From Firmicutes bacterium M10-2 (GTDB lineage Bacteria; Bacillota_I; Bacilli_A; Erysipelotrichales; Erysipelotrichaceae), in contig KE159696.1 in NCBI GenBank assembly GCA_000403415.2, positions 1-64,000 of the forward strand: a stretch of 64,000 bases of DNA, read 5' to 3'. The position numbers and the translations under genes were made by a program. The notes beneath the pieces are model-generated. The model did not search any database. It was not told the origin of the DNA and saw nothing but the letters and a program-made list of their open reading frames with translations. Shown piece by piece: positions 1 through 64,000 of this stretch (positions are counted from its first letter, which is position 1; every line of letters starts with the position of its first letter).

Positions 1-12
1 CTTTGTGTTCAT
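1..12 (-). CDS. start of a gene leaving the window (partial)
   Basis: On the minus strand an ATG at 12-10 is preceded by a purine-rich AAAGAAAGGG about 8 bases upstream. Only four codons (MNTK) lie in the window, so nothing can be said about the product. It would be the gene after the small protein ending at 75, in the same direction. It could also be a chance ATG. Confidence 0.3.
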
Positions 13-74
13 AAATACAACCCTTTCTTTATGAACATATTATGCCGTATTTATATACTTTTTTTCTATATTTC

Positions 75-335
75 TTATAACTTAACATATCCTCCTGCTT
101 GATAAACTCTAGGAGCAAATCTTGATGACCATGCGCCTTGTATTGCTTGCACTCCTACATTAGGATTGGCTTCAATTGTTGAATAATAAGGTGCCGCCGC
201 AACGATTCCAGCATATCCATGATTTAAAAATGAAGTATAAGAATCTGAAACAGATCGACTAGAATCATCTACATTTTTATCAGGAACAATCGGTGCATTC
301 TGCGCTTCATTATTATTTAAATCAAAATTATTCAT
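75..335 (-). CDS. small protein of unknown function, coupled to an upstream small ORF
   Basis: I do not recognise this 86-residue protein. The ATG at 335 was chosen because AGAAAGAAG precedes it at normal spacing and because its ATGA overlaps the stop of a 34-codon ORF (332-436). An in-frame ATG at 380 has no ribosome binding site. The N-terminal half is acidic and Asn-rich (MNNFDLNNNEAQ), followed by a Ser/Asp stretch. The C-terminal half is rich in Gly, Ala, Tyr and Ser, with AGIVAAAPYYS and a basic-aromatic tail ending GGYVKL. There is no Cys, no membrane segment and no signal peptide in its own frame. A leader-plus-core precursor peptide, or the body of a secreted protein whose signal is now out of frame, are both possible. 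Confidence 0.5.
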   Translation of the reverse strand: MNNFDLNNNEAQNAPIVPDKNVDDSSRSVSDSYTSFLNHGYAGIVAAAPYYSTIEANPNVGVQAIQGAWSSRFAPRVYQAGGYVKL

Positions 336-436
336 AAAATTCTTCTTTCTCTTTCCTTGTGTAATCTTGATCTTGTGCATGGATTTAGTATTGTAATTGT
401 CGCAAATATTGAAACTAAATTTTTGATTTTTTTCAT
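332..436 (-). CDS. 34-residue hydrophobic/basic small ORF
   Basis: ATG at 436 follows AAGAAAGGAAA at about 8 bases. The product starts MKKIKNLVSIFATITIL, like the n- and h-regions of a signal peptide, then has NPC and a very basic tail (KERERRIL). Its stop TGA overlaps the ATG of the next gene (ATGA), so the two are probably translated together. It may be a genuine small peptide, or a signal sequence separated from the downstream protein by a frameshift. A promoter-like pair precedes it (469-497). No family is recognised. Confidence 0.45.
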   Translation of the reverse strand: MKKIKNLVSIFATITILNPCTRSRLHKERERRIL

Positions 437-468
437 ATTATTTTTTCCTTTCTTATTTCTATGATTTA

Positions 469-497
469 ATAATACAATAAAAATACATTTTTGTCTT
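469..497 (-). promoter_or_regulatory. predicted promoter of the small coupled ORFs
   Basis: On the minus strand AAGACA (497-492) and TATTAT (474-469) are separated by 17 bases, about 33 bases before the ATG at 436. The match is moderate. Confidence 0.4.
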
Positions 498-539
498 TAC
501 TGTTTTTGTGCAAAAAGCATATAAAATACTACATTTAAT

Positions 540-957
540 CGGTGTGGTTTACCAAGTAATAGAGGTAGTTTGAATGAAAATGAATAAATATGTGAAGTAA
601 ATCAATCAAAATTTCGAATAGTTCTTTGAGCAAAATCGAGGTTGGAAAACAAGAATGGGATGAAAAACCTTCAAAAAAGTAATCGAATTTTTTGAAAAGA
701 TCGATGATGAGTATTTTGAACCTTTGCGAGTAGATGAAATTGAAGAATGGATCCAAAAAGTAATAAATGCCTTTTTAACCTTTTACAGCAAGAATTCCCC
801 CTCTTCTAAAGCGGGGAGGAGGTCACAAATGTTGGCCTTGAAATGATTCTCTATTCTTTCTTAATCGAATACTATCGATCCTACGAAGAGTGGAAAAACG
901 CAAGCTTGATCCAAGATCAGTACATTGATTACTTGCATTTTTCCAAAGTGTGAATGT
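540..957 (+). pseudogene. decayed coding sequence, unidentified
   Basis: This stretch has no intact gene, but two plus-strand pieces read like protein. The first, about 675-775, contains KVIEFFEKIDDEYFEPLR and then DEIEEWIQKVINAF, with stops and frame changes upstream. The second, 844-954, starts at an ATG and reads MILYSFLIEYYRSYEEWKN to a TGA. The acidic and aromatic composition, broken by stops, suggests a degraded gene. The end piece faintly recalls the C-terminal part of a biotin-protein ligase, but this is too weak to name. The minus-strand reading at 535-756 is hydrophobic and looks like a shadow. Confidence 0.3.
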
Positions 958-971
958 ATATTTTCCCTCCT

Positions 972-1009
972 AAAAAAAAGCCTTTTGCCTATGCAAAAAG
1001 CTTTTTTTA
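972..1009 (-). terminator. intrinsic terminator after the EF-G-like gene
   Basis: AAAAAGC and CTTTTGC pair with GCAAAAA and GCTTTTTTT around a short loop. T-runs lie on both strands, so it can serve both the minus-strand gene ending at 1010 and the decayed plus-strand sequence. Confidence 0.7.
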
Positions 1010-3082
1010 TTACGAACGATTTGCTTCTTCAATGATCCGTTTTGCGATTGAATCAGGAACCGGATCATAACGATCCATTTCTATCGTATAAGTTCCCAAA
1101 CCTTGCGTCATAGAACGAAGTTCTACTGAATAACGGGCAAGTTCACCCATCGGCACTTGTGCTTCGATAATCTGATCGTTTTCATCCGGTGTCATACCCA
1201 TGATTGCACCACGACGCTTATTCAGATCGCCAATGATCGTTCCTGTATATTCATCCGGAACACGAACCGTTACATTCATAATCGGTTCCAGCAGGATCGG
1301 ACGACATTTTTCCATCGCATCTTTGTAAGCCAATCGGGCCGCCAATTTAAACGCCATTTCGCTTGAATCGACATCGTGATATTTTCCGTCTAAAAGGGTC
1401 GTCTTTACATTGACCATCTTGTAGTTTGCTAATGTTCCTTCTGCTGTACATTCTCTTAAACCGGTTTCAACAGCCGGGAAGTATTGTTTCGGAACCGCTC
1501 CACCAAATACTTTTTCAGCAAATACCATTTCTTCTTCATCTGGATTTGGTGCGAATTCAACAAATACATGGCCGAATTGTCCATGACCGCCCGATTGTTT
1601 CTTATGACGTCCCTCGCCAACTGCTGTCTTTGTGATTGTTTCGCGATACGTGATCTTCGGATCGGTAAGAACGACATCCGCTTTGAATTTATTTTTTAAT
1701 TTATTGACCATTACTTCCAAATGCTGATCACCGATTCCATACATGATTGTTTCTTTCGTTTCTTTATTTTGAACAACCTTGAATGTCGGATCTTCTTCTT
1801 GCAGACGGGCAAGCCCATTGCTCAGTTTATCTTCATCGTTTTTCGTTTTCGGTGTAACGGCCTGACCATAGAGAGGATTCGTGAACACGATTGGATCCGC
1901 AATGAGCAATTTTCCTTTATCGCAAAGTGTATCGTTTGTCTGCGTATTTTGAAGTTTTGTCAACGCCCCGATATCTCCTGTAAAAAGCTTTCCGGCCCCT
2001 GTCTGGTGTTTTCCTTTAATAATATAAATCTGAGATAATTTCTCCGGCTTTCCGTTATTTCCGTTAACAACACTCGAATCCGATGCTAATGTTCCCGAAA
2101 GCACTTTAATATATGAAATCCGACCTACAAATGGATCAACGATTGTCTTAAACACTTGTGCGGTCAAAACTTCCTGTTCTGTCGTTAAAAGCTCGACTTT
2201 AACACCATTCGGCGTTGTTGCGGTATAAATTCCCTTTTCCGAATAAGTTGGAAAATATGTAACGATTAAATCCATCAACCGTCCGATTCCACGCGATTCG
2301 ATTGCAGAACCTGAAAATACCGGAATGATTTCTCCGTTGCGAACACCAATACGAACACCGCGAGTCAGTTCCGCATCTGTGAACTCTTCGCCCGAGAAAA
2401 ATTTTTCCATCAATTCGTCATCACCCATTGCAACCGCTTCGGCAATCTGATCTTTATACATTGCCACTTCATCAGCCATTGTTTCCGGAACCGGCTGTGC
2501 CACAGAATCCGATGCTTTCGGACCATGGTGATACCAAGCCTTATTTTTTAGGATATTGACCGTACCGACATAGACTCCATTCTCAATGATCGGTACTTCG
2601 AATGGAATAACACTCTTTCCGAATTCTTCGTGAAGCGCTGTATAGGCTTTTTCGAACGAAGTATTTTCCTCATCCAGTTTATTGATAAAGAAAATTGTCG
2701 GTTTCTTTTCGGAAATCGCTCTCTTATAAGAAATTTTCGTACCGGATTCAAGAGGATTTTTCGCATCCACGACAATGAGCACGCTATCCCCTACGCTTTC
2801 TCCTGCTTCTTTTTCACCGATAAAATCGAGATATCCCGGTGTATCTATAAAGTTGATTTTGCATCCGTCCCACTCGATTGGAACGATTGATGTGTAAACA
2901 GAAAGTCCGCGGCGGATTTCTTCGGCATCAAAATCGATCAGAGAGCTTCCTTCGCTCGTCTTTCCGAAACGATCGGTCGCATCCGTGTAATAAAGCATTG
3001 CTTCCAGTACCGACGTCTTCCCGGCACCGCTATGTCCTACGACACTTACATTTCTTACTTCAGAACTCAAATAGTCTTTCAT
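1010..3082 (-). CDS. elongation factor G-like translational GTPase (EF-G2 type)
   Basis: The 690-residue product has the full EF-G layout. The GTPase domain has G1 GHSGAGKT (16-23), G3 DTPGY (80-84) and G4 NKLD (134-137), followed by the beta-barrel and the EF-G III/IV/V domains, the last with the LNKRRGAIMGM motif typical of domain V. Its G1 sequence differs from canonical FusA (AHIDAGKT) and it stands alone, away from rpsL-rpsG-tuf. It therefore belongs to the paralogous EF-G-like group often annotated FusA2 rather than the housekeeping factor. A clear AGGAGG-type site precedes ATG 3082. The exact ribosomal role of such paralogues is not settled. Confidence 0.9.
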   Translation of the reverse strand: MKDYLSSEVRNVSVVGHSGAGKTSVLEAMLYYTDATDRFGKTSEGSSLIDFDAEEIRRGLSVYTSIVPIEWDGCKINFIDTPGYLDFIGEKEAGESVGDSVLIVVDAKNPLESGTKISYKRAISEKKPTIFFINKLDEENTSFEKAYTALHEEFGKSVIPFEVPIIENGVYVGTVNILKNKAWYHHGPKASDSVAQPVPETMADEVAMYKDQIAEAVAMGDDELMEKFFSGEEFTDAELTRGVRIGVRNGEIIPVFSGSAIESRGIGRLMDLIVTYFPTYSEKGIYTATTPNGVKVELLTTEQEVLTAQVFKTIVDPFVGRISYIKVLSGTLASDSSVVNGNNGKPEKLSQIYIIKGKHQTGAGKLFTGDIGALTKLQNTQTNDTLCDKGKLLIADPIVFTNPLYGQAVTPKTKNDEDKLSNGLARLQEEDPTFKVVQNKETKETIMYGIGDQHLEVMVNKLKNKFKADVVLTDPKITYRETITKTAVGEGRHKKQSGGHGQFGHVFVEFAPNPDEEEMVFAEKVFGGAVPKQYFPAVETGLRECTAEGTLANYKMVNVKTTLLDGKYHDVDSSEMAFKLAARLAYKDAMEKCRPILLEPIMNVTVRVPDEYTGTIIGDLNKRRGAIMGMTPDENDQIIEAQVPMGELARYSVELRSMTQGLGTYTIEMDRYDPVPDSIAKRIIEEANRS

Positions 3083-3094
3083 ATGGTTTTCCTC

Positions 3095-3766
3095 CTATCT
3101 TAAGATTGGCTCTAATTGAGCTCTGCAATGTTCCCTTACATAATCAAGGGCCACATTCCCTTGTTTGTCTTCCATATCTTTATCGGCACCAAACGCGAGA
3201 AGTTTCTCGACAAGCGAAGGATATCCTCCATAAGCTGCACGCATCAATGCAGTGCATCCATTGTTGTCAAACAAATTGACATCTGCATTTCTTTCCAGCA
3301 GCATAGCAATCGTATCTCGCTTGAACGCAATGCACGCTTCCATCAAAGCACTTCGTCCTGCTTCGTCTTGTGCATTGATCTTGGCACCATGATCAAGCAG
3401 CACCTGTACACAACGATCTTGTCCTAATAAAGCTGCACGCATCAGTGCGGTTCTGCCGTTATCGTCTTGTGCATTCGGATCTGCACCTGCAGCAAGAAGC
3501 GCTTTACATATCGTTTTATTCCCTTTTTTCGCCGCAGCCATCAAAGCTGTTTTTCCTTTATTATCCGCCATATTGACATCGGCCCCGTTATCGATCAATA
3601 CTTGTACGACATCTTTTCGATCCCGCTTGGCTGCGCGCATCAGCGCTGTTCTTCCATCACCGTTTTGGTAATTCACATCAGCTCCGGTCTTGATCTGGGC
3701 ACATACCATCGGAAAATCGCCATTCGCACATGCATCCCAAAATACTTTGTTAAAATTCTGATCCAT
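3095..3766 (-). CDS. ankyrin-repeat protein
   Basis: The 223-residue protein consists almost wholly of about six ankyrin repeats with the pattern GxTALMxAAxxG...VxxLLxxGADxN, for example GRTALMRAAKRD and GCTALMRAAYGG. There is no signal peptide or membrane segment, so it is probably a cytoplasmic protein-protein interaction scaffold; the partner is unknown. The start at 3766 was chosen over an earlier in-frame ATG (3823) because GGGAGGAATATAAT directly precedes it, and because the earlier start falls within a terminator-like hairpin of the leader. It lies 12 bases upstream of the EF-G-like gene in the same direction, so the two may be cotranscribed. Confidence 0.85.
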   Translation of the reverse strand: MDQNFNKVFWDACANGDFPMVCAQIKTGADVNYQNGDGRTALMRAAKRDRKDVVQVLIDNGADVNMADNKGKTALMAAAKKGNKTICKALLAAGADPNAQDDNGRTALMRAALLGQDRCVQVLLDHGAKINAQDEAGRSALMEACIAFKRDTIAMLLERNADVNLFDNNGCTALMRAAYGGYPSLVEKLLAFGADKDMEDKQGNVALDYVREHCRAQLEPILR

Positions 3767-3784
3767 ATTATATTCCTCCCTGTT

Positions 3785-3832
3785 CGATCCATAAAAAAAC
3801 CGGAATGGATAGTCTCTATTCATCCCAGTTAA
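3785..3832 (-). terminator. terminator-like hairpin in the ankyrin gene leader
   Basis: On the minus strand a 12-pair stem (CTGGGATGAATAG pairing with CTATCCATTCCGG across AGA) is followed by seven Ts. It stands about 25 bases before the ribosome binding site of the ankyrin gene and right after the stop of a 21-codon ORF. This placement suits transcription attenuation rather than simple termination. Confidence 0.5.
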
Positions 3833-3894
3833 TGCCTCATAAAAGAGGCGGTCTTTCGTATTATTTCTGCATTCATAACATTGCTTTTTGTCAT
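3829..3894 (-). CDS. 21-codon leader ORF ahead of the ankyrin gene
   Basis: GAGGTGGTCAAA precedes an ATG at 3894, and the reading frame runs 21 codons (start MTKSNVMNAE, end SFMRH) to a TAA at 3829. The frame ends at the base of the terminator-like hairpin. It is likely a leader peptide if the hairpin is conditional, but no run of a single regulatory codon stands out. It is short enough to be chance, although the ribosome binding site and promoter support it. Confidence 0.4.
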   Translation of the reverse strand: MTKSNVMNAEIIRKTASFMRH

Positions 3895-3925
3895 TTTGAC
3901 CACCTCTTTCTGTGTAACTGTCTTT

Positions 3926-3953
3926 ATTGTAACCGCTATCTTTTTTGCGTCAA
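3926..3953 (-). promoter_or_regulatory. predicted promoter of the leader ORF and ankyrin gene
   Basis: TTGACG (3953-3948) and TACAAT (3931-3926) are separated by 16 bases on the minus strand, about 32 bases ahead of the leader ORF ATG. Confidence 0.55.
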
Positions 3954-3996
3954 ATCAATTGCGGATTAAGACAATTTTTTTACCAAATAAACCATC

Positions 3997-4025
3997 TGGA
4001 ACAGGAAACATTCTTTTTGTATAAT
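3997..4025 (+). promoter_or_regulatory. predicted promoter of the Cof-type phosphatase gene
   Basis: TGGAAC (3997-4002), 17 bases, then TATAAT (4020-4025), about 26 bases ahead of the ATG at 4051. The -10 is perfect and the -35 weak. Confidence 0.5.
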
Positions 4026-4050
4026 GAACATGACGAAAGGAAGGATTGTT

Positions 4051-4796
4051 ATGATAAAAATTATTTTTTTCGATGTGGATGGAACTCTTTTGGATTACGG
4101 AAACGATATGCCTTCAGCCAGCACGATGCTTGCCCTGCACCAGCTTCAAGATCTCGGAATCAAAATTGTGATTGCGACCGGCAGACCGCCCTATGCAGTC
4201 CATAAATTTCCGGGTATTCATTTTAACGGCATGATCAACTTCAATGGATCGCTTGCCACAGTTGAAGACGAAACGGTTTATGAACACCCCATCAATCCGG
4301 AAGATATTCAAACGTTGTATCAATGGACTGTTAAAAATCAAAAACCCCGTTCTTCGATCCCACCCTTGAAGAATATATGAATATTGCCTGTCAGCATTGC
4401 GAAGTGCTTGACGAAGGGCGTGACTTCAAGCAGTTTCTCGATCAGCCTATCTTTCAAGGGATGATTGCTGTACCGGTTACAAATAAGCAGCAAGTCATTC
4501 AAGGAACGAAAAGCGTCGATATGGTGGGATGGTATCCGACTTCCGCAGACCTCATTCCTTTAGGAAATTCGAAAGGTGAAGGAGTTAAAAAGATACTTGA
4601 TTATTACGGATTCTCTAAAGAAGAGGCAATGGCTTTCGGAGATGGAGACAATGATTTGGAATTGCTTAAAGAAGTCGGCGTTTCGATCGCAATGGGAAAT
4701 GGCACAAAAGCTGTTAAAGAAGCGGCAAGCTACATCACTCATTCTGTCAAGACGGACGGAATCGCTTATGCACTGAAACATTTCGGCATTCTCTAA
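4051..4796 (+). pseudogene. Cof-type HAD phosphatase interrupted by one frameshift
   Basis: Two adjoining frames together encode one HAD-superfamily IIB phosphatase of about 248 residues, near the usual family length. The first (ATG 4051, AAGGAAGG site) holds motif I DVDGTLLDYG and the motif II region IVIATGRPPY, and ends at 4380. The second frame carries the cap-domain remainder, then NSKGEGVKKIL (motif III Lys) and GDGDNDLELL (motif IV). The frames join by a one-base shift at the A5C4 run 4340-4348. Reading the second frame from there gives FFDPTLEEYMNIACQ, a natural continuation. Either a base is missing in this strain, or it is a sequencing error in the homopolymer. Family members dephosphorylate small phosphorylated metabolites; the substrate is unknown. 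Confidence 0.75.
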
Positions 4797-4935
4797 TGAT
4801 CAAAATCGATTTTAAAAAGAAGAAAGAAAAAATTCCGGCGAGAATACAACCGTAATTTGAGCCCCGATTTTTTGCCGGCAACTCCCATTCGGGCAGGCAA
4901 AGAAAACATCGCTTTCCTTTTTTAATGAAACTATA

Positions 4936-4967
4936 AAAAGAGCATAGGAAATTTCCTACGCTCTTTC
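4936..4967. repeat. left target-site duplication of mobile element copy 1 (32 bp)
   Basis: These 32 bases are identical to 5159-5190 and contain the near-perfect stem-loop GAGCATAGGAAATTTCCTAC flanked by GCTC and runs of A and T. This is the terminator stem-loop of rnr. The copy here keeps the original T-rich continuation on the minus strand, so it is still a complete intrinsic terminator. Confidence 0.85.
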
Positions 4968-5158
4968 CAGGCTGTTGACAAAGTCGATTTTTCAAATCGG
5001 CTTTGTCACAGCTTTTTATTTTTCTCCCACAAATGAATAAAAAAAGAGCAATTTGAGGTATTTAAGTACCTAATATTACTCTTTTTTTAGACCTTTTTAC
5101 CCACTTTTATTTTATTGAAATTTAATTTTTTCAAAATAGGTAGTTTGTCAACACTCTG
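4968..5158 (+). mobile_element. 191-bp non-coding MITE-like element, copy 1
   Basis: The element starts CAGGCTGTTGACAAA and ends with the complement of CAGAGTGTTGACAAA, giving 15-bp terminal inverted repeats with two mismatches. The same 191 bases, inverted, occur at 35931-36121, and I see no differences. It has no coding capacity for a transposase. Inside are two hairpins: 4971-5012, a long stem followed by TTTTTATTTTT that reads as an intrinsic terminator; and 5038-5088, a stem flanked by A- and T-runs on both sides. It sits between the phosphatase relic and rnr, inside the rnr terminator, flanked by 32-bp direct repeats. Non-autonomous mobility by an unlinked transposase is inferred. Confidence 0.85.
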
Positions 5159-5190
5159 AAAAGAGCATAGGAAATTTCCTACGCTCTTTC
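5159..5190. repeat. right target-site duplication of mobile element copy 1 (32 bp)
   Basis: Identical to 4936-4967. This copy retains the last codons of rnr (stop codon at 5181-5179), so the gene was not damaged by the insertion. Confidence 0.85.
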
Positions 5191-7308
5191 TTTATACGAT
5201 TTTATAAATTTTTTTTCAAACGGAACTTCTTTTGCGGCTCGGGTGCTGTTTTGTTCAATCCCAAACGTTACTTGACCTTTTGCGACATCTACATCCGTAC
5301 ATAAAACATTGATCTTTTGTCCAATCTGAAATTTCTTTCCGGTATTTTCTCCGATCAAAGTTAAGGTTCCTTCGTCATAAATGTAGTAATCGTCCATTAA
5401 TGTATGCATCGGAACAAGTCCTTCGATGGTGTTGTCCAATTCTACGAAAAATCCGAACTTCATGACACTGATGATCGTTCCGACAAATTTTTTGCCAATC
5501 CTTTTTTCCATATATTGCGCCATTTTGAAATCATTAACCGTTCGTTCGGCATTGACTGCATCTTTCTCTTTTTCGGAAATATGTTGGGCTTGTTTGCGAA
5601 CTTTCAAATGATCCTTTTCTAATTGTTTCTTATCTTTGTTTTGATTAAAACAGTATCTTCTCAACATTCGATGCACAACAAGATCCGAATATCGGCGAAT
5701 CGGAGAAGTAAAATGACAATATTCATCTAAGGCGAGGCCGAAATGACCAATACAGTCCGCATCATAGCGAGCTTTCTGCATTGTGCGCAACGCAATCAGC
5801 GATAATACTTCATGGGCTGTTTCATCATCAATCGAGCTGAGAAACTGTTCGATTTCTTTTGCGTGCACATCATTAACGGAAATTTCAAACGGAACATTGA
5901 AAACCTTTGCGATCTGATAAAGCGTTTCGACTTTTTCGGGATCCGGTTTTTCGTGCACACGATATACGGCAGGAAGTTTGTATTGATTCAAGTAATTGGC
6001 CACACACACATTCGCAAGAATCATCGCTTCTTCGATCATTTGTTCGGCATATCCGCGCTCTTTGACACTGACATCAACAGGAATACCTTTTTTATTTAAT
6101 GTGATCTTCGGCTCTTTGGTCGAAAAATTAATCGAGCCGCGTAGCTCGGTTTGTTTCATGAGCAATTTGGACAATTGTTCATAATCAAGCAGCATATCTT
6201 TCACATTTGCGTATTCTTCTTCGATTTCCGAATCTTTCTGCAAGAGTCGATTCACCTTATTATAAGTGCATCGATGATCAGAATGAATAATAGAAGGAAC
6301 GATTTCGTACTTTACGACTTTTCCGTTTTGATCAATATCCATAACGCACGAAAGAGTCAGTCGATCCACATCCGGATTCAGCGAGCAAATTCCGTTGCTT
6401 AGCTCAAATGGCAACATTGGTACACAACGATCTACCACATAGACACTTGTTCCCCGCAAAAACGCTTCCTGATCAAGCGGACTGTTTTCCTTTACATAAT
6501 GAGAAACATCTGCGATGTGTACATACAAGCGATATCCTGTTTTGGTCTTTTCAACCGTAATGGCATCGTCAAAATCTTTCGAATCATCTCCATCAATCGT
6601 AACAGTCGGTAAGTTTCTGAAATCTTTTCGACCTTTTAATTCTTCGGAAGTGACATGATCATTGACATTAAGCACTTCTTCGATAACTTCATCAGGAAAT
6701 TCCTGACGAATATCATTTTCATAAAGAAGGGCCGTCACATCAACCCCGGCCTGATTCGCAGGGCCGATCAATCGAGTAATTTTCACTTCCAACGGACGCG
6801 TATAGTTCACGATTTCAACAACTGCTTTCACGTTATTTGACAAAGAAAACTGTTTTAAATTGGATACTTTGAAAGTCGTATGAAGGTCAATGTCAGAACG
6901 AAACTTCCAACCCTCTTTCGAACGATAAAAATTTCCGGTAATATTTTTGATTCCCCGCGAAAAGATATGAACGATTTGATTTCCGTTCTTTCTTTTACGG
7001 ACTAGAACCTCATCGCGTTCGAACGCATCCTGCGCATTCGACTTAGGTACATAAACTTTTTCATTCGGATTGATCACGGCCAATTCGAATTTCGAAACAT
7101 CTTTGACTCGACCAATTAAATAATTATCGTTATCAATCCAAATATAATTTGCGTGATCGTTAAGGATCTTTTTTTCTTCTTCCAATCGCAAAAGGGCTTC
7201 TCTGAGTTCCTTGAGTTGTTCGGTCGTATGAAGTTGAAGCTTTTCTTCGATCTTTTTTAAAGAAAGTTTCGGTGTTTCCTGAAAGAGCTTCGTTAGTTCT
7301 TGGTGCAT
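5179..7308 (-). CDS. rnr: ribonuclease R
   Basis: This 709-residue protein is a processive 3'-5' exoribonuclease that degrades structured RNA and takes part in mRNA decay and trans-translation quality control. It has an N-terminal winged-helix segment (about 1-60), cold-shock domains, the RNB catalytic domain with the acidic DSKDFDDA motif, and a C-terminal S1 domain (VGTIISVMKFGFFVEL). GGAGG precedes ATG 7308. It follows secG, the usual Bacillota order. Its stop codon lies inside the terminator stem-loop that the 191-bp mobile element has duplicated. The lysine-rich tail is short. Confidence 0.96.
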   Translation of the reverse strand: MHQELTKLFQETPKLSLKKIEEKLQLHTTEQLKELREALLRLEEEKKILNDHANYIWIDNDNYLIGRVKDVSKFELAVINPNEKVYVPKSNAQDAFERDEVLVRKRKNGNQIVHIFSRGIKNITGNFYRSKEGWKFRSDIDLHTTFKVSNLKQFSLSNNVKAVVEIVNYTRPLEVKITRLIGPANQAGVDVTALLYENDIRQEFPDEVIEEVLNVNDHVTSEELKGRKDFRNLPTVTIDGDDSKDFDDAITVEKTKTGYRLYVHIADVSHYVKENSPLDQEAFLRGTSVYVVDRCVPMLPFELSNGICSLNPDVDRLTLSCVMDIDQNGKVVKYEIVPSIIHSDHRCTYNKVNRLLQKDSEIEEEYANVKDMLLDYEQLSKLLMKQTELRGSINFSTKEPKITLNKKGIPVDVSVKERGYAEQMIEEAMILANVCVANYLNQYKLPAVYRVHEKPDPEKVETLYQIAKVFNVPFEISVNDVHAKEIEQFLSSIDDETAHEVLSLIALRTMQKARYDADCIGHFGLALDEYCHFTSPIRRYSDLVVHRMLRRYCFNQNKDKKQLEKDHLKVRKQAQHISEKEKDAVNAERTVNDFKMAQYMEKRIGKKFVGTIISVMKFGFFVELDNTIEGLVPMHTLMDDYYIYDEGTLTLIGENTGKKFQIGQKINVLCTDVDVAKGQVTFGIEQNSTRAAKEVPFEKKFIKSYKERA

Positions 7309-7334
7309 TTCATTTCCTCCATTTCCAAATCAAA

Positions 7335-7357
7335 TAAAAAAGGCCTTTCGGCCTTTG
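7335..7357 (-). terminator. terminator-like hairpin between secG and rnr
   Basis: On the minus strand AAAGGCC-GAAA-GGCCTTTTTT forms a compact GAAA-tetraloop stem with a T-run. It probably separates, or lowers read-through, from secG into rnr. Confidence 0.65.
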
Positions 7358-7361
7358 GGAT

Positions 7362-7592
7362 TTACACAATTTGCAGTGCGATGACCAATGCGAAAAAGAG
7401 GATCCCGCAAATCAAAGTCATTCGGCTGATCACTTTTTCCGGTCCGCGTTCTTTAGTGACCGCGAACAGGTTTAGATCTCCGCTTCCGGTAAATGCAGAA
7501 GAAAGACCATCGGATTTTCCGCCTTGCAGCAATGTTAAAATAATAATGATTCCTGATAAGACCATTAATAGTATATCTAAAGTTTGTTCCAT
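7362..7592 (-). CDS. secG: preprotein translocase subunit SecG
   Basis: The 76-residue protein has two membrane segments joined by a conserved loop (LLQGGKSDGLSSAFTGSGD). This is the standard SecG layout and length in Bacillota. It is the accessory subunit of the SecYEG channel in the cytoplasmic membrane. It lies upstream of rnr and downstream of a NagD-like phosphatase on the same strand; secE is also in this block. Confidence 0.95.
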   Translation of the reverse strand: MEQTLDILLMVLSGIIIILTLLQGGKSDGLSSAFTGSGDLNLFAVTKERGPEKVISRMTLICGILFFALVIALQIV

Positions 7593-7634
7593 ATTTTATT
7601 CACTCTTTCTGTTAACTTTCTTATTGTATCAGCA

Positions 7635-8414
7635 TTACTCGTTATTTTCTAGCCAAATCCAATCAAATTCCAAAAGATCACGACCAATATGTGTTGGCTT
7701 GACCCCGATCTTTTCGATATCTTCTCTTTGATGGACTCCTGTTTCAACAAAAAATGTTTCTACACCCGTATTGTACCCCAAAGCAATATCCGTTTCCAAA
7801 TTATCGCCCACGAGGATAATTTCATCTTTCTTCAATCCGAAATATTCCAGACAAAGATCTAAAATAGGAGTATGAGGTTTCGCGATCTTTGGTGAAGTTT
7901 GACCTGTTGCGTATTCAAACAATTTCACGACCGAACCATTTCCTACTTCAAAACCGTCTTCTTTGGCAAGAATACGGTCATCGTTGGTTCCGATCAGTTT
8001 TGCGCCTTGTAGCAAATGATGCAGCATCGCTGAATACCCATCATAAGTCATGTCTTTATTCAGTCCGATAAAAACGAAATCCGGTTGTTGTTCAACCAGC
8101 TCGAATCCTTCATCAAGCAACGCTTGCCGCATACCGTTCTTTCCGATAAAGCACGCTTTGTTTCCTTTTAAGTATTTGCGTGCATACTTTGCGCTTGCCA
8201 TCGCTGAATTGAAGAACATGTCGCTTGTAATGTGTTCATATCCCATTTTTTGCATATGTTCGGCATTTTCTTCTCTCGTGCGCATGGAGTTATTCGTTAA
8301 AAAAACATAGGGAACTTTTTTTTCAACACAAAGATCGATAAACTTCTTTGCGCTATCAATAATCTTCGTTCCTCGATACATCGTTCCATCAAGATCAAGA
8401 ACGAGTGTTTTCAT
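7635..8414 (-). CDS. NagD-like HAD phosphatase (HAD-IIA)
   Basis: This 259-residue phosphatase has motif I LDLDGTMYRG, motif II FLTNNS, the C2-type cap, and motif IV VGDNLETDI. It belongs to the NagD/AraL/p-nitrophenylphosphatase group, which dephosphorylates nucleotides or sugar phosphates; the substrate cannot be read from sequence. The ATG at 8414 has AAAGG at about 9 bases, a better spacing than the ATG at 8420. The gene start overlaps the end of nusG by about 20 bases, so translation is probably coupled to nusG. Confidence 0.9.
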   Translation of the reverse strand: MKTLVLDLDGTMYRGTKIIDSAKKFIDLCVEKKVPYVFLTNNSMRTREENAEHMQKMGYEHITSDMFFNSAMASAKYARKYLKGNKACFIGKNGMRQALLDEGFELVEQQPDFVFIGLNKDMTYDGYSAMLHHLLQGAKLIGTNDDRILAKEDGFEVGNGSVVKLFEYATGQTSPKIAKPHTPILDLCLEYFGLKKDEIILVGDNLETDIALGYNTGVETFFVETGVHQREDIEKIGVKPTHIGRDLLEFDWIWLENNE

Positions 8415-8964
8415 ATCCATCTACCTTTTCAAGATCAGAATACGAAATATCGGTTGGTGTTTCCCGATTTGCGAAAAGAACCATGATTGTCGCTTCTTCT
8501 TTTTCATCATCCATCGCAACGATTTCACCTTCAGAGTCTTCAAATCCTCCGCGTAAAATCCGCACACGATCACCCACTTTAAAATCTACTTCTTTTTTTG
8601 TTTCAAGTTTTCCTAAACGGGAAAGCACTGCATCCACTTCTTCTTGCGATACAGGGAATGGTTTTGCTCCCTTACCACTTGATCCGATAAATCCGGTTAC
8701 ACCTGGTGTATTTCGTACTACATACCACGCTTCATCGGTCATGATCATTTGCACAAGCAAATACCCGGAAAATAAATTATGGGTCTTTTCAATCTTTTTA
8801 TTGTTTTTGTATTCCGTTACTTTTTCTTCGGCAACGACAACCTGAAATAGGGAATCCTCAAGTCCCATCGTTTTGATACGACGTTCAAGATTTTCTTTTA
8901 CTCTGTTTTCCTGTCCTGCATATGTATTGACAACATACCACTCTTTTTTTAGTTCTTCAGCCAT
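8395..8964 (-). CDS. nusG: transcription termination/antitermination factor NusG
   Basis: The 189-residue protein has the NGN domain (WYVVNTYAGQENRVKENL) and a C-terminal KOW motif (FKVGDRVRILRGGFEDSEG). It binds RNA polymerase and influences pausing, termination and transcription-translation coupling. AAAGGAG precedes ATG 8964. It follows secE with a 240-base gap holding a terminator and a -10 element, so it probably has its own promoter. In most Bacillota rplK follows nusG; here the next gene is a phosphatase. Confidence 0.96.
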   Translation of the reverse strand: MAEELKKEWYVVNTYAGQENRVKENLERRIKTMGLEDSLFQVVVAEEKVTEYKNNKKIEKTHNLFSGYLLVQMIMTDEAWYVVRNTPGVTGFIGSSGKGAKPFPVSQEEVDAVLSRLGKLETKKEVDFKVGDRVRILRGGFEDSEGEIVAMDDEKEEATIMVLFANRETPTDISYSDLEKVDGYENTRS

Positions 8965-9154
8965 ATTAATTCTTTTTCTCCTTTAATAAAATATTTATTG
9001 ATTTTTACTCAAATTTTCCTTTTCTTTTTCTGCTCAAATCAGCCTATTTCAACTCATAAATCGGTCAATGAATCTTTCAACTAAATTTGTAGTCTAAACC
9101 TATTCTTATTTATATATCACCTCGGGGTCTTTCCTATCCTTTTTCTTTATTATA
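8965..9154 (-). promoter_or_regulatory. nusG promoter and long untranslated leader
   Basis: A perfect TATAAT lies at 9154-9149 on the minus strand, with only a weak -35. The transcript would have a leader of about 175 bases before nusG. I recognise no riboswitch or ribosomal-protein leader in it. Confidence 0.4.
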
Positions 9155-9176
9155 TCCTAATCCTTGCAAAAATCCT

Positions 9177-9199
9177 AAAAAGAGCGCCTACGCGCTCTC
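9177..9199 (-). terminator. intrinsic terminator after secE
   Basis: On the minus strand GAGCGC-GTAG-GCGCTC is followed by TTTTT, directly after the secE stop. Confidence 0.8.
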
Positions 9200-9202
9200 A
9201 TA

Positions 9203-9400
9203 TTATAATCCAACGATCCAACTTACCAAACTTGAAGAAGCAAGTTCACAAAGGAAGAAATAGACCCCAAAGAGTGCTGTGAATAAGATCACAGATCCGC
9301 TCGTCCCCATCAATCCCTTAAATGTTGGCCACTGAACCTTTTTTAATTCGGACCATACACCCTTAGGAGAATAGGTCCATTCTTTTTTTTCTTTGCTCAT
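9203..9400 (-). CDS. secE: preprotein translocase subunit SecE
   Basis: The 65-residue protein has the amphipathic SecE region (GVWSELKKVQWPTFK) and one membrane segment (VILFTALFGVYFFLCEL), as in single-span Bacillota SecE. It clamps the two halves of SecY. The ATG at 9400 was chosen because AGAGGA stands 6 bases upstream; an ATG two codons earlier would abut that site. It lies between rpmG and nusG, the conserved order. Confidence 0.95.
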   Translation of the reverse strand: MSKEKKEWTYSPKGVWSELKKVQWPTFKGLMGTSGSVILFTALFGVYFFLCELASSSLVSWIVGL

Positions 9401-9410
9401 AATCATTCCT

Positions 9411-9560
9411 CTATTTCGTTTCTCTATGTAATGTATGTTTACCGCATTTCGGGCAAAATTTTTTCATTTCAAGACGTTGCGCGCCGTTCTTCTTATTCTT
9501 TGAAGTCGAATAATTTCTAGACAGACATTCCGTACACGTTAAAGTTACTTTATCAGCCAT
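9411..9560 (-). CDS. rpmG: 50S ribosomal protein L33
   Basis: A 49-residue frame from ATG 9560 to TAG 9411 encodes L33. It starts [17 protein letters not shown], with the basic core [18 protein letters not shown] and a second Cys pair CPKCGKH. The two CxxC pairs make it the zinc-binding type. AAGGAG precedes the ATG. The setting, after a sigH-like gene and 10 bases before secE, matches the conserved sigH-rpmG-secE-nusG order. Confidence 0.95.
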
Positions 9561-9596
9561 ATTCTTCACGCTCCTTACATCTTATTAATCATACAA

Positions 9597-10211
9597 TTAT
9601 TTATGGTCCTGTGTCAAATAAAGCTTTGCGAAATCATCAAACGCCATATAAATGCGTCGTACATATTTTGTAGATCTTCCGCAAAGTTCTGCCACCTCTC
9701 TTTGATTATAACCAGCTAAACGCCATTCGATCACACGCTTTTCGATTGGTTTCCATTCCAGTTCATCGAGTCTTTTCCACATTTGAGCAAAGTTCGATTC
9801 GGTGATGACTTGTTCATGAACTTTCATTCGCCGGTCTTCGAATTGATCTAAAAGTTGCATGAATCCATCTTCATAAATAAGCTGATTCAAAGAAATGACT
9901 GTTCCGTTTCCCCGTTCCCGGTCACGCAGCTCAAGCCGCTGTAAGTCCACTAAGCGATTTCGAAACGCCTGACGCCAAAACACAGGAAACGATACCGCTT
10001 GATCAACACGATAGGAATGCAGACATTCGATCAATACCATATCTGCTTCCGCATACAATTCATCGAGTTCCTGTGAAGTCAGCACCTTATACGGAAAGAC
10101 ATTGTTGATGCATTGTCTTGCGAACGGACGAAACATTTTGATTAGTAAGCCAAGGGCTTCTTCATCTTTTTGAAAGTATAAATAAACAAGCTCATTTGTA
10201 TTCCACAACAA
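9597..10211 (-). CDS. sigma-70 family factor, SigH-like by position
   Basis: This 204-residue protein has a region-2-like helix (DMVLIECLHSYRVD...FPVFWRQAFRNRLVD) and a C-terminal region-4 helix-turn-helix (LAGYNQREVAELCGRSTKYVRR). Its position between rlmB and rpmG is exactly that of sigH in Bacillus, which directs post-exponential and competence genes. Sequence similarity to SigH is not strong to my eye, so the name rests on synteny. The start is a TTG at 10211 with AGAGGT 8 bases upstream. There is no anti-sigma gene next to it. Confidence 0.8.
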   Translation of the reverse strand: MLWNTNELVYLYFQKDEEALGLLIKMFRPFARQCINNVFPYKVLTSQELDELYAEADMVLIECLHSYRVDQAVSFPVFWRQAFRNRLVDLQRLELRDRERGNGTVISLNQLIYEDGFMQLLDQFEDRRMKVHEQVITESNFAQMWKRLDELEWKPIEKRVIEWRLAGYNQREVAELCGRSTKYVRRIYMAFDDFAKLYLTQDHK

Positions 10212-10217
10212 GAGAGA

Positions 10218-10943
10218 TTACCTCTGAATCGGTTCTCTTTGATTCAAGATTTCATACAGCAGAACAGCACAAGCGACCGAAGCATTCAAAGAAGAAATCG
10301 TTCCGACCATCGGAAGTTTGACCATATAGTCGCACTGCTTTTTAACAAGCGGGGAAATCCCCTTTCCTTCCGATCCGATCACAAGAACTGTCGGCACATC
10401 ATACATTCCTTCCCGATAATCTCTTGCGCCCTCCATATCGGCGCCAGCCACCCAATATCCTTCTTCTTTCATTTTCTTCAAAGCTTGGGAAAGATTGTTT
10501 ACAATCGCAACAGGCACTGTAAAAGTTGCCCCGGTGCTTGTCTTGATGACTGTTGGGGTCAATCCTGCACTGTTATGTTTGCATAAGATCAAACCATCTA
10601 CGCCTGTGCAGTCTGCACTACGCAAGATCGAACCGACATTGTGCGGATCCTGAATATTGTCCAACGCTACATAAAGACCCGGTTTCTTGCTTTTTTTACA
10701 TTTCAGCAGTTCATCAAGTGTATACGTAGGAATATCTTTTATCTTTGCGGCTACCCCATTATGAATTCCATGATCCGTTAAAGAATCGAGTTCTTTTCGC
10801 GACACTCTTTTTACAGGACATTGAAGATGTCGAATAAGATTCAATAAATTGCGGTCTTTTAAATGATCGAGAACATACAATTCAAGGATCGCACGAGGAT
10901 CCTCTTTAATTTGATTAAAAACGTTTTTTCCATACACAATCAT
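10218..10943 (-). CDS. rlmB: 23S rRNA (guanosine-2'-O-)-methyltransferase RlmB
   Basis: The 241-residue SpoU/TrmH-type enzyme has an N-terminal substrate-binding domain and the SPOUT knot motifs ALDNIQDPHNVGSILRSAD, VIGSEGKGIS and LNASVACAVLLYE. Family members methylate G2251 of 23S rRNA using S-adenosylmethionine. It overlaps mrnC by 4 bases and ends 6 bases before the sigma factor, so it is part of the cysS-mrnC-rlmB-sigH operon. The yacP gene often found between rlmB and sigH is absent. Confidence 0.93.
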   Translation of the reverse strand: MIVYGKNVFNQIKEDPRAILELYVLDHLKDRNLLNLIRHLQCPVKRVSRKELDSLTDHGIHNGVAAKIKDIPTYTLDELLKCKKSKKPGLYVALDNIQDPHNVGSILRSADCTGVDGLILCKHNSAGLTPTVIKTSTGATFTVPVAIVNNLSQALKKMKEEGYWVAGADMEGARDYREGMYDVPTVLVIGSEGKGISPLVKKQCDYMVKLPMVGTISSLNASVACAVLLYEILNQREPIQR

Positions 10944-11329
10944 TGCAAGGTATCTCCTAATTCCAGGATCCGATGCAGCAAGTGTTCCAGACGCTCTTCA
11001 TGATGATACAAATACAAATAACCAATGAGTGCCTCCAGAGCTGTTGAACGCATATATGTTCTCCCATCCGCATTTTTCGCTTTGGAATGAACTGTGGCAT
11101 TGCGTCCACGCCGCAAGATTTCCGTTTCGTCTTCATTAAAAAAATTCTCTTTCTCTAACTGTTCCAAAATATACGACTGCCCTTTTGCACTGTTGATCTT
11201 CGCACTCTTTTTTTGCAAGACGTTGGCTTTTGTATAACCTTGTTCAAGTAAATGACTGCGAACTGCCAAAGTCATGAGAGCGTCCCCCATCCAAGCGAGA
11301 TTCGTCGCATTTTGCGTTACGATTTCCAT
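10940..11329 (-). CDS. mrnC: mini-ribonuclease III
   Basis: The 129-residue protein is a stand-alone RNase III catalytic domain without the double-stranded RNA-binding domain. It has LAWMGDALMTLAVR near the start and STALEALIGYLYLYH near the end, carrying the acidic metal-binding residues. In Bacillus this enzyme matures the 23S rRNA ends. It starts one base after the cysS stop and overlaps rlmB by 4 bases. Confidence 0.94.
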   Translation of the reverse strand: MEIVTQNATNLAWMGDALMTLAVRSHLLEQGYTKANVLQKKSAKINSAKGQSYILEQLEKENFFNEDETEILRRGRNATVHSKAKNADGRTYMRSTALEALIGYLYLYHHEERLEHLLHRILELGDTLQ

Positions 11330-12664
11330 TTATAAAATTCCTTTTTCAATAAGGCAAGCTCGATATTGATCTGCCTTTTCATAATTTTTTTCTTTTACAG
11401 CTTCTTTCCAATCATTGTAGAGCTTTTTCTCTTCTTCGTCCATGACAATGCGATTCAGGCGAATACCTAAAACTCGCATCATTGCTTCCAAAGTTGCTAC
11501 ATATTTTGTCAGCTGATCGCAATCAAGCGGCTTTTGACGCTGCGCCTGGTTGATCTTTTTTACGCATTCCAATACTGTGGTGATGGCGTTTGGCGTGTTG
11601 AGATCATCATTCAATGCATCGATGAACGCATCCCATAATGGGTGATCGATTTCCTGAGTTGATGAAACTCCATTCACCTGCAGCAGGATATTGGCTTGTT
11701 TATATGCATTCGTAATTTTCTGAAGCTCTTTTTTCGCACTTTCAAACGCTTTTTCATTTAAGTTCAATGGAGCTCGGTATTGCGTTGAAATCATGACCCA
11801 ACGAATCACATTTCCGCCATATAAGGCGATCAAGTCTTTAGCCCACCATACGTTTCCGAGCGATTTGCTCATCTTGATTCCATCAATATTGATCATTCCG
11901 TTGTAGACCCACATATTCGCAAGATGAGTATGGTGAAGCGATTCGTTTTGTGCAATCTCGTTTTCATGATGAGGAAATTTTAAATCAAGTCCTCCCCCGT
12001 GAATATCAATCAAAGAACGGTTAAATACATCGTTGATCATAACCACGCATTCGGTATGCCATCCAGGGCGGCCTTTCGACCATGGAGAATCCCATTGAAT
12101 TCCTTTATCGGTCTTTTTCCACAACGTAAAATCAAGCGGATCTTCTTTCTTATCATTTTCATCAATACGAGCCCCTACAAGAAGGTCTTCTATTTTCTGA
12201 TGAGAAAGCTCTCCGTATTTCGTATTGGAAGAAACGCGATAGTACACATCTCCGTCAATTTCATAGGCGGCACCCTCTTCAATCAGTTGAGCGATGAACG
12301 CAATGATTTCATCCATTGTTTCGGTCACTTTCGGAGCGACATCGGGCATATCGGCATTTAGATCAGCCCTTGTCTGGTCATAAGCTTCAATATATTTTTT
12401 TGTGATTTCTTTTTCTGTTGTATTTTGTTCGATCGCCGTATTAATGATCTTATCGTCCACATCTGTGTAATTGGATACATACATGACATCGAAGCCTTGG
12501 GCTTCGAGAGCCTTTTTCAACGTGTCGAACACAATGATCGGGCGAACATTCCCGATATGGGGATAATTGTAAACGGTCGGTCCGCACACGTACATAGACA
12601 CCTTTCCTTCTTCGATCGGTTTCAATTCTTCTATTTTTTGCGAATAGCTATTGTATAGTTGCAT
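11330..12664 (-). CDS. cysS: cysteinyl-tRNA synthetase
   Basis: This 444-residue class I synthetase has the zinc ligand region CGPTVYNYPHIGNVRP with the HIGH-type signature PHIGN, the HHENEIAQNE segment, and the KMSKS loop KMSKSLGN. It charges tRNA-Cys. The ATG at 12664 overlaps by one base the stop of a 57-codon gene (TGATG), so translation is coupled. I see no T-box leader, which some cysS genes have; an IS200/IS605 relic borders the promoter instead. Confidence 0.96.
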   Translation of the reverse strand: MQLYNSYSQKIEELKPIEEGKVSMYVCGPTVYNYPHIGNVRPIIVFDTLKKALEAQGFDVMYVSNYTDVDDKIINTAIEQNTTEKEITKKYIEAYDQTRADLNADMPDVAPKVTETMDEIIAFIAQLIEEGAAYEIDGDVYYRVSSNTKYGELSHQKIEDLLVGARIDENDKKEDPLDFTLWKKTDKGIQWDSPWSKGRPGWHTECVVMINDVFNRSLIDIHGGGLDLKFPHHENEIAQNESLHHTHLANMWVYNGMINIDGIKMSKSLGNVWWAKDLIALYGGNVIRWVMISTQYRAPLNLNEKAFESAKKELQKITNAYKQANILLQVNGVSSTQEIDHPLWDAFIDALNDDLNTPNAITTVLECVKKINQAQRQKPLDCDQLTKYVATLEAMMRVLGIRLNRIVMDEEEKKLYNDWKEAVKEKNYEKADQYRACLIEKGIL

Positions 12665-12837
12665 CAGTCCTGTCCTCTTTCTTTTCCAAGCGCGATTGAA
12701 AGATCTCTGAATTGCTCGAGAAGATCTTCGTCGATTCCCGCTTCTTTCATTTGTTGAATATAATTTGCGTCAAGATCATCTACATCTTTTGTGATCTCAT
12801 CGCGATCTTCATCAGTCAATTTTTGTTTTAACGGCAT
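12664..12837 (-). CDS. 57-residue acidic protein coupled to cysS
   Basis: GAGGAACATATT precedes an ATG at 12837. The product starts MPLKQKLTDEDRDEITKDVD and has LDANYIQQMKEAGI and EDLLEQFRDLSIALG, predicted helical and rich in Asp and Glu. Its stop overlaps the cysS ATG (TGATG). I do not recognise a family. A good ribosome binding site, codon use like its neighbours and the overlap support a real gene. Confidence 0.7.
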   Translation of the reverse strand: MPLKQKLTDEDRDEITKDVDDLDANYIQQMKEAGIDEDLLEQFRDLSIALGKERGQD

Positions 12838-12863
12838 AATATGTTCCTCGCATTCATTCTTTT

Positions 12864-12892
12864 AGAATACCTTACACCTTTTATTTTTTCAA
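12864..12892 (-). promoter_or_regulatory. predicted promoter of the cysS operon
   Basis: TTGAAA (12892-12887), 17 bases, TATTCT (12869-12864) on the minus strand, with the ribosome binding site about 15 bases further on. It begins only about 9 bases beyond the outer end of the IS200/IS605 relic. Confidence 0.5.
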
Positions 12893-12904
12893 GAAACGTC
12901 CATT

Positions 12905-13023
12905 GAAACTCTCACGACTTTAGTCATGAGATTATTGGGTAATGCGCTGACGAATCAACAGAGATTACACAAGTTTACCAAGCGATCCCCGTAGTTCCTA
13001 CGGTTCTTTATGTTGTGTCAGAC
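12905..13023 (-). ncRNA. omega-RNA-like right-end segment
   Basis: Between the tnpB-remnant stop (13024) and the terminal hairpin the minus strand contains the compact hairpin CCGTAG-GAA-CTACGG (13002-12988) followed by GGGATCGCTTGGTAAAC, and then the end hairpin. In intact IS605-type elements this region overlaps the guide RNA used by TnpB. With TnpB gone it is presumably a leftover; expression is not shown. Confidence 0.4.
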
Positions 13024-13172
13024 TCATCTTAGGCCTTCGTTTAGGATATTGATACTGGTGTTGAAGTTCCTATCGTGATGACTGCCGCAATTAGGCAGGT
13101 CCAGTCACGAACAGACAGGTCTTTCTTGCCGGAATTACGATCACAGTCTGAACAAAGTTGAGAAGATGGATA
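13024..13172 (-). pseudogene. tnpB C-terminal remnant
   Basis: Reads YPSSQLCSDCDRNSGKKD, then LSVRDWTC, the zinc-finger region of TnpB. One base is then missing before NCG, followed by HDRNFNTSINILNEGLR and a TGA at 13026-13024. The four-Cys finger and the D-R-N-x-N-x-S-I-N-I ending are characteristic. Frameshifted and truncated. Confidence 0.8.
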
Positions 13173-13182
13173 TCAACGACTA

Positions 13183-13253
13183 ATCTTGACACACCAGACA
13201 ATATGGTACTGAATGGAACAGACATAGCCCCTACCATGATGAATTTCTGACAT
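13183..13253 (-). pseudogene. tnpA (Y1 transposase) N-terminal remnant
   Basis: From ATG 13253 the frame reads MSEIHHGRGYVCSIQYHIVW then CVK, matching the conserved start of IS200-type TnpA (VYSLxYHxVWCxKYR). The frame then breaks into tnpB-derived sequence. The catalytic HUH and Tyr motifs are lost. Confidence 0.75.
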
Positions 13254-13349
13254 AGATAATACCTTGCCATCATTGTAACATATGTACGAACCATTATTCC
13301 GATGATAACAAGGTATATCTAAAGTTAGGCAACAACCGAAGCCGATTCA

Positions 13350-13386
13350 TAAAAAAAGACATCGAGAGCGACTTCGATGTCTTTTT
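13350..13386 (-). terminator. intrinsic terminator after gapA
   Basis: AAAAAGACATCGA pairs with TCGATGTCTTTTT around an 8-base loop. T-runs lie on both strands. Confidence 0.8.
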
Positions 13387-13410
13387 GGTCAAGTATCAGA
13401 TTCTTGTAAA

Positions 13411-14427
13411 TTAGTCACCTAATTCAGAGAAGAATTTGATTGTACGAACCATTTGGCTCGTGTAAGAGTTTTCGTTGTCATACCAGCTAACAACTTGTAC
13501 CAGAGTATTTCCATCTCCAGTAGGAGTGCACATTGTTTGAGTAGCATCGAACAATGAACCGTATTTCATACCGATGATATCGCTAGAAACGATTTCTTCT
13601 GTATTATAACCGAAAGATTCAGTTTGAGCAGCTTCCATCGCTTTATTTACTTGGTCAACTGTTACTTCACCTTCAACTTCGGCAACCAACAAAGTTGTAG
13701 ATCCTGTAGGAACTGGAACACGTTGAGCAGAACCGATCAATTTTCCGTTCAATTCAGGAATAACAAGACCGATTGCTTTTGCAGCACCTGTAGAGTTAGG
13801 AACAATGTTCACAGCGGCAGCACGGCTACGACGTTTGTCTCCTTTTCTTTGAGGTCCGTCAAGAGTCATTTGATCACCAGTGTAAGCATGAACTGTTGTC
13901 ATGATTCCACCTTTGATTGGAGCTAGATCATTCAATGCTTTAGCCATTGGAGCTAAGCAGTTTGTTGTACAGCTAGCAGCTGAGATGATTTGATCCGATG
14001 GTTTCAAAACATCTTGGTTTACGTTGTAAACGATTGTAGGAAGGTCGTTTCCTGCTGGAGCAGAGATAACAACTTTACGAGCACCAGCATCAACGTGTGC
14101 TTGTGCTTTTGCTTTAGAAGTATAGAAACCAGTGCATTCGAGAACTACGTCTACACCAAGGTCTTTCCAAGGCAATTTAGAAGCATCCGCTTCTTTATAA
14201 ATTGTGATCTTCTTTCCGTCAACTGTGATCGAATCTTCGCCAGCTTCTACTGTATCAGCTAATTTGTAAGTTCCTTGTGTTGAATCGTATTTCAACAAAT
14301 GAGCCAACATATCTGGGCTAGTCAAATCGTTGATCGCAACTACTTCATAGTTAGGATCATCAAACATTTGGCGGAAAGCTAAACGTCCGATACGTCCAAA
14401 ACCATTGATTGCAACTTTTACTGTCAT
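13411..14427 (-). CDS. gapA: glyceraldehyde-3-phosphate dehydrogenase
   Basis: The 338-residue enzyme has the NAD-binding start [15 protein letters not shown], the active site [10 protein letters not shown] with catalytic Cys, and the C-terminal substrate-binding region ending [15 protein letters not shown]. It oxidises glyceraldehyde-3-phosphate to 1,3-bisphosphoglycerate. AGGAGG precedes ATG 14427, and codon use is biased as in a highly expressed gene. It stands alone with its own strong promoter (14462-14490). There is no cggR, pgk or tpi next to it. Confidence 0.97.
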
Positions 14428-14461
14428 GTCAGTAAATCCTCCTTTTATTTAATTCACTGTA

Positions 14462-14490
14462 ATTATAGAAGTATGTGAATAAATTGTCAA
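14462..14490 (-). promoter_or_regulatory. gapA promoter
   Basis: Perfect TTGACA (14490-14485) and TATAAT (14467-14462) with a 17-base spacer on the minus strand, about 35 bases before the gapA ATG. Confidence 0.85.
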
Positions 14491-14536
14491 TGTGATTCAA
14501 GAATTTGTGAGCGTTTGCATCAAATCTTGTAAGATT

Positions 14537-14564
14537 TTGACAAACAATGAAAATACTGTAAAAT
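14537..14564 (+). promoter_or_regulatory. promoter of the Lrp/aminotransferase pair
   Basis: TTGACA (14537-14542), 16 bases, TAAAAT (14559-14564), followed by an AAAGGAGGA ribosome binding site and ATG 14586. Divergent from the gapA promoter. Confidence 0.75.
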
Positions 14565-14585
14565 ATTGAAAAAAGGAGGAAGATC

Positions 14586-15080
14586 ATGAATTCAAATGGA
14601 TTACTCGATCTTCTTGAAAACAATGCACGATTGACCTATCAAGACCTTGCAGATATTCTTCAAGAAGATGAAACAGAAATAAAAAAAGAAATCAAACATC
14701 TGGAAGATGAACGGATCATCTGCGGATATCATACGGTCATCAACTACAACAAAGCGTTAAGAAACGAAAAAGTCATGGCCTTTATCGAAGTAGACTGTAC
14801 TCCGCAACGCCATAAAGGATATGACAAGACGGCCATGAAAATCGCGAATTATCCAGAAATCGATACGATGTATTTGTTGTCGGGAGATTGCGATTTTTTA
14901 TGTCTTGTCCAAGGAAAAACAATGTTTGAAGTTGCTCGATTTGTTTCCGATAAGATTGCCTGCGTAGAAGATGTACGCAGCACAAAAACATTATTTGTCC
15001 TTAAACAATATAAGTCCAACGGCATCATTATGAAAGATGCCGACCCGCAAGAAACAAATCGATTGGTGGTGACCCCATGA
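14586..15080 (+). CDS. Lrp/AsnC-family transcriptional regulator
   Basis: The 164-residue protein has an N-terminal winged helix-turn-helix (NNARLTYQDLADILQEDETEIKKEIKHL) and a C-terminal RAM/ligand-binding domain (VMAFIEVDCTP..., YLLSGDCDFLCLVQGK). Such proteins bind amino acids or related metabolites and control nearby metabolic genes. Its last four bases overlap the start of an aminotransferase gene (ATGA), so the pair is an operon and the regulator probably responds to a substrate or product of that enzyme. It may also act on the divergent promoter region. Confidence 0.92.
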   Translation: MNSNGLLDLLENNARLTYQDLADILQEDETEIKKEIKHLEDERIICGYHTVINYNKALRNEKVMAFIEVDCTPQRHKGYDKTAMKIANYPEIDTMYLLSGDCDFLCLVQGKTMFEVARFVSDKIACVEDVRSTKTLFVLKQYKSNGIIMKDADPQETNRLVVTP

Positions 15081-16252
15081 TGAAACCAATCAATCCGACC
15101 ATAGAACAACTCAAGCCAAGTGGTATACGAAAATTTTTCGATCTCGCCAATACGATGGAAAACGTTATTTCATTTGGTGTGGGCGAACCCGATTTCGATA
15201 CGCCATGGCATATTTGCGAAAACGCCGTTTATTCCCTTTCCAAAGGAAAAACCCATTACACCGCAAATCGCGGATTAAAGGAACTTCGTGATCTCATTGC
15301 TGAATTTCATACAATACGTTATGAACAAAAATACGATCCCGAAAACGAGATCGTGGTTACGGTCGGCGGATCGGAAGGAATCGATCTTGCAATGCGCACA
15401 TTGGTTGAAGAGGGAGATGAAGTCATTGTCATGGATCCGAATTATGTGGCTTACATTCCTGCTATTACGATGGCTAAAGCCGTTCCGGTCCCGATCACAT
15501 TAACTGAAGAAAACGAGTTCAAACTCAAACCGGAAGATCTGGAGGCCGCTATTACCTCGAAAACAAAAGCGATCATCCTGAATTTTCCAAGCAATCCGAC
15601 CGGAGGTGTCATGTCGAAAGAAGACTATGAGAAACTTGTTCCGATCATCAAAGAATCAGGAATCTACGTTATTTCGGATGAGATTTATGCTGAATTGACT
15701 TTTGACGGACAATTTGCTTCCCTTGCTCAATTCGACTCTATACGTGACCAAGTCATTGTCATCAACGGCTTTTCAAAAGCATTCGCCATGACGGGCTGGC
15801 GATTAGGTTACGTATTATCCAACCCTTACTTAAGCGCACAAATGACAAAGATTCATCAATACATCATCATGTCCGCTCCTACACCGGCCCAATATGCAGC
15901 CATCGAAGCTTTAGCCTATGGATTAGACGATGTAGCTCGCATGAAAGCCGAATATTTAAATCGAAGAAATCTACTGGTCAGCCGTTTGAACCGCATGGGG
16001 CTTAAAACCAATATGCCAAAAGGAACTTTTTATGTGTTCCCGAATATTTCTTCGACAGGACTTGACAGTGAAACTTTTTGTGCTCGGCTTCTTGAAGATC
16101 AACATGTGGCTTGCGTGCCCGGGAATGCTTTCGGAGAACATGGTGAAGGGTTCATGCGTATGAGCTACGCCTGCTCCTTGAACGACATTACAGAAGGATG
16201 CGACCGCATCGAAGCTTTTTTAAACAACTTAAAAAAAGAGATCACGGAATAA
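15077..16252 (+). CDS. PLP-dependent aminotransferase, class I/II
   Basis: This 391-residue fold-type I aminotransferase has FPSNPTGG, SDEIYAEL and the PLP-lysine motif NGFSKAFAMTGWRLGY. It is closest in pattern to the aspartate/alanine aminotransferase group (I-alpha-like) with broad substrates; the amino acid cannot be assigned. The start overlaps the regulator gene by 4 bases. Followed by a strong bidirectional terminator. Confidence 0.93.
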   Translation: MMKPINPTIEQLKPSGIRKFFDLANTMENVISFGVGEPDFDTPWHICENAVYSLSKGKTHYTANRGLKELRDLIAEFHTIRYEQKYDPENEIVVTVGGSEGIDLAMRTLVEEGDEVIVMDPNYVAYIPAITMAKAVPVPITLTEENEFKLKPEDLEAAITSKTKAIILNFPSNPTGGVMSKEDYEKLVPIIKESGIYVISDEIYAELTFDGQFASLAQFDSIRDQVIVINGFSKAFAMTGWRLGYVLSNPYLSAQMTKIHQYIIMSAPTPAQYAAIEALAYGLDDVARMKAEYLNRRNLLVSRLNRMGLKTNMPKGTFYVFPNISSTGLDSETFCARLLEDQHVACVPGNAFGEHGEGFMRMSYACSLNDITEGCDRIEAFLNNLKKEITE

Positions 16253-16269
16253 ACCATGATCTTTTTTTA
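16231..16269. terminator. bidirectional intrinsic terminator
   Basis: AAAAAAAGAGATCACGG pairs with CCATGATCTTTTTTT around a short A-rich loop. It serves the aminotransferase (plus) and VanZ-like (minus) genes, which converge here. Confidence 0.8.
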
Positions 16270-16836
16270 TGAGTTGAATATTCCTTTTCCAATCCATGAA
16301 ATAAAAGAATAAATCATGGAAAATACAGTCAGAACGCCAACGGCTGCGCAAGCGCCAAGCATATCAATCACCACATCCCTTTTAGACATGGTCCGCCCTA
16401 AAACATCGCCCTGATGCAGTTCATCTAAGATCGCAAATCCAAGACAAATCAGCAACGTGAGAAATAGGCGCCCCCCTTTTTTGCATCCCAATATCGCAAG
16501 AGTAATATAGATCATTGCTCCTAATGCGCAATAAATCGAAAAATGAGCAAGTTTTCGCACATTGGCATTCCAGTCGCTTCCATAAGGAGAATACCGAATC
16601 ACAACTCCTTTGATCCGCTCTGATAAAGCAACTCCTTCCGGTGTATTTTCCAAGCGATCTTTTACTTCTTTCTTTAATGCTTCTGTTACACTTTCACTTC
16701 GTATGCTCGAATCAAAGCCATCTTCATTCGACAAAGTATAAATCGACAACATAATAATTCCCGACAATCCCAAAAAAAGGAAGGCACATAAGATCCTTAA
16801 TAAAATACTTCTTTTCTTTTTCATACGTACCATCAT
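16267..16836 (-). CDS. VanZ-like family membrane protein
   Basis: The protein of about 189 residues has an N-terminal membrane segment (ILLRILCAFLFLGLSGIIML) and then a VanZ-like domain. This includes KLAHFSIYCALGAMIYITL, LLICLGFAILDELHQ and the C-terminal IDMLGACAAVGVL. The conserved K-x-x-H and the D/E-x-x-Q segment are present. VanZ-like proteins are linked to teicoplanin tolerance in one case only; the general function is unknown. The start is uncertain: ATGs at 16836 and 16824 lack good ribosome binding sites, and a TTG at 16860 is also possible. Confidence 0.8.
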   Translation of the reverse strand: MMVRMKKKRSILLRILCAFLFLGLSGIIMLSIYTLSNEDGFDSSIRSESVTEALKKEVKDRLENTPEGVALSERIKGVVIRYSPYGSDWNANVRKLAHFSIYCALGAMIYITLAILGCKKGGRLFLTLLICLGFAILDELHQGDVLGRTMSKRDVVIDMLGACAAVGVLTVFSMIYSFISWIGKGIFNS

Positions 16837-16875
16837 ACAAAAAAAGAGGAAAAGTTTCAATTCCTCCTCATTCGA

Positions 16876-18582
16876 TTATTGTGCAGTGCCAGTTAATTCA
16901 GCCATTGCTTTTTGATAAGCAAGAGTTTTATTATGGGCATCTTCTTTATCTGTTCCTACAATACAGAAATAGAACTTGCATTTCGGTTCAGTACCGCTCG
17001 GACGTACCGCAATCCAGCTTCCATCCGCCAAATAGTATTTCAAAACATCTGATTTTGTAAATCCAGTCAATGGAGTGATTTCGCCGTTTTCAGTAATTGT
17101 GCATTCACTGTAATCTTCTGCACGAACAACCGGCGTTCTGTTGATTTCTTTAGGAGCATCTTTTCTCAGATCCGCCAGAATTTGTTTAATTCGATTTGCT
17201 CCCGCTTCTCCGGAAAGTGTCAATGCAACTTGGCTTTCTTCATAAGTTCCGTGCTGAGCATAAAGATCATTCAATACATCCACAAGATCTTTTCCTTTTT
17301 CTTTGTAATAAGCAGCAGCTTCGGCAAGCATCAAACATGCTTGCGGTGCATCTTTGTCGCGAACAAATGGTTTGATCAGCGAACCATAGCTTTCTTCATA
17401 GCCAAATACGTAATTCTTTTCTCCGGTCTTTTCGTATTTTGCGACTTTTTCACCAATGAACTTGAATCCAGTCAATGTTTTTTCAGTTTCTACACCATGA
17501 GCCTTGGCAACTTTTTCTCCGAGATCACTTGTTACAACTGTATTAAACATCACCGGATTGCTTGGCATGATTCCTTTTTCTTCCATCTGGGAAAGGATAT
17601 ATTCCAACAGTACGGCTCCAGATTGATTTCCGGTCATAACGACATATTCGCCATCGTGTTTCACACCAACGCCCATACGGTCCGCATCCGGATCACAAAC
17701 TAAAATAATATCTGCATCATTATCTGCTGCGTATTTCAATGCCAATTCATACGCTCCCGGTTGTTCAGGGTTTGGAGTCGGAGTATTTGAGAAATCCGGA
17801 TCCGGTGTACATTGTTCGGTAACCGGAATACAGTTGTATCCGGCACGTGCATATACTTCCTGTACCGGAATATTTGCAGTTCCATGTTCCGGTGAGAACA
17901 CAATTTTGATATCTTTATTCACTTCCGGATTCAATTGGATCCCAAGAACTTCTTTGTAGTATGCTTCATCTACATCTTTTCCGATTACAGTAATCATTTC
18001 TTCTTGTTCCGGTGTTACATTCGTATCAATTGCCAGTTCATCTTCAATCGCATTGACTTGATCAATAACTTGTGCCGCCAATGCCGGAACAAGCTGACAT
18101 CCTTTTTCGTCATACAATTTATATCCATTATATTCTTTCGGATTATGACTCGCAGTAATCATAATTCCCCCAAAGCATCCTAAATACCGTACTGCGAAGC
18201 TCAATTCCGGAGTTGGTCTTAACGATTCAAATACATATGAGTTGATTCCGTTTTTTGCCAAAAGTTTAGCGCTGTCAAAAGCGAATTCTTTTGACATATG
18301 ACGGTTGTCATATCCGATCGCGATTCCGGCTTTACAAGCTTCTTCTCCATGAGCTTTGATATAATTTGCAAAACCTTGAGTCGCCTTGCGAATTGTGTGC
18401 AAGTTGATTCGGTTCGTGCCTGGTCCCAGCAACCCACGCATACCTGCCGTTCCAAATTCAATCATTGTGTAAAACGCATCGTTTTTTTCTTCTGCATCCA
18501 TATTTTTCAATACATCAAGATATTGCGGGTCTAAATTTTCATGATTGACCCATTTTTCATATCTTTCTTCAACAATAGTCAT
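16876..18582 (-). CDS. pgcA: alpha-phosphoglucomutase/phosphomannomutase
   Basis: The 568-residue phosphohexomutase has the phosphoserine motif TASHNPKEYNGYK, the metal-binding loop DPDADRMGV, the sugar-binding EESYGS and the C-terminal phosphate-binding RPSGTEPKCKFY. It interconverts glucose-6-phosphate and glucose-1-phosphate, feeding the nearby glg operon. The ATG at 18582 with AAGGAGGAAT was chosen over an in-frame start at 18660. A consensus-matching cre site overlaps the -35 region, predicting CcpA control. The symbol follows the Bacillus homologue. Confidence 0.93.
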   Translation of the reverse strand: MTIVEERYEKWVNHENLDPQYLDVLKNMDAEEKNDAFYTMIEFGTAGMRGLLGPGTNRINLHTIRKATQGFANYIKAHGEEACKAGIAIGYDNRHMSKEFAFDSAKLLAKNGINSYVFESLRPTPELSFAVRYLGCFGGIMITASHNPKEYNGYKLYDEKGCQLVPALAAQVIDQVNAIEDELAIDTNVTPEQEEMITVIGKDVDEAYYKEVLGIQLNPEVNKDIKIVFSPEHGTANIPVQEVYARAGYNCIPVTEQCTPDPDFSNTPTPNPEQPGAYELALKYAADNDADIILVCDPDADRMGVGVKHDGEYVVMTGNQSGAVLLEYILSQMEEKGIMPSNPVMFNTVVTSDLGEKVAKAHGVETEKTLTGFKFIGEKVAKYEKTGEKNYVFGYEESYGSLIKPFVRDKDAPQACLMLAEAAAYYKEKGKDLVDVLNDLYAQHGTYEESQVALTLSGEAGANRIKQILADLRKDAPKEINRTPVVRAEDYSECTITENGEITPLTGFTKSDVLKYYLADGSWIAVRPSGTEPKCKFYFCIVGTDKEDAHNKTLAYQKAMAELTGTAQ

Positions 18583-18609
18583 TATCAATAATTCCTCCTT
18601 ATTTTTTTC

Positions 18610-18647
18610 ATTATAGCATTTAAAGTTTGAATTGTAATCGTTTTCAT
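18610..18647 (-). promoter_or_regulatory. phosphoglucomutase promoter with cre (CcpA) site
   Basis: TATAAT at 18615-18610. The cre is ATGAAAACGATTACAA at 18647-18632 and fits WTGNAARCGNWWWCAW at every position. It covers the -35 region (about -35 from the likely start), where binding would be expected to repress. Confidence 0.75.
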
Positions 18648-18660
18648 AATGAAACCTCAA

Positions 18661-18692
18661 GAAAAAAAGTCTCGATCGAGACTTTTTTAATT
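18661..18692 (-). terminator. intrinsic terminator after ptsH
   Basis: AAAAAGTCTCGATCGAGACTTTTTT is a perfect palindrome with T-runs on both strands; it ends ptsH transcription before the phosphoglucomutase promoter region. Confidence 0.85.
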
Positions 18693-18706
18693 TGAATCCT
18701 TACAAA

Positions 18707-18973
18707 TTAAGCAATGATTTTTTGAGCGCGCAATACTTCTTCGATCGCAGCAACAGCAGCGTCTTCGTCTTCACCTGTGCAGCTAATAGTAATCTCTGAT
18801 TGAGTTGGGATACCCAAAGACATAACGCCCATGATCGATTTCATGTTTACTTCACGTCCTTTAAAAGCTACGTTGATATCACTTTTGAATTTGCTTGCAG
18901 CATTTACAGCTACAGTTGCTGGACGCGCGTGAAGTCCAACCGGATCGATTACAGTTACAGTTACTTGTTTCAT
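18707..18973 (-). CDS. ptsH: phosphocarrier protein HPr
   Basis: The 88-residue HPr has the catalytic His15 motif GLHARPA and the regulatory Ser46 motif MKSIMGVMSLGI. It is thus both a PTS phosphocarrier and, when phosphorylated at Ser46, a corepressor for CcpA. ptsI is not adjacent; the gene stands alone with its own promoter and terminator. AGGAGG precedes the ATG. It is relevant here because two cre sites flank neighbouring carbohydrate genes. Confidence 0.96.
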   Translation of the reverse strand: MKQVTVTVIDPVGLHARPATVAVNAASKFKSDINVAFKGREVNMKSIMGVMSLGIPTQSEITISCTGEDEDAAVAAIEEVLRAQKIIA

Positions 18974-19000
18974 TATGTTTTCCTCCTAAAATCTAAGTGT

Positions 19001-19029
19001 ATTTTATGCCATTTCAAGCAATAAAACAA
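19001..19029 (-). promoter_or_regulatory. ptsH promoter
   Basis: TTGTTT (19029-19024), 17 bases, TAAAAT (19006-19001), about 28 bases before the ptsH ATG. Confidence 0.5.
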
Positions 19030-19032
19030 TAC

Positions 19033-19452
19033 CTATTCCTTATTTTCTGATTCCGCTTCCATTATCGGAATCTTTGACATTTTTAATTTTTTTGCAAAAA
19101 GCCCTTCCCCATTTACAAGCTTTCCTTGGAAGCTTCCGTCATAAATTTGACTTGCACCGCAGCTGGGAGATCGTTTCTGCAAAATGACCAAATCACAGTC
19201 TTTTACTAGCTCGAATGCACGATCTGCGCCTAGTTCAAACTGTTCGGTTACATCAAGACCATCGCGTGTTATCACACGCCCATCAACAATCTCGCAAGGC
19301 GTACGAGGCGTGCTCAATCCGCCAAGTTGTTCCGGACAAACCAATATGATCTCTTCGTCCTTATACTTCTTCAAAAGAGATGGACAAAAATTGTTCTGTC
19401 CGTTGTATTTGCAGTTTTTTCCGGCGACACACGCACTCATACCGATTTTCAT
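19033..19452 (-). CDS. DUF523 family protein
   Basis: This 139-residue protein has the family marks SACVAGKNCKYNG near the start, CPEQLGGLSTPRTP in the middle and ILQKRSPSCG followed by IYDGSF. The conserved Cys residues suggest metal or thiol chemistry, but no function is established. It begins 2 bases after glgA, so it is the last gene of the glg operon. Family members are common in anaerobic Bacillota. Confidence 0.88.
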   Translation of the reverse strand: MKIGMSACVAGKNCKYNGQNNFCPSLLKKYKDEEIILVCPEQLGGLSTPRTPCEIVDGRVITRDGLDVTEQFELGADRAFELVKDCDLVILQKRSPSCGASQIYDGSFQGKLVNGEGLFAKKLKMSKIPIMEAESENKE

Positions 19453-19454
19453 TT

Positions 19455-20897
19455 TTATTGACCCATCAATTCATTGTAAAGCAATGAATACGTACGAGCA
19501 CTCTTTTCCCAAGAAACATCCGAATTCAATGCATTTGTCATCAACGTTTCCCAGTCTTCTTTGCGGTTATAGAACACATCCGCCGCATAATACAACGTAT
19601 GAATCAGATCATTGGCGTTATATGCCGCAAACGAGAATCCGTTACCGCTCTTATCGTATTCATTATAAGGCGCCACCGTATCTTTCAATCCACCTGTTTC
19701 CCGAACAAGAGGCAATGTCGCATAGCGTAATGAACAAAGCTGCGACAGACCACAAGGTTCAAACAAACTTGGCATCAAGAATAAATCACTTGCAGCATAA
19801 ATACGATGAGCCAACGATTCATTATATCCTTTATAGAACGCGATTTTTCCTTTATTGTTGTTTTCCAACTGACGGAACGCATCCTCGATCTTACTTTCAC
19901 CGGAACCTAAGATAACCAATTGGATTGGTGCATTTGAAATAGCGGAAAGCTGTTCCATCATTAAATAGAAGCCTTTTTGCCAAGTCAAACGGGAAACGCA
20001 TCCTACCAACATAACATCCGGATTTTGTTCCAATCCAAGTTCAGCCTGCAAGCTTTTCTTATCCAATGCTTTTCCGGCCTTTAAATTGACCTTATCAAAA
20101 TGATACGGGATTTCAGGATCCGTTTTTGAGTTCCATAATTTAATGTCAATTCCGTTTACGATTCCCCAAAGATCATATTTACGCATATTCAACACGGCTT
20201 CTAAATGTTCTCCATATTGAGGTGTCAAGATTTCCTGAGAATAAGTCGGCGATACAGTCGTAATCTTATCTGAATACAGAATTCCCGATTTCATAAAGGA
20301 AATGCCTCCGTCAAAACGTACATTTCCGTTATCCAACAAGTAATATGGAAGCCCTAAACAAGAATCCAACATTTCAGGTCCGAAATTTCCTTGGAAAGCC
20401 AAATTGTGGATCGTGTATACAAAACGCAAAGAACGATATCTCGCATCGAAATCATGAGTTTCTTTGACCATGCAAGGAATCATTCCGGTATGCCAATCGT
20501 GGCAATGCACGATATTAGGCCAATAATTCAATTGATTCAGCATTTCGATTACTGCTTTTTGGAAATATGCGAAACGTTCGCCATCATCTTGATAACCATA
20601 CAATGTGTCTCGTTCGAAATACCCTTGATGCTGAACAAAGAAGAAGCAAACTTTATCGACCATCTTCGAATAAATACGTACAGGAACTTCCTGATAATTG
20701 ATCGAAACCGTATATTCCGCCGTAAAGAATAAGTCATTCATATATTTATCGGCGATCTTTTTATATAAAGGCATAACAACCTTTACTTCGTGACCAAGAT
20801 CACTTAAAGCGGCCGGAAGCGAACCGATAACGTCCGCTAAACCACCCGTTTTGATAAAAGGCAGACCTTCAGAAGCAACCATTAAAATCGAAGCCAT
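19455..20897 (-). CDS. glgA: glycogen synthase (ADP-glucose)
   Basis: This 480-residue GT5 glucosyltransferase has the N-terminal ADP-glucose loop FIKTGGLADVIGSLP, and VSRLTWQKGFYLMMEQL and SLFEPCGLSQL in the C-terminal half. It extends alpha-1,4-glucan from ADP-glucose. It overlaps glgD by one base and is followed by the DUF523 gene. No branching enzyme or phosphorylase gene lies in this window, which is unusual for a compact glycogen operon. Confidence 0.95.
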   Translation of the reverse strand: MASILMVASEGLPFIKTGGLADVIGSLPAALSDLGHEVKVVMPLYKKIADKYMNDLFFTAEYTVSINYQEVPVRIYSKMVDKVCFFFVQHQGYFERDTLYGYQDDGERFAYFQKAVIEMLNQLNYWPNIVHCHDWHTGMIPCMVKETHDFDARYRSLRFVYTIHNLAFQGNFGPEMLDSCLGLPYYLLDNGNVRFDGGISFMKSGILYSDKITTVSPTYSQEILTPQYGEHLEAVLNMRKYDLWGIVNGIDIKLWNSKTDPEIPYHFDKVNLKAGKALDKKSLQAELGLEQNPDVMLVGCVSRLTWQKGFYLMMEQLSAISNAPIQLVILGSGESKIEDAFRQLENNNKGKIAFYKGYNESLAHRIYAASDLFLMPSLFEPCGLSQLCSLRYATLPLVRETGGLKDTVAPYNEYDKSGNGFSFAAYNANDLIHTLYYAADVFYNRKEDWETLMTNALNSDVSWEKSARTYSLLYNELMGQ

Positions 20898-22018
20898 TAA
20901 ACCGTCTCCCTTCTTGCGATATAAAGAGGAGCATCTTCTGTTCCTTCCAAATCTTTTTTATGAATAATCCGAGCTCCTTTGTCTACAATAACATTTTTAA
21001 GAATCGCATTATCTCCTACAACTGCTTCAGGTAAAATGATACATCCATCCACTTGAGCATTCTTTCCAATCTTTACCGCACGGCCAATGATGGAATTTTG
21101 AACATCACCGCTGATCTGGCAGCCATTGGACACAAATGTACGACGAGCAGTTCCGTTGTTCAAATAAATCGTCGGCGCCGAATCATATGTACGAGTATAA
21201 ATTGGCCAGTTCGGATCGTTGAAATCTTTCATATTTTCGTCGTTGAGCATTTTAATGTTGCTTGCGAAATAAGATTCAAGATCATAAATCGGATACACGT
21301 GTCCGCGATAATTGATTGCACGGATATCCATATCACTGCAGCTTTCATTGATAATGTCTTTTAGCCAATACATTGCACTTGTCGCACGTGCCTTCTTCAC
21401 AAGATCGATAAACACCTGTTTTGACATGATATATGTTGCCAAAGAAAGATGACGCACTTTTGTGGCACCCAAGTTTTCTTCGATTGCCAACACGCCTTTT
21501 TGCTTGTTCAATGTAAGCACATCACATTTCAAAAACGAGTTTTTCGCGTTGTCAATGCGTTGATACAACATGGAAACGTCTGCACCACTTGCTACATGCT
21601 GATCCAAGAGATCCGCATAGTTTGCTTTATAGATGAAATTTACCGGAGCAATGATCACATAGTCATTCGGATCTGCTTCGATCTCATTGAGATTTTCATA
21701 ATACATTTCGACATCCGGTACTGCATTTGCCCGTGTCCCATCCGGGAATACAGGAACCAATCCGAGGTGTCCGTGTTTTGAATTGATATTGTAATGTCGT
21801 CCAGAACCGATGTGTTCAAAAAGAACTTTCGGATTTCCGTTGACATATACATCAATATCCGACATTCCCGAGTTTGTCATATTCGAAATCGGGAAATCGA
21901 CAAGACGATAACGTCCAATAAAGTTGAACGCTGCGATCGGTCTGTATTTTTCCAGACCTTCAATATAGATATTATTATTGTTATACGCTACAATTCCGAG
22001 TGCATTAAACATATCCAT
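20897..22018 (-). CDS. glgD: ADP-glucose pyrophosphorylase regulatory-type subunit GlgD
   Basis: The 373-residue protein is a GlgC paralogue with a nucleotidyltransferase-like domain and C-terminal left-handed beta-helix (GDVQNSIIGRAVKIGKNAQVDGCII). It lacks the GGxGTRL nucleotide-binding loop; the N-terminus instead reads IVAYNNNNIYIEGL. In Bacillota GlgD pairs with GlgC to form the active enzyme. It sits between glgC and glgA with almost no spacing. Confidence 0.94.
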   Translation of the reverse strand: MDMFNALGIVAYNNNNIYIEGLEKYRPIAAFNFIGRYRLVDFPISNMTNSGMSDIDVYVNGNPKVLFEHIGSGRHYNINSKHGHLGLVPVFPDGTRANAVPDVEMYYENLNEIEADPNDYVIIAPVNFIYKANYADLLDQHVASGADVSMLYQRIDNAKNSFLKCDVLTLNKQKGVLAIEENLGATKVRHLSLATYIMSKQVFIDLVKKARATSAMYWLKDIINESCSDMDIRAINYRGHVYPIYDLESYFASNIKMLNDENMKDFNDPNWPIYTRTYDSAPTIYLNNGTARRTFVSNGCQISGDVQNSIIGRAVKIGKNAQVDGCIILPEAVVGDNAILKNVIVDKGARIIHKKDLEGTEDAPLYIARRETV

Positions 22019-22023
22019 TCACC

Positions 22024-23163
22024 CTATTCACCTTTCCGTACACGTTTTGCGACCAAAGCGATCTCTTTGCTATCCAAAGAACCGACGGTTGCCTCCGGAT
22101 CGACCTTTACACCACCGGCTACGATTGCACGATATACTTTCGCACCCGCTCCTACACTAACACCAGGCATCAATACGGATTCACGAACATCCGCACCTTC
22201 TTCGATCGTCACGTTGTTGAATAAGACAGAGTCTTTCGCATTTCCGCGAATAACCGCACCTTGGTTGATATAGCAATGCTCTACTTTTCCGTTTGGTCCG
22301 ATATAATGAGGCAATGTAGGAATATCGGCTGTATAGATCTTCCAATTCGGATCATCAAGATCAAGCTCATTATTCTTATTCAAAAGGTCCATGTTCGCTT
22401 CCCATAAAGAATCGATTGTTCCTACATCCTTCCAGTATCCTTCAAAACGATAAGCATACAATCTCTTATCTTGTCCCAACATAGATGGGATGATATCGTT
22501 TCCAAAGTCATGGCTGCTTCCTTCACGTTTTGCATCTTCAAGAAGTTCCTTGCGCAAAAGTTTCCAATTAAAGATGTAAATACCCATACTTGCCAAATTG
22601 CTCTTCGGTTCAGCCGGTTTTTCTTGGAATTCGAGAATACGGCTCTCGTCATCGACATTCATAATTCCGAAACGACTTGCTTCTTTCCAAGAAACAGGAA
22701 GCACAGCAATCGTCGCATCCGCAGAATTGGCTTTATGATCGGCAAGCATCTTGTCATAATCCATTTTATAGATATGATCTCCTGAAAGAACGAGAACATA
22801 ATCCGGATCAAACGTATCGATAAATTCGATATTCTGAGTGATGGCATCGGCTGTTCCGCGATAAACATCGAATTTTGTTCCATCTTTTTCACTTGGCGGC
22901 AACACATAAACTCCGCTACCGCGAGTATCCAGTCCCCAGCGTTGTCCTGCTCCGGCATACGCATTTAATTCTACCGGTTCGTATTGTGTCAAAACACCTA
23001 CAACATTGATGTTTGAATTTGCACAGTTACTAATCGGAAAATCAATAATACGATACTTCCCACCAAAGTAAACGGCTGGTTTTGCGGTCTTTTTTGTCAA
23101 ATCATAAAGACGCGTACCACGCCCACCCGCAAGAATCATTGCGAGCATATTATTTTGTTCCAT
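22024..23163 (-). CDS. glgC: glucose-1-phosphate adenylyltransferase
   Basis: This 379-residue catalytic subunit has the nucleotide loop [21 protein letters not shown], the sugar-nucleotide region [16 protein letters not shown] and the C-terminal hexapeptide repeats. It makes ADP-glucose from glucose-1-phosphate and ATP, the committed step of glycogen synthesis. First gene of glgC-glgD-glgA-DUF523. AGGAGG precedes ATG 23163. A cre site about 60 bases before the likely transcript start predicts CcpA control. Confidence 0.96.
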
Positions 23164-23196
23164 ATGTATCCTCCTATATACTTTAAGTTTAAAAAA

Positions 23197-23257
23197 ATTA
23201 TAGCACTTTTCATTTCATTTAAAAATGCTTTTCGGTTCAATTTGTAATCGTTTACAA
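23197..23257 (-). promoter_or_regulatory. glgC promoter with upstream cre (CcpA) site
   Basis: TATAAT at 23202-23197 with a weak -35. The cre TTGTAAACGATTACAA at 23257-23242 is a full consensus match, centred about 60 bases upstream of the expected start. This is the position seen for CcpA activation rather than repression. Confidence 0.7.
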
Positions 23258-23860
23258 AATAAAATATACGATATTTAAAAGATGTTATGTTCTCTCTATT
23301 AAAAAGAATCTTTTTTCTCGGCTCAAATAATCTATAATTCCCGAAATGATTTACCACTAGACTTTTCAACGAAATCGAAAGCGGCAATTCTCCCTTAAAA
23401 AAACTTGTTTCCAAGATGCATGTTTTCGAATTTTTTTCTTCGGCATCATCCCATCCGAAAACACTTTCCTACACTGTAGCAATACACAAAAGACAATGGT
23501 CATTCCTTATCCTTTTCGGTTTTAAGTTGTTTTTCTCAAACACTTTTTAAAAATCAGATTCAGCACCGTTATCTTTTAATAATTCCCATTCCTTTTTCCG
23601 TAATAGCCTGCGTCTATGCGCTCAAGACCTGTTAGCCCATGAAAAGCGAAAGCGAAGACCATTCTTTCTTTGGTTTTGAAAGGCTTTATTGAATATCTAT
23701 CTGCAAACTAGAAGTTTCCACTTGATTTCACTTAGCCAGCAATAATTTTTGTGGAAACTATAGATAATCGAACGCTTCAAATGTACCAAAAATACACATA
23801 CAATTGCAATAGAAAATTTTTATGTAACCACTTACATTATTCGTGAATTTCATCACAAGC
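23258..23860. other. 600-bp intergenic stretch without a recognisable gene
   Basis: No frame here looks like protein on either strand. Visible structure: an inverted repeat AGTTTCCAC (23713-23721)/GTGGAAACT (23751-23759) with a 29-base loop, and the palindrome ATGTAA-CCAC-TTACAT at 23822-23837. A known RNA family was not recognised. Confidence 0.4.
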
Positions 23861-23896
23861 AAAAAAAAGAAAAGCCCTTACAAAATCTGGGCTTTA
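23861..23896 (-). terminator. second terminator-like hairpin downstream of the ABC exporter
   Basis: On the minus strand AAAGCCC-(11 bases)-GGGCTTT is followed by TCTTTTTTTT. It lies about 90 bases beyond the exporter's own terminator and could end a short transcript or catch read-through. Confidence 0.6.
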
Positions 23897-23982
23897 CATA
23901 CATCAAAATCTCGCAAGCCGACCATTCGAAACAATCTTTTTTCATTTCTTTTGATTTATCCCAAAAGAAAGAAAAGATACAC

Positions 23983-24017
23983 AAAAAAGCGAAGGCTTTC
24001 ATGGACCTTCGCTTTTT
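23983..24017. terminator. intrinsic terminator of the ABC exporter gene
   Basis: AAAAAGCGAAGG pairs with CCTTCGCTTTTT around a 10-base loop, with T-runs on both strands. Confidence 0.85.
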
Positions 24018-24020
24018 GAA

Positions 24021-26609
24021 TTATTCACTTCTTAAAGCTTCGACCGGATCTTTTTTGCTGGCCATGCTTGCAGGAATCAATCCAGCGATCATGGTCAAGA
24101 TCAAATTGATCAAAACAAGAATCAGCCCACCAAGCCACGGAAGCTGAGCAATATTGGCAACACCCGTATAATTTTGCACAATCAAGGAAATCGGAATATT
24201 CAGCAAAATTGTCACTCCTACTCCCAACAATCCGGAAATAAGACCGATAATAAACGTTTCGGCATTGAATACACGCCGTACATCTCTTTTGGAAGCACCC
24301 ATTGCACGCAAAATCCCGATTTCTTTCTTTCTTTCCAACACTGAGATATAAGTAATAATTCCAATCATAATGCTGGAAACGATCAATGAAACGGATACGA
24401 AGCCGATCAGAACATAAGAAATCATGTTGATCACGTCGCTGACTCCCGAAAGCATGACCCCGATCATATCATTATAAGAGATCACATTTTCGTTTTTTCC
24501 CAGAGCTTCCTGCTCTTCGTTGTAATCCGTAATCAGATCCCCGAGCTTTTCTTTATCTTCAAAAGAAGAAGCATAAATAGAAATCGAGCTTGGCGTATTT
24601 CGATCGATCGCCCCTAGCTTGATCATGTTGGATGCGTAAGTTGAATTCGCATTTTCTCGCATTGTATTCATATATTCCATGATCTGATCTTGGCTAAGAG
24701 CGGCAAGCTGCATTTTTTCTTCGTCACTCAAATGGTTCATATCAAATTTATCATCCGAAAAAGCACGCCCTGTAAAGACATTGATATCCTTGTTTTCTCT
24801 TTGCTCTTTGACAATCTCGCTTTCGTTCGTCGCATTGATCACATGATCCTGCATATCTTTAGTATAATATACGCCTCCCATGCTTGATCGCGATATAGTC
24901 GAATCAACCGGCTTGATAATTCCTACGATCTTCACGTCCATTCCGTTCTTCACCAGCTGATCGACGTATTGTTCATCTTCGCTCTTATCAACCCAAATAT
25001 TTCCGCTCTTTTCGTAAAAATCGCTGTTCAATACAAGTTTGAACGTTGTATCAAGCAATTCTTTTTTCGTATAGGAAACACTTTCTCCGGGTTCGATTTC
25101 GTCAATCTTTCCGGATGACAAATCATTATAATTATCCACAAGTTCATCTTGATTCATCAAACCTAAAGAATACATGGTATAATCACTGATCTCGTTGTTT
25201 CCATCCACTTCTATAACGACTTCATCATAACTTTGCGGCCAATGCCCATCGACAAGTTCATATTCGTCATCGCGCAAAGTTTCATTTTCCGGAAGTAAAT
25301 TCCACACTTCGTTTCCGGGATTCATAGAACTGGACATGAACTGGCTGCGCAAGTTCATCATATCACTCATTCCCAACGCATCCATCAAACCGTTTGGCGA
25401 TACTTTCACCAATCCGCTTTCGGTTTTCGCATTCGGATTATATACGTGCATTGTTAAATCGTAATTGTATTCAATCGCTTTAGCCGTATCTTGGAAAGGT
25501 TTTCCTTCCGATGAGTCGAGAAATTTTTTGAATTCCGTCAAATTATTCGATTCGGTTTCGGCAATCGACGATAAAATCTTGTTTGCGAAATTCTTCGTAT
25601 GAATCTTGTCATCATCATGTGTTTCTTTTTCGTCATCCATATCCATCATGGCGGACATCAGTACCGACATATCCATTGTATTATCCTCTATCGTGATCGG
25701 ATATGAAGTCATCGTATCGTTTTCCACCGAAGTAATATAGGATTGAACTCCATTGGAAAGGGACATGATCAATCCAATACCGATAATTCCGATGCTTCCC
25801 GCAAAAGCAGTCAGGAAAGTTCTCCCCTTTTTTGTCATCAAATTGTTTAAAGATAAGGAAAGAGCCGTCCAAAAAGACATAGAAGGCTTTTTCAAAATTC
25901 CTTTTGCCTCTTCTTTTTCCGCTTCTTCATCCGTAACAGGATCGGAATCATTCATGATCTGTCCATCGCGAAGCTCGACGATACGAGTCGAATACTGATG
26001 AGCAAGCTCTGGGTTATGGGTAACCATAATTACAAGACGATCATCGGCAATTTCTTTTAAAAGATCCATGATCTGTACCGAAGTTTTCGAATCAAGAGCT
26101 CCGGTCGGTTCATCGGCAAGCAAGATATCCGGATCGTTGACAAGCGCTCTGGCAATCGCAACACGCTGCATTTGTCCTCCCGACATCTGAGTCGGCTTTT
26201 TATTGATCTGATCTTTCAATCCGACACGTTCCAAAGCAGCAACCGCCTTTTTTCGACGTTCTTCTTTGCTGACACCCGTCAATGTAAGAGCCAGTTCCAC
26301 ATTTGACAGCACAGTTTGATGCATGATCAAATTGTATGCTTGAAACACAAAACCTACTCGATGGTTACGGTATGTATCCCAATCTTTGTCGGTATAATCT
26401 TTAGTAGATTTTCCATTAATAATCAAATTCCCGGAATTGTAGTTATCCAATCCGCCGATGATATTGAGAAGGGTCGTTTTTCCGCATCCCGAAGGTCCTA
26501 AGATCGATACGAATTCATTATCTCGGAATGTTACGGTCAGATCACGGATCGCATGAACAACACCATCGCCGGTCACGTAATCTTTCACCAAATGTTCACA
26601 TCTCAGCAT
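24021..26609 (-). CDS. ABC exporter: ATPase fused to FtsX-type permease (MacB-like)
   Basis: The 862-residue single-chain half-transporter has an N-terminal ATPase (1-230) with Walker A GPSGCGKTT, signature MSGGQMQRVAIARAL and Walker B ILLADEPTGALD. A membrane segment follows near 270 (LTAFAGSIGIIGIGLIMSL), then a large external domain (about 290-730) rich in Asp, Glu and Met. A C-terminal FtsX domain with three membrane segments contains LERKKEIGILRAMGASKRDVRRVF. The MacB/FtsX group exports peptides, lipoproteins or antimicrobials by mechanotransmission. No partner adaptor or two-component system is adjacent, so the substrate is unknown. Confidence 0.9.
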   Translation of the reverse strand: MLRCEHLVKDYVTGDGVVHAIRDLTVTFRDNEFVSILGPSGCGKTTLLNIIGGLDNYNSGNLIINGKSTKDYTDKDWDTYRNHRVGFVFQAYNLIMHQTVLSNVELALTLTGVSKEERRKKAVAALERVGLKDQINKKPTQMSGGQMQRVAIARALVNDPDILLADEPTGALDSKTSVQIMDLLKEIADDRLVIMVTHNPELAHQYSTRIVELRDGQIMNDSDPVTDEEAEKEEAKGILKKPSMSFWTALSLSLNNLMTKKGRTFLTAFAGSIGIIGIGLIMSLSNGVQSYITSVENDTMTSYPITIEDNTMDMSVLMSAMMDMDDEKETHDDDKIHTKNFANKILSSIAETESNNLTEFKKFLDSSEGKPFQDTAKAIEYNYDLTMHVYNPNAKTESGLVKVSPNGLMDALGMSDMMNLRSQFMSSSMNPGNEVWNLLPENETLRDDEYELVDGHWPQSYDEVVIEVDGNNEISDYTMYSLGLMNQDELVDNYNDLSSGKIDEIEPGESVSYTKKELLDTTFKLVLNSDFYEKSGNIWVDKSEDEQYVDQLVKNGMDVKIVGIIKPVDSTISRSSMGGVYYTKDMQDHVINATNESEIVKEQRENKDINVFTGRAFSDDKFDMNHLSDEEKMQLAALSQDQIMEYMNTMRENANSTYASNMIKLGAIDRNTPSSISIYASSFEDKEKLGDLITDYNEEQEALGKNENVISYNDMIGVMLSGVSDVINMISYVLIGFVSVSLIVSSIMIGIITYISVLERKKEIGILRAMGASKRDVRRVFNAETFIIGLISGLLGVGVTILLNIPISLIVQNYTGVANIAQLPWLGGLILVLINLILTMIAGLIPASMASKKDPVEALRSE

Positions 26610-26759
26610 AGTTTTCTCCTTTTAAAAATAATTATACGATATTATATATCCAGACCAATGAAGTTGTCTACTTAAGATATTTCAAATTTGAATCAATACC
26701 CAATCCACACGTTTCAATCAGAATCAGCACAGTTTTTCGGTCGATAACAATACATACGC

Positions 26760-26795
26760 AAAAGGATCAGGAATTAATCCTGATCCAACTTTTTT
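26760..26795 (-). terminator. terminator of the CorC-type gene
   Basis: GGATCAGGA-TTAA-TTCCTGATCC followed by TTTT on the minus strand. The stem overlaps the last codons of the gene. Confidence 0.65.
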
Positions 26796-28078
26796 ACGAT
26801 CGCATAATGCACTTGATGATCTTTGATCAAAACAATTTCAAAACCAAGCCCATCTTTTTCAAAGCCGAAACGTTCTCCATCATCCGGAACTCGATCCAGC
26901 ACTTTATAGATTAAGCCATTCAACGTTTCCTCTTCGCCGTCTTCCATGATTACACCGGTCATTTCTTCGATTTCATCCAAAGATACGTTTCCGATCAGCT
27001 TCCATCGATTTTTGCCGGCCGGTTCAATCCACTGAGTCTGCTCGTCGTCATTCAAGTCGCCAATCAACTCTTCAATCAAATCATTCATCGTCACGACACC
27101 GCAGACGCCTCCGTATTCATCCAAGACAATCGCCAATTTTTCTTTTTCTTTTTTCATATGGCGAAAAAGCACATCTGCCTTTAAATTTTCCGGCACAAAG
27201 TATGGTTCCAAAATCGCTTTTTTCACATCTTCTTTATTTGAGCGATCTTTCAATCGAAAATATCTCTTCACATTGAGGACACCGACAATATGATCTTTAT
27301 TTTCCTGATAAAGCGGCAACAGGGAATGCGAGCTTTTCATGATCTGCTCATTCCATACTTCAATTGGATCCGACCAATCAAGCATCCGCACATCTTTGCG
27401 GTGTGTCATCACATCCTTAATTGGCAAATCGTCGAATTCAAACACATTTTGAATCCATTCGTTTTCTTCCAAATCAATTGTTCCTTTTTCGCTTCCCGCT
27501 TCGACCATAAGGCGAATTTCTTCTTCGCTGACATCATCCCCTTCATCATTGGGATCCATGCCAAAAAGCCGAAGTACCCCATTTGTCGATATCGTCAGCA
27601 GCGAAACCAACGGCTTGAATACTAAGGAAATAACTGTGATCAAGCTTGCTACCGACAGCGCCAACTGTTCTTTCTTTCGCATAGCGATTTGTTTCGGAAC
27701 CAATTCCCCGAATACAAGCGTAAAATAAGACAAGATGATCGTGATTACGATCACCGCAATCGTATCCAAGATCTCAGGAGAAATACTTACCCCAAGACCT
27801 ACCAGCCAATCGACGAAATATCCTGAAAAATTATCGGCTGCAAACGCACTTCCCAAAAATCCGGAAAGCGTAATAGCAACTTGAATCGTTGCGAGAAAAC
27901 GTGACGGATCTTCTACCAGACCAAGCAGTTTTTTCGCTTTACGATTTCCTTTTTCCGCTAACTTCTCTACCTTGTTCTCATTGACCGAGATCACGGCGAT
28001 CTCAGCACACGCAAATACTGCGTTCAAACCAATCAATACAACTTGCAATAAAAGCATCCATATGACATGATCATCCAT
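26774..28078 (-). CDS. CorC/HlyC-type membrane protein with CNNM and CBS domains
   Basis: This 434-residue protein has an N-terminal CNNM domain with about four membrane segments (LLLQVVLIGLNAVFACAEIA; IVITIILSYFTLVFGELVPKQIA). It is followed by a CBS pair (VMTHRKDVRMLDW..., IVLDEYGGVCGVVTMNDLIEELIG) and a C-terminal CorC/HlyC transporter-associated domain. Members are implicated in magnesium or other divalent-cation export; the old name haemolysin is misleading. Monocistronic by spacing. Confidence 0.92.
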   Translation of the reverse strand: MDDHVIWMLLLQVVLIGLNAVFACAEIAVISVNENKVEKLAEKGNRKAKKLLGLVEDPSRFLATIQVAITLSGFLGSAFAADNFSGYFVDWLVGLGVSISPEILDTIAVIVITIILSYFTLVFGELVPKQIAMRKKEQLALSVASLITVISLVFKPLVSLLTISTNGVLRLFGMDPNDEGDDVSEEEIRLMVEAGSEKGTIDLEENEWIQNVFEFDDLPIKDVMTHRKDVRMLDWSDPIEVWNEQIMKSSHSLLPLYQENKDHIVGVLNVKRYFRLKDRSNKEDVKKAILEPYFVPENLKADVLFRHMKKEKEKLAIVLDEYGGVCGVVTMNDLIEELIGDLNDDEQTQWIEPAGKNRWKLIGNVSLDEIEEMTGVIMEDGEEETLNGLIYKVLDRVPDDGERFGFEKDGLGFEIVLIKDHQVHYAIVKKLDQD

Positions 28079-28209
28079 AATTTATTCGTTTTTTACCTCA
28101 CTTTTTGTTTGAACAATATTGTACCAAAAAGTGCAAAAGTTCCTATTGGAATGCTCCTGAACCTCTCATGACTAAATTGTTATATCACGAGTATGCGCAA
28201 TCTTTCTAA

Positions 28210-29007
28210 TCAAAGCTGACGCAGGTATTCTCCGATCTCGCTAAGACATACAATGACCAATACAAGAAAAAAGCCCGGGATAACCAACACCCACCAGGAA
28301 TTCGACAAAAAAGCCTGATCAGCCATTGACAGCATACTTCCCCACGAAATCATTTCCAAAGGAATGCCAAGTCCCATAAAACTCAATGTCGACTCGAAAA
28401 CGATCGCGTTTCGCACATTCATCACAATCATATAAACAATCGAGGAAAAGAAATTCGGAAACAAGTGATACAAAAACAAGTGTCCTTTGCTTGCACCCAT
28501 ACCGTAAGCAATCTCGTAATACGGTTCCACTCTTAACGATTTTACTTCCATACGCACAACAAGAGCCAAAGAAGTCCAGTCCGTTAAACCAATAACCAAG
28601 CTAAGCCCAAGCAAAGAGGATGAATCCCATAAAGAACGAATAAGTACAACAAGCAAAAGAGAAGGAATACTTAGCACAATTTCCATTCCCTTCAGCAAAA
28701 GCCGATCCAGCCAAGGTGAGGCAAGAGCACACAAACATCCGGCAGCGATTCCGATCATCGAAGAAATGAGCGTGCTAATCAAACCGATTTCTAAAGAAAT
28801 CCGTCCTCCGTACCAGATCATCGAAAAAATATCCCGCCCCATACGATCGGTGCCGAACCAGTGCAGTGCATTCGGTGCCACATTGGCTTCATACAAATTC
28901 ATATACATCGGATCATAAGCGGCAAGCAGACGCCAGCAAAGACATGCAATCACGATCAAAGCAAGTAAGCCAACAAAAAACCACGGAAATTTTTTCTTCA
29001 AACCCAT
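28210..29007 (-). CDS. ABC importer permease, DppC/OppC/NikC type
   Basis: This 265-residue permease has six predicted membrane segments, the start-side motif HWFGTDRMGRDIFSMIWYGGRISL typical of the second permease, and the EAA loop ...YGMGASKGHLFLYHLFPN. Last gene of the five-gene importer, overlapping the first permease by 10 bases. The substrate class is oligopeptide, nickel or similar. Confidence 0.9.
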   Translation of the reverse strand: MGLKKKFPWFFVGLLALIVIACLCWRLLAAYDPMYMNLYEANVAPNALHWFGTDRMGRDIFSMIWYGGRISLEIGLISTLISSMIGIAAGCLCALASPWLDRLLLKGMEIVLSIPSLLLVVLIRSLWDSSSLLGLSLVIGLTDWTSLALVVRMEVKSLRVEPYYEIAYGMGASKGHLFLYHLFPNFFSSIVYMIVMNVRNAIVFESTLSFMGLGIPLEMISWGSMLSMADQAFLSNSWWVLVIPGFFLVLVIVCLSEIGEYLRQL

Positions 29008-29987
29008 TCACCTTCACTTTCAAGCAAAACTTCTTGTGCATCGATTTTCGGATCAATGCGCCGTGCCAGCATATTGACGCCCAAATTCACAATCATGATC
29101 AGTGCTCCACTCATCAGTACAGTGACCATCAGTAAATTATAGTCATGATACCGCGCGCTTTCATACGCCAAAGTTCCAAGTCCCGGATAAGAAAAGACCA
29201 TCTCGACAATATAGGTTCCACCGACAAGATGAGGAAGTGCGACCGCCATAAGCGCCAAATACGATCCGAGCATATTCGGCAGGCAGTGACGCCACACGAT
29301 TTGTCTTATACTCAGCCCATTCGCACGAGCTAAAAGGACGTAATCTTTTTTCAATTCCGTGATCATTTTGTTGCGCACAATATGCGCATAGTACCATACA
29401 TGAGAAATGACAATCACGCTCACAGGTAAAAACAAATGCCACAAGCGGTCGGGAATATCTCCTTGATGACCAAGCGAATATGCAGAAGAACTCGGAAACC
29501 AGCGCAAATTGACAGAAAAGACCAAGATCAGCAAAAGACAAAGCCAAAATTCCGGTACACAGGCAAGAATTGTTCCGAACTTGGTCGCAACTCGATCAAA
29601 AAGCGATTTCTCATGAATAGCACACAATATTCCTAGCCATAAACTTGTTACAAACAGCACGATAAAACCAAGCCCTCCAAGAAGCAAAGTATTGCCGATC
29701 CGTCCTTCGATTACTGTGGAAACCGGCTTTTTGTATTTGAAAGAAAGTCCCAGATCGCCACGTATGACTTGATCAACCCAATGTCCGTACTGAATCAAGA
29801 TCGACTCATCAAGCCCTAATCGAGTTCTTGCTTGCTCTTTTTGTTCTTCGCTCATTTTTTCCACACGATCTCCATAATAAGAAACAAGAGGGTCCCCGGG
29901 CGCAAGACGTGCCAAGGAAAATGTTAAAAAGGACAAGATGAACAACGATACGATTAAGATGGCCACTTGTTTAATGATCTTTCTCAT
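28998..29987 (-). CDS. ABC importer permease, DppB/OppB/NikB type
   Basis: The 329-residue permease begins with the typical ILIVSLFILSFLTFSLARLAPGDP followed by GLDESILIQYGHWV and LGLSFKYKKPVSTVI, and has the EAA loop DYVLLARANGLSIRQIVWRHCLPN. It pairs with the next permease to form the channel. It overlaps the second ATPase gene by 17 bases. Confidence 0.9.
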   Translation of the reverse strand: MRKIIKQVAILIVSLFILSFLTFSLARLAPGDPLVSYYGDRVEKMSEEQKEQARTRLGLDESILIQYGHWVDQVIRGDLGLSFKYKKPVSTVIEGRIGNTLLLGGLGFIVLFVTSLWLGILCAIHEKSLFDRVATKFGTILACVPEFWLCLLLILVFSVNLRWFPSSSAYSLGHQGDIPDRLWHLFLPVSVIVISHVWYYAHIVRNKMITELKKDYVLLARANGLSIRQIVWRHCLPNMLGSYLALMAVALPHLVGGTYIVEMVFSYPGLGTLAYESARYHDYNLLMVTVLMSGALIMIVNLGVNMLARRIDPKIDAQEVLLESEGEWV

Positions 29988-30750
29988 CGTTTATCCTCTC
30001 TTTCGTGTGCAATCGACTTGCCATCAGCTCTTTCGTATATTTTTGTACAGGATGTTCGAACACCTCATTCACAGTTCCTTCTTCAATAATTTTTCCGTCT
30101 TTCATCACACCGATCCGATCGGCCACAAAGCGGATCAAATCAAGATCGTGCCCGATCATCAAAAACGCAAAACCGTATTTTTCCTGAAGATCTTTGAACA
30201 AATTGATCATTTGCGCCTGCAGAGAAACGTCTAAAGAAGCAATCGATTCATCTGCAATCACAAGATCGGGAGAAAGTGCAATGGCACGTCCAATAGCCAG
30301 CCGCGCCATTTGTCCTTGAGAAAGTGTCGCACATTTCCGCTCCAGCAAGCTTTCATCAAGCTCGCATCGTTTCATCAAATCGATAAGCTGCCTTTCGGAC
30401 ACTTTTTCCTTTTGGATCATGAACGGTTCGGCTAAAACAAATCTGACCGAAGACATAGGATCAAAGCCCGCTTTCGTATCCTGAAAGATCATAGCTCGAT
30501 GTCGTGATAAATTTTTTCTCTCGTTTCGGGCCGGCCTTTTTTTCAAGATATGATCACATAGCATGATTTGGCCTTGATCCCAGATTTCCAAATTCATGAT
30601 ACATTTGGCAAGTGTTGATTTGCCGCACCCGCTTTCCCCAATCAGTCCGTACACTTCCCTGCCGTGCAAACACAAATTCACATTCTTCAGCGCTACGATC
30701 TCCCCGTACGATTTTACCAGTTGATCGATTTTTAAGACTATATTATTCAT
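29971..30750 (-). CDS. ABC importer ATPase, OppF/DppF type
   Basis: The 259-residue ATPase has Walker A GESGCGKSTLAK, signature TLSQGQMARLAIGRAIAL and Walker B DLVIADESIASLD. The signature has SQGQ in place of SGGQ. The ATG at 30750 has GGAGGG at 5 bases; earlier in-frame starts overlap or precede that site. It overlaps the preceding ATPase gene by 8 bases. It is shorter than many OppF proteins. Confidence 0.88.
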   Translation of the reverse strand: MNNIVLKIDQLVKSYGEIVALKNVNLCLHGREVYGLIGESGCGKSTLAKCIMNLEIWDQGQIMLCDHILKKRPARNERKNLSRHRAMIFQDTKAGFDPMSSVRFVLAEPFMIQKEKVSERQLIDLMKRCELDESLLERKCATLSQGQMARLAIGRAIALSPDLVIADESIASLDVSLQAQMINLFKDLQEKYGFAFLMIGHDLDLIRFVADRIGVMKDGKIIEEGTVNEVFEHPVQKYTKELMASRLHTKERINDEKDH

Positions 30751-31708
30751 CATCACCCTCCTGCCAAATCGCCGCATAGTGCGTATCGGAAATTTTGATC
30801 AGAGGAGCCTGCTTGACATAGTCTTTTTCACACGCATTCGGATTTCTTGAAGCAAAGACGTCATATTCAATGTCCTCATAAAGCATGGGTGCACTCCCTT
30901 GTAATGTACGCAAACGCGAATTTCCTTTGTTGTTTTCTGGCAAAGATGCAAATAGAGCTTTTGTGTAAGGATGTCTTGCATCTTTGAACAAATCTTTGTT
31001 CGTTGCGATTTCGACAATTTTTCCGGCATACATAATGGCGATTCGATCCGCAAAATGATACGCAACCCCCAAATCATGAACCACAAGAACAACACTCATT
31101 TCTCTTTGTTTTGCAAGCTTTGCCAGCAAAGTCAGGATCTTTTTGGAAATGATCGGATCAAGAGCTGTTGTTGGTTCGTCTGCAAATAAAATCTTCGGGC
31201 TTTTCAATAATGCAGTCGCGATGACTATACGCTGCCTCATCCCTCCCGAAAGCATGTGGGGATATTGCTCCATACGCAAAAGCGGACGATCGATTCCGAC
31301 ATCTTGCAAAATATGTTCGATTTTTTCCTTTCGTTCCTTTTTTTTCATATCCGGAAAGTGAATTCTCAGCACCTCATCCATTTGCCGACCAATCTTCATT
31401 TTCGGATCAAGCGCCATCAAGGGGTCCTGTAAGATCAGCCCGAAATCCGAAGGTACGATTCGTTGATCCGCCTGTTGGATGAGGTCGTTTCCTTCATAAA
31501 AAATATGTCCGTCGATAATTTTTCCTTCCTTGCATAAAAGACCCATAATTGTCTTGCAAAGCACACTTTTACCGCATCCGCTTTCTCCGACAATACATAA
31601 GATTTCATTGGGCATAATTTCAAGATCGATTCCTCTTAAAGCCCGAAGCTGCCCTTTCATCTGATCGAAATCGACGCGCAGATTTTTAATCTTCAATAAA
31701 TTCTTCAT
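30743..31708 (-). CDS. ABC importer ATPase, OppD/DppD type
   Basis: The 321-residue ATPase has Walker A GESGCGKSVLCK, signature MLSGGMRQRIVIATALL and Walker B ILFADEPTTALDP. Its C-terminal oligopeptide-type extension contains the Cys-rich iron-sulphur-like tail region (ASRNPNACEKDY) but fewer Cys residues than usual. The ATG at 31708 follows GGGAGGACT; an earlier in-frame start would lie inside the substrate-binding protein gene. Confidence 0.9.
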   Translation of the reverse strand: MKNLLKIKNLRVDFDQMKGQLRALRGIDLEIMPNEILCIVGESGCGKSVLCKTIMGLLCKEGKIIDGHIFYEGNDLIQQADQRIVPSDFGLILQDPLMALDPKMKIGRQMDEVLRIHFPDMKKKERKEKIEHILQDVGIDRPLLRMEQYPHMLSGGMRQRIVIATALLKSPKILFADEPTTALDPIISKKILTLLAKLAKQREMSVVLVVHDLGVAYHFADRIAIMYAGKIVEIATNKDLFKDARHPYTKALFASLPENNKGNSRLRTLQGSAPMLYEDIEYDVFASRNPNACEKDYVKQAPLIKISDTHYAAIWQEGDDE

Positions 31709-31710
31709 AG

Positions 31711-31745
31711 TCCTCCCGATAAGAAAAGGAGAAATTATTCTCCTT
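31711..31745 (-). terminator. intercistronic hairpin between binding protein and ATPase genes
   Basis: On the minus strand AAAGGAGAA-TAA-TTTCTCCTTTTCTT forms a short stem with a T-rich tail right at the stop of the binding-protein gene. It probably lets part of transcription stop so that the binding protein is made in excess. Confidence 0.5.
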
Positions 31746-33285
31746 TGCTGATTTTCCATTGTTCAATGTTCCAGAAAATTCCTACACCATGATGTCCTAG
31801 AATTTGATCGGGATCAATTCCTTCGATTGTCGTTTTGCCAACATAATCCGCATCCACATAACATATGAATGTAAAAGCCGGATCAACTGTCATTTCTTTC
31901 AAAAATTTCGAATACGCTTCTTTTCGTTTTTGCGGATCGGATGTTGTTCTTGCTTCTTTTAAGTATTCATCCACTTTCGCATTGGAATAAGATGAATAAT
32001 TAGCTCCTTGATCCGTTGCGAACACTTTAAATGTATGGTCATCCGCATCAAAAGGAGATCCCCAGCCAATCAAGTACGCCATTTGGTGCGTCCAATCAAC
32101 TTGCGATGGGATTGTAACCGTACATTCGATTCCGACTTCCTGAAGCTGCTGACGAATTGCTTGTGCAATATCCTGCCGCAGCACATCATCCGATGGCGCC
32201 ACCAGTTCAAAACCGATTATTTCTCCGTTTCGCTCATACATTCCTTCTTTATTTTTGACACAGCCGATTTCCTGCAGGATTTGTTCGCTTTTTTTCGGAT
32301 CGTATTCAAAATTTTCAATCGAATTGTCATTGTATTCATTTTTCTGAATTGGCGAATAAGCAACTTCCCCTTGGCCTAAAAGAATCGTATCGACAATAGC
32401 CTGCCGATCAATCGCATAGCTGATTGCCGGGATAATATCTTTATTTGCTTTCCAATATGCATTGTTGAAATTGTACAAAATCCCCCGATAGTCAGCGGTT
32501 TTCATATGGAAAACAGAAAATCCGTCTTTTTTCTCAAAAGATCGGGCACTTTTAGGTGTCAGCTGTGCAAGATCGACCTCGCCGCTTTTTAACTGCAAGG
32601 TCTTGGCATCATCATCCGGTACGATCTTGAAGATCACTTCCTCAATATGTGCAGCCCCATTGTAGTAATCGGGATTTGCTTTCATGGTGATCGCCTGTCC
32701 TTCCTCCCAGCTTTCAAATACATAAGGCCCTGTTCCAATCGGATGAAAGAAAAAAGATGATGTCTGCATATCTTCGCCTTCCAGTGCATGACGAGGCAGT
32801 ATAGGAATTGTCATATAATCTATGAAAGCCACATTATTGTCTTCCAACTCAAAAACAATTGTTTCATCATCAATGATTTCAATTTCTTCTACATCGATAA
32901 AGTTCGCTGCGTTTTCCGATTCATTTTTCGGATCCATGATCGCTTCGATCGTAAACTTCACATCTTCAGCTGTAAACGGTTTTCCGTCATGCCAAGTAAC
33001 GCCTTCACGCAAATGAAACGTCCACGTGTTTTCGCTCGTATCATGTTCCCAGCTTGTCGCAAGTGCAGGAACGATTTCATTGTTTTTTCCGTGAGCTGTC
33101 AGTCCATCAAAGAGCAGCGCGTTGATTTCCCCATGCTCATCGACGATTGGATTGATCCTGGTAAGATCTTGAGAAGCATAGACCAGCGTATTGGAGGAAA
33201 CTGATTCGTTTACTTGTCCCTTTGCACATCCGCTCAGCCATAAACTTGCACAAAATATTCCTATTAAAACTTTCTTTTTATTCAT
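31735..33285 (-). CDS. ABC importer solute-binding lipoprotein (SBP family 5)
   Basis: The 516-residue protein has a lipoprotein signal (MNKKKVLIGIFCASLWLSGC, lipidated Cys20) and the family-5 motifs VTWHDGKPFTAEDVKFTIEAI and the hinge region ...ISYAIDRQAIVDTILLGQG. It captures oligopeptides, nickel chelates or similar and delivers them to the following permeases. The D-D-H-x-F segment near 440 (PFDADDHTFKVF) is unusual. First gene of the operon. Confidence 0.92.
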   Translation of the reverse strand: MNKKKVLIGIFCASLWLSGCAKGQVNESVSSNTLVYASQDLTRINPIVDEHGEINALLFDGLTAHGKNNEIVPALATSWEHDTSENTWTFHLREGVTWHDGKPFTAEDVKFTIEAIMDPKNESENAANFIDVEEIEIIDDETIVFELEDNNVAFIDYMTIPILPRHALEGEDMQTSSFFFHPIGTGPYVFESWEEGQAITMKANPDYYNGAAHIEEVIFKIVPDDDAKTLQLKSGEVDLAQLTPKSARSFEKKDGFSVFHMKTADYRGILYNFNNAYWKANKDIIPAISYAIDRQAIVDTILLGQGEVAYSPIQKNEYNDNSIENFEYDPKKSEQILQEIGCVKNKEGMYERNGEIIGFELVAPSDDVLRQDIAQAIRQQLQEVGIECTVTIPSQVDWTHQMAYLIGWGSPFDADDHTFKVFATDQGANYSSYSNAKVDEYLKEARTTSDPQKRKEAYSKFLKEMTVDPAFTFICYVDADYVGKTTIEGIDPDQILGHHGVGIFWNIEQWKISKGE

Positions 33286-33310
33286 GAACTATTCCTCTCT
33301 CTGTTTTTTA

Positions 33311-33340
33311 ATTATCTTATTTAAGTGAACTTTAAGTCAA
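33311..33340 (-). promoter_or_regulatory. promoter of the ABC importer operon
   Basis: TTGACT (33340-33335), 18 bases, GATAAT (33316-33311). The -35 overlaps the end of the CLC gene. A direct repeat CTTAAA...CTTAAA within the spacer could be an operator. Confidence 0.55.
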
Positions 33341-34566
33341 CCTTCTCTTTGCTGAAGAGCATAAATGGATTTATTGCGGTTAACCAAATATGCCACTGAG
33401 CATACGATGAAAAACAGCGGAAAATACTGAAAGCCGAACACTTCCATTCCAATCATGATCGGTGCAAGATAGGTGTTCGTTCCTGCGCCGAAAACAGCTG
33501 CATACCCTAAGGCCGCACACATTGCCGGAGGGAATCCGAAAACGTTTGCCAGGCAAAAACCTAAAGTGGAGCCGATGGCAAAAAGCGGAGTCACTTCCCC
33601 ACCCATAAATCCGATCGACAAGCAAAAAATGGTCAAAAGAAATTTACAGATCCAATCATACCAGTACACAGTATCATAATTTAGACTGGCATTGATCAAA
33701 TTTTCCCCGAGCATACTGTATCGTCCATGATGGAGCATAAACAGCAATATCGCAGCAATCACGCCTCCAAAAAAAATTCGTTTGTAAGGATTGGGACATA
33801 AAGATGCCACTTTCTTTTTCGTGATCGACAATCCGTACGCGAATCCGCCTCCGACAATACCGAAAACAATTCCAAGCACAACAAGAGGAAGCACGAGTTC
33901 CCATGTCAATTCGAAGGGATATACAACAAGATCGAACGAACTTTTATAAATCCCGAGTTTGGATGAAAGCCATGCTGCACTAAAAGAAGCGCTCAATGTC
34001 GGAGCCATTGCCCGGTACTTCAAAACTCCAGCTACAAAGACTTCCATAGAGAAAAAAATCGCAGTAAACGGAGTTCCGAACAATCCCGCAAATCCGGCTG
34101 CCATGCCACATACTAAAAAGATCGTTTTCGAATTTTCGTATTTTTTGATTCGTTTGCCGATCACATGAGAAATGGTGGCGCCAATTTGCATAGCCACACC
34201 TTCTCTTCCGACACTTGCACCGAACAAATTGGACAGCCAAGTTCCGCCGATCATGAAAGCTACAAGTCGTTTTGGGATATTCCGACTGATTCCTTGAGAA
34301 ACTTCGAAAACAAGATTCATTCCTTTAATTACGCTCTTTCCCCACTTTTGAAAGGCATAGACAATGACCACGCCGACAATAGGCAATCCGATCAGCAGCC
34401 GATTTCCGATTTGTTCATGCCAATGAATCATCGTTTGCAAACCATATCCAAACAACGCTTCAAATAACGACACGATGAGTCCGATCACGACCCCGAGCAG
34501 TGTAAGGACGACTAATTCCTCGTAATTCACTAATATTTTTTTTGATAAATTCCGTATTTTTTCCAT
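33337..34566 (-). CDS. CLC-family anion/proton antiporter, possibly fluoride type
   Basis: This 409-residue membrane protein has the CLC fold with many helices and the gating-glutamate motif GREGVAMQIG near residue 120, where the canonical form is GREGP. The usual GSGIP selectivity motif is replaced by KGMNLVFE. Replacement of that Ser by Met is a mark of the CLC-F fluoride/proton exchangers, so fluoride export is inferred. No fluoride riboswitch is visible upstream; instead the superoxide reductase gene and a terminator precede it. Confidence 0.85.
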   Translation of the reverse strand: MEKIRNLSKKILVNYEELVVLTLLGVVIGLIVSLFEALFGYGLQTMIHWHEQIGNRLLIGLPIVGVVIVYAFQKWGKSVIKGMNLVFEVSQGISRNIPKRLVAFMIGGTWLSNLFGASVGREGVAMQIGATISHVIGKRIKKYENSKTIFLVCGMAAGFAGLFGTPFTAIFFSMEVFVAGVLKYRAMAPTLSASFSAAWLSSKLGIYKSSFDLVVYPFELTWELVLPLVVLGIVFGIVGGGFAYGLSITKKKVASLCPNPYKRIFFGGVIAAILLFMLHHGRYSMLGENLINASLNYDTVYWYDWICKFLLTIFCLSIGFMGGEVTPLFAIGSTLGFCLANVFGFPPAMCAALGYAAVFGAGTNTYLAPIMIGMEVFGFQYFPLFFIVCSVAYLVNRNKSIYALQQREG

Positions 34567-34576
34567 TATTTTCTCC

Positions 34577-34612
34577 TATAAAAAAAAGATTGGATGCGCT
34601 CCAATCTTATTT
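34577..34612 (-). terminator. intrinsic terminator after the superoxide reductase gene
   Basis: AAGATTGGA-GCGCA-TCCAATCTTTTTTTT on the minus strand. It lies just ahead of the CLC ribosome binding site, so the CLC gene depends on read-through or a hidden promoter. Confidence 0.75.
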
Positions 34613-34623
34613 TATCACGCGAC

Positions 34624-35007
34624 TTACAGATCGATTTCTTTTTTCCAAAGTCCGTGAAGGTTGCAGTATTCGTAAACTGTTACTTTTCCGTTGACGTCCT
34701 TTACATCAAAGACTGCTGTCGGCTTTTCTCCCGGAATCAAAGATTGACGTTTTACACTTCCATCCGGATATTCTACCCAGATGTTTGTGATAAAGTGTTC
34801 TGGAGCCATCGGATGTTCGATTTCTCCGACTTGAACAAATAATTCTTCTCCTTCTTTTTTAACAGCCGGTACGTGTTTTTCAAGAGCCGCATCTGTGGAT
34901 CCGGCTTTTAATTCGACCATCGGTTCTCCGTTTACTGTTAATGTGATTTCTTCAGGAGCGTTGAGCACCTCAACAACTTCACCTTTTTTACCTTTAAATA
35001 ATTTCAT
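34624..35007 (-). CDS. superoxide reductase (desulfoferrodoxin family, class III type)
   Basis: The 127-residue protein has the iron-centre ligands in EKHVP, HPMAPEHF and EYCNLHG, which hold the catalytic Fe(His4Cys) site that reduces superoxide without making oxygen. The N-terminal domain keeps the desulforedoxin-like length (GEVVEVLNAPEE) but has none of its four Cys. This makes it a class III (Treponema-type) enzyme with a single iron centre. AGGAGG precedes the ATG, and a good promoter lies at 35045-35073. Confidence 0.93.
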   Translation of the reverse strand: MKLFKGKKGEVVEVLNAPEEITLTVNGEPMVELKAGSTDAALEKHVPAVKKEGEELFVQVGEIEHPMAPEHFITNIWVEYPDGSVKRQSLIPGEKPTAVFDVKDVNGKVTVYEYCNLHGLWKKEIDL

Positions 35008-35044
35008 ATTTTAATCCTCCTAGATTTATATCAACTGCAGTTTC

Positions 35045-35073
35045 ATTATAGTCTAATAAAAAAAGCATGTCTA
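35045..35073 (-). promoter_or_regulatory. promoter of the superoxide reductase gene
   Basis: TAGACA (35073-35068), 17 bases, TATAAT (35050-35045). No PerR box is evident. Confidence 0.6.
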
Positions 35074-35120
35074 TTTTATCACTACTTGTACTTTGATTTA
35101 TTTTGCGTTATTGTTTGATC

Positions 35121-36002
35121 ATGATCAAATTTCAAGTCATATCCAATCAAGTGATTCAAATTCAAAGCTCAACAGCACTTTCAATCGAACAGTTTAAAGA
35201 ACTTTTAAAGATTACCAAGAGCGCAAGCAAACATATTAAGTTTTTTCAAGTTCTGCAAAAGGATCGTCCGGCTTATATCAAAATACAGGAGGCGCCAGGA
35301 CCTGCTCCTTGTGCGGAAAAACCAGAAATTATCTACGAAGACGAAACATGTCTTGTAGCATACAAACCAAGCAATTTACTGATTCACAGTGATGGTTCCG
35401 ATCTACCGACTTTGACAGAGCGTGTCAACGGATACTTGTACGATCAAGGCTTTCCTTTTGAGGCTAAAGCATGTCATCGTCTGGATGTGGAAACATGCGG
35501 CCTGGTTCTTTTTTGCAAGATTCCCTTTCTGCAAAATTTTTTCGATGAACAGTTTCGAAACCGGAAAATTATCAAAGAGTACTATTTGCTCGTCCATCAA
35601 AATCTTTCATGGAAAAAGAAAACAATCGACCGTCCGATTTCCAGAAACAGACATGATGCAAAAAAAATGATCACTCATCCAAATGGAAAAGAAGCAAAGA
35701 CGATCTTCGAAACAATTCATTCAAAAAACGGCTATACACTGTTGAAAGCTACGTTGATTAATGGCCGCAAACATCAAATTCGAGTACATAGTGCATCCGC
35801 TCATTTTCCGATTGTCAACGATCCTCTTTACAATCCGGAAAAGAAAAACGGCCCAATGCTTCTGGAATGCTTTCACCTTGGTTTCATAAGTGCCCAGGAA
35901 CAAAAAAAGATCGACCTCAAAGTCGATCTCCAGAGTGTTGACAAACTACCTATTTTGAAAAAATTAAATTTCAATAAAATAAAAGTGGGTAAAAAGGTCT
36001 AA
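35121..36002 (+). CDS. RluA-type pseudouridine synthase with a C-terminus remade by a mobile element
   Basis: About 293 residues. Catalytic motif ACHRLDVETCGLVLFCK with the active Asp, then RKHQIRVHSASAHFPIVND. An RNA uridine in rRNA or tRNA is the expected target. The N-terminal part is not a clear S4 domain. The last 23 codons (from QSVDKLPIL to GKKV) are encoded by the 191-bp mobile element inserted at 35930/35931. Skipping the element and one duplication, the frame would instead end DPAFFSLMKI at 36178. The catalytic domain is intact, so the enzyme probably still works. An earlier TTG start at 35103 is possible; neither start has a good ribosome binding site. Confidence 0.85.
   Translation: MIKFQVISNQVIQIQSSTALSIEQFKELLKITKSASKHIKFFQVLQKDRPAYIKIQEAPGPAPCAEKPEIIYEDETCLVAYKPSNLLIHSDGSDLPTLTERVNGYLYDQGFPFEAKACHRLDVETCGLVLFCKIPFLQNFFDEQFRNRKIIKEYYLLVHQNLSWKKKTIDRPISRNRHDAKKMITHPNGKEAKTIFETIHSKNGYTLLKATLINGRKHQIRVHSASAHFPIVNDPLYNPEKKNGPMLLECFHLGFISAQEQKKIDLKVDLQSVDKLPILKKLNFNKIKVGKKV
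35907..35930. repeat. left target-site duplication of mobile element copy 2 (24 bp)
   Basis: Identical to 36122-36145. It contains the stem-loop AGATCGAC-CTCAAA-GTCGATCT, with an A-run on one side. Lies within the pseudouridine synthase coding sequence. Confidence 0.85.
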
Positions 36003-36121
36003 AAAAAGAGTAATATTAGGTACTTAAATACCTCAAATTGCTCTTTTTTTATTCATTTGTGGGAGAAAAATAAAAAGCTGTGACAAAGCCGATTTGAAAA
36101 ATCGACTTTGTCAACAGCCTG
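35931..36121 (-). mobile_element. 191-bp non-coding MITE-like element, copy 2
   Basis: The inverted copy of 4968-5158, 191 bases, with no difference that I can find. Its ends are CAGAGTGTTGACAAA and the complement of CAGGCTGTTGACAAA. The terminator-like hairpin lies at 36077-36118 and acts on the minus strand, i.e. downstream of the patatin gene; the A/T-flanked hairpin lies at about 36001-36051. Direct repeats of 24 bases flank the element. Identity of the two copies suggests recent movement. Confidence 0.85.
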
Positions 36122-36145
36122 AAGATCGACCTCAAAGTCGATCTC
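36122..36145. repeat. right target-site duplication of mobile element copy 2 (24 bp)
   Basis: Identical to 35907-35930. Together with the following CCGGCATTTTTTT it represents the original stem-loop and T-run between the convergent pseudouridine synthase and patatin genes. Confidence 0.85.
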
Positions 36146-36160
36146 GATCCGGCATTTTTT

Positions 36161-37456
36161 TCATTGATGAAGATATAAATGCAATGTATACCACACATTG
36201 GCCAAATAATACTGCACATCGAATACGTTTTTCAACGGCTCGTAAACGAGCGGCAGTCGTCCTTTGTTGCCTACAAGAAGGATATAGAAGAAGTTAAGCA
36301 CTTCTTCTTTTTTTCGATTGTGCAAAAATTCATGGACCGAACGAATCGAGTCCGGAAGTTCGGGCTTTGGCAAATCTTCGAGAAGACGATCCAATTCATG
36401 AAGGAAATCATCAAAGTCATACAGTTTGACCGGATCCATGTTGACCTCAAACGCCAAACACTCAATCAGTTTTCCGTAAAAATAATGCTTGTTGTATTTG
36501 TTTTCCAATTTCGCGGGCTTATAGCCAAGGATACGATTATATGCTTTTTCGGGAATATCTTCCGGGATCTTGAACTGCTTACCAAGCATCAGTTCAAGAT
36601 ATTTCTCGCACATATAAATTTTCGGCCAGCTCTTCTTTTGAAAAGAAAACAAGTACCCGCAAAACTGGTCGCAGTATTTCATGGTTTCCAAATAACCAAC
36701 ATGAAGAGAGCGCATCGCCTGCGTTTCACTGAAATCCAAAAAGTTTCCAATCGTCAACAGAGGTTGGATGTACTTGATTTTTTCATTTAATTTAGGATCT
36801 ATGCGTCGTACACGGCCGGGACCATGTACATCAATCACGACATAATCGTCAGCTCCCATTTCTTCACATAAACGAATCGGTAAATTGTCTTCGTATCCTC
36901 CGTCAATATAAAGATCGTTTTTCAGCTTTGTCATCGGAAAAGCCGGAAAGCACGACGCCGAAGCGATGATGATATCCACCGCATTTTCTTCTGTCATATC
37001 GTTCTTGTAAAATGCCTCTCCTTCCATTTTCGTGACATTAAACGTCATGCATGCATAATTAATTGGTGAATCCATAAATTTCCGATAGTCGAACATCTTA
37101 TTCAGATTTTCCTTCAATGGCGAAATGTCCGTTCCCTTTTGTACGTAGGAACGTAAAAATTCAAACCACTTTCCTCGGCTGTTCATAGCTTCTTCGAAGT
37201 TTTCCGGCATATCGGGCATGTCGGCAACCACATTGCTCGGTTTGAGCTCTTTAACGAATTCAACAAGTGGTTCAATGCTTTGCTGGGTGTATAAGGCTCC
37301 GACAATTGCACCGATGCTTGTCCCGGCTACACATTGAAATTGAATACCGACTTGTCGAAAAGCCTGCCATGCTCCAACTTCATAGCAGCCTCGCGCGCCT
37401 CCGCCACCTAAGACTAAACCGTGGATCTTTTTGGTGTTTTTTTCTTCTTTGATCAT
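36161..37456 (-). CDS. patatin-like phospholipase
   Basis: The 431-residue protein has the patatin catalytic elements in order: oxyanion loop GLVLGGGGARGCYEVG, nucleophile elbow GTSIG, and the Asp motif YIDGGYEDNLP. It is a serine-aspartate lipid acyl hydrolase acting on phospholipids or related esters; there is no signal peptide, so it is cytosolic or membrane-associated. The last about 200 residues lie outside the patatin domain and are of unknown role. No clear ribosome binding site beyond GATCATG is seen. Convergent with the interrupted pseudouridine synthase gene. Confidence 0.9.
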   Translation of the reverse strand: MIKEEKNTKKIHGLVLGGGGARGCYEVGAWQAFRQVGIQFQCVAGTSIGAIVGALYTQQSIEPLVEFVKELKPSNVVADMPDMPENFEEAMNSRGKWFEFLRSYVQKGTDISPLKENLNKMFDYRKFMDSPINYACMTFNVTKMEGEAFYKNDMTEENAVDIIIASASCFPAFPMTKLKNDLYIDGGYEDNLPIRLCEEMGADDYVVIDVHGPGRVRRIDPKLNEKIKYIQPLLTIGNFLDFSETQAMRSLHVGYLETMKYCDQFCGYLFSFQKKSWPKIYMCEKYLELMLGKQFKIPEDIPEKAYNRILGYKPAKLENKYNKHYFYGKLIECLAFEVNMDPVKLYDFDDFLHELDRLLEDLPKPELPDSIRSVHEFLHNRKKEEVLNFFYILLVGNKGRLPLVYEPLKNVFDVQYYLANVWYTLHLYLHQ

Positions 37457-37463
37457 GATTATA

Positions 37464-37847
37464 TTATATCATAGTTGTACTCAAGACCCCGACTGTCAGG
37501 CATGTGACAAATGGAATCATCTTTCTTTCGGAAAATAAAAAAATCAAAAAGCCGAACACTACCGCAATAAGCACAATTTTGTTCATCATATAAGGATCGT
37601 ACACCATTGCAAGCTGAAGCAGGGCAATACCGTCTGCATATCCTATAATTTTCTTGTAAATAAAATACATTCCCAAACAAAGGAACGGATAAATAAATGA
37701 AAGCCAGTAAAAACCCGAACTCATCCAAAACGCTATTCCTATACCGATTATTAAAACAAAAGGTGGAATATAGTACGTTTTCCAATCAAGCAAAGCTGAA
37801 GCAAACCAGTAAAGAATCCATAAAGTGTTTATAAAAACAGTTTCCAT
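37464..37847 (-). CDS. short A24-type prepilin-peptidase-like membrane protein
   Basis: This 127-residue protein has about four membrane segments and two Asp motifs resembling the aspartic peptidase pair of prepilin/preflagellin peptidases: LLDWKTYYIPP, and YADGIALLQLAM in place of GGGDVKLL. It is the length of the isolated peptidase domain (TadV/CpaA type). No pilin or secretion genes are adjacent, so its substrate is unknown. It starts 7 bases before the patatin gene, so the two may be cotranscribed. A different frame at 37459-37785 is a shadow. Confidence 0.6.
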   Translation of the reverse strand: METVFINTLWILYWFASALLDWKTYYIPPFVLIIGIGIAFWMSSGFYWLSFIYPFLCLGMYFIYKKIIGYADGIALLQLAMVYDPYMMNKIVLIAVVFGFLIFLFSERKMIPFVTCLTVGVLSTTMI

Positions 37848-37889
37848 ACTTTATATATACGAAAAAAGTTGAAAAAAAGTGACTTTTCA

Positions 37890-38756
37890 TCATTTTTTAA
37901 ATTCATTTTGTTCAAGTTCCATTTCAATCGGATCAATAACGATCCGATACGCATCGAGCTGCATATCTTCCTTACGCATGCTTCCGTATTTTCGATCACC
38001 TGCTAAAGGATAGCCCAAAAAGGCCATACATGCACGAATTTGATGAAACCTTCCGGTAATGAGCTCTACTTTAATCCATGTAGCATTTTTTTCATGCTTG
38101 TATGGATGAACGCGCATTTGTGCCTTCATGTATCCTTCTTGTTCTGTCGTACTGACGAGTGCTTTTGTGTCTATCTTTTTTAAATAAAGGGTCACATCAA
38201 TGTCATTGCGCAAATTGCCTTCGATTTTTGCATGATAATACTTATGAACGAGATGTTGGCGTATTGCGGCATTGATTTCACGAGCTGCGTAAGCATTTTT
38301 TGCTCCGATGACAAGTCCGGATGTGTTTCGATCGAGCCGATTGCAAATGCATGGTGCGAAATTGTGCTCGGCTTTTGGATTATATTCTCCTTTTTGATAT
38401 AAATAAGTTCTTATTCGTTCAACTAAACAATCCTGGCCTTCTTTTGCGCTTTGCGACAAAAGTCCTGCCGGCTTATCAACGACGAGAATATTTTCATCTT
38501 CGTAAACAACATTGATTTTGGCATTGTGCAAGATCTTTTTTTCTTTTTCGATCAACACATCATCGGGCAAAAACAGCAAGATGACATCGTCGACTCGTAA
38601 GATCTGGGAAAACTCAGCCCGCTTGCGGTTCACTTTGATCTTCTTGTTTCGTATTGCCTTATACATCATTCCTTTTCTGAGTTCAGGAAAGGTTTTTTCC
38701 AAAAACTTATCAAGTCGCTGGTTCGCATCATTTTCGTTGATCCTGATTTCTTTCAT
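37890..38756 (-). CDS. RluA/RluC-type pseudouridine synthase
   Basis: The 288-residue enzyme has an N-terminal S4 domain (NQRLDKFLEKTFPELRKGMMYKAIRNKKIKVN) and the catalytic domain with ICNRLDRNTSGLVIGAK, then ITGRFHQIRACMAFLGYPLAGD. It is likely an RluC- or RluD-type enzyme of 23S rRNA. The ATG at 38756 with AGAGGA was chosen over one at 38828, which lacks a site. It is a second, intact paralogue to the gene at 35121. Confidence 0.92.
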   Translation of the reverse strand: MKEIRINENDANQRLDKFLEKTFPELRKGMMYKAIRNKKIKVNRKRAEFSQILRVDDVILLFLPDDVLIEKEKKILHNAKINVVYEDENILVVDKPAGLLSQSAKEGQDCLVERIRTYLYQKGEYNPKAEHNFAPCICNRLDRNTSGLVIGAKNAYAAREINAAIRQHLVHKYYHAKIEGNLRNDIDVTLYLKKIDTKALVSTTEQEGYMKAQMRVHPYKHEKNATWIKVELITGRFHQIRACMAFLGYPLAGDRKYGSMRKEDMQLDAYRIVIDPIEMELEQNEFKK

Positions 38757-38837
38757 GTTTTTTTCCTCTTTTTCGATTGTATTGTAGCATGTTCCGTCTT
38801 TTTTTGATGAATTTGTGCAAGTTTCCACGAATAAGTG

Positions 38838-38866
38838 TTTCTTGAATTTCCTTTTTCAGATATAAT
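38838..38866 (+). promoter_or_regulatory. predicted promoter of the hydrogenase-like gene
   Basis: TTTCTT (38838-38843), 17 bases, perfect TATAAT (38861-38866), then GAAGGAG and ATG 38899. Confidence 0.55.
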
Positions 38867-38898
38867 AAATAAAGCAAAAAACAAAAGAAGGAGAAATT

Positions 38899-40413
38899 AT
38901 GAGAGGAATCTATAATTCAGTAACCGATATACGCCGTAAAGTATTTACGGAAATCGCCCGAATGGCTTATGCCGACAACGTGGACTACGCAAAACGTATC
39001 GAGGAAATCCCTTACGAAATTTTGCCTGGAACTAAAGCAAAATACCGTAACAGCATCTTCTTGGAACGTGCGATCATCGGAGAAAGACTTCGTCTTGGGA
39101 TGGGACTTCCGCTTCGCGAAATGTCCGAATACGGAGCTCTGAGCGATGGAATCGAAGAAAGTGTCATTGCGACCAAATACTATGATGATCCGCTGATCAA
39201 CATTATTAAATTCGCATGCAATGCATGTCCGGAAAAGAAAGTGTTCGTGACCAATGGCTGTCAAGGATGCCTTTCTCATCAATGTACGGAAGTCTGTCCG
39301 AAAGACGCGATCCATATCGTCAACGGTCGCTCACTGATCGATCAGGAAAAATGTATCAAATGCGGTCGTTGTATGGATGCGTGTCCTTATTCAGCAATTG
39401 TAAAGATCGAACGTCCATGCGCGGCAAGCTGCGGCATGAATGCGATTGGAAGCGATGAAGAAGGAAAAGCAGTCATCAACTACGATAAGTGTGTCAGTTG
39501 CGGTCAATGTCTTGTGAACTGTCCGTTTGGAGCAATCGTAGATAAAGGACAGATCTTCCAGACGATCTACTCGATCAAACAAGGTGATGAAGTCATTGCA
39601 GCTGTTGCCCCTGCATTTGTCGGACAATTCGGTCCGAGTGTGACACCGGATAAATTGAAAGCAGCCTTAATGACTCTTGGTTTCTCGGATGTTGTCGAAG
39701 TCGCAATCGGTGCCGATCTTTGTACGATTGAAGAAGCAGCTGATTTTTTAGACAAAGTTCCTGAAAAGCAGCCATTCATGGCAACAAGCTGTTGTCCGGC
39801 ATGGTCTGTCATGGCAAAAAAGGAATTTCCACAATTCGCATCTTACATTTCCATGGCACTGACTCCGATGGTGCTTACAGCCCGTATGATCAAAAAAGAT
39901 CATCCGAACTGCAAAGTCGTATTCATCGGTCCTTGCGCGGCAAAAAAATTGGAAGCAAGTCGCCGGTCTGTGCGCTCGGATGTTGATTTTGTCTTGACCT
40001 TTGAAGAAGTGATGGGTCTTTTCGAAGCGAAAGCAATTGATCTCGAGCAAATTGTCGAAAGCGAACCTTTGCTGGCCGGATCCAATGATGGCCGCGGATT
40101 CGCCGTCAGTGGCGGAGTTGCCAAAGCCGTAAAAGATGTCATCGAAAAAGAACATCCAGATATGCAAGTAAAAGTTCAGGCTGCAGAAGGTTTGAAAAAC
40201 TGCAAGACGATGCTTATGATGGCTAAGGCCGGTCGTCTAAACGGATATTTGCTGGAAGGTATGGCTTGTCCTGGCGGTTGTGTTGCCGGAGCCGGTACAT
40301 TGCAGCCAATCCCAAAATCGAGTGCTGCCGTGAAACGATACGCAACAGAAAATACAAAGAAAACTTCGGATGAATCCGATTATGCACACCGTCTGCACGA
40401 ATTGACGGAATAA
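38899..40413 (+). CDS. [FeFe]-hydrogenase-like protein, group B type
   Basis: The 504-residue single-chain protein begins with a Cys-rich stretch and two ferredoxin-type clusters (CTEVCPKDAIHI, CIKCGRCMDACPYSA, CVSCGQCLVNCPFGA). The H-cluster domain follows, with L1 TSCCPAW (296-302), L2 GPCAAKK (344-350) and L3 MACPGGC (455-461). All four H-cluster Cys are present. The motif variants fit the group B enzymes of anaerobic Bacillota, whose physiological role (H2 uptake, evolution or sensing) is not settled. The maturases HydE, HydF and HydG are not in this window. GAAGGAG precedes the ATG. Confidence 0.88.
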   Translation: MRGIYNSVTDIRRKVFTEIARMAYADNVDYAKRIEEIPYEILPGTKAKYRNSIFLERAIIGERLRLGMGLPLREMSEYGALSDGIEESVIATKYYDDPLINIIKFACNACPEKKVFVTNGCQGCLSHQCTEVCPKDAIHIVNGRSLIDQEKCIKCGRCMDACPYSAIVKIERPCAASCGMNAIGSDEEGKAVINYDKCVSCGQCLVNCPFGAIVDKGQIFQTIYSIKQGDEVIAAVAPAFVGQFGPSVTPDKLKAALMTLGFSDVVEVAIGADLCTIEEAADFLDKVPEKQPFMATSCCPAWSVMAKKEFPQFASYISMALTPMVLTARMIKKDHPNCKVVFIGPCAAKKLEASRRSVRSDVDFVLTFEEVMGLFEAKAIDLEQIVESEPLLAGSNDGRGFAVSGGVAKAVKDVIEKEHPDMQVKVQAAEGLKNCKTMLMMAKAGRLNGYLLEGMACPGGCVAGAGTLQPIPKSSAAVKRYATENTKKTSDESDYAHRLHELTE

Positions 40414-40420
40414 AAATTCA

Positions 40421-40446
40421 GCCATCCATTTGGATGGCTTTTTTTC
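40421..40446 (+). terminator. intrinsic terminator after the hydrogenase-like gene
   Basis: AGCCATCCATTTGGATGGCT followed by TTTTTTT. It lies immediately before the NAD synthase ribosome binding site. Confidence 0.85.
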
Positions 40447-40459
40447 AAAGGAGAATCAT

Positions 40460-42388
40460 ATGAAACGTTTTGATTACTACAAAGTGGCTGCCTGCTCTCC
40501 CAATGTATTTATCGCAGATCCAAAAAAAAATACCGATGAATTGCTTTCAATCATGAAAGAACTCGAAAAGGACACTCAACTTGTTGTCTTTCCGGAACTT
40601 GCGATTAGCGGGTATACATGCCAGGATCTTTTTTACGAAGATATCCTTTTGAATGCCTGCAAAGAACAATTGATCCGCCTGGCCCATGAAATGCCCGACA
40701 ACCTTGCCTGTGTAGTCGGAGTCCCCCTCGTTGTCGGCAATATCCTGGCAAATTGCGCCGCTTTTCTTTTCAATCATGAAATCTTAGGCATCTATGTCAA
40801 ATCGCATATTCCGGGATACAATGAATATTATGAGCCTCGCTGGTTCTCGCCGGCGCGGGAAATGAAAACAAAGGAAATCATCCTGGATGGCTGCGTGATT
40901 CCCGTAAGCGACAAAATTTTATTTCATGATCGAGCAACAAGCGCGAAGATCGGAATCGAAATTTGCGAAGATCTTTGGGTCGCAATTCCGACAAGTTCCT
41001 ATCATGCACTGGCGGGTGCGAATATTTTGGCTAACTGTTCGGCATCCAATGAAGTGATTGCGAAAGATTCCTATCGCAAAGAACTCGTTGTGCATCAATC
41101 TGCAGCAACGTACAGCGCATACATCTATGCCAGTGCCGGATGCGATGAAAGCAGTTCGGACCTTGTATTCAGCGGACATGATCTCATTGCGGAAAACGGA
41201 AAACTTCTTTCGGAAACGACACTGTACAAGCCAAAAAAAATCATTTACGGTCAAATCGATCTGCAGCATTTAAAAACGGATCGCCTTCATTTTAAAACAA
41301 GCCTTGAAGAAAGAGGATCAAACGATTATATCGAAATCGAATACGAATCGATCCCGTTAAAGGAAATCGACTTAATACGAGAAATCGAAGCCTATCCTTT
41401 CGTTCCGCGCGATATCGATCAGCGCATTGAACGTTGCCAGAAAATCTTGACCATTCAAGCTTGCGGTCTTGCGACACGCTTGAAAAAGATTCATTGCGAA
41501 AGTGTCGTGATCGGAATCAGTGGCGGGCTTGATTCGACACTTGCTCTTCTTGTGGTTGCCAAAGCCTTTGACATGCTGCATTACAACCCGAAAAATATTC
41601 ATGCAATAACTATGCCGGGATTTGGAACGACAAATCGTACAAAATCCAATGCACAGAAGTTAATGGAAATCTTAGGCGCAAGCGACGATGAGATCTCAAT
41701 CGCCAAAGGTGTTCGCCAACACTTTGAGGATATCGGTCACGATGAAACGATCCATGACATTACCTACGAAAACTCGCAAGCTCGTTATCGAACGATGTTG
41801 CTGATGGATCTCGCCAATAAATACAACGCAATCGTAATCGGTACAGGCGATCTTAGCGAGCTGGCTCTTGGATGGTGCACATACAATGGCGATCATATGT
41901 CAATGTATGCGGTCAACGCATCGGTTCCTAAAACTCTGGTTCGCTACATTGTGGAAAGTGTTGCTATTAAAGCTCAACAGGAAGGCAATGTAGATCTTGC
42001 GACTGTGCTGCTCGATATTTGTGATACACCCGTATCTCCGGAACTGCTTCCGCCAAGCAATGACGGAACGATTGCTCAAAAAACGGAAGAAGTCCTTGGA
42101 AGCTATGATTTGCACGATTTCTTCTTATACCATATGCTTCGGTTCCATGAACGGCCAATCAAGATCTTCGAGCTTTGCAAGATTGCATTCCCTCATATTC
42201 AGGAAGCAACGATAAAGAATGCCATCAAAACATTTTATCGACGATTCTTTGCACAGCAATTTAAGCGTAATTGTATGCCGGATGGAGTGAAGGTCGGATC
42301 GATTTCCTTCTCTCCTCGTGGGGATTGGCGTATGCCAAGCGATGCAGATCGTACACTTTGGTTAAGTGAACTTGAACAAATTGATTAA
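40460..42388 (+). CDS. nadE: glutamine-dependent NAD+ synthase
   Basis: The 642-residue protein joins an N-terminal carbon-nitrogen hydrolase (glutaminase) domain, with the Glu in VFPELAISGYTCQD and the Cys in ILANCSAS, to a C-terminal NAD synthase domain. The latter has the ATP loop GISGGLDSTLAL and ELALGWCTYNGDH. It amidates nicotinic acid adenine dinucleotide to NAD. The ATG at 40460 with AAAGGAGAATCAT was chosen; an upstream in-frame ATG at 40430 lies in the preceding terminator. Confidence 0.95.
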   Translation: MKRFDYYKVAACSPNVFIADPKKNTDELLSIMKELEKDTQLVVFPELAISGYTCQDLFYEDILLNACKEQLIRLAHEMPDNLACVVGVPLVVGNILANCAAFLFNHEILGIYVKSHIPGYNEYYEPRWFSPAREMKTKEIILDGCVIPVSDKILFHDRATSAKIGIEICEDLWVAIPTSSYHALAGANILANCSASNEVIAKDSYRKELVVHQSAATYSAYIYASAGCDESSSDLVFSGHDLIAENGKLLSETTLYKPKKIIYGQIDLQHLKTDRLHFKTSLEERGSNDYIEIEYESIPLKEIDLIREIEAYPFVPRDIDQRIERCQKILTIQACGLATRLKKIHCESVVIGISGGLDSTLALLVVAKAFDMLHYNPKNIHAITMPGFGTTNRTKSNAQKLMEILGASDDEISIAKGVRQHFEDIGHDETIHDITYENSQARYRTMLLMDLANKYNAIVIGTGDLSELALGWCTYNGDHMSMYAVNASVPKTLVRYIVESVAIKAQQEGNVDLATVLLDICDTPVSPELLPPSNDGTIAQKTEEVLGSYDLHDFFLYHMLRFHERPIKIFELCKIAFPHIQEATIKNAIKTFYRRFFAQQFKRNCMPDGVKVGSISFSPRGDWRMPSDADRTLWLSELEQID

Positions 42389-42390
42389 GC

Positions 42391-42430
42391 AAAAAAAGAG
42401 CCTGGATCATTCCTCAGGCTCTTCTTTTTT
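42391..42430. terminator. bidirectional intrinsic terminator
   Basis: AAAAAAAGAGCCTG pairs with CAGGCTCTTCTTTTTT. It serves nadE (plus) and the topoisomerase (minus), whose last codons it overlaps. Confidence 0.75.
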
Positions 42431-44677
42431 CTTTGTTTTCGGTTGTTTTTCGAATTCTTCGATCTTGAAGCCGAAAAATTTATGACCACGGAACACTTGT
42501 TCCTGAAGGCGTCCTTTTGCCATGAACGGCTTTCCTTTTTTGGACATGAACTGCGTCCTTATTTGTTTTCCGGCAATTAGATCGGCAACTTCTTCATCGG
42601 TAAAACGATGTTGTCCAAATACACGTTTGAATTTTACGGAATTGCCGTTCCACTGACATTCGACATATTCTGTTTCATCCTTAATCGGGTTTCCATCAAG
42701 ATCAAAATATTCCTTTGGCTTGAATCCGTAGAACTTCCGTTTCTTATACGTTTGTTCTTCCAGTTTTCCTTTTGCTTTGACTTCCTGTCCCATTTTGGTC
42801 TTGAACTGTACTTCGATCTCTTCGCCTTTTTTCAACGCTTCGATTTGTTCGGGAGTGAAAATCGTTCCGGAGAATTCCTTTTTAAACTCGATTTCTTTCC
42901 CGTCTATTGTTGTTTTTACGTAATCTTCCGGATTGCGTTCATACGTTTTATGAACAATCTTGCTGCCGTTTTCCTTCATTTGAGCGAGATCTTCCAAAAC
43001 AAGCTTTTCCATTTGATCGAGATATTCATTTGGATTCGCTTGGCCCTTTCCCACAGCTTGCATTTGTTTAACAAGCTGTTCGGTCATTTCCAGGTTTCCG
43101 ATATTGGTTCCCGGAAGCAGCTGATACGAAATATTTCCGTACTCGCTCATGGAAAGTTTTCCTCTCGTTTCGACTAGAAGCGGAAATCTCGCATTGGCAT
43201 TTGTCACATCCGCATAAATGCTTGTACGCGTAGCACCCGTTCCTACTTCATACTTGGCCAGTTGTTTCATAAGCCATTTCATGGTCGGAGAAACCGGTTT
43301 TGGCGGAAACCCTTCAAAAGTGAAAGGATCTGCCATCTTTCCGAGCTTTTTATTCGTCTTTTCTTCCTCATCCTGATCCGAATTGTTGTAAACAGCCTTC
43401 CAACCCTTAAATTTCGGAATATCTGTCGTTGCTTTATAATCCGGATATTTTTCGAGATGTCCTTTTTGTTGTTCGTATTCATAATTTGGAGCAAGCATAG
43501 CAAGAAAGTTCTTCGCCAGTAAAGAATAGATTTTCTCCGCTCCCGGACCGTATTTCTTCAATTCGGACAAGCTGTTTGGAACATGAGGCCCGGGCCGATT
43601 GGCTCCATGGGCTCCTTGTGCTTTTACATGAGAGGCTCTTGCTTTGCGATAGGTCAAAAGCTCCGGTTTGACCCCGACCACATGAGCAATTTGATCCGCC
43701 AAAGGAAGCAGTTCTTGAAACTGTTCGGGAGTGATCGTCTTATCTTCGGTACGTGGATAGCTGACAATTTGATCTTCATACATTTTTTGATAGGTCGATA
43801 AGACGGTTTTCGCCTTTAATCCTTGCGTTGACAACTGTGCGGAAAGTCCTGCAAGATCCAGAAGCCGTGGAGGTGGTGTCTTTTTCAATGTCGTCGAATC
43901 GACGATGACCGGACTTGATTCTACATGGGTATCGACTTCTTCCGGTGTCTTGAATCGCGGTGCTTTGGATTTGATGAACATATTGCCGTTTTCATCTTTA
44001 AAGCGCAATTCATAAAATGGTTCCTTTTTATAGTTTTCGACTTTTTTCAATTGATCTCCGACCATCTTGACCATCGCTGACTTCAATCGCCCCTGACGAA
44101 GAACTGATTTTCCATCGCCATTTGCGGTGGCGATCCGAGTAAACTGCATCGATAAATAATCCCATTTCGAGCGAAACTCCGCCTTGACATAGTCAAGATC
44201 CTTTTCTTTATCGAGATCAAGCGCTCTGCGTTCCACAAAAGCCTTCTGAATGGATGGCTTGCTTTCATCGACAAAGTACATTCGGGAAATCTTCTTTGGT
44301 TTTAGACAAAGACCATCGATGATTTCCCATGCCAACAATTCTCCTTCCCCAGATGGGTCATCATCAGTCGCAATAATGAGTTCATCACATCCTTTCAGAT
44401 CGGCTTTGATCTGCTTTAAGATGTCATCAGCATCTTTTGTCTTTTGTTTTTCCCAGCCAAAATCTTTTTGATCCCATGGAAGATTTTTCGTATTCCATGA
44501 TTTATATTTTTTTTGAAGTTCTTCAATCACTTGCTCCGAAGGATCTTTGAGTTCATATAAATGTCCTCTCGCATGGGTGATTCGATATTCTTCGTTATTA
44601 AAGGTGCCTTCTTTTCCGCCAAGTGCTTTTTCGAAATTTCGTGCAGCACTCGCTTTCTCTGTTAAAATTCCAATCAT
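42407..44677 (-). CDS. type IA DNA topoisomerase (TopB/III-like) with C-terminal repeats
   Basis: The 756-residue protein has an N-terminal Toprim domain (TEKASAARNFEKAL; ATDDDPSGEGELLAWEI) and the type IA core with the active-site Tyr in IVSYPRTEDKT (near 315). It contains PHVPNSLSELKKYGPGAEKIY and a GATRTSIY segment. The C-terminus has two related repeats of about 60 residues, FKKEFSGTIFTPEQIEALKKG and FKRVFGQHRFTDEEVADLIAG, each ending with a KxKxxGFK-like strand. This resembles DUF3945-type repeats seen in mobile-element proteins. It lacks zinc fingers. It is not the housekeeping TopA in pattern. Its origin may be an integrated element, but no mobility genes flank it. Confidence 0.85.
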   Translation of the reverse strand: MIGILTEKASAARNFEKALGGKEGTFNNEEYRITHARGHLYELKDPSEQVIEELQKKYKSWNTKNLPWDQKDFGWEKQKTKDADDILKQIKADLKGCDELIIATDDDPSGEGELLAWEIIDGLCLKPKKISRMYFVDESKPSIQKAFVERRALDLDKEKDLDYVKAEFRSKWDYLSMQFTRIATANGDGKSVLRQGRLKSAMVKMVGDQLKKVENYKKEPFYELRFKDENGNMFIKSKAPRFKTPEEVDTHVESSPVIVDSTTLKKTPPPRLLDLAGLSAQLSTQGLKAKTVLSTYQKMYEDQIVSYPRTEDKTITPEQFQELLPLADQIAHVVGVKPELLTYRKARASHVKAQGAHGANRPGPHVPNSLSELKKYGPGAEKIYSLLAKNFLAMLAPNYEYEQQKGHLEKYPDYKATTDIPKFKGWKAVYNNSDQDEEEKTNKKLGKMADPFTFEGFPPKPVSPTMKWLMKQLAKYEVGTGATRTSIYADVTNANARFPLLVETRGKLSMSEYGNISYQLLPGTNIGNLEMTEQLVKQMQAVGKGQANPNEYLDQMEKLVLEDLAQMKENGSKIVHKTYERNPEDYVKTTIDGKEIEFKKEFSGTIFTPEQIEALKKGEEIEVQFKTKMGQEVKAKGKLEEQTYKKRKFYGFKPKEYFDLDGNPIKDETEYVECQWNGNSVKFKRVFGQHRFTDEEVADLIAGKQIRTQFMSKKGKPFMAKGRLQEQVFRGHKFFGFKIEEFEKQPKTKKKEEPEE

Positions 44678-44773
44678 AATGCTACTCTATCAGAAAGTTG
44701 AGAAAAAGGAATCAAAAAAACTTCTTTTTTTGAAAATATTTCCTTTTTTCTTTCATTTTCCTCCTTTCGCTAC

Positions 44774-44816
44774 AAAAAAGGTGGATCTATTGTTCAGATC
44801 CATCCTTCTTTTTTAA
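44774..44816 (-). terminator. terminator of the DUF3196-tig-lon-engB operon
   Basis: On the minus strand GGATGGATCTGAACAATAGATCCACC is followed by TTTTTT. The stem overlaps the end of engB. Confidence 0.75.
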
Positions 44817-45395
44817 CTCAAACTGATCAAGTTTTTCATTGATCAATTCCGAAACTTGTTCAAATCCGCTTTTTTCCGTACTGCTGATCGGGCATACGCT
44901 CTTTAAAGGAAGCTGCAGTTTTTGCGCGATTTTCTTCAAAGAAGCAAGACGTTTTGTCTTAGGGACCTTATCGATCTTTGTCGCCACCACAATGATGGGA
45001 TATTTCATTTCCCGAAAGAAATTCACCATATCCAAATCGTCTTTTGTCGGTTCATGGCGACCATCCACCAATTGAATGACTCCCGCAATATTTTTGCGAT
45101 TAAGAAAATAATCATCCATCATCCTTCCGAGCTTTTCAAGCTGTGCTTTAGACATTTTCGCATAGCCATATCCCGGCACATCCACCAATACCCAACGCTC
45201 GTCGATCGCAAAGAAATTGATCAGACGAGTCTTTCCGGGAGTATTTCCTACATATGCAAGATTTTTCCGATTCGTGAATGCATTGATAAAAGAACTTTTT
45301 CCAACATTACTTCGGCCGACGACCACAATTTCCGGCAATGTGGAGTCAGGCCAGTTCGTGCGATCCGCAGCACTTGTTATAAATTCGCTTTTCAT
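44787..45395 (-). CDS. engB: ribosome biogenesis GTPase EngB (YsxC/YihA)
   Basis: The 202-residue GTPase has G1 GRSNVGKSS, the G2-region Thr in GNTPGKTRLINFF, G3 DVPGYGYA and G4 TKID. It acts in 50S subunit assembly. It starts 3 bases after lon, the conserved lon-engB (lon-ysxC) arrangement of Bacillota. Confidence 0.96.
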   Translation of the reverse strand: MKSEFITSAADRTNWPDSTLPEIVVVGRSNVGKSSFINAFTNRKNLAYVGNTPGKTRLINFFAIDERWVLVDVPGYGYAKMSKAQLEKLGRMMDDYFLNRKNIAGVIQLVDGRHEPTKDDLDMVNFFREMKYPIIVVATKIDKVPKTKRLASLKKIAQKLQLPLKSVCPISSTEKSGFEQVSELINEKLDQFELKKKDGSEQ

Positions 45396-45398
45396 ACT

Positions 45399-47702
45399 TT
45401 AAACCAGTGCGTTTTCCAGCACTTCGCTTACAGTGCTTACAGGAATGAATGTTACGGCTTCTTTGACTTCATCCGGAATTTCCTCGAGATCTTTTTCATT
45501 GCCTTTTGGAATCAGGATCGTTGTGATCCCCGATCGATGAGCGGCCAACGATTTCTCTTTCAATCCGCCAATTGGAAGCACGTTTCCTCGCAAAGTCACT
45601 TCTCCTGTCATTGCCAAATTGGCTTTGACCGGACGATCCGATAAGCAGGAAACCAGCGCGGTCGTCATTGTGACCCCTGCACTCGGTCCGTCTTTCGGAA
45701 CCGCCCCTTCGGGAACGTGAATATGGATATCTGTCTTTTCGAATATTTTCGGATCAATTCCGTATTCTTTTGCATGGGAACGAATGTAATCAAGTGCGAT
45801 ACTTGCCGATTCTTTCATCACATCTCCGAGCTGTCCGGTCAAGATCAAGTTTCCTTTTCCTTCAAAGCGATTTGCTTCAATTTGAAGAATATCTCCGCCA
45901 AACGAAGTATACGCCAATCCGGTAACAGTACCGATCTGATCTTCTTTTTCTTTCTTGCCGTAATCGACTTTTTCGTTTCCGAGCCATTCATGGACTAGAT
46001 CTTTATCAAGAACGATTGCTTCTTTTTTATCTTTCAAAATCGCAAGAACTGTCTTGCGGCAAATACTTGCGATTGTTCGTTCAAGTTGTCGAACACCCGC
46101 TTCTCTTGTATAGTAACGAATCAAATAAAGAAGCATATCATCATTGATTGTCAACTGATTGTCTTTCAATCCGTTTTCTTCCATTTGTTTCGGAAGTAAG
46201 TGTTCTTTTGCGATATTGACTTTTTCGATATCGGTATAGGAACTCAGCTGAATAATTTCCAGTCGATCCTGCAATGCCGGTGGGATATTTTCCAAATAGT
46301 TTGCGGTTGCGATAAAAAGAACTTTCGACAAATCATAAGGTTCTTCAATATAGTGATCGGAAAACATGCTGTTTTGTTCCGGATCAAGTACTTCCAACAT
46401 GGCACTGCTTGGATCCCCTTTATAATCTGAGGCCATTTTATCGATTTCATCAATCAGAAATACCGGATTGATCACTCCGGCTTTTTTCATTCCTTGAATA
46501 ATGCGCCCCGGCAATGCGCCAAGATACGTTCTTCGATGCCCTCGAATTTCGGCTTCGTCACGCACACCGCCTAACGACATTTTTACGAACTTTCGATCCA
46601 AAGCCCGAGCTACGCTGCGTGCAAGAGAAGTCTTTCCGACTCCCGGAGGACCGACCAGACAAATAATCGGTGCTTTTAAAGAATTGGTCATCTGTTTTAC
46701 CGCCAGATATTCCATGATCCGTTCTTTTACTTTTGCGAGGCCATAATGATCTTCATCTAAAATATTCTGGGCGCTTTCAAGATCTTCGTTGTCTTTTGTT
46801 GTTTGCCACCAAGGCAGATCCATCAGCCAGTCAATATATGTTTTAATGACGCCTGATTCCCCATTGGCTTGCGGAAGCATTTCATAGCGCATAAGCTCTT
46901 CTTTCACTTTATCCTTGATATATTCCGGATAAGGTTCTTCCGCCAATCTCTTACGAATCGATTCGGCATCTTTATCCGTTTCGACAATATCTCCGAGCTC
47001 TTCGCGAATCGCATGAATCTTTTCACGCAAATAATAGTCTTTTTGGCCTTGATCGATTCGTTCCTTCACTGTATCGTTAATCTTCTTTTCGACTTCCGAC
47101 ATTTCTTTTTCTTTTTCGAAATCCTGCAAGAGCATGATCAGACGATCATTGATGCCGGTTGTTTCCAAATACTGCTGTTTACGTTCTACTGTCAATGGGA
47201 AGGCTGCGGCTGCTTTATCGGAAAGTGCATCCGCTCCAACCCCTTTGGATAATTCGATCATAAGGTCTTTTGAAACGAAACGGTCACCAGGATGCATTTG
47301 TTCAAAAGCACTTGCAATCATTCTCACAAGCGCGCTTTCTTCTGTTTCGTCTTGGCGAACGCTTGGCATCAACTCGACATGAGCCATTTCCGATAACGAT
47401 CCATCGATCCATTGTTTGAGTTCGACACGTTCCAATCCTTTAAACTTGACACGCAAAAATTTATCAAAACGGCGGACATGGCGAATTTCGCACAAAGTGC
47501 CTACTTTATAAATATCATCGACAAGAGGGTTTTCGCGTTCCATATTGATTTGCGAAAACATCACGATTTGATTGTCATAATTGTCTTGGGCATTTTCAAT
47601 CGCTTTCAAGGACTGTTCCCTTCCGACATCGATCACGATTTCCTGATCGGGGAAGAGAATCACTCCTCGAGTACAAATTAACGGATAAATTTTATCACTC
47701 AT
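45399..47702 (-). CDS. lon: ATP-dependent protease Lon
   Basis: The 767-residue LonA has the N-terminal substrate-binding domain (LICTRGVILFPDQEIVIDVG), an AAA+ module with Walker A GPPGVGKTSLARS and Walker B FLIDEIDK, and a C-terminal peptidase domain with the Ser in PKDGPSAGVTM and the Lys in GGLKEKSLAAHRSG. It degrades misfolded and regulatory proteins in the cytoplasm. It follows tig and precedes engB; a weak terminator separates tig and lon. No CtsR/HrcA box was noticed. Confidence 0.97.
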   Translation of the reverse strand: MSDKIYPLICTRGVILFPDQEIVIDVGREQSLKAIENAQDNYDNQIVMFSQINMERENPLVDDIYKVGTLCEIRHVRRFDKFLRVKFKGLERVELKQWIDGSLSEMAHVELMPSVRQDETEESALVRMIASAFEQMHPGDRFVSKDLMIELSKGVGADALSDKAAAAFPLTVERKQQYLETTGINDRLIMLLQDFEKEKEMSEVEKKINDTVKERIDQGQKDYYLREKIHAIREELGDIVETDKDAESIRKRLAEEPYPEYIKDKVKEELMRYEMLPQANGESGVIKTYIDWLMDLPWWQTTKDNEDLESAQNILDEDHYGLAKVKERIMEYLAVKQMTNSLKAPIICLVGPPGVGKTSLARSVARALDRKFVKMSLGGVRDEAEIRGHRRTYLGALPGRIIQGMKKAGVINPVFLIDEIDKMASDYKGDPSSAMLEVLDPEQNSMFSDHYIEEPYDLSKVLFIATANYLENIPPALQDRLEIIQLSSYTDIEKVNIAKEHLLPKQMEENGLKDNQLTINDDMLLYLIRYYTREAGVRQLERTIASICRKTVLAILKDKKEAIVLDKDLVHEWLGNEKVDYGKKEKEDQIGTVTGLAYTSFGGDILQIEANRFEGKGNLILTGQLGDVMKESASIALDYIRSHAKEYGIDPKIFEKTDIHIHVPEGAVPKDGPSAGVTMTTALVSCLSDRPVKANLAMTGEVTLRGNVLPIGGLKEKSLAAHRSGITTILIPKGNEKDLEEIPDEVKEAVTFIPVSTVSEVLENALV

Positions 47703-47732
47703 AAAGCCCCTCCTTTTCTGTGGTTCTTAGCG

Positions 47733-47757
47733 AAAAAAGACGCAACGCGCCTTTTTC
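47733..47757 (-). terminator. weak terminator between tig and lon
   Basis: On the minus strand AAAAAGGCGC-GTT-GCGTCTTTTTT has a short, partly mismatched stem and a T-run. Likely partial termination before lon. Confidence 0.5.
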
Positions 47758-47764
47758 GTTTATA

Positions 47765-49048
47765 TTATTCAGATTGTGCGACTTCTTTTAAATAATCGAT
47801 TGCCTTTTCTTGTTTAAGGTCGTATTCGATATTTTCCGGAACGATGATCGCTTTGATTTGTTCTACTGGCATTTGATACATCTCAGACATGAGCTTATAC
47901 TGCTCTTCGATCGCCGCTTCATCGATATTGATCTCTTGAGCATTTGCGATTGCTTCAAGCACAAGAGTCGTTTTTACACGGTTGGCAGCTTCCACACGCA
48001 TTTGGTCTTTGATATCGTTTTCCGTTTGGTGTGTTGCTTCCAAGAATTGTTGTGCCGTAAATCCGGATGACTGCATTCTCTGTTCAAACTGCTGATACAT
48101 GCGGTTTACTTCATTATCAATCATCACAGGCGGGATGTCAACGATAGCACCATCTACAGCTTGTTTGAGGATTTCATCGGTGAACGTTTTTTCCGATTCT
48201 TGTTCTTTGCGGGAAAGAAGATCTTTCTTTGCTTCTTCTTTGAATTTTTCGACAGTATCGACACCTTCGCGTTTCATGTTTGCGATCAATTCGTCTGTTA
48301 CTTCAGGAAGTTCTTTGTATTTGACATCATGAACTTTGATTTTGAAGATTACAGCTTGACCGGCAAGATCTGGAGCTTGATAGTCTTCAGGGAATGTCAC
48401 TTCAATATCTTTTTCATCTCCGGCTTTTACACCTACCAGCTGATCTTCGAATCCCGGAATAAACGTATTCGATCCTAAAACGAGCGGATAGTTTTCTCCG
48501 GCCCCTCCTTCAAACGGAACACCGTCTTTTTCTCCGACAAAATCGATTGTTACCTGATCGCCGATTTGTGCCGGATCTTCTTCTTCACGAACAACCCAGT
48601 CCGCATAACGATCCTGAATATGTTTTACTTCATTGTCGATTTCTTCTTCAGTGACTTCGACTTCCGGTTTTTTTACCCGAATTGCTTTATAGTCCCCTAA
48701 TTTCACTTCCGGTGAAACGGTGCAAGTGAAATCAAGGATCACTTTATCTTTATTGGCTTCTTGAACATCAAGAGTCGGACGGGCAACAAGATCGAGATTG
48801 AATTCTTTGATTCCTTCTTGAAGAGCTTCATTGGCTACTTCATCGACTGCTGCCGCACAAATATGATCCGTTCCAATGTATCGTTTCGCCATTTGGTCAG
48901 GAATTTGTCCTTTTCGGAATCCTTTGACATTTAATCCGGCCTTTAGTTTATTAAAGGTCTTTTTTTGGGCCTTTTCCCAAATTTCACCATCTACTTCAAC
49001 AGTTAATACACCAGTTGAGTCTTTGTCTAAATTCCAACTACATTTCAT
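47765..49048 (-). CDS. tig: trigger factor
   Basis: The 427-residue ribosome-associated chaperone has the N-terminal ribosome-binding signature GFRKGQIPDQMAKRYIG, the FKBP-type peptidyl-prolyl isomerase domain (IGDQVTIDFVGEKDGVPFEGG) and the helical C-terminal arms. The ATG at 49048 with GAGGAGATAACC was chosen; an earlier in-frame ATG at 49069 has no site. It overlaps the upstream DUF3196-type gene by 11 bases. Confidence 0.96.
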   Translation of the reverse strand: MKCSWNLDKDSTGVLTVEVDGEIWEKAQKKTFNKLKAGLNVKGFRKGQIPDQMAKRYIGTDHICAAAVDEVANEALQEGIKEFNLDLVARPTLDVQEANKDKVILDFTCTVSPEVKLGDYKAIRVKKPEVEVTEEEIDNEVKHIQDRYADWVVREEEDPAQIGDQVTIDFVGEKDGVPFEGGAGENYPLVLGSNTFIPGFEDQLVGVKAGDEKDIEVTFPEDYQAPDLAGQAVIFKIKVHDVKYKELPEVTDELIANMKREGVDTVEKFKEEAKKDLLSRKEQESEKTFTDEILKQAVDGAIVDIPPVMIDNEVNRMYQQFEQRMQSSGFTAQQFLEATHQTENDIKDQMRVEAANRVKTTLVLEAIANAQEINIDEAAIEEQYKLMSEMYQMPVEQIKAIIVPENIEYDLKQEKAIDYLKEVAQSE

Positions 49049-49769
49049 GGTTATCTCCTCGCTTTTCAATTGATAATGTGTAGTCCGCTACTTGCTCGAT
49101 TCCGTTTTTCTTCAAGAAATAAGCAAGTTCTTCTGTTTGTCCCATCGCTTCATAAACGAGTCTTACAATTCCCTTAGCTAGGGGAAGAGGATCGATCTCC
49201 TCAAGGTCGAAAGGCCGCATTTCATAAATTTCCTGTTCTAACAAACGCATACAGAAATTATAAAGTGTTGGTTCATCGCTCAAGAACCACGCATCAAAGA
49301 GCTGCCCGGCTTCCTGAACGGTCGTGTCTTGATCGGCCGTTACGATCGAACTAGGAACAAATGTAATATCCAGACCATCTTTGACCATATGATATGCAGT
49401 ATCAATCTTTTGCTCCATCAATGCCTCGATCAATTCGCCTTTGAATTCTTCCAGAAGATCGCTTGCCAGTAATTGTTGAACTTCCCTTTCATACGATCGA
49501 AGATTCAACGTCTGCAGCAGAGAAACCGCTTTTTCTTTTTGTTCTTCGGTTCCTTTGATCAATTTCTCCAATTCAAAGTTTTTGGACCGATCATCATCTT
49601 TTTGATGAATCAAACATTCTTCTTCGTATTGATGAAGTTTTTCCAGTACGTCCCGCTCGACATAAGGAAGCGAGAGTTCTTGCTGAATGATCCGCAATGC
49701 ATCGTCAAACTTTTGCTGTTCGATCAATGACGAAAGATCATTGATCAGTGATTGATAGTATAGATTCAC
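49038..49769 (-). CDS. helical repeat protein, DUF3196-like
   Basis: The 243-residue acidic, mostly helical protein begins YYQSLINDLSSLIEQQKFDD, resembling a TPR-type hairpin, and continues with further helical pairs. It matches in layout the DUF3196 family found next to tig in Erysipelotrichia and mollicutes. No enzymatic motif is seen. It overlaps tig by 11 bases, suggesting a linked role in protein folding, but this is inference. GGAGG precedes ATG 49769. Confidence 0.75.
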   Translation of the reverse strand: MNLYYQSLINDLSSLIEQQKFDDALRIIQQELSLPYVERDVLEKLHQYEEECLIHQKDDDRSKNFELEKLIKGTEEQKEKAVSLLQTLNLRSYEREVQQLLASDLLEEFKGELIEALMEQKIDTAYHMVKDGLDITFVPSSIVTADQDTTVQEAGQLFDAWFLSDEPTLYNFCMRLLEQEIYEMRPFDLEEIDPLPLAKGIVRLVYEAMGQTEELAYFLKKNGIEQVADYTLSIEKRGDNHEM

Positions 49770-49923
49770 ATTTCCTCCTTGCGTACTTTAGCATTATATC
49801 ATAATGGATTGCTAAGGCGCAATGAATTACGCCCTACCTTATCCCATCTTCTTGCGTATTCTACCATTATTTTTGTTCTATCAAAACAGTTCTTGAAAAA
49901 AAAATTTCCAACTGGACAAAATC

Positions 49924-49977
49924 CATTGGACCAATGATCTGTTTTCATTGAGTTTATTTCATAGGACATGGTATAAT
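49924..49977 (+). promoter_or_regulatory. promoter and possible operator of the TPM-LemA-TPM operon
   Basis: TTGAGT (49948-49953), 18 bases, TATAAT (49972-49977). Just upstream is the palindrome ATTGG-A-CCAAT (about 49925-49935), a possible regulator site. Confidence 0.6.
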
Positions 49978-50002
49978 TTTTTCGAAAGGATATAAAAAGA
50001 AC

Positions 50003-51082
50003 ATGTTAAATAAAGCAAATGTATTGATTTGCTCGTTTTTCTTGCTCTTTGCAACCTTATTTTCACCACTTTTGATTAACGCCGAAGAGGAAACTTTGCC
50101 CATTAATAATTATATTAATGATTACGCTGATCTTTTGGATACGCAAACCGAAGCGGATCTGAACGCACAAGGTGAGGCTTTTGCCAGTCAAACAGGTGCG
50201 CAAGTCGTGATCGTAACGACTGACTCTCTTCATGGTGCAGATGCCATGAAAGTCGCAACCGATTCCGCAAACCAAGCCAAGCTTGGCAGCGGTGAACTCG
50301 ATAACGGAGTATTGATCCTTGTCAGCATTGATGACAAACAGCGATTCATGGCTGTAGGAAGCGGACTGGAAGGCGATCTGACAGATATTGATTGCGAACA
50401 TCTCCAGCAGGATTATCTCGTTCCTGCATTTCGCAACGGAGATTACCAAGAAGGACTGGTCGATCTTTACCAACATACGATCGATCATATCGCCAATGCA
50501 TACGGCATAGAGCCTTCCGCAAGCCAGAACAGCGCCTATGACAATTCCAGCCGCAAAGAAGAAGATTCTTTTGATTTCGGTGGATTGGGTCTTATTGTGA
50601 TGGTGCTGTTGTTTGCAGGTTTTTTCCTCTTAAGACGACCATCTGCCAAAAACGGAACGGTGTTGCGGCTTACTGTGCATCAAACATATTATTTAAATAT
50701 TTCCCGAGTCAATTTCTCCAAAGACACGGTGATCGTCGGCAGCTCCAAGCCTAGTGTAGCTTCAATCACACCAAACGGTTTGATTACCGCCCACGCGGTA
50801 GGCGAAGCAATCATCACAGTCCAAAAACTTGATGAAACCAAATATCTCTATCGAGTCATTGTGTCCCATTCGAATTCAGACGGACGCAGACGTTCAAACG
50901 ATGATGTGTGGGATGCCCTCTTTTTAGGAAGTATGCTTGGCAGAAGTCATCGGGGAGGATCTTCTTATCGTCCACGCTCAAATGGCAATGGTTTCGGTGG
51001 CTTTGGAGGCTTCGGAGGCGGTGGTGGATTTACAGGGGGCGGAGGCGGTTTCCGCGGCGGCGGAAGCGGCGGAAGCTGGTAA
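50003..51082 (+). CDS. TPM-domain membrane protein with Gly-rich C-terminus (first copy)
   Basis: The 359-residue protein has a signal peptide (ANVLICSFFLLFATLFSPLL), a TPM domain (INDYADLLDTQTEADLN ... DNGVLILVSIDDKQRFMAVG ... LQQDYLVPAF) and a membrane segment (GGLGLIVMVLLFAGFFLL). An Ig-like bacterial domain follows (VNFSKDTVIVGSSKPSVASI...GLITAHAVGEAIITV), and the tail is almost only Gly, Phe and Ser ending GGSGGSW. TPM domains have been linked to photosystem repair, phosphatase activity and membrane stress; the role here is unknown. LemA and a second TPM gene follow. Confidence 0.88.
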   Translation: MLNKANVLICSFFLLFATLFSPLLINAEEETLPINNYINDYADLLDTQTEADLNAQGEAFASQTGAQVVIVTTDSLHGADAMKVATDSANQAKLGSGELDNGVLILVSIDDKQRFMAVGSGLEGDLTDIDCEHLQQDYLVPAFRNGDYQEGLVDLYQHTIDHIANAYGIEPSASQNSAYDNSSRKEEDSFDFGGLGLIVMVLLFAGFFLLRRPSAKNGTVLRLTVHQTYYLNISRVNFSKDTVIVGSSKPSVASITPNGLITAHAVGEAIITVQKLDETKYLYRVIVSHSNSDGRRRSNDDVWDALFLGSMLGRSHRGGSSYRPRSNGNGFGGFGGFGGGGGFTGGGGGFRGGGSGGSW

Positions 51083-51115
51083 AGCACAACTCAATACAAA
51101 GAAAGGTTAAAATTT

Positions 51116-51736
51116 ATGAATAAAAGAAAATTTCCCGGATGGGCGATCGTGCTCATCGTAATATTGGTGATTGCCCTGATTGCAGGAATCTCGGTCGTCG
51201 GACCGTACAATACTATGGTCGGTTATGACGAACAAGTTACAACCGCTCAATCAAATATCCAGACTCAGCTACAGTCTCGACTCGATAAGATCAACGAACT
51301 CATGCCTGCAGTGCAAGGTGCGATGGATCAAGAAGATGATGTCTATAAAGACATTGCTGCGCTGCGTTCCGATACGCCGGGTATCTCCATGGATGCCGAT
51401 GGAAATATGACTATCGAAAACAACGCATCCTTGAGTGATCTTGAAAGAGCGGATGCTGCAAGCTCGCAAATGCTACGTGATATTAATGTCGCTGTCGAAG
51501 CATACCCGGAATTGAAATCAAGTGATTTGATGAAAGATTTCATGACAAGTGTTGAAGGAATCGAAAATCGGATCTCTTACGCACGCGAGCAATATAACGA
51601 TGATGTGCAGGAATACAATGTGTATATTCGTTCATTCCCTCATAACATTGCGGCAAGCCTTTTTGGATTTAGCCCGAAAGATAAATTCGAAGCGTCTTCA
51701 GCTGCTCAGAACGCGCCGGTCGTAAAGTTTGATTAA
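51116..51736 (+). CDS. LemA family protein
   Basis: The 206-residue protein has one N-terminal membrane anchor (GWAIVLIVILVIALIAGISVV) and the LemA helical domain starting YNTMVGYDEQVTTAQSNIQ with LQSRLDKINELMPAV. It ends with the conserved ARxxYNDxVxxYNxxIRSFPxNI pattern and FGFSPKDKFE. Function is not established; LemA and TPM proteins are commonly paired. AAAGGTT precedes the ATG. Here it lies between two TPM paralogues. Confidence 0.93.
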   Translation: MNKRKFPGWAIVLIVILVIALIAGISVVGPYNTMVGYDEQVTTAQSNIQTQLQSRLDKINELMPAVQGAMDQEDDVYKDIAALRSDTPGISMDADGNMTIENNASLSDLERADAASSQMLRDINVAVEAYPELKSSDLMKDFMTSVEGIENRISYAREQYNDDVQEYNVYIRSFPHNIAASLFGFSPKDKFEASSAAQNAPVVKFD

Positions 51737-51740
51737 GTTT

Positions 51741-52775
51741 ATGAGAAAGGGAATAAAATTGATGAGTCTGATTTTAATCGGACTCTTTCTTTCTATTGGT
51801 TTCTCCTGTCAAGTTTTCGCAAAAGAAAAAGAAGAGATCAAAATTACGAATTATATCAATGATCATGCCGGTATTCTCGATTCAAGAACAGAAAGCGAAT
51901 TGAATCAATTAGGAAAAGATTTCGAGCAATCGACCGGTTCTCAAATCATAGTTGTAACGGTCAATGATTTAAATGGACAAGATCCGATGAAAGCTGCGGC
52001 AGATCTTGGCAACAAATACGGGATCGGAAACGAAGAATTGGATAATGGAGTGATCATTTTGATCAGCATGGAGGACAAACAACGATTCATGGCAACCGGG
52101 AGCGGGATTCAGGGAACGCTGACCGATATCGCTTGCGAACATCTCCAGCAGAAATATCTTGTTCCTGCTTTTCAGGAAGGCAACTATTCTAAAGGAATCA
52201 AAGATCTTTACATGGGTGTGATGGACGCGATCCAGCATGGTATCGACGAAAACGAACTGGAAGCTTATGTACAAGAACAAAAGAGCGAAACATGGATTAT
52301 TTTCGGCCTCATAGCTGCGGCCTTTATCGGGATCGGAACCATCTTTGCGATCGTTTTGATTACAATATTCAAACGATATTTGCACATGGTCCCAGGTCAG
52401 CAGCTTACACTTTACAATGAAGATTGGAATCTTTCCGATCCGAATACCCTTATAACAAGCAACCATCCTGAAATTCTCGAAGTACTTCCAAACGGTGTCG
52501 TCCGGGCAAATAAATTCGGAAGTGCCGCAGTCAAGATCAAGCATAATGACAAGGTGCGCTACATTTATTTTAAAATCAAAGAGGAAAGCGATCCTGCTGA
52601 GGTGCTCGATCAAAAAATGAATTTTTTCTTTCAATATTCCATTCAGATCGATAATGGCTCAAGCGGTCATTCATCCGGAGATGATGATTTCTTTACCGGA
52701 TCAAGTGGCGGATCTAGCGGCTTTTCGGGCGGAGGCGGAAGCTTCAATGGCGGAGGTTCCGGCGGAAGCTGGTAG
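51741..52775 (+). CDS. TPM-domain membrane protein with Gly-rich C-terminus (second copy)
   Basis: The 344-residue paralogue of the gene at 50003 has the same order: signal peptide (GIKLMSLILIGLFLSIGFSC), TPM domain (INDHAGILDSRTESELNQLG; DNGVIILISMEDKQRFMATG), membrane segment (IFGLIAAAFIGIGTIFAIVLI), an Ig-like stretch (NLSDPNTLITSNHPEILEVLPNG, cut here for brevity) and a Gly/Ser-rich tail ending GGSGGSW. It starts just after the lemA stop. An ATG at 51762 with GAAAGGGA is an alternative start. The pair probably arose by duplication and may form a hetero-oligomer. Confidence 0.87.
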   Translation: MRKGIKLMSLILIGLFLSIGFSCQVFAKEKEEIKITNYINDHAGILDSRTESELNQLGKDFEQSTGSQIIVVTVNDLNGQDPMKAAADLGNKYGIGNEELDNGVIILISMEDKQRFMATGSGIQGTLTDIACEHLQQKYLVPAFQEGNYSKGIKDLYMGVMDAIQHGIDENELEAYVQEQKSETWIIFGLIAAAFIGIGTIFAIVLITIFKRYLHMVPGQQLTLYNEDWNLSDPNTLITSNHPEILEVLPNGVVRANKFGSAAVKIKHNDKVRYIYFKIKEESDPAEVLDQKMNFFFQYSIQIDNGSSGHSSGDDDFFTGSSGGSSGFSGGGGSFNGGGSGGSW

Positions 52776-52787
52776 CCTTTTGTAAAT

Positions 52788-52818
52788 AAAAACGCTGTCG
52801 TAAAAAACAGCGTTTTAT
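52788..52818. terminator. bidirectional intrinsic terminator
   Basis: AAAACGCTGT-CGTAAAAA-ACAGCGTTTT between the converging TPM and repeat-protein genes. Confidence 0.8.
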
Positions 52819-53583
52819 TTATGCTTTTTCGAATTTTGCGAATAGTTCCTTATCGCCTAAAGAATGATGACGAATACTGTTTAACGGATTGCCCCGCTGA
52901 TCAAACCATCCAATAAAGCGATATCCCTTTTTTCGTGCCGGAAGAAAGTCGATATCCAAATCAAAATAAGAATAGTTTTTGGGGTTTTGACGGCTCGAAA
53001 GTCCTCCATCTAAATGATAATGAATTTCGTAAAGAGTGATTTTCCATTTCGCATACAAAGTAAATTCTTCATTGATCGGAATTTCAAAATCATAAGGCAA
53101 TGTCAGCTTTTCATCCATATACCATCCAGCAAATGTATAGCCTAAGCGCATAGGCGGACGGAATGGCTCAAGCAGTCCGAATTCATCCGTCATCTGATCG
53201 GCAATCTTCCCTCCTCCGTTCGACTCAAAGTGAACAACGCACAGCTCCCGAAACTGCGCTTCCAAAGTGAGCGGTTGAATAATTTTCGAAGGGAGGAAAT
53301 CGATCATTTCGCCATTGAGACTCCAGCCGCAAAAGCGCATCCCTTTTTTATGGGCCGGATATAATTTAACAACTCCTGTCTCAACATTGACATACTTTGG
53401 ATTCCTTCGTGAATTTATCCCTCCGTGGCACTCATATCGAATCGGATAAATAATGGGAATCCATTTGTCGTAAAGGGTGATCGTTCCCGGCAGCTTTCCT
53501 CCCGGATTGATCCGTTTCGTACATTGCGGATCAATATACCACCCGACAAATTTATAACCGGGTCGTTCTTGTTGGTTGATCAT
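52819..53583 (-). CDS. protein of InlB B-repeat (Listeria-Bacteroides repeat) type
   Basis: The 254-residue protein is built of about four repeats with the pattern GYxFxGWYxD...LYxKW, for example GYKFVGWYIDPQC, GYTFAGWYMDEKLT and GYRFIGWFDQRG. Such repeats normally occur in secreted cell-wall proteins as mucin/MucBP-like beta-grasp modules. Here there is no signal peptide, no LPXTG and no membrane segment, and the first repeat begins within 10 residues of the start. GAGAAT precedes the ATG weakly. It may be a detached surface module or a cytoplasmic variant. Confidence 0.75.
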   Translation of the reverse strand: MINQQERPGYKFVGWYIDPQCTKRINPGGKLPGTITLYDKWIPIIYPIRYECHGGINSRRNPKYVNVETGVVKLYPAHKKGMRFCGWSLNGEMIDFLPSKIIQPLTLEAQFRELCVVHFESNGGGKIADQMTDEFGLLEPFRPPMRLGYTFAGWYMDEKLTLPYDFEIPINEEFTLYAKWKITLYEIHYHLDGGLSSRQNPKNYSYFDLDIDFLPARKKGYRFIGWFDQRGNPLNSIRHHSLGDKELFAKFEKA

Positions 53584-53645
53584 GATCTATTCTCCTATAC
53601 TTTTTCATTGCAATTATAAAACGAATCGCTTATAATGTCTATGTT

Positions 53646-53722
53646 GTCCTTGTAGCTCAGTTGGATAGAGCATGCGCCTTCTAAGCGCACGGTCGGGGGT
53701 TCGAATCCCTCCAAGGACGCCA
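53646..53722 (+). tRNA. tRNA-Arg (anticodon TCT)
   Basis: 77 bases with a perfect seven-pair acceptor stem (GTCCTTG/CAAGGAC), D-arm AGCTCAGTTGGATAGAGC, anticodon stem TGCGC/GCGCA around loop CTTCTAA (anticodon TCT, reading AGA/AGG), T-arm with GTTCGAAT, discriminator G and encoded CCA. It is followed directly by a T-run that may end transcription. A solitary tRNA gene. Confidence 0.97.
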
Positions 53723-53738
53723 TTTTTTTTGCTTTTTT

Positions 53739-54599
53739 TTATCCGATCATTTCCGTTCTCTTGCTGAGTGGTTTGAACCCTAGTCCTCTGACTTCGGAAA
53801 CTTTTGACACAATCACAAATGCCTGCGGATCAACCAAGTAAATTTCTTTTTGAATCGTATACCATTCTTTTCGTTCGACCAATGCACAAACGGCTCTTTT
53901 TTCTTTGCGTTCATAGCCTCCTTCAATCATGAACATTGTTGCTCCTTTATCCAATGTATTAATAAATAGATCCCGCATTTTTTCGTAGTGATCACTCATA
54001 ATCATGAGCTGCAGTGCAGCCTTACCGAATGTCATAACTTGATTCATGATAAAGTATGTCACAAAAACAAGTGTCAGCCCGCAAATAATTTGTTCGGCAT
54101 TGGAATATGTGATCTGATAAACAAGGATAAAAAGATCCATAATATTCATTGTCACAGAAACATTCCATCCAAGTTTTCTTTCCAAAATAATCGGCGGAAT
54201 ATCAAGGCCTCCTGTGCTTGCTCCTGCCTGAATCACAAGACCCAAACCACACCCCATAAAGATGCCTGCCATGATTGCGGCAATAAGAGGATCCGAAACC
54301 AGATGAATGTCTTCCAAAAAACTTGTGATTGAAATAAAGAACGGATAAACAATGGTCGAAATTAAAGTGGTCAATGCGAATTTCTTTCCTAAAAATAAAA
54401 AACCGATCACAAACATCACAACACTGATCGAAGTTACGATCAAGGAGTAAGGCGCATTGATCAAATGCATGATGATCAGTGCAAGGCCTGTGGATCCTCC
54501 GGCAATGAATCCTGACGGTACGATTAACATATTGACTGCAATAGCCATAATAAAATTTCCTAAAAGAATACGTCCGAACAATTGAATATTGTTTTTCAT
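53739..54599 (-). CDS. YitT-like membrane protein (DUF161/DUF2179)
   Basis: The 286-residue protein has about five to six membrane segments in the first 200 residues (DUF161: VNMLIVPSGFIAGGSTGLALI; AGASTGGLDIPPIILERK) and a soluble C-terminal DUF2179 domain (DKGATMFMIEGGYERKEKRAVCALV). Function unknown; this family is widespread in Bacillota in several copies. AGGAGG precedes the ATG. Divergent from a Crp/Fnr regulator gene, with only 95 bases between them. Confidence 0.92.
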   Translation of the reverse strand: MKNNIQLFGRILLGNFIMAIAVNMLIVPSGFIAGGSTGLALIIMHLINAPYSLIVTSISVVMFVIGFLFLGKKFALTTLISTIVYPFFISITSFLEDIHLVSDPLIAAIMAGIFMGCGLGLVIQAGASTGGLDIPPIILERKLGWNVSVTMNIMDLFILVYQITYSNAEQIICGLTLVFVTYFIMNQVMTFGKAALQLMIMSDHYEKMRDLFINTLDKGATMFMIEGGYERKEKRAVCALVERKEWYTIQKEIYLVDPQAFVIVSKVSEVRGLGFKPLSKRTEMIG

Positions 54600-54694
54600 A
54601 ACTCCCCTCCTGATGGTTCCATTATAGCGATTCGATCTCCAAAATATTGTAATTTAGGCTACAATTCCTTTCTCTTTTTCTTTATAATCAATTT

Positions 54695-55351
54695 ATGAAA
54701 TCCGCTAGACTAAATTCCAAATCCGCTTCTTTGATCAAAAAAATCGGATATTTTCAACATTATGAACCTTCACAAACGATTTATTTCCAGCAAGAACAAG
54801 GAAATACATTTTTTTATGTATTAAAAGGTCGTGTACGCGCCTATTTATTGGATATAAACGGAAAAGAATTCACATATGAAATCATCACGGAAGGTCGGCT
54901 GTTCGGTACTGCCGATCCTTTTGCATCTTCCCATCGCACAACAACCATAGAAGCAATCAACGAAGTCGATTTGATCGAGCTTGATCTGGATACGATCTTG
55001 CCTTACTTACATGAAGTGCCTGAGCTTGCGATTGAAATCATCGAAATCTTATCCCATTCTCTTGAAGCTTTCGCAAGACATATTCGTCGATTATCTTTTT
55101 ATGATGCAAAAGGACGAATCGCGGATTTTTTATTGGAAATGACCGACAATCCCGATCCTTCTTCGCAAATCACTTCTGTGAGCATTCCCTATTCCCACCA
55201 GGAAATCGCCGATTGCTGCGCCTTGCAGCGGGTAACTGTAACGAACGCTTTGCATGAATTGACTGATCTTGGTCTGATTGATCTTGCTTATCGCAATATC
55301 TTCATCAAAGACCGCGAAGGCCTTGCAAAAATCGTCAATCGCCGAATGTAA
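54695..55351 (+). CDS. Crp/Fnr-family transcriptional regulator
   Basis: The 218-residue protein has an N-terminal cyclic-nucleotide-binding-like barrel (FFYVLKGRVRAYLLDINGKEF...EGRLFGTADPFAS) and a C-terminal winged helix (YSHQEIADCCALQRVTVTNALHELTDLGLID). The N-terminal Cys needed for an Fnr iron-sulphur cluster is absent, as is a clear cAMP-binding RxS motif, so the signal is unknown. TATAATC lies about 10 bases before the ATG, implying a very short leader. It may control the divergent YitT-like gene. Confidence 0.9.
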   Translation: MKSARLNSKSASLIKKIGYFQHYEPSQTIYFQQEQGNTFFYVLKGRVRAYLLDINGKEFTYEIITEGRLFGTADPFASSHRTTTIEAINEVDLIELDLDTILPYLHEVPELAIEIIEILSHSLEAFARHIRRLSFYDAKGRIADFLLEMTDNPDPSSQITSVSIPYSHQEIADCCALQRVTVTNALHELTDLGLIDLAYRNIFIKDREGLAKIVNRRM

Positions 55352-55359
55352 TGTTGTAA

Positions 55360-55392
55360 GCACAAAAAAAAGAGGCGCCCGCCTCTTTTAAT
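55360..55392. terminator. bidirectional intrinsic terminator
   Basis: AAAAAGAGGCG-CC-CGCCTCTTTT between the converging regulator and DUF1835-type genes. Confidence 0.85.
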
Positions 55393-56182
55393 TTGTCTTG
55401 ATCAAAAGTCGATTGTACGGAAGCTCATTGTCTTCCAAAACAGTCAATGCATCTTTTTCGATTAGTTTCTGAATACGGTCAGCTAGCAAATAATCACTTA
55501 ATTTTTGCTGGTATATGCCAATGATCTCGCCAATAGCCCTGCTTTCATACTTACTGACTTCAAATCGGTTTAAAATCATGAAATCGTAAATATCTTCGCT
55601 AACCGACATGATCTGTCCGTTGACTACAGCTCGCAAAGGGCTGTTTTCATTTTTTAAGGACTCCCATATCGTCGAATAATAATTGACATCGAAATACGGC
55701 ACTTCCACTTTCAGAGAAAGCACGTAATCGAAATATTCGTATAAAATATTTTCCAACGACGGAAAAAGTGTTGTGTAGTCGGGATTATGCACAATTTGCG
55801 GAAGTTCCACATACTGCAATCCGATATCATACGGATCGAGCAGCGAACATACAAAGATAAAACCCGAAACATCTCCGGGAGAATTTTCCGAATAAATGCA
55901 TATTTCTTCTCCTTTTTCTGCTGCGGCAATCAAACGATCGACATTTTCCACATAAGAGTAAATGGAGTCCTTTATTTGTTTTGGATCATGGATCTGACCG
56001 TTTTGAGTATACATCTTATAAATCAGATCCAAACGGTACTGCGAATTATATGGAAGTCGGATATCGCCTTGATCAAGCATGAATGCCAAAGTCAATATTT
56101 CATCATTGCGATCGATCTTTCCCGACTCTTGATGAAGCTTCATGATTCCCGCACCGGCTTCCGAAAAAAATACATGAATCAT
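55388..56182 (-). CDS. DUF1835/DUF3658-type protein
   Basis: The 264-residue protein begins MIHVFFSEAGAGIMK, in the manner of DUF1835 proteins (MIHIxFGxSAAGxLK), and ends in a helical region with WESLKNENSPLRAVVNGQ and YDFMILNRF typical of DUF3658. There is no enzymatic motif. It starts 13 bases after obg in the same direction and may be part of the rplU-prp-rpmA-obg transcript. The family is best known in Bacillota; function unknown. Confidence 0.7.
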   Translation of the reverse strand: MIHVFFSEAGAGIMKLHQESGKIDRNDEILTLAFMLDQGDIRLPYNSQYRLDLIYKMYTQNGQIHDPKQIKDSIYSYVENVDRLIAAAEKGEEICIYSENSPGDVSGFIFVCSLLDPYDIGLQYVELPQIVHNPDYTTLFPSLENILYEYFDYVLSLKVEVPYFDVNYYSTIWESLKNENSPLRAVVNGQIMSVSEDIYDFMILNRFEVSKYESRAIGEIIGIYQQKLSDYLLADRIQKLIEKDALTVLEDNELPYNRLLIKTN

Positions 56183-56195
56183 ACATTTCCCTTTC

Positions 56196-57476
56196 TTAGT
56201 TTTCTACAAACTCAAATTCAAAGCCACAAAGTCGTACCGTATCTCCGTCTTGTACTCCGGCTTCTCGAAGCATTCGATCAATTCCCATATAGCGCATTTT
56301 ATTGGCAAACAAGTAGTAATCTTCTTCAGTATTGAGCTTATTGATATCGAAGACTTTTTCAATTTTCGGACCTGCAACTTCCCATACATGCGGTTCGATA
56401 TTATTGATTTCGATTTCTTTCTTCTTTTCTTCGTATTTGTATACGACGCCGCTTTCCTTACCATCTTCAGTTTCCAAAGGAAATACCGGTGTGGTAGCCA
56501 AAAGATCGGCTGCTTTACGAAGGACTGGATCCAAGCCTTCATGAATAATAGTGGTCGTTTCATAAACCGGCACATCCGGATACGCTTTTTTAAAACGTTC
56601 CAAATTTTCCGAGGCATGCTCAAGATCCATCTTGTTGGCAACAACGATTTGCGGACGTTCCAACAAACGCAATTGATAGTTTTTCAACTCTTCATTAATG
56701 ACTTTGTAATCCTGAAGCGGATCTCGCTCTTCTCCACCCATATCCAAAACATGTATAATGACTCGGCAACGTTCTATGTGTTTCAAAAACTGATGACCCA
56801 AACCTTTTCCTTCACTGGCGCCTTCAATCAATCCCGGCAAATCCGCCAGGATAAAACTTCGACCGTCTTTTGTTTGAACGACACCGACATTAGGAGTAAT
56901 GGTCGTAAACGGATAATCGCCAATTTCCGGTTTTGCACGTGTCACCGCTTCCAAAAAAGTGGATTTTCCAACACTTGGAAAACCGACCAATCCGACGTCG
57001 GCCAAAGTTCGAAGTTCAACGATCGCATCGTATTCTTCTCCCTCTTTTCCGCTCTCGGCATATTTTGGCGCAGTATTTCTGGAAGATTTAAAATGACAGT
57101 TTCCTCTTCCTCCTCTACCACCTTTTGCAACGATTTGCTGCTGATAAGGTTCGGTAAGATCGGCTACGATCGTACCGTCATCACTTCGTTTTACAATCGT
57201 TCCCAACGGGACTTTTACAATCTTATTCTCGCCGTTGGCCCCATGCATACGTTTATTCTTTCCTTTTTCACCGTTCTCGGCTATTAATTTTCGATGATAA
57301 CGCAAATCGAGCAAGGTGGTCATTCCGGGATCCGCTTCGAAAATGACATCTCCGCCTTTTCCGCCATCTCCTCCGAACGGACCTCCATAGGCTACATATT
57401 TTTCGTGACGGAAACTGACGATTCCGTCTCCTCCGTTTCCGGCTTTAATAAATACTTTTACTTGATCTACAAACAT
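56196..57476 (-). CDS. obg: GTPase ObgE/CgtA
   Basis: The 426-residue protein has the glycine-rich Obg fold (AGNGGDGIVSFRHEKYVAYGGP), the G domain with G1 GFPSVGKSTF, G3 DLPGLIEGA and G4 NKMD, and a C-terminal OCT domain ending in GDTVRLCGFEFEFVEN. It acts in 50S assembly and stress signalling. The order rplU-prp-rpmA-obg is the conserved Bacillota one. AGGAATT precedes the ATG. Confidence 0.97.
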   Translation of the reverse strand: MFVDQVKVFIKAGNGGDGIVSFRHEKYVAYGGPFGGDGGKGGDVIFEADPGMTTLLDLRYHRKLIAENGEKGKNKRMHGANGENKIVKVPLGTIVKRSDDGTIVADLTEPYQQQIVAKGGRGGRGNCHFKSSRNTAPKYAESGKEGEEYDAIVELRTLADVGLVGFPSVGKSTFLEAVTRAKPEIGDYPFTTITPNVGVVQTKDGRSFILADLPGLIEGASEGKGLGHQFLKHIERCRVIIHVLDMGGEERDPLQDYKVINEELKNYQLRLLERPQIVVANKMDLEHASENLERFKKAYPDVPVYETTTIIHEGLDPVLRKAADLLATTPVFPLETEDGKESGVVYKYEEKKKEIEINNIEPHVWEVAGPKIEKVFDINKLNTEEDYYLFANKMRYMGIDRMLREAGVQDGDTVRLCGFEFEFVEN

Positions 57477-57544
57477 TGGAATTCCTCCATTTTATTCTAT
57501 TATACGTTTTATTTTCTGAAAAACGAACTCCTTGGCTTTAAAAA

Positions 57545-57576
57545 CAAAAAAAAGACCTAGATCACTCTAGATCTTC
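57545..57576 (-). terminator. intrinsic terminator after rpmA
   Basis: On the minus strand AAGATCTAGA-GTGA-TCTAGGTCTTTTTTTT. It separates the ribosomal-protein genes from obg. Confidence 0.75.
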
Positions 57577-57585
57577 TTATCTTGC

Positions 57586-57876
57586 TTATTCTGCCGGATA
57601 AACAGAAACTTGCTTTTTCTTCTTTCCTAAACGTTCGTATTTTACGATTCCGTTTGCTGTGGCAAATAATGTATCATCTCCACCGCGTCCAACGTTTTTA
57701 CCCGGATGGATCTTTGTACCGCGTTGACGATAAATGATACTTCCTGCATGGCATTTTTGCCCATCGGCAAGTTTTGCGCCAAGACGTTTAGAATGAGAAT
57801 CACGACCGTTCTTTGTGGAACCTACTCCCTTTTTAGAAGCAAAAAATTGAATATCTAATGTAAAACGCATGATCAC
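57586..57876 (-). CDS. rpmA: 50S ribosomal protein L27 with cleavable N-terminus
   Basis: L27 of 96 residues (94 from the ATG at 57870). The N-terminal extension [20 protein letters not shown] contains the Bacillota processing site, cut by Prp after the FFA segment so that the mature protein begins with SKKG and reaches the peptidyl-transferase centre. [15 protein letters not shown] is the L27 signature. The gene overlaps prp by 4 bases. Confidence 0.96.
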
Positions 57877-58187
57877 ACCTCTTTCCTTGTGAATTTTATT
57901 TTATCGGGATAATACTCTTGAACCGTTTTCAATTGAATGAGTAACGTTTTCAGCATAAGCTGAATCGAGTCATTTGAATGATTGACATAAATACCGATCT
58001 GGTTATCCTTAAGCGTGAGATCACAATGTTCCGGAAATAATTCGTCCAAGGCATTTAACATACCGAATACGGTTGTCGATATCCCCGCACAAACAAGATC
58101 CTGTCCCGGATCGCCGCCGAAAGCGTGCCCTTTTATGTCAATATTTTGTATATCCTTATGATGTTTGGATATACTCACCTTTACCAT
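57873..58187 (-). CDS. prp: ribosomal-processing cysteine protease Prp
   Basis: The 104-residue protein has the catalytic His in [20 protein letters not shown] and the Cys in DLVCAGIS. It removes the L27 N-terminal extension, an essential step in Bacillota. It lies between rplU and rpmA, its usual place, overlapping rpmA by 4 bases. Confidence 0.95.
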
Positions 58188-58189
58188 GA

Positions 58190-58492
58190 TTACGCCTCGA
58201 TCGCTTCGATCTTGATACGTGTATAAGGCTGACGGTGTCCTTGTTTACGACGAGTTGATGATTTTTTCGGTTTATATTTCACAATTGTGATCTTCTTACC
58301 TTTTCCTTGTTTTTCAACAACTCCGGTAACCTTTGCACCTTCTACAAAAGGATGACCGATTTTTCCATCCGCAAACAGAACTTTATCGAATTCTACAGTA
58401 TCCCCTTCGTTTGCATCAAGTTTTTCAACAAAGATTACGCTGTCTTTTTCTACTTTGATCTGTTTTCCGCCTGTTTCAATAATTGCGTACAT
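58190..58492 (-). CDS. rplU: 50S ribosomal protein L21
   Basis: The 100-residue protein begins [20 protein letters not shown] and ends with the signature [20 protein letters not shown]. The ATG at 58492 follows AGGAGG at 8 bases; a GTG three codons earlier is within the spacing. First gene of rplU-prp-rpmA, with a structured leader and strong promoter. Confidence 0.97.
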
Positions 58493-58606
58493 TACGTGCA
58501 CCTCCTGTCATTTCTAAAAAAATTTGAGACTCGCCATCAAGGTGCGATTTCTCGACTTTGACCTTTTCTGGGCGGCTGCAATACCTTCAACAGTCTGCAA
58601 CGAAAG
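58493..58606 (-). ncRNA. L21 leader RNA
   Basis: The 5' leader of rplU, about 110 bases on the minus strand, contains paired segments (for example AAGGTCAAAGTCGAG... and CACCTTGATGGCGAGTCTC). It has the position and feel of the Bacillota L21 ribosomal-protein leader. It presumably binds L21 for feedback control. Identification is by context and pattern, without a covariance search. Confidence 0.6.
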
Positions 58607-58607
58607 T

Positions 58608-58636
58608 ATTATACAAAACCATTTATAAACTTGCAA
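58608..58636 (-). promoter_or_regulatory. rplU operon promoter
   Basis: TTGCAA (58636-58631), 17 bases, TATAAT (58613-58608) on the minus strand. Confidence 0.8.
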
Positions 58637-58693
58637 GAACAAATTTTGTTTTTCATGGTATAATGCCTACGTTTACGAAAGGAGCTGTATTTT

Positions 58694-60343
58694 ATGGCTT
58701 TAGACGGATTATTGATCCATACCATTACCGAAAAACTTCGTGTCGTTGTCGGCGGAAAAATCGGAAAGATTCAGAATCTGAGCGATGAAGAAATCTTATT
58801 TCATATTCATACGCCGAAAAACGGCAATCAGCGGCTGGTTATTAATGTGCATTCCAACACGAACCGCATATACATTCATGATCATTCGATCAATGTACCG
58901 CCGAATCCGACAAATTTTGTCATGTTTTTGCGCAAATATTGTTCACAAGGTATTATTACGAAAATCGAACAAATTGGTTTTGACCGAATCATCAAGATCG
59001 GGATTAAAGGACACAATGAATTGGGCGATACAAAAAATTTAAACCTTTATGCAGAACTCATGGGAAAATATGCCAATCTCGTATTAGTCAACGAAGAGGA
59101 TCGAATCATGGATGTCTTAAAACGGATCCCGGTTTTTGAAAATTCAAAACGACTTATTCACCCAGGTGCTTTATATGTCCTGCCGCCAAAAGACGATCGC
59201 CTCTTGCCTACTGATGTGCAAATTGATCAGATTGACCTGGATGTTCCTCTTACAAAACAAGTAGAAGGTTTTTCTCCTTTGATTTCACGTGAGGTCCTGT
59301 ACCGTATGCATGAAGGACAGTCTTTCTCTTCGATCATGGACGAAATTTTTTCCTCAAATAATTTGTTTGTATATGACGAAAAGAGCTTCCACTGTATTCC
59401 TTTGCTTCATCTGCACAAAGAAGGAAAACAATATGAATTAATGGACGGATTGGATCATTTATATGAGCTCAATGAATTCAAAACTCGTATACGCGAGCAA
59501 TGCGGAGACGTTTTCAAAACCGTTGCCAAAGAAAAGAAGAAACATGAGAAAAAGCTTCCAAAATTGGAAGCAAGCTTGGAAGAAGCGATGGATCTTGAAA
59601 AATTCCGTACATACGGAGAACTTCTTTTTGCATATATGTACGACCTGAAAAAAGAAGAAACGATTGAACTGGAAGATTTTGAAACCGGCAATCTCGTTAA
59701 AATCCCGATTGATATGCGCTACGATCTCAAAACAAACGCGAATAAGTATTATCAAAAATACCATAAGCTTAAGCGAAGCGTGGATATGATCACAGAGCAG
59801 ATCCGCCAATGCAAAGAAGATATCGCTTATTTCACACAGCTTCAGGAACAGCTTGAACACTGCACACCTGCCGATGCACTTGAAATTCGGGAAGAACTTA
59901 TCAAAAACCGCTATCTTCTGCCCGGAAAAGAGCAAAAAGCACGGAAGAAAAAATCGAAAAACCCCCACGTTCTTCACTTGCGTATTGACGGAGCGGATAT
60001 TTACGCCGGCAAAAACAACCTTCAAAATAACTTTATTACTCACCATTTATCGAGAAAGAATGATTTATGGTTCCATGTCAAAGACTATCATGGTTCGCAT
60101 GTGCTGCTGAAAAGCAGCGAAGTAAACGAAAAACTGATTCGGATATGCGCTCAACTTGCAGCATATTTTTCGAAAGGAAAACAGTCAAGCAGTGTTCCTG
60201 TCGATTATACTCAGATTTCTCAATTGAAAAAAGTTCCGGGTTCAAAGATGGGACTTGTGACCATGAAATCCTATAAAACGATTTACATTGACCCGGATAT
60301 CGAACAAATCGAATCGTGGATCAAACAATACGAAATAAAATAA
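58694..60343 (+). CDS. rqcH: NFACT/Rqc2-type protein RqcH
   Basis: The 549-residue protein has NFACT-N and helix domains (MALDGLLIHTITEKLR, LRKYCSQGIITKI), a long coiled-coil (about 270-420) and the NFACT-R domain (RKNDLWFHVKDYHGSHVLLKS). RqcH binds 50S-peptidyl-tRNA complexes and adds Ala tails to stalled chains in ribosome quality control. Older names are FbpA or fibronectin-binding protein. AAAGGAG precedes the ATG, with TATAATG upstream at about 58660. Divergent from rplU. Confidence 0.94.
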   Translation: MALDGLLIHTITEKLRVVVGGKIGKIQNLSDEEILFHIHTPKNGNQRLVINVHSNTNRIYIHDHSINVPPNPTNFVMFLRKYCSQGIITKIEQIGFDRIIKIGIKGHNELGDTKNLNLYAELMGKYANLVLVNEEDRIMDVLKRIPVFENSKRLIHPGALYVLPPKDDRLLPTDVQIDQIDLDVPLTKQVEGFSPLISREVLYRMHEGQSFSSIMDEIFSSNNLFVYDEKSFHCIPLLHLHKEGKQYELMDGLDHLYELNEFKTRIREQCGDVFKTVAKEKKKHEKKLPKLEASLEEAMDLEKFRTYGELLFAYMYDLKKEETIELEDFETGNLVKIPIDMRYDLKTNANKYYQKYHKLKRSVDMITEQIRQCKEDIAYFTQLQEQLEHCTPADALEIREELIKNRYLLPGKEQKARKKKSKNPHVLHLRIDGADIYAGKNNLQNNFITHHLSRKNDLWFHVKDYHGSHVLLKSSEVNEKLIRICAQLAAYFSKGKQSSSVPVDYTQISQLKKVPGSKMGLVTMKSYKTIYIDPDIEQIESWIKQYEIK

Positions 60344-60345
60344 AT

Positions 60346-60942
60346 ATGACGACGAACTCTTGGATCACCTATGAATACCTTGCATCTATACTTCCCTTTT
60401 TTATGCTGATTTTATGGCAAAGAAAGCATGAAGCTCCGATTTCCAACAAGGAATTTTATTTATTAGTGACCTTTGCGGTCTATATTATTGCCTGCTTTCA
60501 TTTTACACAAGCAGGCACGCTATACGATTTATTGCAGCATCATCAGATGGAAACACCAAACGCAATCAATCTTCATCCTTTTTCGACCGGAATCAATCTT
60601 CTCGGGTATTTGCTGAATGTTGTATTGTTTATTCCTTTCGGGTTTCTTGTTCCTCGCTTGTGGAAACAGTTCAATCGCTGGTATGTGATTGCCTTTTTCG
60701 GCTTTCTCTTTTCTCTTTTTATCGAAACGAGTCAGCTTTTCAATGAACGGGTCAGCGATATCGATGATCTGATCATGAACACCAGCGGAGTATTGCTCGG
60801 ATATTTTTTGTTTTGGATATGGAAAAAAATCACAATAAGGAGTGGAAAACAAATCGAAACCTTTTCTCTTTCTTCGCACAATTTGTTTTTGTATATGCTT
60901 GTATTGTATACAGGACGCTTTTTCTTCTTTGCCCTTACATGA
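60346..60942 (+). CDS. VanZ-like family membrane protein (second)
   Basis: The 198-residue protein has about five membrane segments and VanZ-type features: NLHPFSTGINLLGYLLNVVLFIPFGFL and IETSQLFNERVSDIDDLIMNTSGVLLGY. These are closer to the canonical family than the gene at 16267. The ATG at 60346 lies directly after the rqcH stop; an overlapping GTG at 60316 is an alternative. Function unknown. Confidence 0.85.
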   Translation: MTTNSWITYEYLASILPFFMLILWQRKHEAPISNKEFYLLVTFAVYIIACFHFTQAGTLYDLLQHHQMETPNAINLHPFSTGINLLGYLLNVVLFIPFGFLVPRLWKQFNRWYVIAFFGFLFSLFIETSQLFNERVSDIDDLIMNTSGVLLGYFLFWIWKKITIRSGKQIETFSLSSHNLFLYMLVLYTGRFFFFALT

Positions 60943-60996
60943 ATTATTTTTAATATTTTCAATGTGCTGTTTGTAAATTCTTATTAAACAGAATGC

Positions 60997-61034
60997 AAGA
61001 GGATCATCCAAAACCGGTTGATCCTCTTTTTCTT
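60997..61034 (+). terminator. intrinsic terminator after the VanZ-like gene
   Basis: AAGAGGATCA pairs with TGATCCTCTT around an 11-base loop, then TTTC. Confidence 0.8.
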
Positions 61035-61076
61035 TTGTCCCGAAACTTTTAATCGAAAAAAGTGTGTGATGCCCAT

Positions 61077-61115
61077 AAAAAAACCGACAGAAACATTTTC
61101 CGTCGGTTTTCTTTT
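61077..61115 (-). terminator. intrinsic terminator of the rnf operon
   Basis: On the minus strand AAAACCGACGG pairs with CTGTCGGTTTTTT, right after the short rnfB. It shows that the gene ends here and is not cut by a frameshift. Confidence 0.85.
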
Positions 61116-61419
61116 ACCCTTTGATCGTGACAGTCTTGCCGTCAGGTCCGGGTGTATTTTTTAAATAATCGATAATTTCTGCTTTTTTGTCCGGTTTACA
61201 AGGTTTACATTTAAAATCCGTAACATCCCCGTTAACCATTGCTTCAGCTAATGCTCCGCATCCTGCATAGCCACAGCCGCCACAGTTATAGTTTGGCAAT
61301 GCCGAAGTTACCCAATCAACGCGCGGATCAGCTTCTACGTGCAGAAATTTGCTTGCAAGCCCTAGACCGCAGCCCAGCAACGCCCCAAGAACAAGCATCA
61401 TAATGATCGCAACAATCAT
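61114..61419 (-). CDS. rnfB: short RnfB: iron-sulphur domain only, no ferredoxin domains
   Basis: The 101-residue protein has the N-terminal membrane anchor (MIVAIIMMLVLGALLGCGLGL) and the RnfB-type cluster-binding segment NCGGCGYAGCGALAEAMV, then CKPCKPDK. The usual RnfB is about 180-280 residues and continues with two [4Fe-4S] ferredoxin domains. Here the gene stops and a terminator follows immediately. RnfB is the entry point for electrons from ferredoxin, so this short form must either receive electrons differently or partner another protein. It overlaps the preceding 66-residue gene by 4 bases (ATGA). Confidence 0.85.
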   Translation of the reverse strand: MIVAIIMMLVLGALLGCGLGLASKFLHVEADPRVDWVTSALPNYNCGGCGYAGCGALAEAMVNGDVTDFKCKPCKPDKKAEIIDYLKNTPGPDGKTVTIKG

Positions 61420-61616
61420 ACGACAGATCCTCCTTTTCTTTTATCGTGATGCGGATTGTTCATGCACGAAAGATCTTTGCATCCTTCGCAATCCGCTTTT
61501 AAATTTTCACATCCCGGAGGAAGCGGAGTCTTCTTGTTCATCAAAAACAAGAAGATATAAACCGCAACCAGCCCTCCGAATAATAAGATAGCTCCTACAA
61601 TTGTTTGTACGGGCAT
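61416..61616 (-). CDS. 66-residue Cys-rich single-span membrane protein in the rnf operon
   Basis: One membrane segment (TIVGAILLFGGLVAVYIFLF) and a short tail with four Cys in GCENLKADCEGCKDLSCMNN (C-x6-C-x2-C-x4-C), possibly a metal or iron-sulphur site. It somewhat resembles FeoB-associated Cys-rich small proteins, but its setting between rnfA and rnfB, with overlapping starts and stops on both sides, ties it to Rnf. Not a standard Rnf subunit. Confidence 0.8.
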   Translation of the reverse strand: MPVQTIVGAILLFGGLVAVYIFLFLMNKKTPLPPGCENLKADCEGCKDLSCMNNPHHDKRKGGSVV

Positions 61617-62191
61617 TAAACGATACCCGCAAATCCGCTAAACGCCATAGCCATGATTGCGGCAACAATCAAAGCAATCGGATTTCCTTTCAATGGATTT
61701 GGAACATTGGCAATGTCCAAACGTTCGCGAATCGTAGAGAAAATATAGAGGACAAGCGCAAAACCTAAAGGTGTACCAATCGAATATACAAGCATCTGTG
61801 CGAAATTGTAACTATTCGAAATATTGACAAGGCATACATTCAATACAACGCAGTTTGTCGTAATCAAAGGTAAATAAACGCCTAAGGATTTATACAAAGA
61901 CGGACTCGTTTTCTTGATGAACATTTCGGTTAGCTGTACTAACGAAGCAATGACCAAGATAAACGTGATCAAATCCATAAACTGCAAGTTCAACGGAACA
62001 AGCACTAAATAATACAACGCATATGTAACCAGAGCCGCCACGACAATAACAAACATAACGGCCACACCCATACCGATTGCAGAGCTTCTCTTTCTGGAAA
62101 CCCCCATGAAAGGACACATACCGAGGAACTGGTTCAAGACGACGTTGTTGATTAAAACGCTCGTTACGAGCAAAGTGACTAATTCAGACAT
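61616..62191 (-). CDS. rnfA: Rnf complex subunit RnfA
   Basis: The 191-residue, six-span membrane protein has VLINNVVLNQFLGMCPFMGVS and LITTNCVVLNVCLV, with the conserved Cys that coordinate an iron-sulphur centre between RnfA and RnfE. It is part of the ion-pumping ferredoxin:NAD oxidoreductase. It follows rnfE by 4 bases. Confidence 0.95.
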   Translation of the reverse strand: MSELVTLLVTSVLINNVVLNQFLGMCPFMGVSRKRSSAIGMGVAVMFVIVVAALVTYALYYLVLVPLNLQFMDLITFILVIASLVQLTEMFIKKTSPSLYKSLGVYLPLITTNCVVLNVCLVNISNSYNFAQMLVYSIGTPLGFALVLYIFSTIRERLDIANVPNPLKGNPIALIVAAIMAMAFSGFAGIV

Positions 62192-62195
62192 CCTT

Positions 62196-62852
62196 CTACT
62201 TTACCTCCTCTGCTTTGGCTGCTTTTTCATCTGCGTGTTTTTTATAAGCTCCGATCACCGCTGCCAAGAATGCAAAAGTTACAAAAGCTCCGACAGGAGA
62301 ATTAAACAGCGGAATCGTATAGGCTTCCGGGATCAATGTCACATTAATCCATACTTGCGCTTCATTAAACGGATTGACAATATTCAATACGCCCGTGGCA
62401 AGAACTTCACGAATAAACGACATTGCAACCACTGCAAGAGTATATCCAAGACCCATTCCAAGACCATCCAAAGCAGAATCGGCAATCCCGTGTTTGCTGG
62501 CAAATGCTTCCGCACGCCCTAAGATGATACAGTTTACGACAATCAAAGGAATGAACACCCCTAAGCTCGTATTCAAAGCAGGTGCATATGCTTCGATCAG
62601 CATTTGAATGATCTTTACCAATGTAGCAATGATCACAATATAAACAGGAATACGAATTTCATCTGGTACGATTTTACGAATCGCCGAAATGATGACATTG
62701 GACATGATCAATACCATGATAACAGCTGCTCCCATACCAATCGCATTGTTTACTGTTGTAGTGATGGCAAGAGTCGAACAAATACCAAGATACAAGGAGA
62801 ATACAGGGTTATCCTTGATCAGACCAGCTTTAAAATTTTCAAAACGGTTCAT
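62196..62852 (-). CDS. rnfE: Rnf complex subunit RnfE
   Basis: The 218-residue, six-span protein has FKAGLIKDNPVFSLYLGICSTLAIT and FIPLIVVNCIILGRAEAFASKHG, with the paired Cys matching RnfA. The lysine-rich C-terminus ends KAAKAEEVK. It lies between rnfG and rnfA. Confidence 0.95.
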   Translation of the reverse strand: MNRFENFKAGLIKDNPVFSLYLGICSTLAITTTVNNAIGMGAAVIMVLIMSNVIISAIRKIVPDEIRIPVYIVIIATLVKIIQMLIEAYAPALNTSLGVFIPLIVVNCIILGRAEAFASKHGIADSALDGLGMGLGYTLAVVAMSFIREVLATGVLNIVNPFNEAQVWINVTLIPEAYTIPLFNSPVGAFVTFAFLAAVIGAYKKHADEKAAKAEEVK

Positions 62853-62862
62853 GAGTTTCCCC

Positions 62863-63372
62863 CTATTCTAATCCAGCCGCAATATCGGCTGCCTGATGAA
62901 TCCCTTCAACAACCGGTGTTGAAGTGACAGTTGCTCCCGAAATCGTGTCGATTTGTCCGGCCGCATCTTTTCCGACCACGCTATCCGCGAACGCGCTTTC
63001 GGTAATTTTGGAACCGATCCCTTTGGTATCTCCATTCGAGATTGCCTTGAATGCCGATACTGTCAGATCGTCTTTATTAATAGCAACCAAGAACGTTGTT
63101 CCATCTTTATATCCGGAAACGCTCATGTTGAAAATATAATTATCTTCATAAGAATAAATCTTATTTACAGTCGGATTATCTGTTGTCACATCCATGATCT
63201 TGAAATCATCGACATTGGCACTTGGATACATTTCCAACAGCACTTGTTTTTCGGCTCGTTCGTTATTTAAAGCAATGACCGGTGCAGTCAGCTGATTGGC
63301 AAACGCCAATGCACCACCGGCAATCGCCGAAACAATGGCTAAAAATAAAGTCAAATGAACGATCTTATTCAT
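62863..63372 (-). CDS. rnfG: Rnf complex subunit RnfG (covalent flavin)
   Basis: The 169-residue protein has an N-terminal membrane anchor (LTLFLAIVSAIAGGALAFAN) and an FMN-binding domain with the flavinylation motif SGATVTSTPVVEGI (FMN on the second Thr). It faces the outside and passes electrons in Rnf. It overlaps rnfD by 4 bases. An ApbE-type flavin transferase is needed but is not in the window. Confidence 0.94.
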   Translation of the reverse strand: MNKIVHLTLFLAIVSAIAGGALAFANQLTAPVIALNNERAEKQVLLEMYPSANVDDFKIMDVTTDNPTVNKIYSYEDNYIFNMSVSGYKDGTTFLVAINKDDLTVSAFKAISNGDTKGIGSKITESAFADSVVGKDAAGQIDTISGATVTSTPVVEGIHQAADIAAGLE

Positions 63373-64000
63373 AGAAATACCTCCTCGTTCATGACTTCAG
63401 GCACAACGTAGGCTGTCGCGCTTGAAGATGTACGCAGTGTAGTAACCGGTTCAATAGTTTTTGCCGCGAACAACGAAACCCCAAGAGCAAGAACGCAGAA
63501 GCATGCAAACGCAATGTACACTTTTTTTGCGATCTTCAATTGATTTCCATCCAACGATGATTCGATCATCGGTGTAAACATATTCATAAGCAGAATCGAA
63601 TACAAGCATCCTTCCGGAAGGTTAGCCTTCATACGAAGAAGTACAGTCAAGATTGCAGCCCCCAATGCAAAGAGCACACGACCGGCAGCACTTGTCGGAT
63701 TTGTGACAGGATCGGTTAACATAAATACACCGCCGAATACAACTCCACCTGTTACAAGATGAAGAGCAGGATACCATAAGAAAGCAGGGACTCCATGATA
63801 AGGTTCAAGACCTGCAATCAAAGCGATGACTGCTGTCATGATCGCTATTGCACCAAGATATACGACAGGAATTCTCCAGTCGATCACATGACGCAAAGCA
63901 AGAACGATCCCTACGAGCAAGATTGCAATCGTAAACGTTTCCCCGATCGCGCCTGCATACGTTCCAAGAGCTAAAGAGCTGAATCCGCCAAACTGTTCCA
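63369..64000 (-). CDS. rnfD: Rnf complex subunit RnfD (partial, runs off the window)
   Basis: The frame stays open to the window edge. The last about 209 residues include LALGTYAGAIGETFTIAIL, LVTGGVVFGGVFMLTDPVTNP and LPEGCLYSILLMNMFTPMIE, which are RnfD/NqrB signatures with several membrane segments. The N-terminal part, and rnfC expected before it, lie beyond 64000. Gene order is then (C)-D-G-E-A-small-B. Confidence 0.94.
   Translation of the reverse strand, partial: EQFGGFSSLALGTYAGAIGETFTIAILLVGIVLALRHVIDWRIPVVYLGAIAIMTAVIALIAGLEPYHGVPAFLWYPALHLVTGGVVFGGVFMLTDPVTNPTSAAGRVLFALGAAILTVLLRMKANLPEGCLYSILLMNMFTPMIESSLDGNQLKIAKKVYIAFACFCVLALGVSLFAAKTIEPVTTLRTSSSATAYVVPEVMNEEVFL

Follow-up and report, generated by a model that had tools for sequence, protein, structure and literature searches.

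Rnf is a main ion pump in anaerobic gut bacteria. The described complex most similar to the one considered here is that of Thermotoga maritima. Its genes lie in the order rnfCDGEAB, its RnfB has a mass of 10.56 kDa and one predicted 4Fe-4S cluster, and, once purified, the complex uses clostridial ferredoxin as electron donor and acts as a Na+ pump (PMC7414866). This RnfB is presented as a shortened form, with FdI only, in a paper on Clostridium tetanomorphum (PMC9588780); FdI and B8 are the names used for the RnfB iron-sulfur domain in structural papers (PMC9588780, PMC11889175). Accessory membrane proteins have also been described. NqrM seems to be required for insertion of the intramembrane [2Fe-2S] cluster of NQR, as stated in a review (PMC12174285). 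RseC has a cytosolic CX5CX2CX5C motif with its last three Cys residues conserved, can bind an oxygen-sensitive [4Fe-4S] cluster and contacts RsxB and RsxD (PMC11729352); it is essential for the autotrophy of C. ljungdahlii, and the authors of that study favour a regulatory role (PMC9124969). Our search of open-licence papers yielded no account of any small gene separating rnfA from rnfB, and nothing on the Rnf of Erysipelotrichaceae.

Organisation of the rnf operon

The window analysed spans bases 1 to 64,000 of a contig of 272,083 bases, from a genome of 2.41 Mb. It contains most of an Rnf operon on the minus strand, in the order rnfC-rnfD-rnfG-rnfE-rnfA, a gene for a 66-aa protein, and rnfB. 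Immediately outside the window are rnfC, roughly half of rnfD, and apbE in divergent orientation. The features are as follows.

61077..61113, minus strand: intrinsic terminator hairpin after rnfB (-20 kcal/mol, z -5.1)
61114..61419, minus strand: rnfB, 101 aa, a transmembrane anchor and an FdI/B8-type [4Fe-4S] domain, without ferredoxin domains
61416..61616, minus strand: 66-aa single-TM Cys-rich protein (CX6CX2CX4C), candidate Rnf accessory, tail cytosolic by the positive-inside rule
61616..62191, minus strand: rnfA, 191 aa (TIGR01943, 251.9 bits)
62196..62852, minus strand: rnfE, 218 aa (TIGR01948, 223.5 bits)
62863..63372, minus strand: rnfG, 169 aa (FMN_bind, PF04205; motif SGATVTS at residue 145)
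63369..64000, minus strand: rnfD, C-terminal part (PF03116); the gene extends to contig position 64589 (406 aa)
Contig 64543-65832, outside the window: rnfC (ORF call)
Contig 65959-67056, outside the window: apbE, divergent (ORF call)

All six core Rnf subunits are encoded in this one operon and, judging by sequence, the core redox sites are present. Residues Cys 26 and Cys 114 of RnfA are candidate ligands of the intramembrane [2Fe-2S] cluster, and RnfE has paired Cys residues at positions 25 and 108. RnfD carries a TSATP motif, which we take, together with the SGAT of RnfG, to be a flavinylation motif. RnfC is complete. Its two CxxCxxCxxxCP motifs correspond to the pair of clusters normal for this subunit, and it has no additional ferredoxin domain; the domains missing from RnfB thus do not reside on RnfC, as the original prediction had suggested they might. 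The genome also encodes a pyruvate:ferredoxin oxidoreductase and one [FeFe] hydrogenase; the sole match for the latter (PF02906) lies in the window at 39589-40293 on the plus strand, in a 514-aa frame.

The small gene overlaps rnfA by 1 nt (TAATG) and rnfB by 4 nt (ATGA), and its product has four Cys residues; it had been predicted to belong to an intact operon, and these features bear this out. The hairpin begins directly past the rnfB stop codon, and none of 200 shuffled sequences was equally stable. A promoter and terminator scan of the locus listed neither element; this simple scan probably missed the rnfB hairpin because the stem consumes the T run. Frameshifting or truncation of rnfB was considered and rejected, as 22 of the 30 loci in the family set described below encode a similarly short RnfB whose end falls at about the same place. 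The initial claim of a terminator immediately after an unshifted rnfB therefore holds.

PF04060 matched residues 41-73 of RnfB with 45.4 bits (cut-off 23), and the cluster Cys residues are at positions 46, 49, 54 and 71. A Pfam search of the 101-aa protein found no 4Fe-4S ferredoxin domain, confirming the predicted absence of such domains. TIGR01944 (rnfB) was matched over the first 91 of its 190 positions only; the score of 64.1 bits did not reach the cut-off of 68.7. The RnfB profile matched the solved RnfB chains 7zc6, 9eri and 8ahx. The AlphaFold2 model had a pLDDT of 86.7, and its top Foldseek match was the N-terminal 4Fe-4S domain of CFeSP (2ycl_A, rmsd 1.3, E 0.07). No second complete rnfB, which the original prediction had listed as a finding that would count against it, was found elsewhere in the genome, the match to PF04060 being the only one. 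C-terminal ferredoxin domains on RnfB are used as a criterion for Rnf membership and are absent here; since the T. maritima Rnf also lacks them, they do not define the Rnf family.

Distribution and ancestry of the short RnfB and the small gene

The family set consisted of the 30 best PF04060 loci. It contained 22 short RnfB sequences (88-105 aa) and a single RnfB of 270 aa (L012); the other seven were unrelated frames, about 400 aa long, one of which was truncated. The small gene was present between rnfA and rnfB in all 23 short-RnfB loci, the window's own included. A search of named genomes recovered 156 relatives of the small protein, nearly all from Erysipelotrichaceae (80 kept). The relatives include Holdemanella, Faecalicoccus, Longicatena, Dielma and Allobaculum, which we place in this family. 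The 80 named loci were selected by the small protein itself, and are therefore uninformative about co-occurrence.

We used a phylum-wide sample of 392 genomes, taken as GTDB Bacillota/Bacilli on the basis of the named relatives, in which 136 genomes had Rnf-Nqr A/E subunits. RnfB was classed from the matches listed down to about 2e-11, and 27 of the 136 Rnf-bearing genomes remained unclassed by length; six genomes (G412, G303, G355, G468, G401 and G373) were classed from their loci, with approximate coordinates. The 109 classable genomes comprised 105 with a short and four with a long RnfB (G499, G506, G520 and G412); a fifth long-RnfB genome (G022) came from the family set. An RnfB with one cluster is therefore the norm here. 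Two genomes of the short class have longer RnfB frames, of 187 aa in G533 (L155:5628-6188) and 183 aa in G400 (C151), each with a tandem pair of FeS domains; the small-protein gene is also present twice in G533.

Profile A1 detected the small protein in 113 of the 392 genomes, 109 of which had Rnf-Nqr A/E subunits, the other four being weak matches. It was found in 98 of the 105 short-RnfB genomes with A1, and in 102 after the seven misses had been searched with A4, versus none of the five long-RnfB genomes; A4 was applied to 12 genomes (the A1 misses and the long-RnfB genomes) and eight further records, the other A1-negative genomes being covered by A1. The co-occurrence of short RnfB and small gene raised in the original prediction is thus borne out. 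Three genomes with a short RnfB (G303, G355 and G414) had no match to A1 or A4; in G414, a divergent ORF with a CxxCxxxC motif occupies the slot of the small gene. Of the 98 short-RnfB genomes positive with A1, 90 had the gene immediately before rnfB and in the same orientation, and eight had it elsewhere. Two of the four genes recovered with A4 were adjacent to rnfB and two were elsewhere, bringing to 10 the number of genomes in which the gene stands away from rnf; this suggests that the small protein can act in trans. The neighbours of the four stand-alone genes examined (L147, L158, L160 and L164) read as housekeeping genes, and Rnf-Nqr genes were present in all six genomes whose examined small gene stood away from rnf. 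In five of the seven genomes with at least two RnfB operons, small genes were fewer than operons.

The short RnfB is itself already known, and a single-cluster RnfB also occurs in Fusobacterium, where the 429-aa protein (L223) has the first cluster motif only and no small protein was found. In the Fusobacterium vincentii protein (L223:7546-8832), repeated helical-looking modules and paired Cys residues replace the ferredoxin domains beyond the first 4Fe-4S motif. The T. maritima complex, which works with ferredoxin and pumps Na+, shares with that of the window the order of the core genes and a small RnfB (about 10.6 kDa) predicted to hold one 4Fe-4S cluster, but its published gene order (PMC7414866) goes from rnfA straight to rnfB, and RseC is present in the genome. 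These single-cluster RnfB proteins indicate that the missing domains imply no new electron carrier: the other carrier originally proposed is not needed, as the short-RnfB complex of T. maritima takes electrons from ferredoxin (PMC7414866). Nor did a separate ferredoxin gene by the operon, also put forward at the outset, emerge from the survey: extra frames with a C..C..C...C motif were seen at eight of 142 loci, and the three judged to be real genes were not in the operon.

A tree was estimated from joined RnfA and RnfE sequences of 46 loci, with a midpoint root; L237, in which rnfA was read in two pieces, was left out. Four of the long-RnfB loci grouped with Clostridia, Bacteroidota, Fusobacterium and E. 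coli (support 1.0), apart from all the short-RnfB Bacilli loci. L012, L235 and L236 clustered together, and L239 lay beside Subdoligranulum. By this placement, the small gene is the mark of a separate clade of Rnf, of Bacilli type, and the mutual exclusion of small gene and long RnfB reflects about two lineage events rather than five independent ones. The link to RnfB length is confounded by operon ancestry. Relatives with a full-length RnfB and no small gene, named in the original prediction as a finding that would count against it, do exist in five cases, but their operons belong to another Rnf lineage.

Relation of the small protein to known Cys-rich membrane proteins

The Cys residues of the window's small protein are at positions 36, 43, 46 and 51. 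The CX2CX4-5C part of the motif was present in all 80 representatives of profile A4, and the first Cys in 73 of them; three membrane-proximal residues, N27, T30 and P33, are invariant. The Lys/Arg content predicts a cytosolic tail for 78 of the 80 representatives, and likewise for 14 of 14 NqrM sequences. AlphaFold2 gave a confident helix over residues 3-28 and a low-confidence tail. A structure search with this model and a PDB sequence search with the small-protein profile returned no match. Divergent small genes with an altered membrane-proximal motif or Cys spacing occupy the same operon slot at L152, L171, L177 and L242:5314-5484, showing a protein that apparently changes fast outside its CxxC core.

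The small protein resembles NqrM (PF04400) in size (about 55-80 aa), in its N-out single TM helix and cytosolic Cys-rich tail, and in its location beside an NQR/Rnf-type pump and apbE. However, NqrM has a GSCGG motif and another Cys spacing, and serves NQR rather than Rnf. PF04400 had no match in 23 small-protein members at E 10. Homology to NqrM was not retained: hhalign gave promising values of 56-75 percent, but the score was reached by column-shuffled tails in 13 of 200 cases with A4 and 24 of 200 with A1.

Like RseC/RnfF (PF04246), the small protein is a probable membrane accessory linked to Rnf, with a predicted cytosolic four-Cys motif of near-equal spacing, the last three Cys residues being conserved in both. 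RseC differs in its length (about 140-160 aa), its two TM helices and a Cys domain placed ahead of them. The small protein had no PF04246 family match, and has neither two TM helices nor an N-terminal Cys domain; one divergent member aligned with RseC_MucC over the Cys motif at E 4.9, which is chance level. Homology is not expected, because the domain order is reversed. RseC matches were obtained in 15 of the 392 genomes, all weak or partial and two above the cut-off, yet the three Rnf-bearing control genomes, from E. coli, Bacteroides and T. maritima, each had RseC. Bacilli with a long RnfB lacked the small protein and also any clear RseC (the RseC search covering these genomes except G022), so not all Rnf complexes need a helper of the RseC kind. 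The idea that RseC is the complementary gene within Bacilli fits only partly, given these genomes with neither, and was not retained.

The best profile-profile score, above that for NqrM, was obtained with FeoB-associated proteins (PF12669), which also consist of a TM helix and a short Cys-rich tail. Against 23 such proteins, taken from 30 PF12669 loci by the presence of the motif near the locus centre, hhalign gave 84 percent (E 7.8e-6), a score reached by none of 200 tail shuffles; short TM-plus-Cys proteins are nevertheless prone to convergence. PF12669 scored 17 bits against the window's small protein (cut-off 27) and weakly matched eight of 23 members (best E 0.0013). Unlike the small protein, this family is linked to feoB rather than rnf, and the genome has both, a separate PF12669 gene immediately following what looks like feoB, a membrane-protein gene.

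Candidate roles of the small protein

As a conserved partner of Rnf, the small protein is a new element, none having been described in the open-licence literature searched. Our best reading, by analogy, is that it may be an RseC/NqrM-like iron-sulfur accessory; we take it as the Bacilli counterpart because, like NqrM and RseC, it is a Cys-rich membrane protein tied to such a pump, and RseC is nearly absent from the Bacilli sample. From the sequences, we put at about even the chances that the locus encodes an ordinary ferredoxin:NAD+ pump of the Bacilli-type Rnf clade, in which the small protein is a dedicated membrane accessory for an iron-sulfur cluster. Reduced ferredoxin would pass electrons directly to the single [4Fe-4S] cluster of the short RnfB, and from there they would travel through the RnfA/E [2Fe-2S] cluster, the FMN of RnfG, the flavins of RnfD and RnfC to NAD+. 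The single helix of the small protein would set its four-Cys tail at the cytosolic face, where the tail may bind iron or a labile Fe-S cluster and so help to insert or maintain an Rnf cluster, most likely the [2Fe-2S] cluster of RnfA/E or the cluster of RnfB. Such a role would parallel that of NqrM for NQR and, possibly, that of RseC for Rnf/Rsx elsewhere. The sequences establish the anatomy of the small protein, its close coupling to rnfA and rnfB, its almost universal association with short-RnfB operons and the invariance of three Cys residues; we infer topology, metal binding, target and role from its position, distribution and Cys conservation.

The main alternative to this accessory role is a seventh, stoichiometric redox subunit, the Cys cluster of which relays electrons from ferredoxin to RnfB in place of the lost domains. 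The small protein accompanies short RnfB almost without exception and was never seen together with a long one; this pattern, the translational coupling on both sides of the gene, the predicted position of the tail on the same cytosolic side as RnfB and the three invariant Cys residues would all be consistent with such a subunit. We nevertheless consider it unlikely, since a single-cluster RnfB occurs without the small protein in Fusobacterium and, from the published gene order, in T. maritima; copies are outnumbered by Rnf operons in five of seven multi-Rnf genomes; the first Cys is missing from seven of 80 sequences; the tail is predicted to be low in order; and stand-alone genes occur in 10 genomes. 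The Fusobacterium case and the copy numbers likewise disfavour the notion that the small protein stands in for the lost domains. It also appears doubtful that such a redox-active seventh subunit gives the Bacilli-type Rnf a module for electron entry that is separate and exchangeable, through which one Rnf core could take up electrons whether the 66-aa membrane cluster protein is encoded in cis or in trans. The initial observation at this locus was confirmed; its interpretation found support only in part and, for the most part, lacked it.

The conserved slot between rnfA and rnfB weighs against the accessory reading in that a subunit for structure or assembly, with no metal role, could occupy it as well; such a subunit would stabilise the RnfA/RnfB helix bundle and have disulfide- or zinc-related Cys residues. 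The conserved membrane-proximal N-x-x-T-x-x-P motif points in this direction, and there is a precedent in RnfH of Azotobacter, a cofactor-free extra subunit (PMC12174285). An invariant CX2CX4-5C motif in a presumably reducing cytosol, and a best profile match to a FeoB-linked family, make this improbable. That match, with the weak PF12669 hits among members, could instead indicate a ferrous-iron carrier of general function, akin to the FeoB-associated proteins, that moved into rnf operons and supplies iron broadly. We regard this as very unlikely: every PF12669 match is below the cut-off, the genome keeps its own PF12669 gene behind the putative feoB, and, save for the four weak matches, only genomes with Rnf have the small protein.

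In the literature surveyed, installation of the buried [2Fe-2S] cluster of Rnf is known only through analogy with NQR. A conserved Cys-rich partner of an RseC-less Rnf clade offers a concrete, small target for this question, and expression of an Erysipelotrichaceae Rnf would probably need the small protein alongside.

Some Bacilli also have a second operon with RnfD/G/E/A-like genes (L249:2971-6828, L199:4269-8161 and L205:4521-8359; also at L210, L244, L246 and L248). At L249, L199 and L205, these genes are followed by one for an NqrF-like-looking protein of about 360 aa. Neither rnfC/nqrA nor rnfB was found in the second operon, leaving a set of five NQR/Rnf-like genes without an evident output subunit. 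RnfG-matching proteins of 641-669 aa, far above the usual length and possibly with several flavin domains, are encoded in Rnf operons at L202:3126-5048, L206:3674-5680 and L247:2176-4125.
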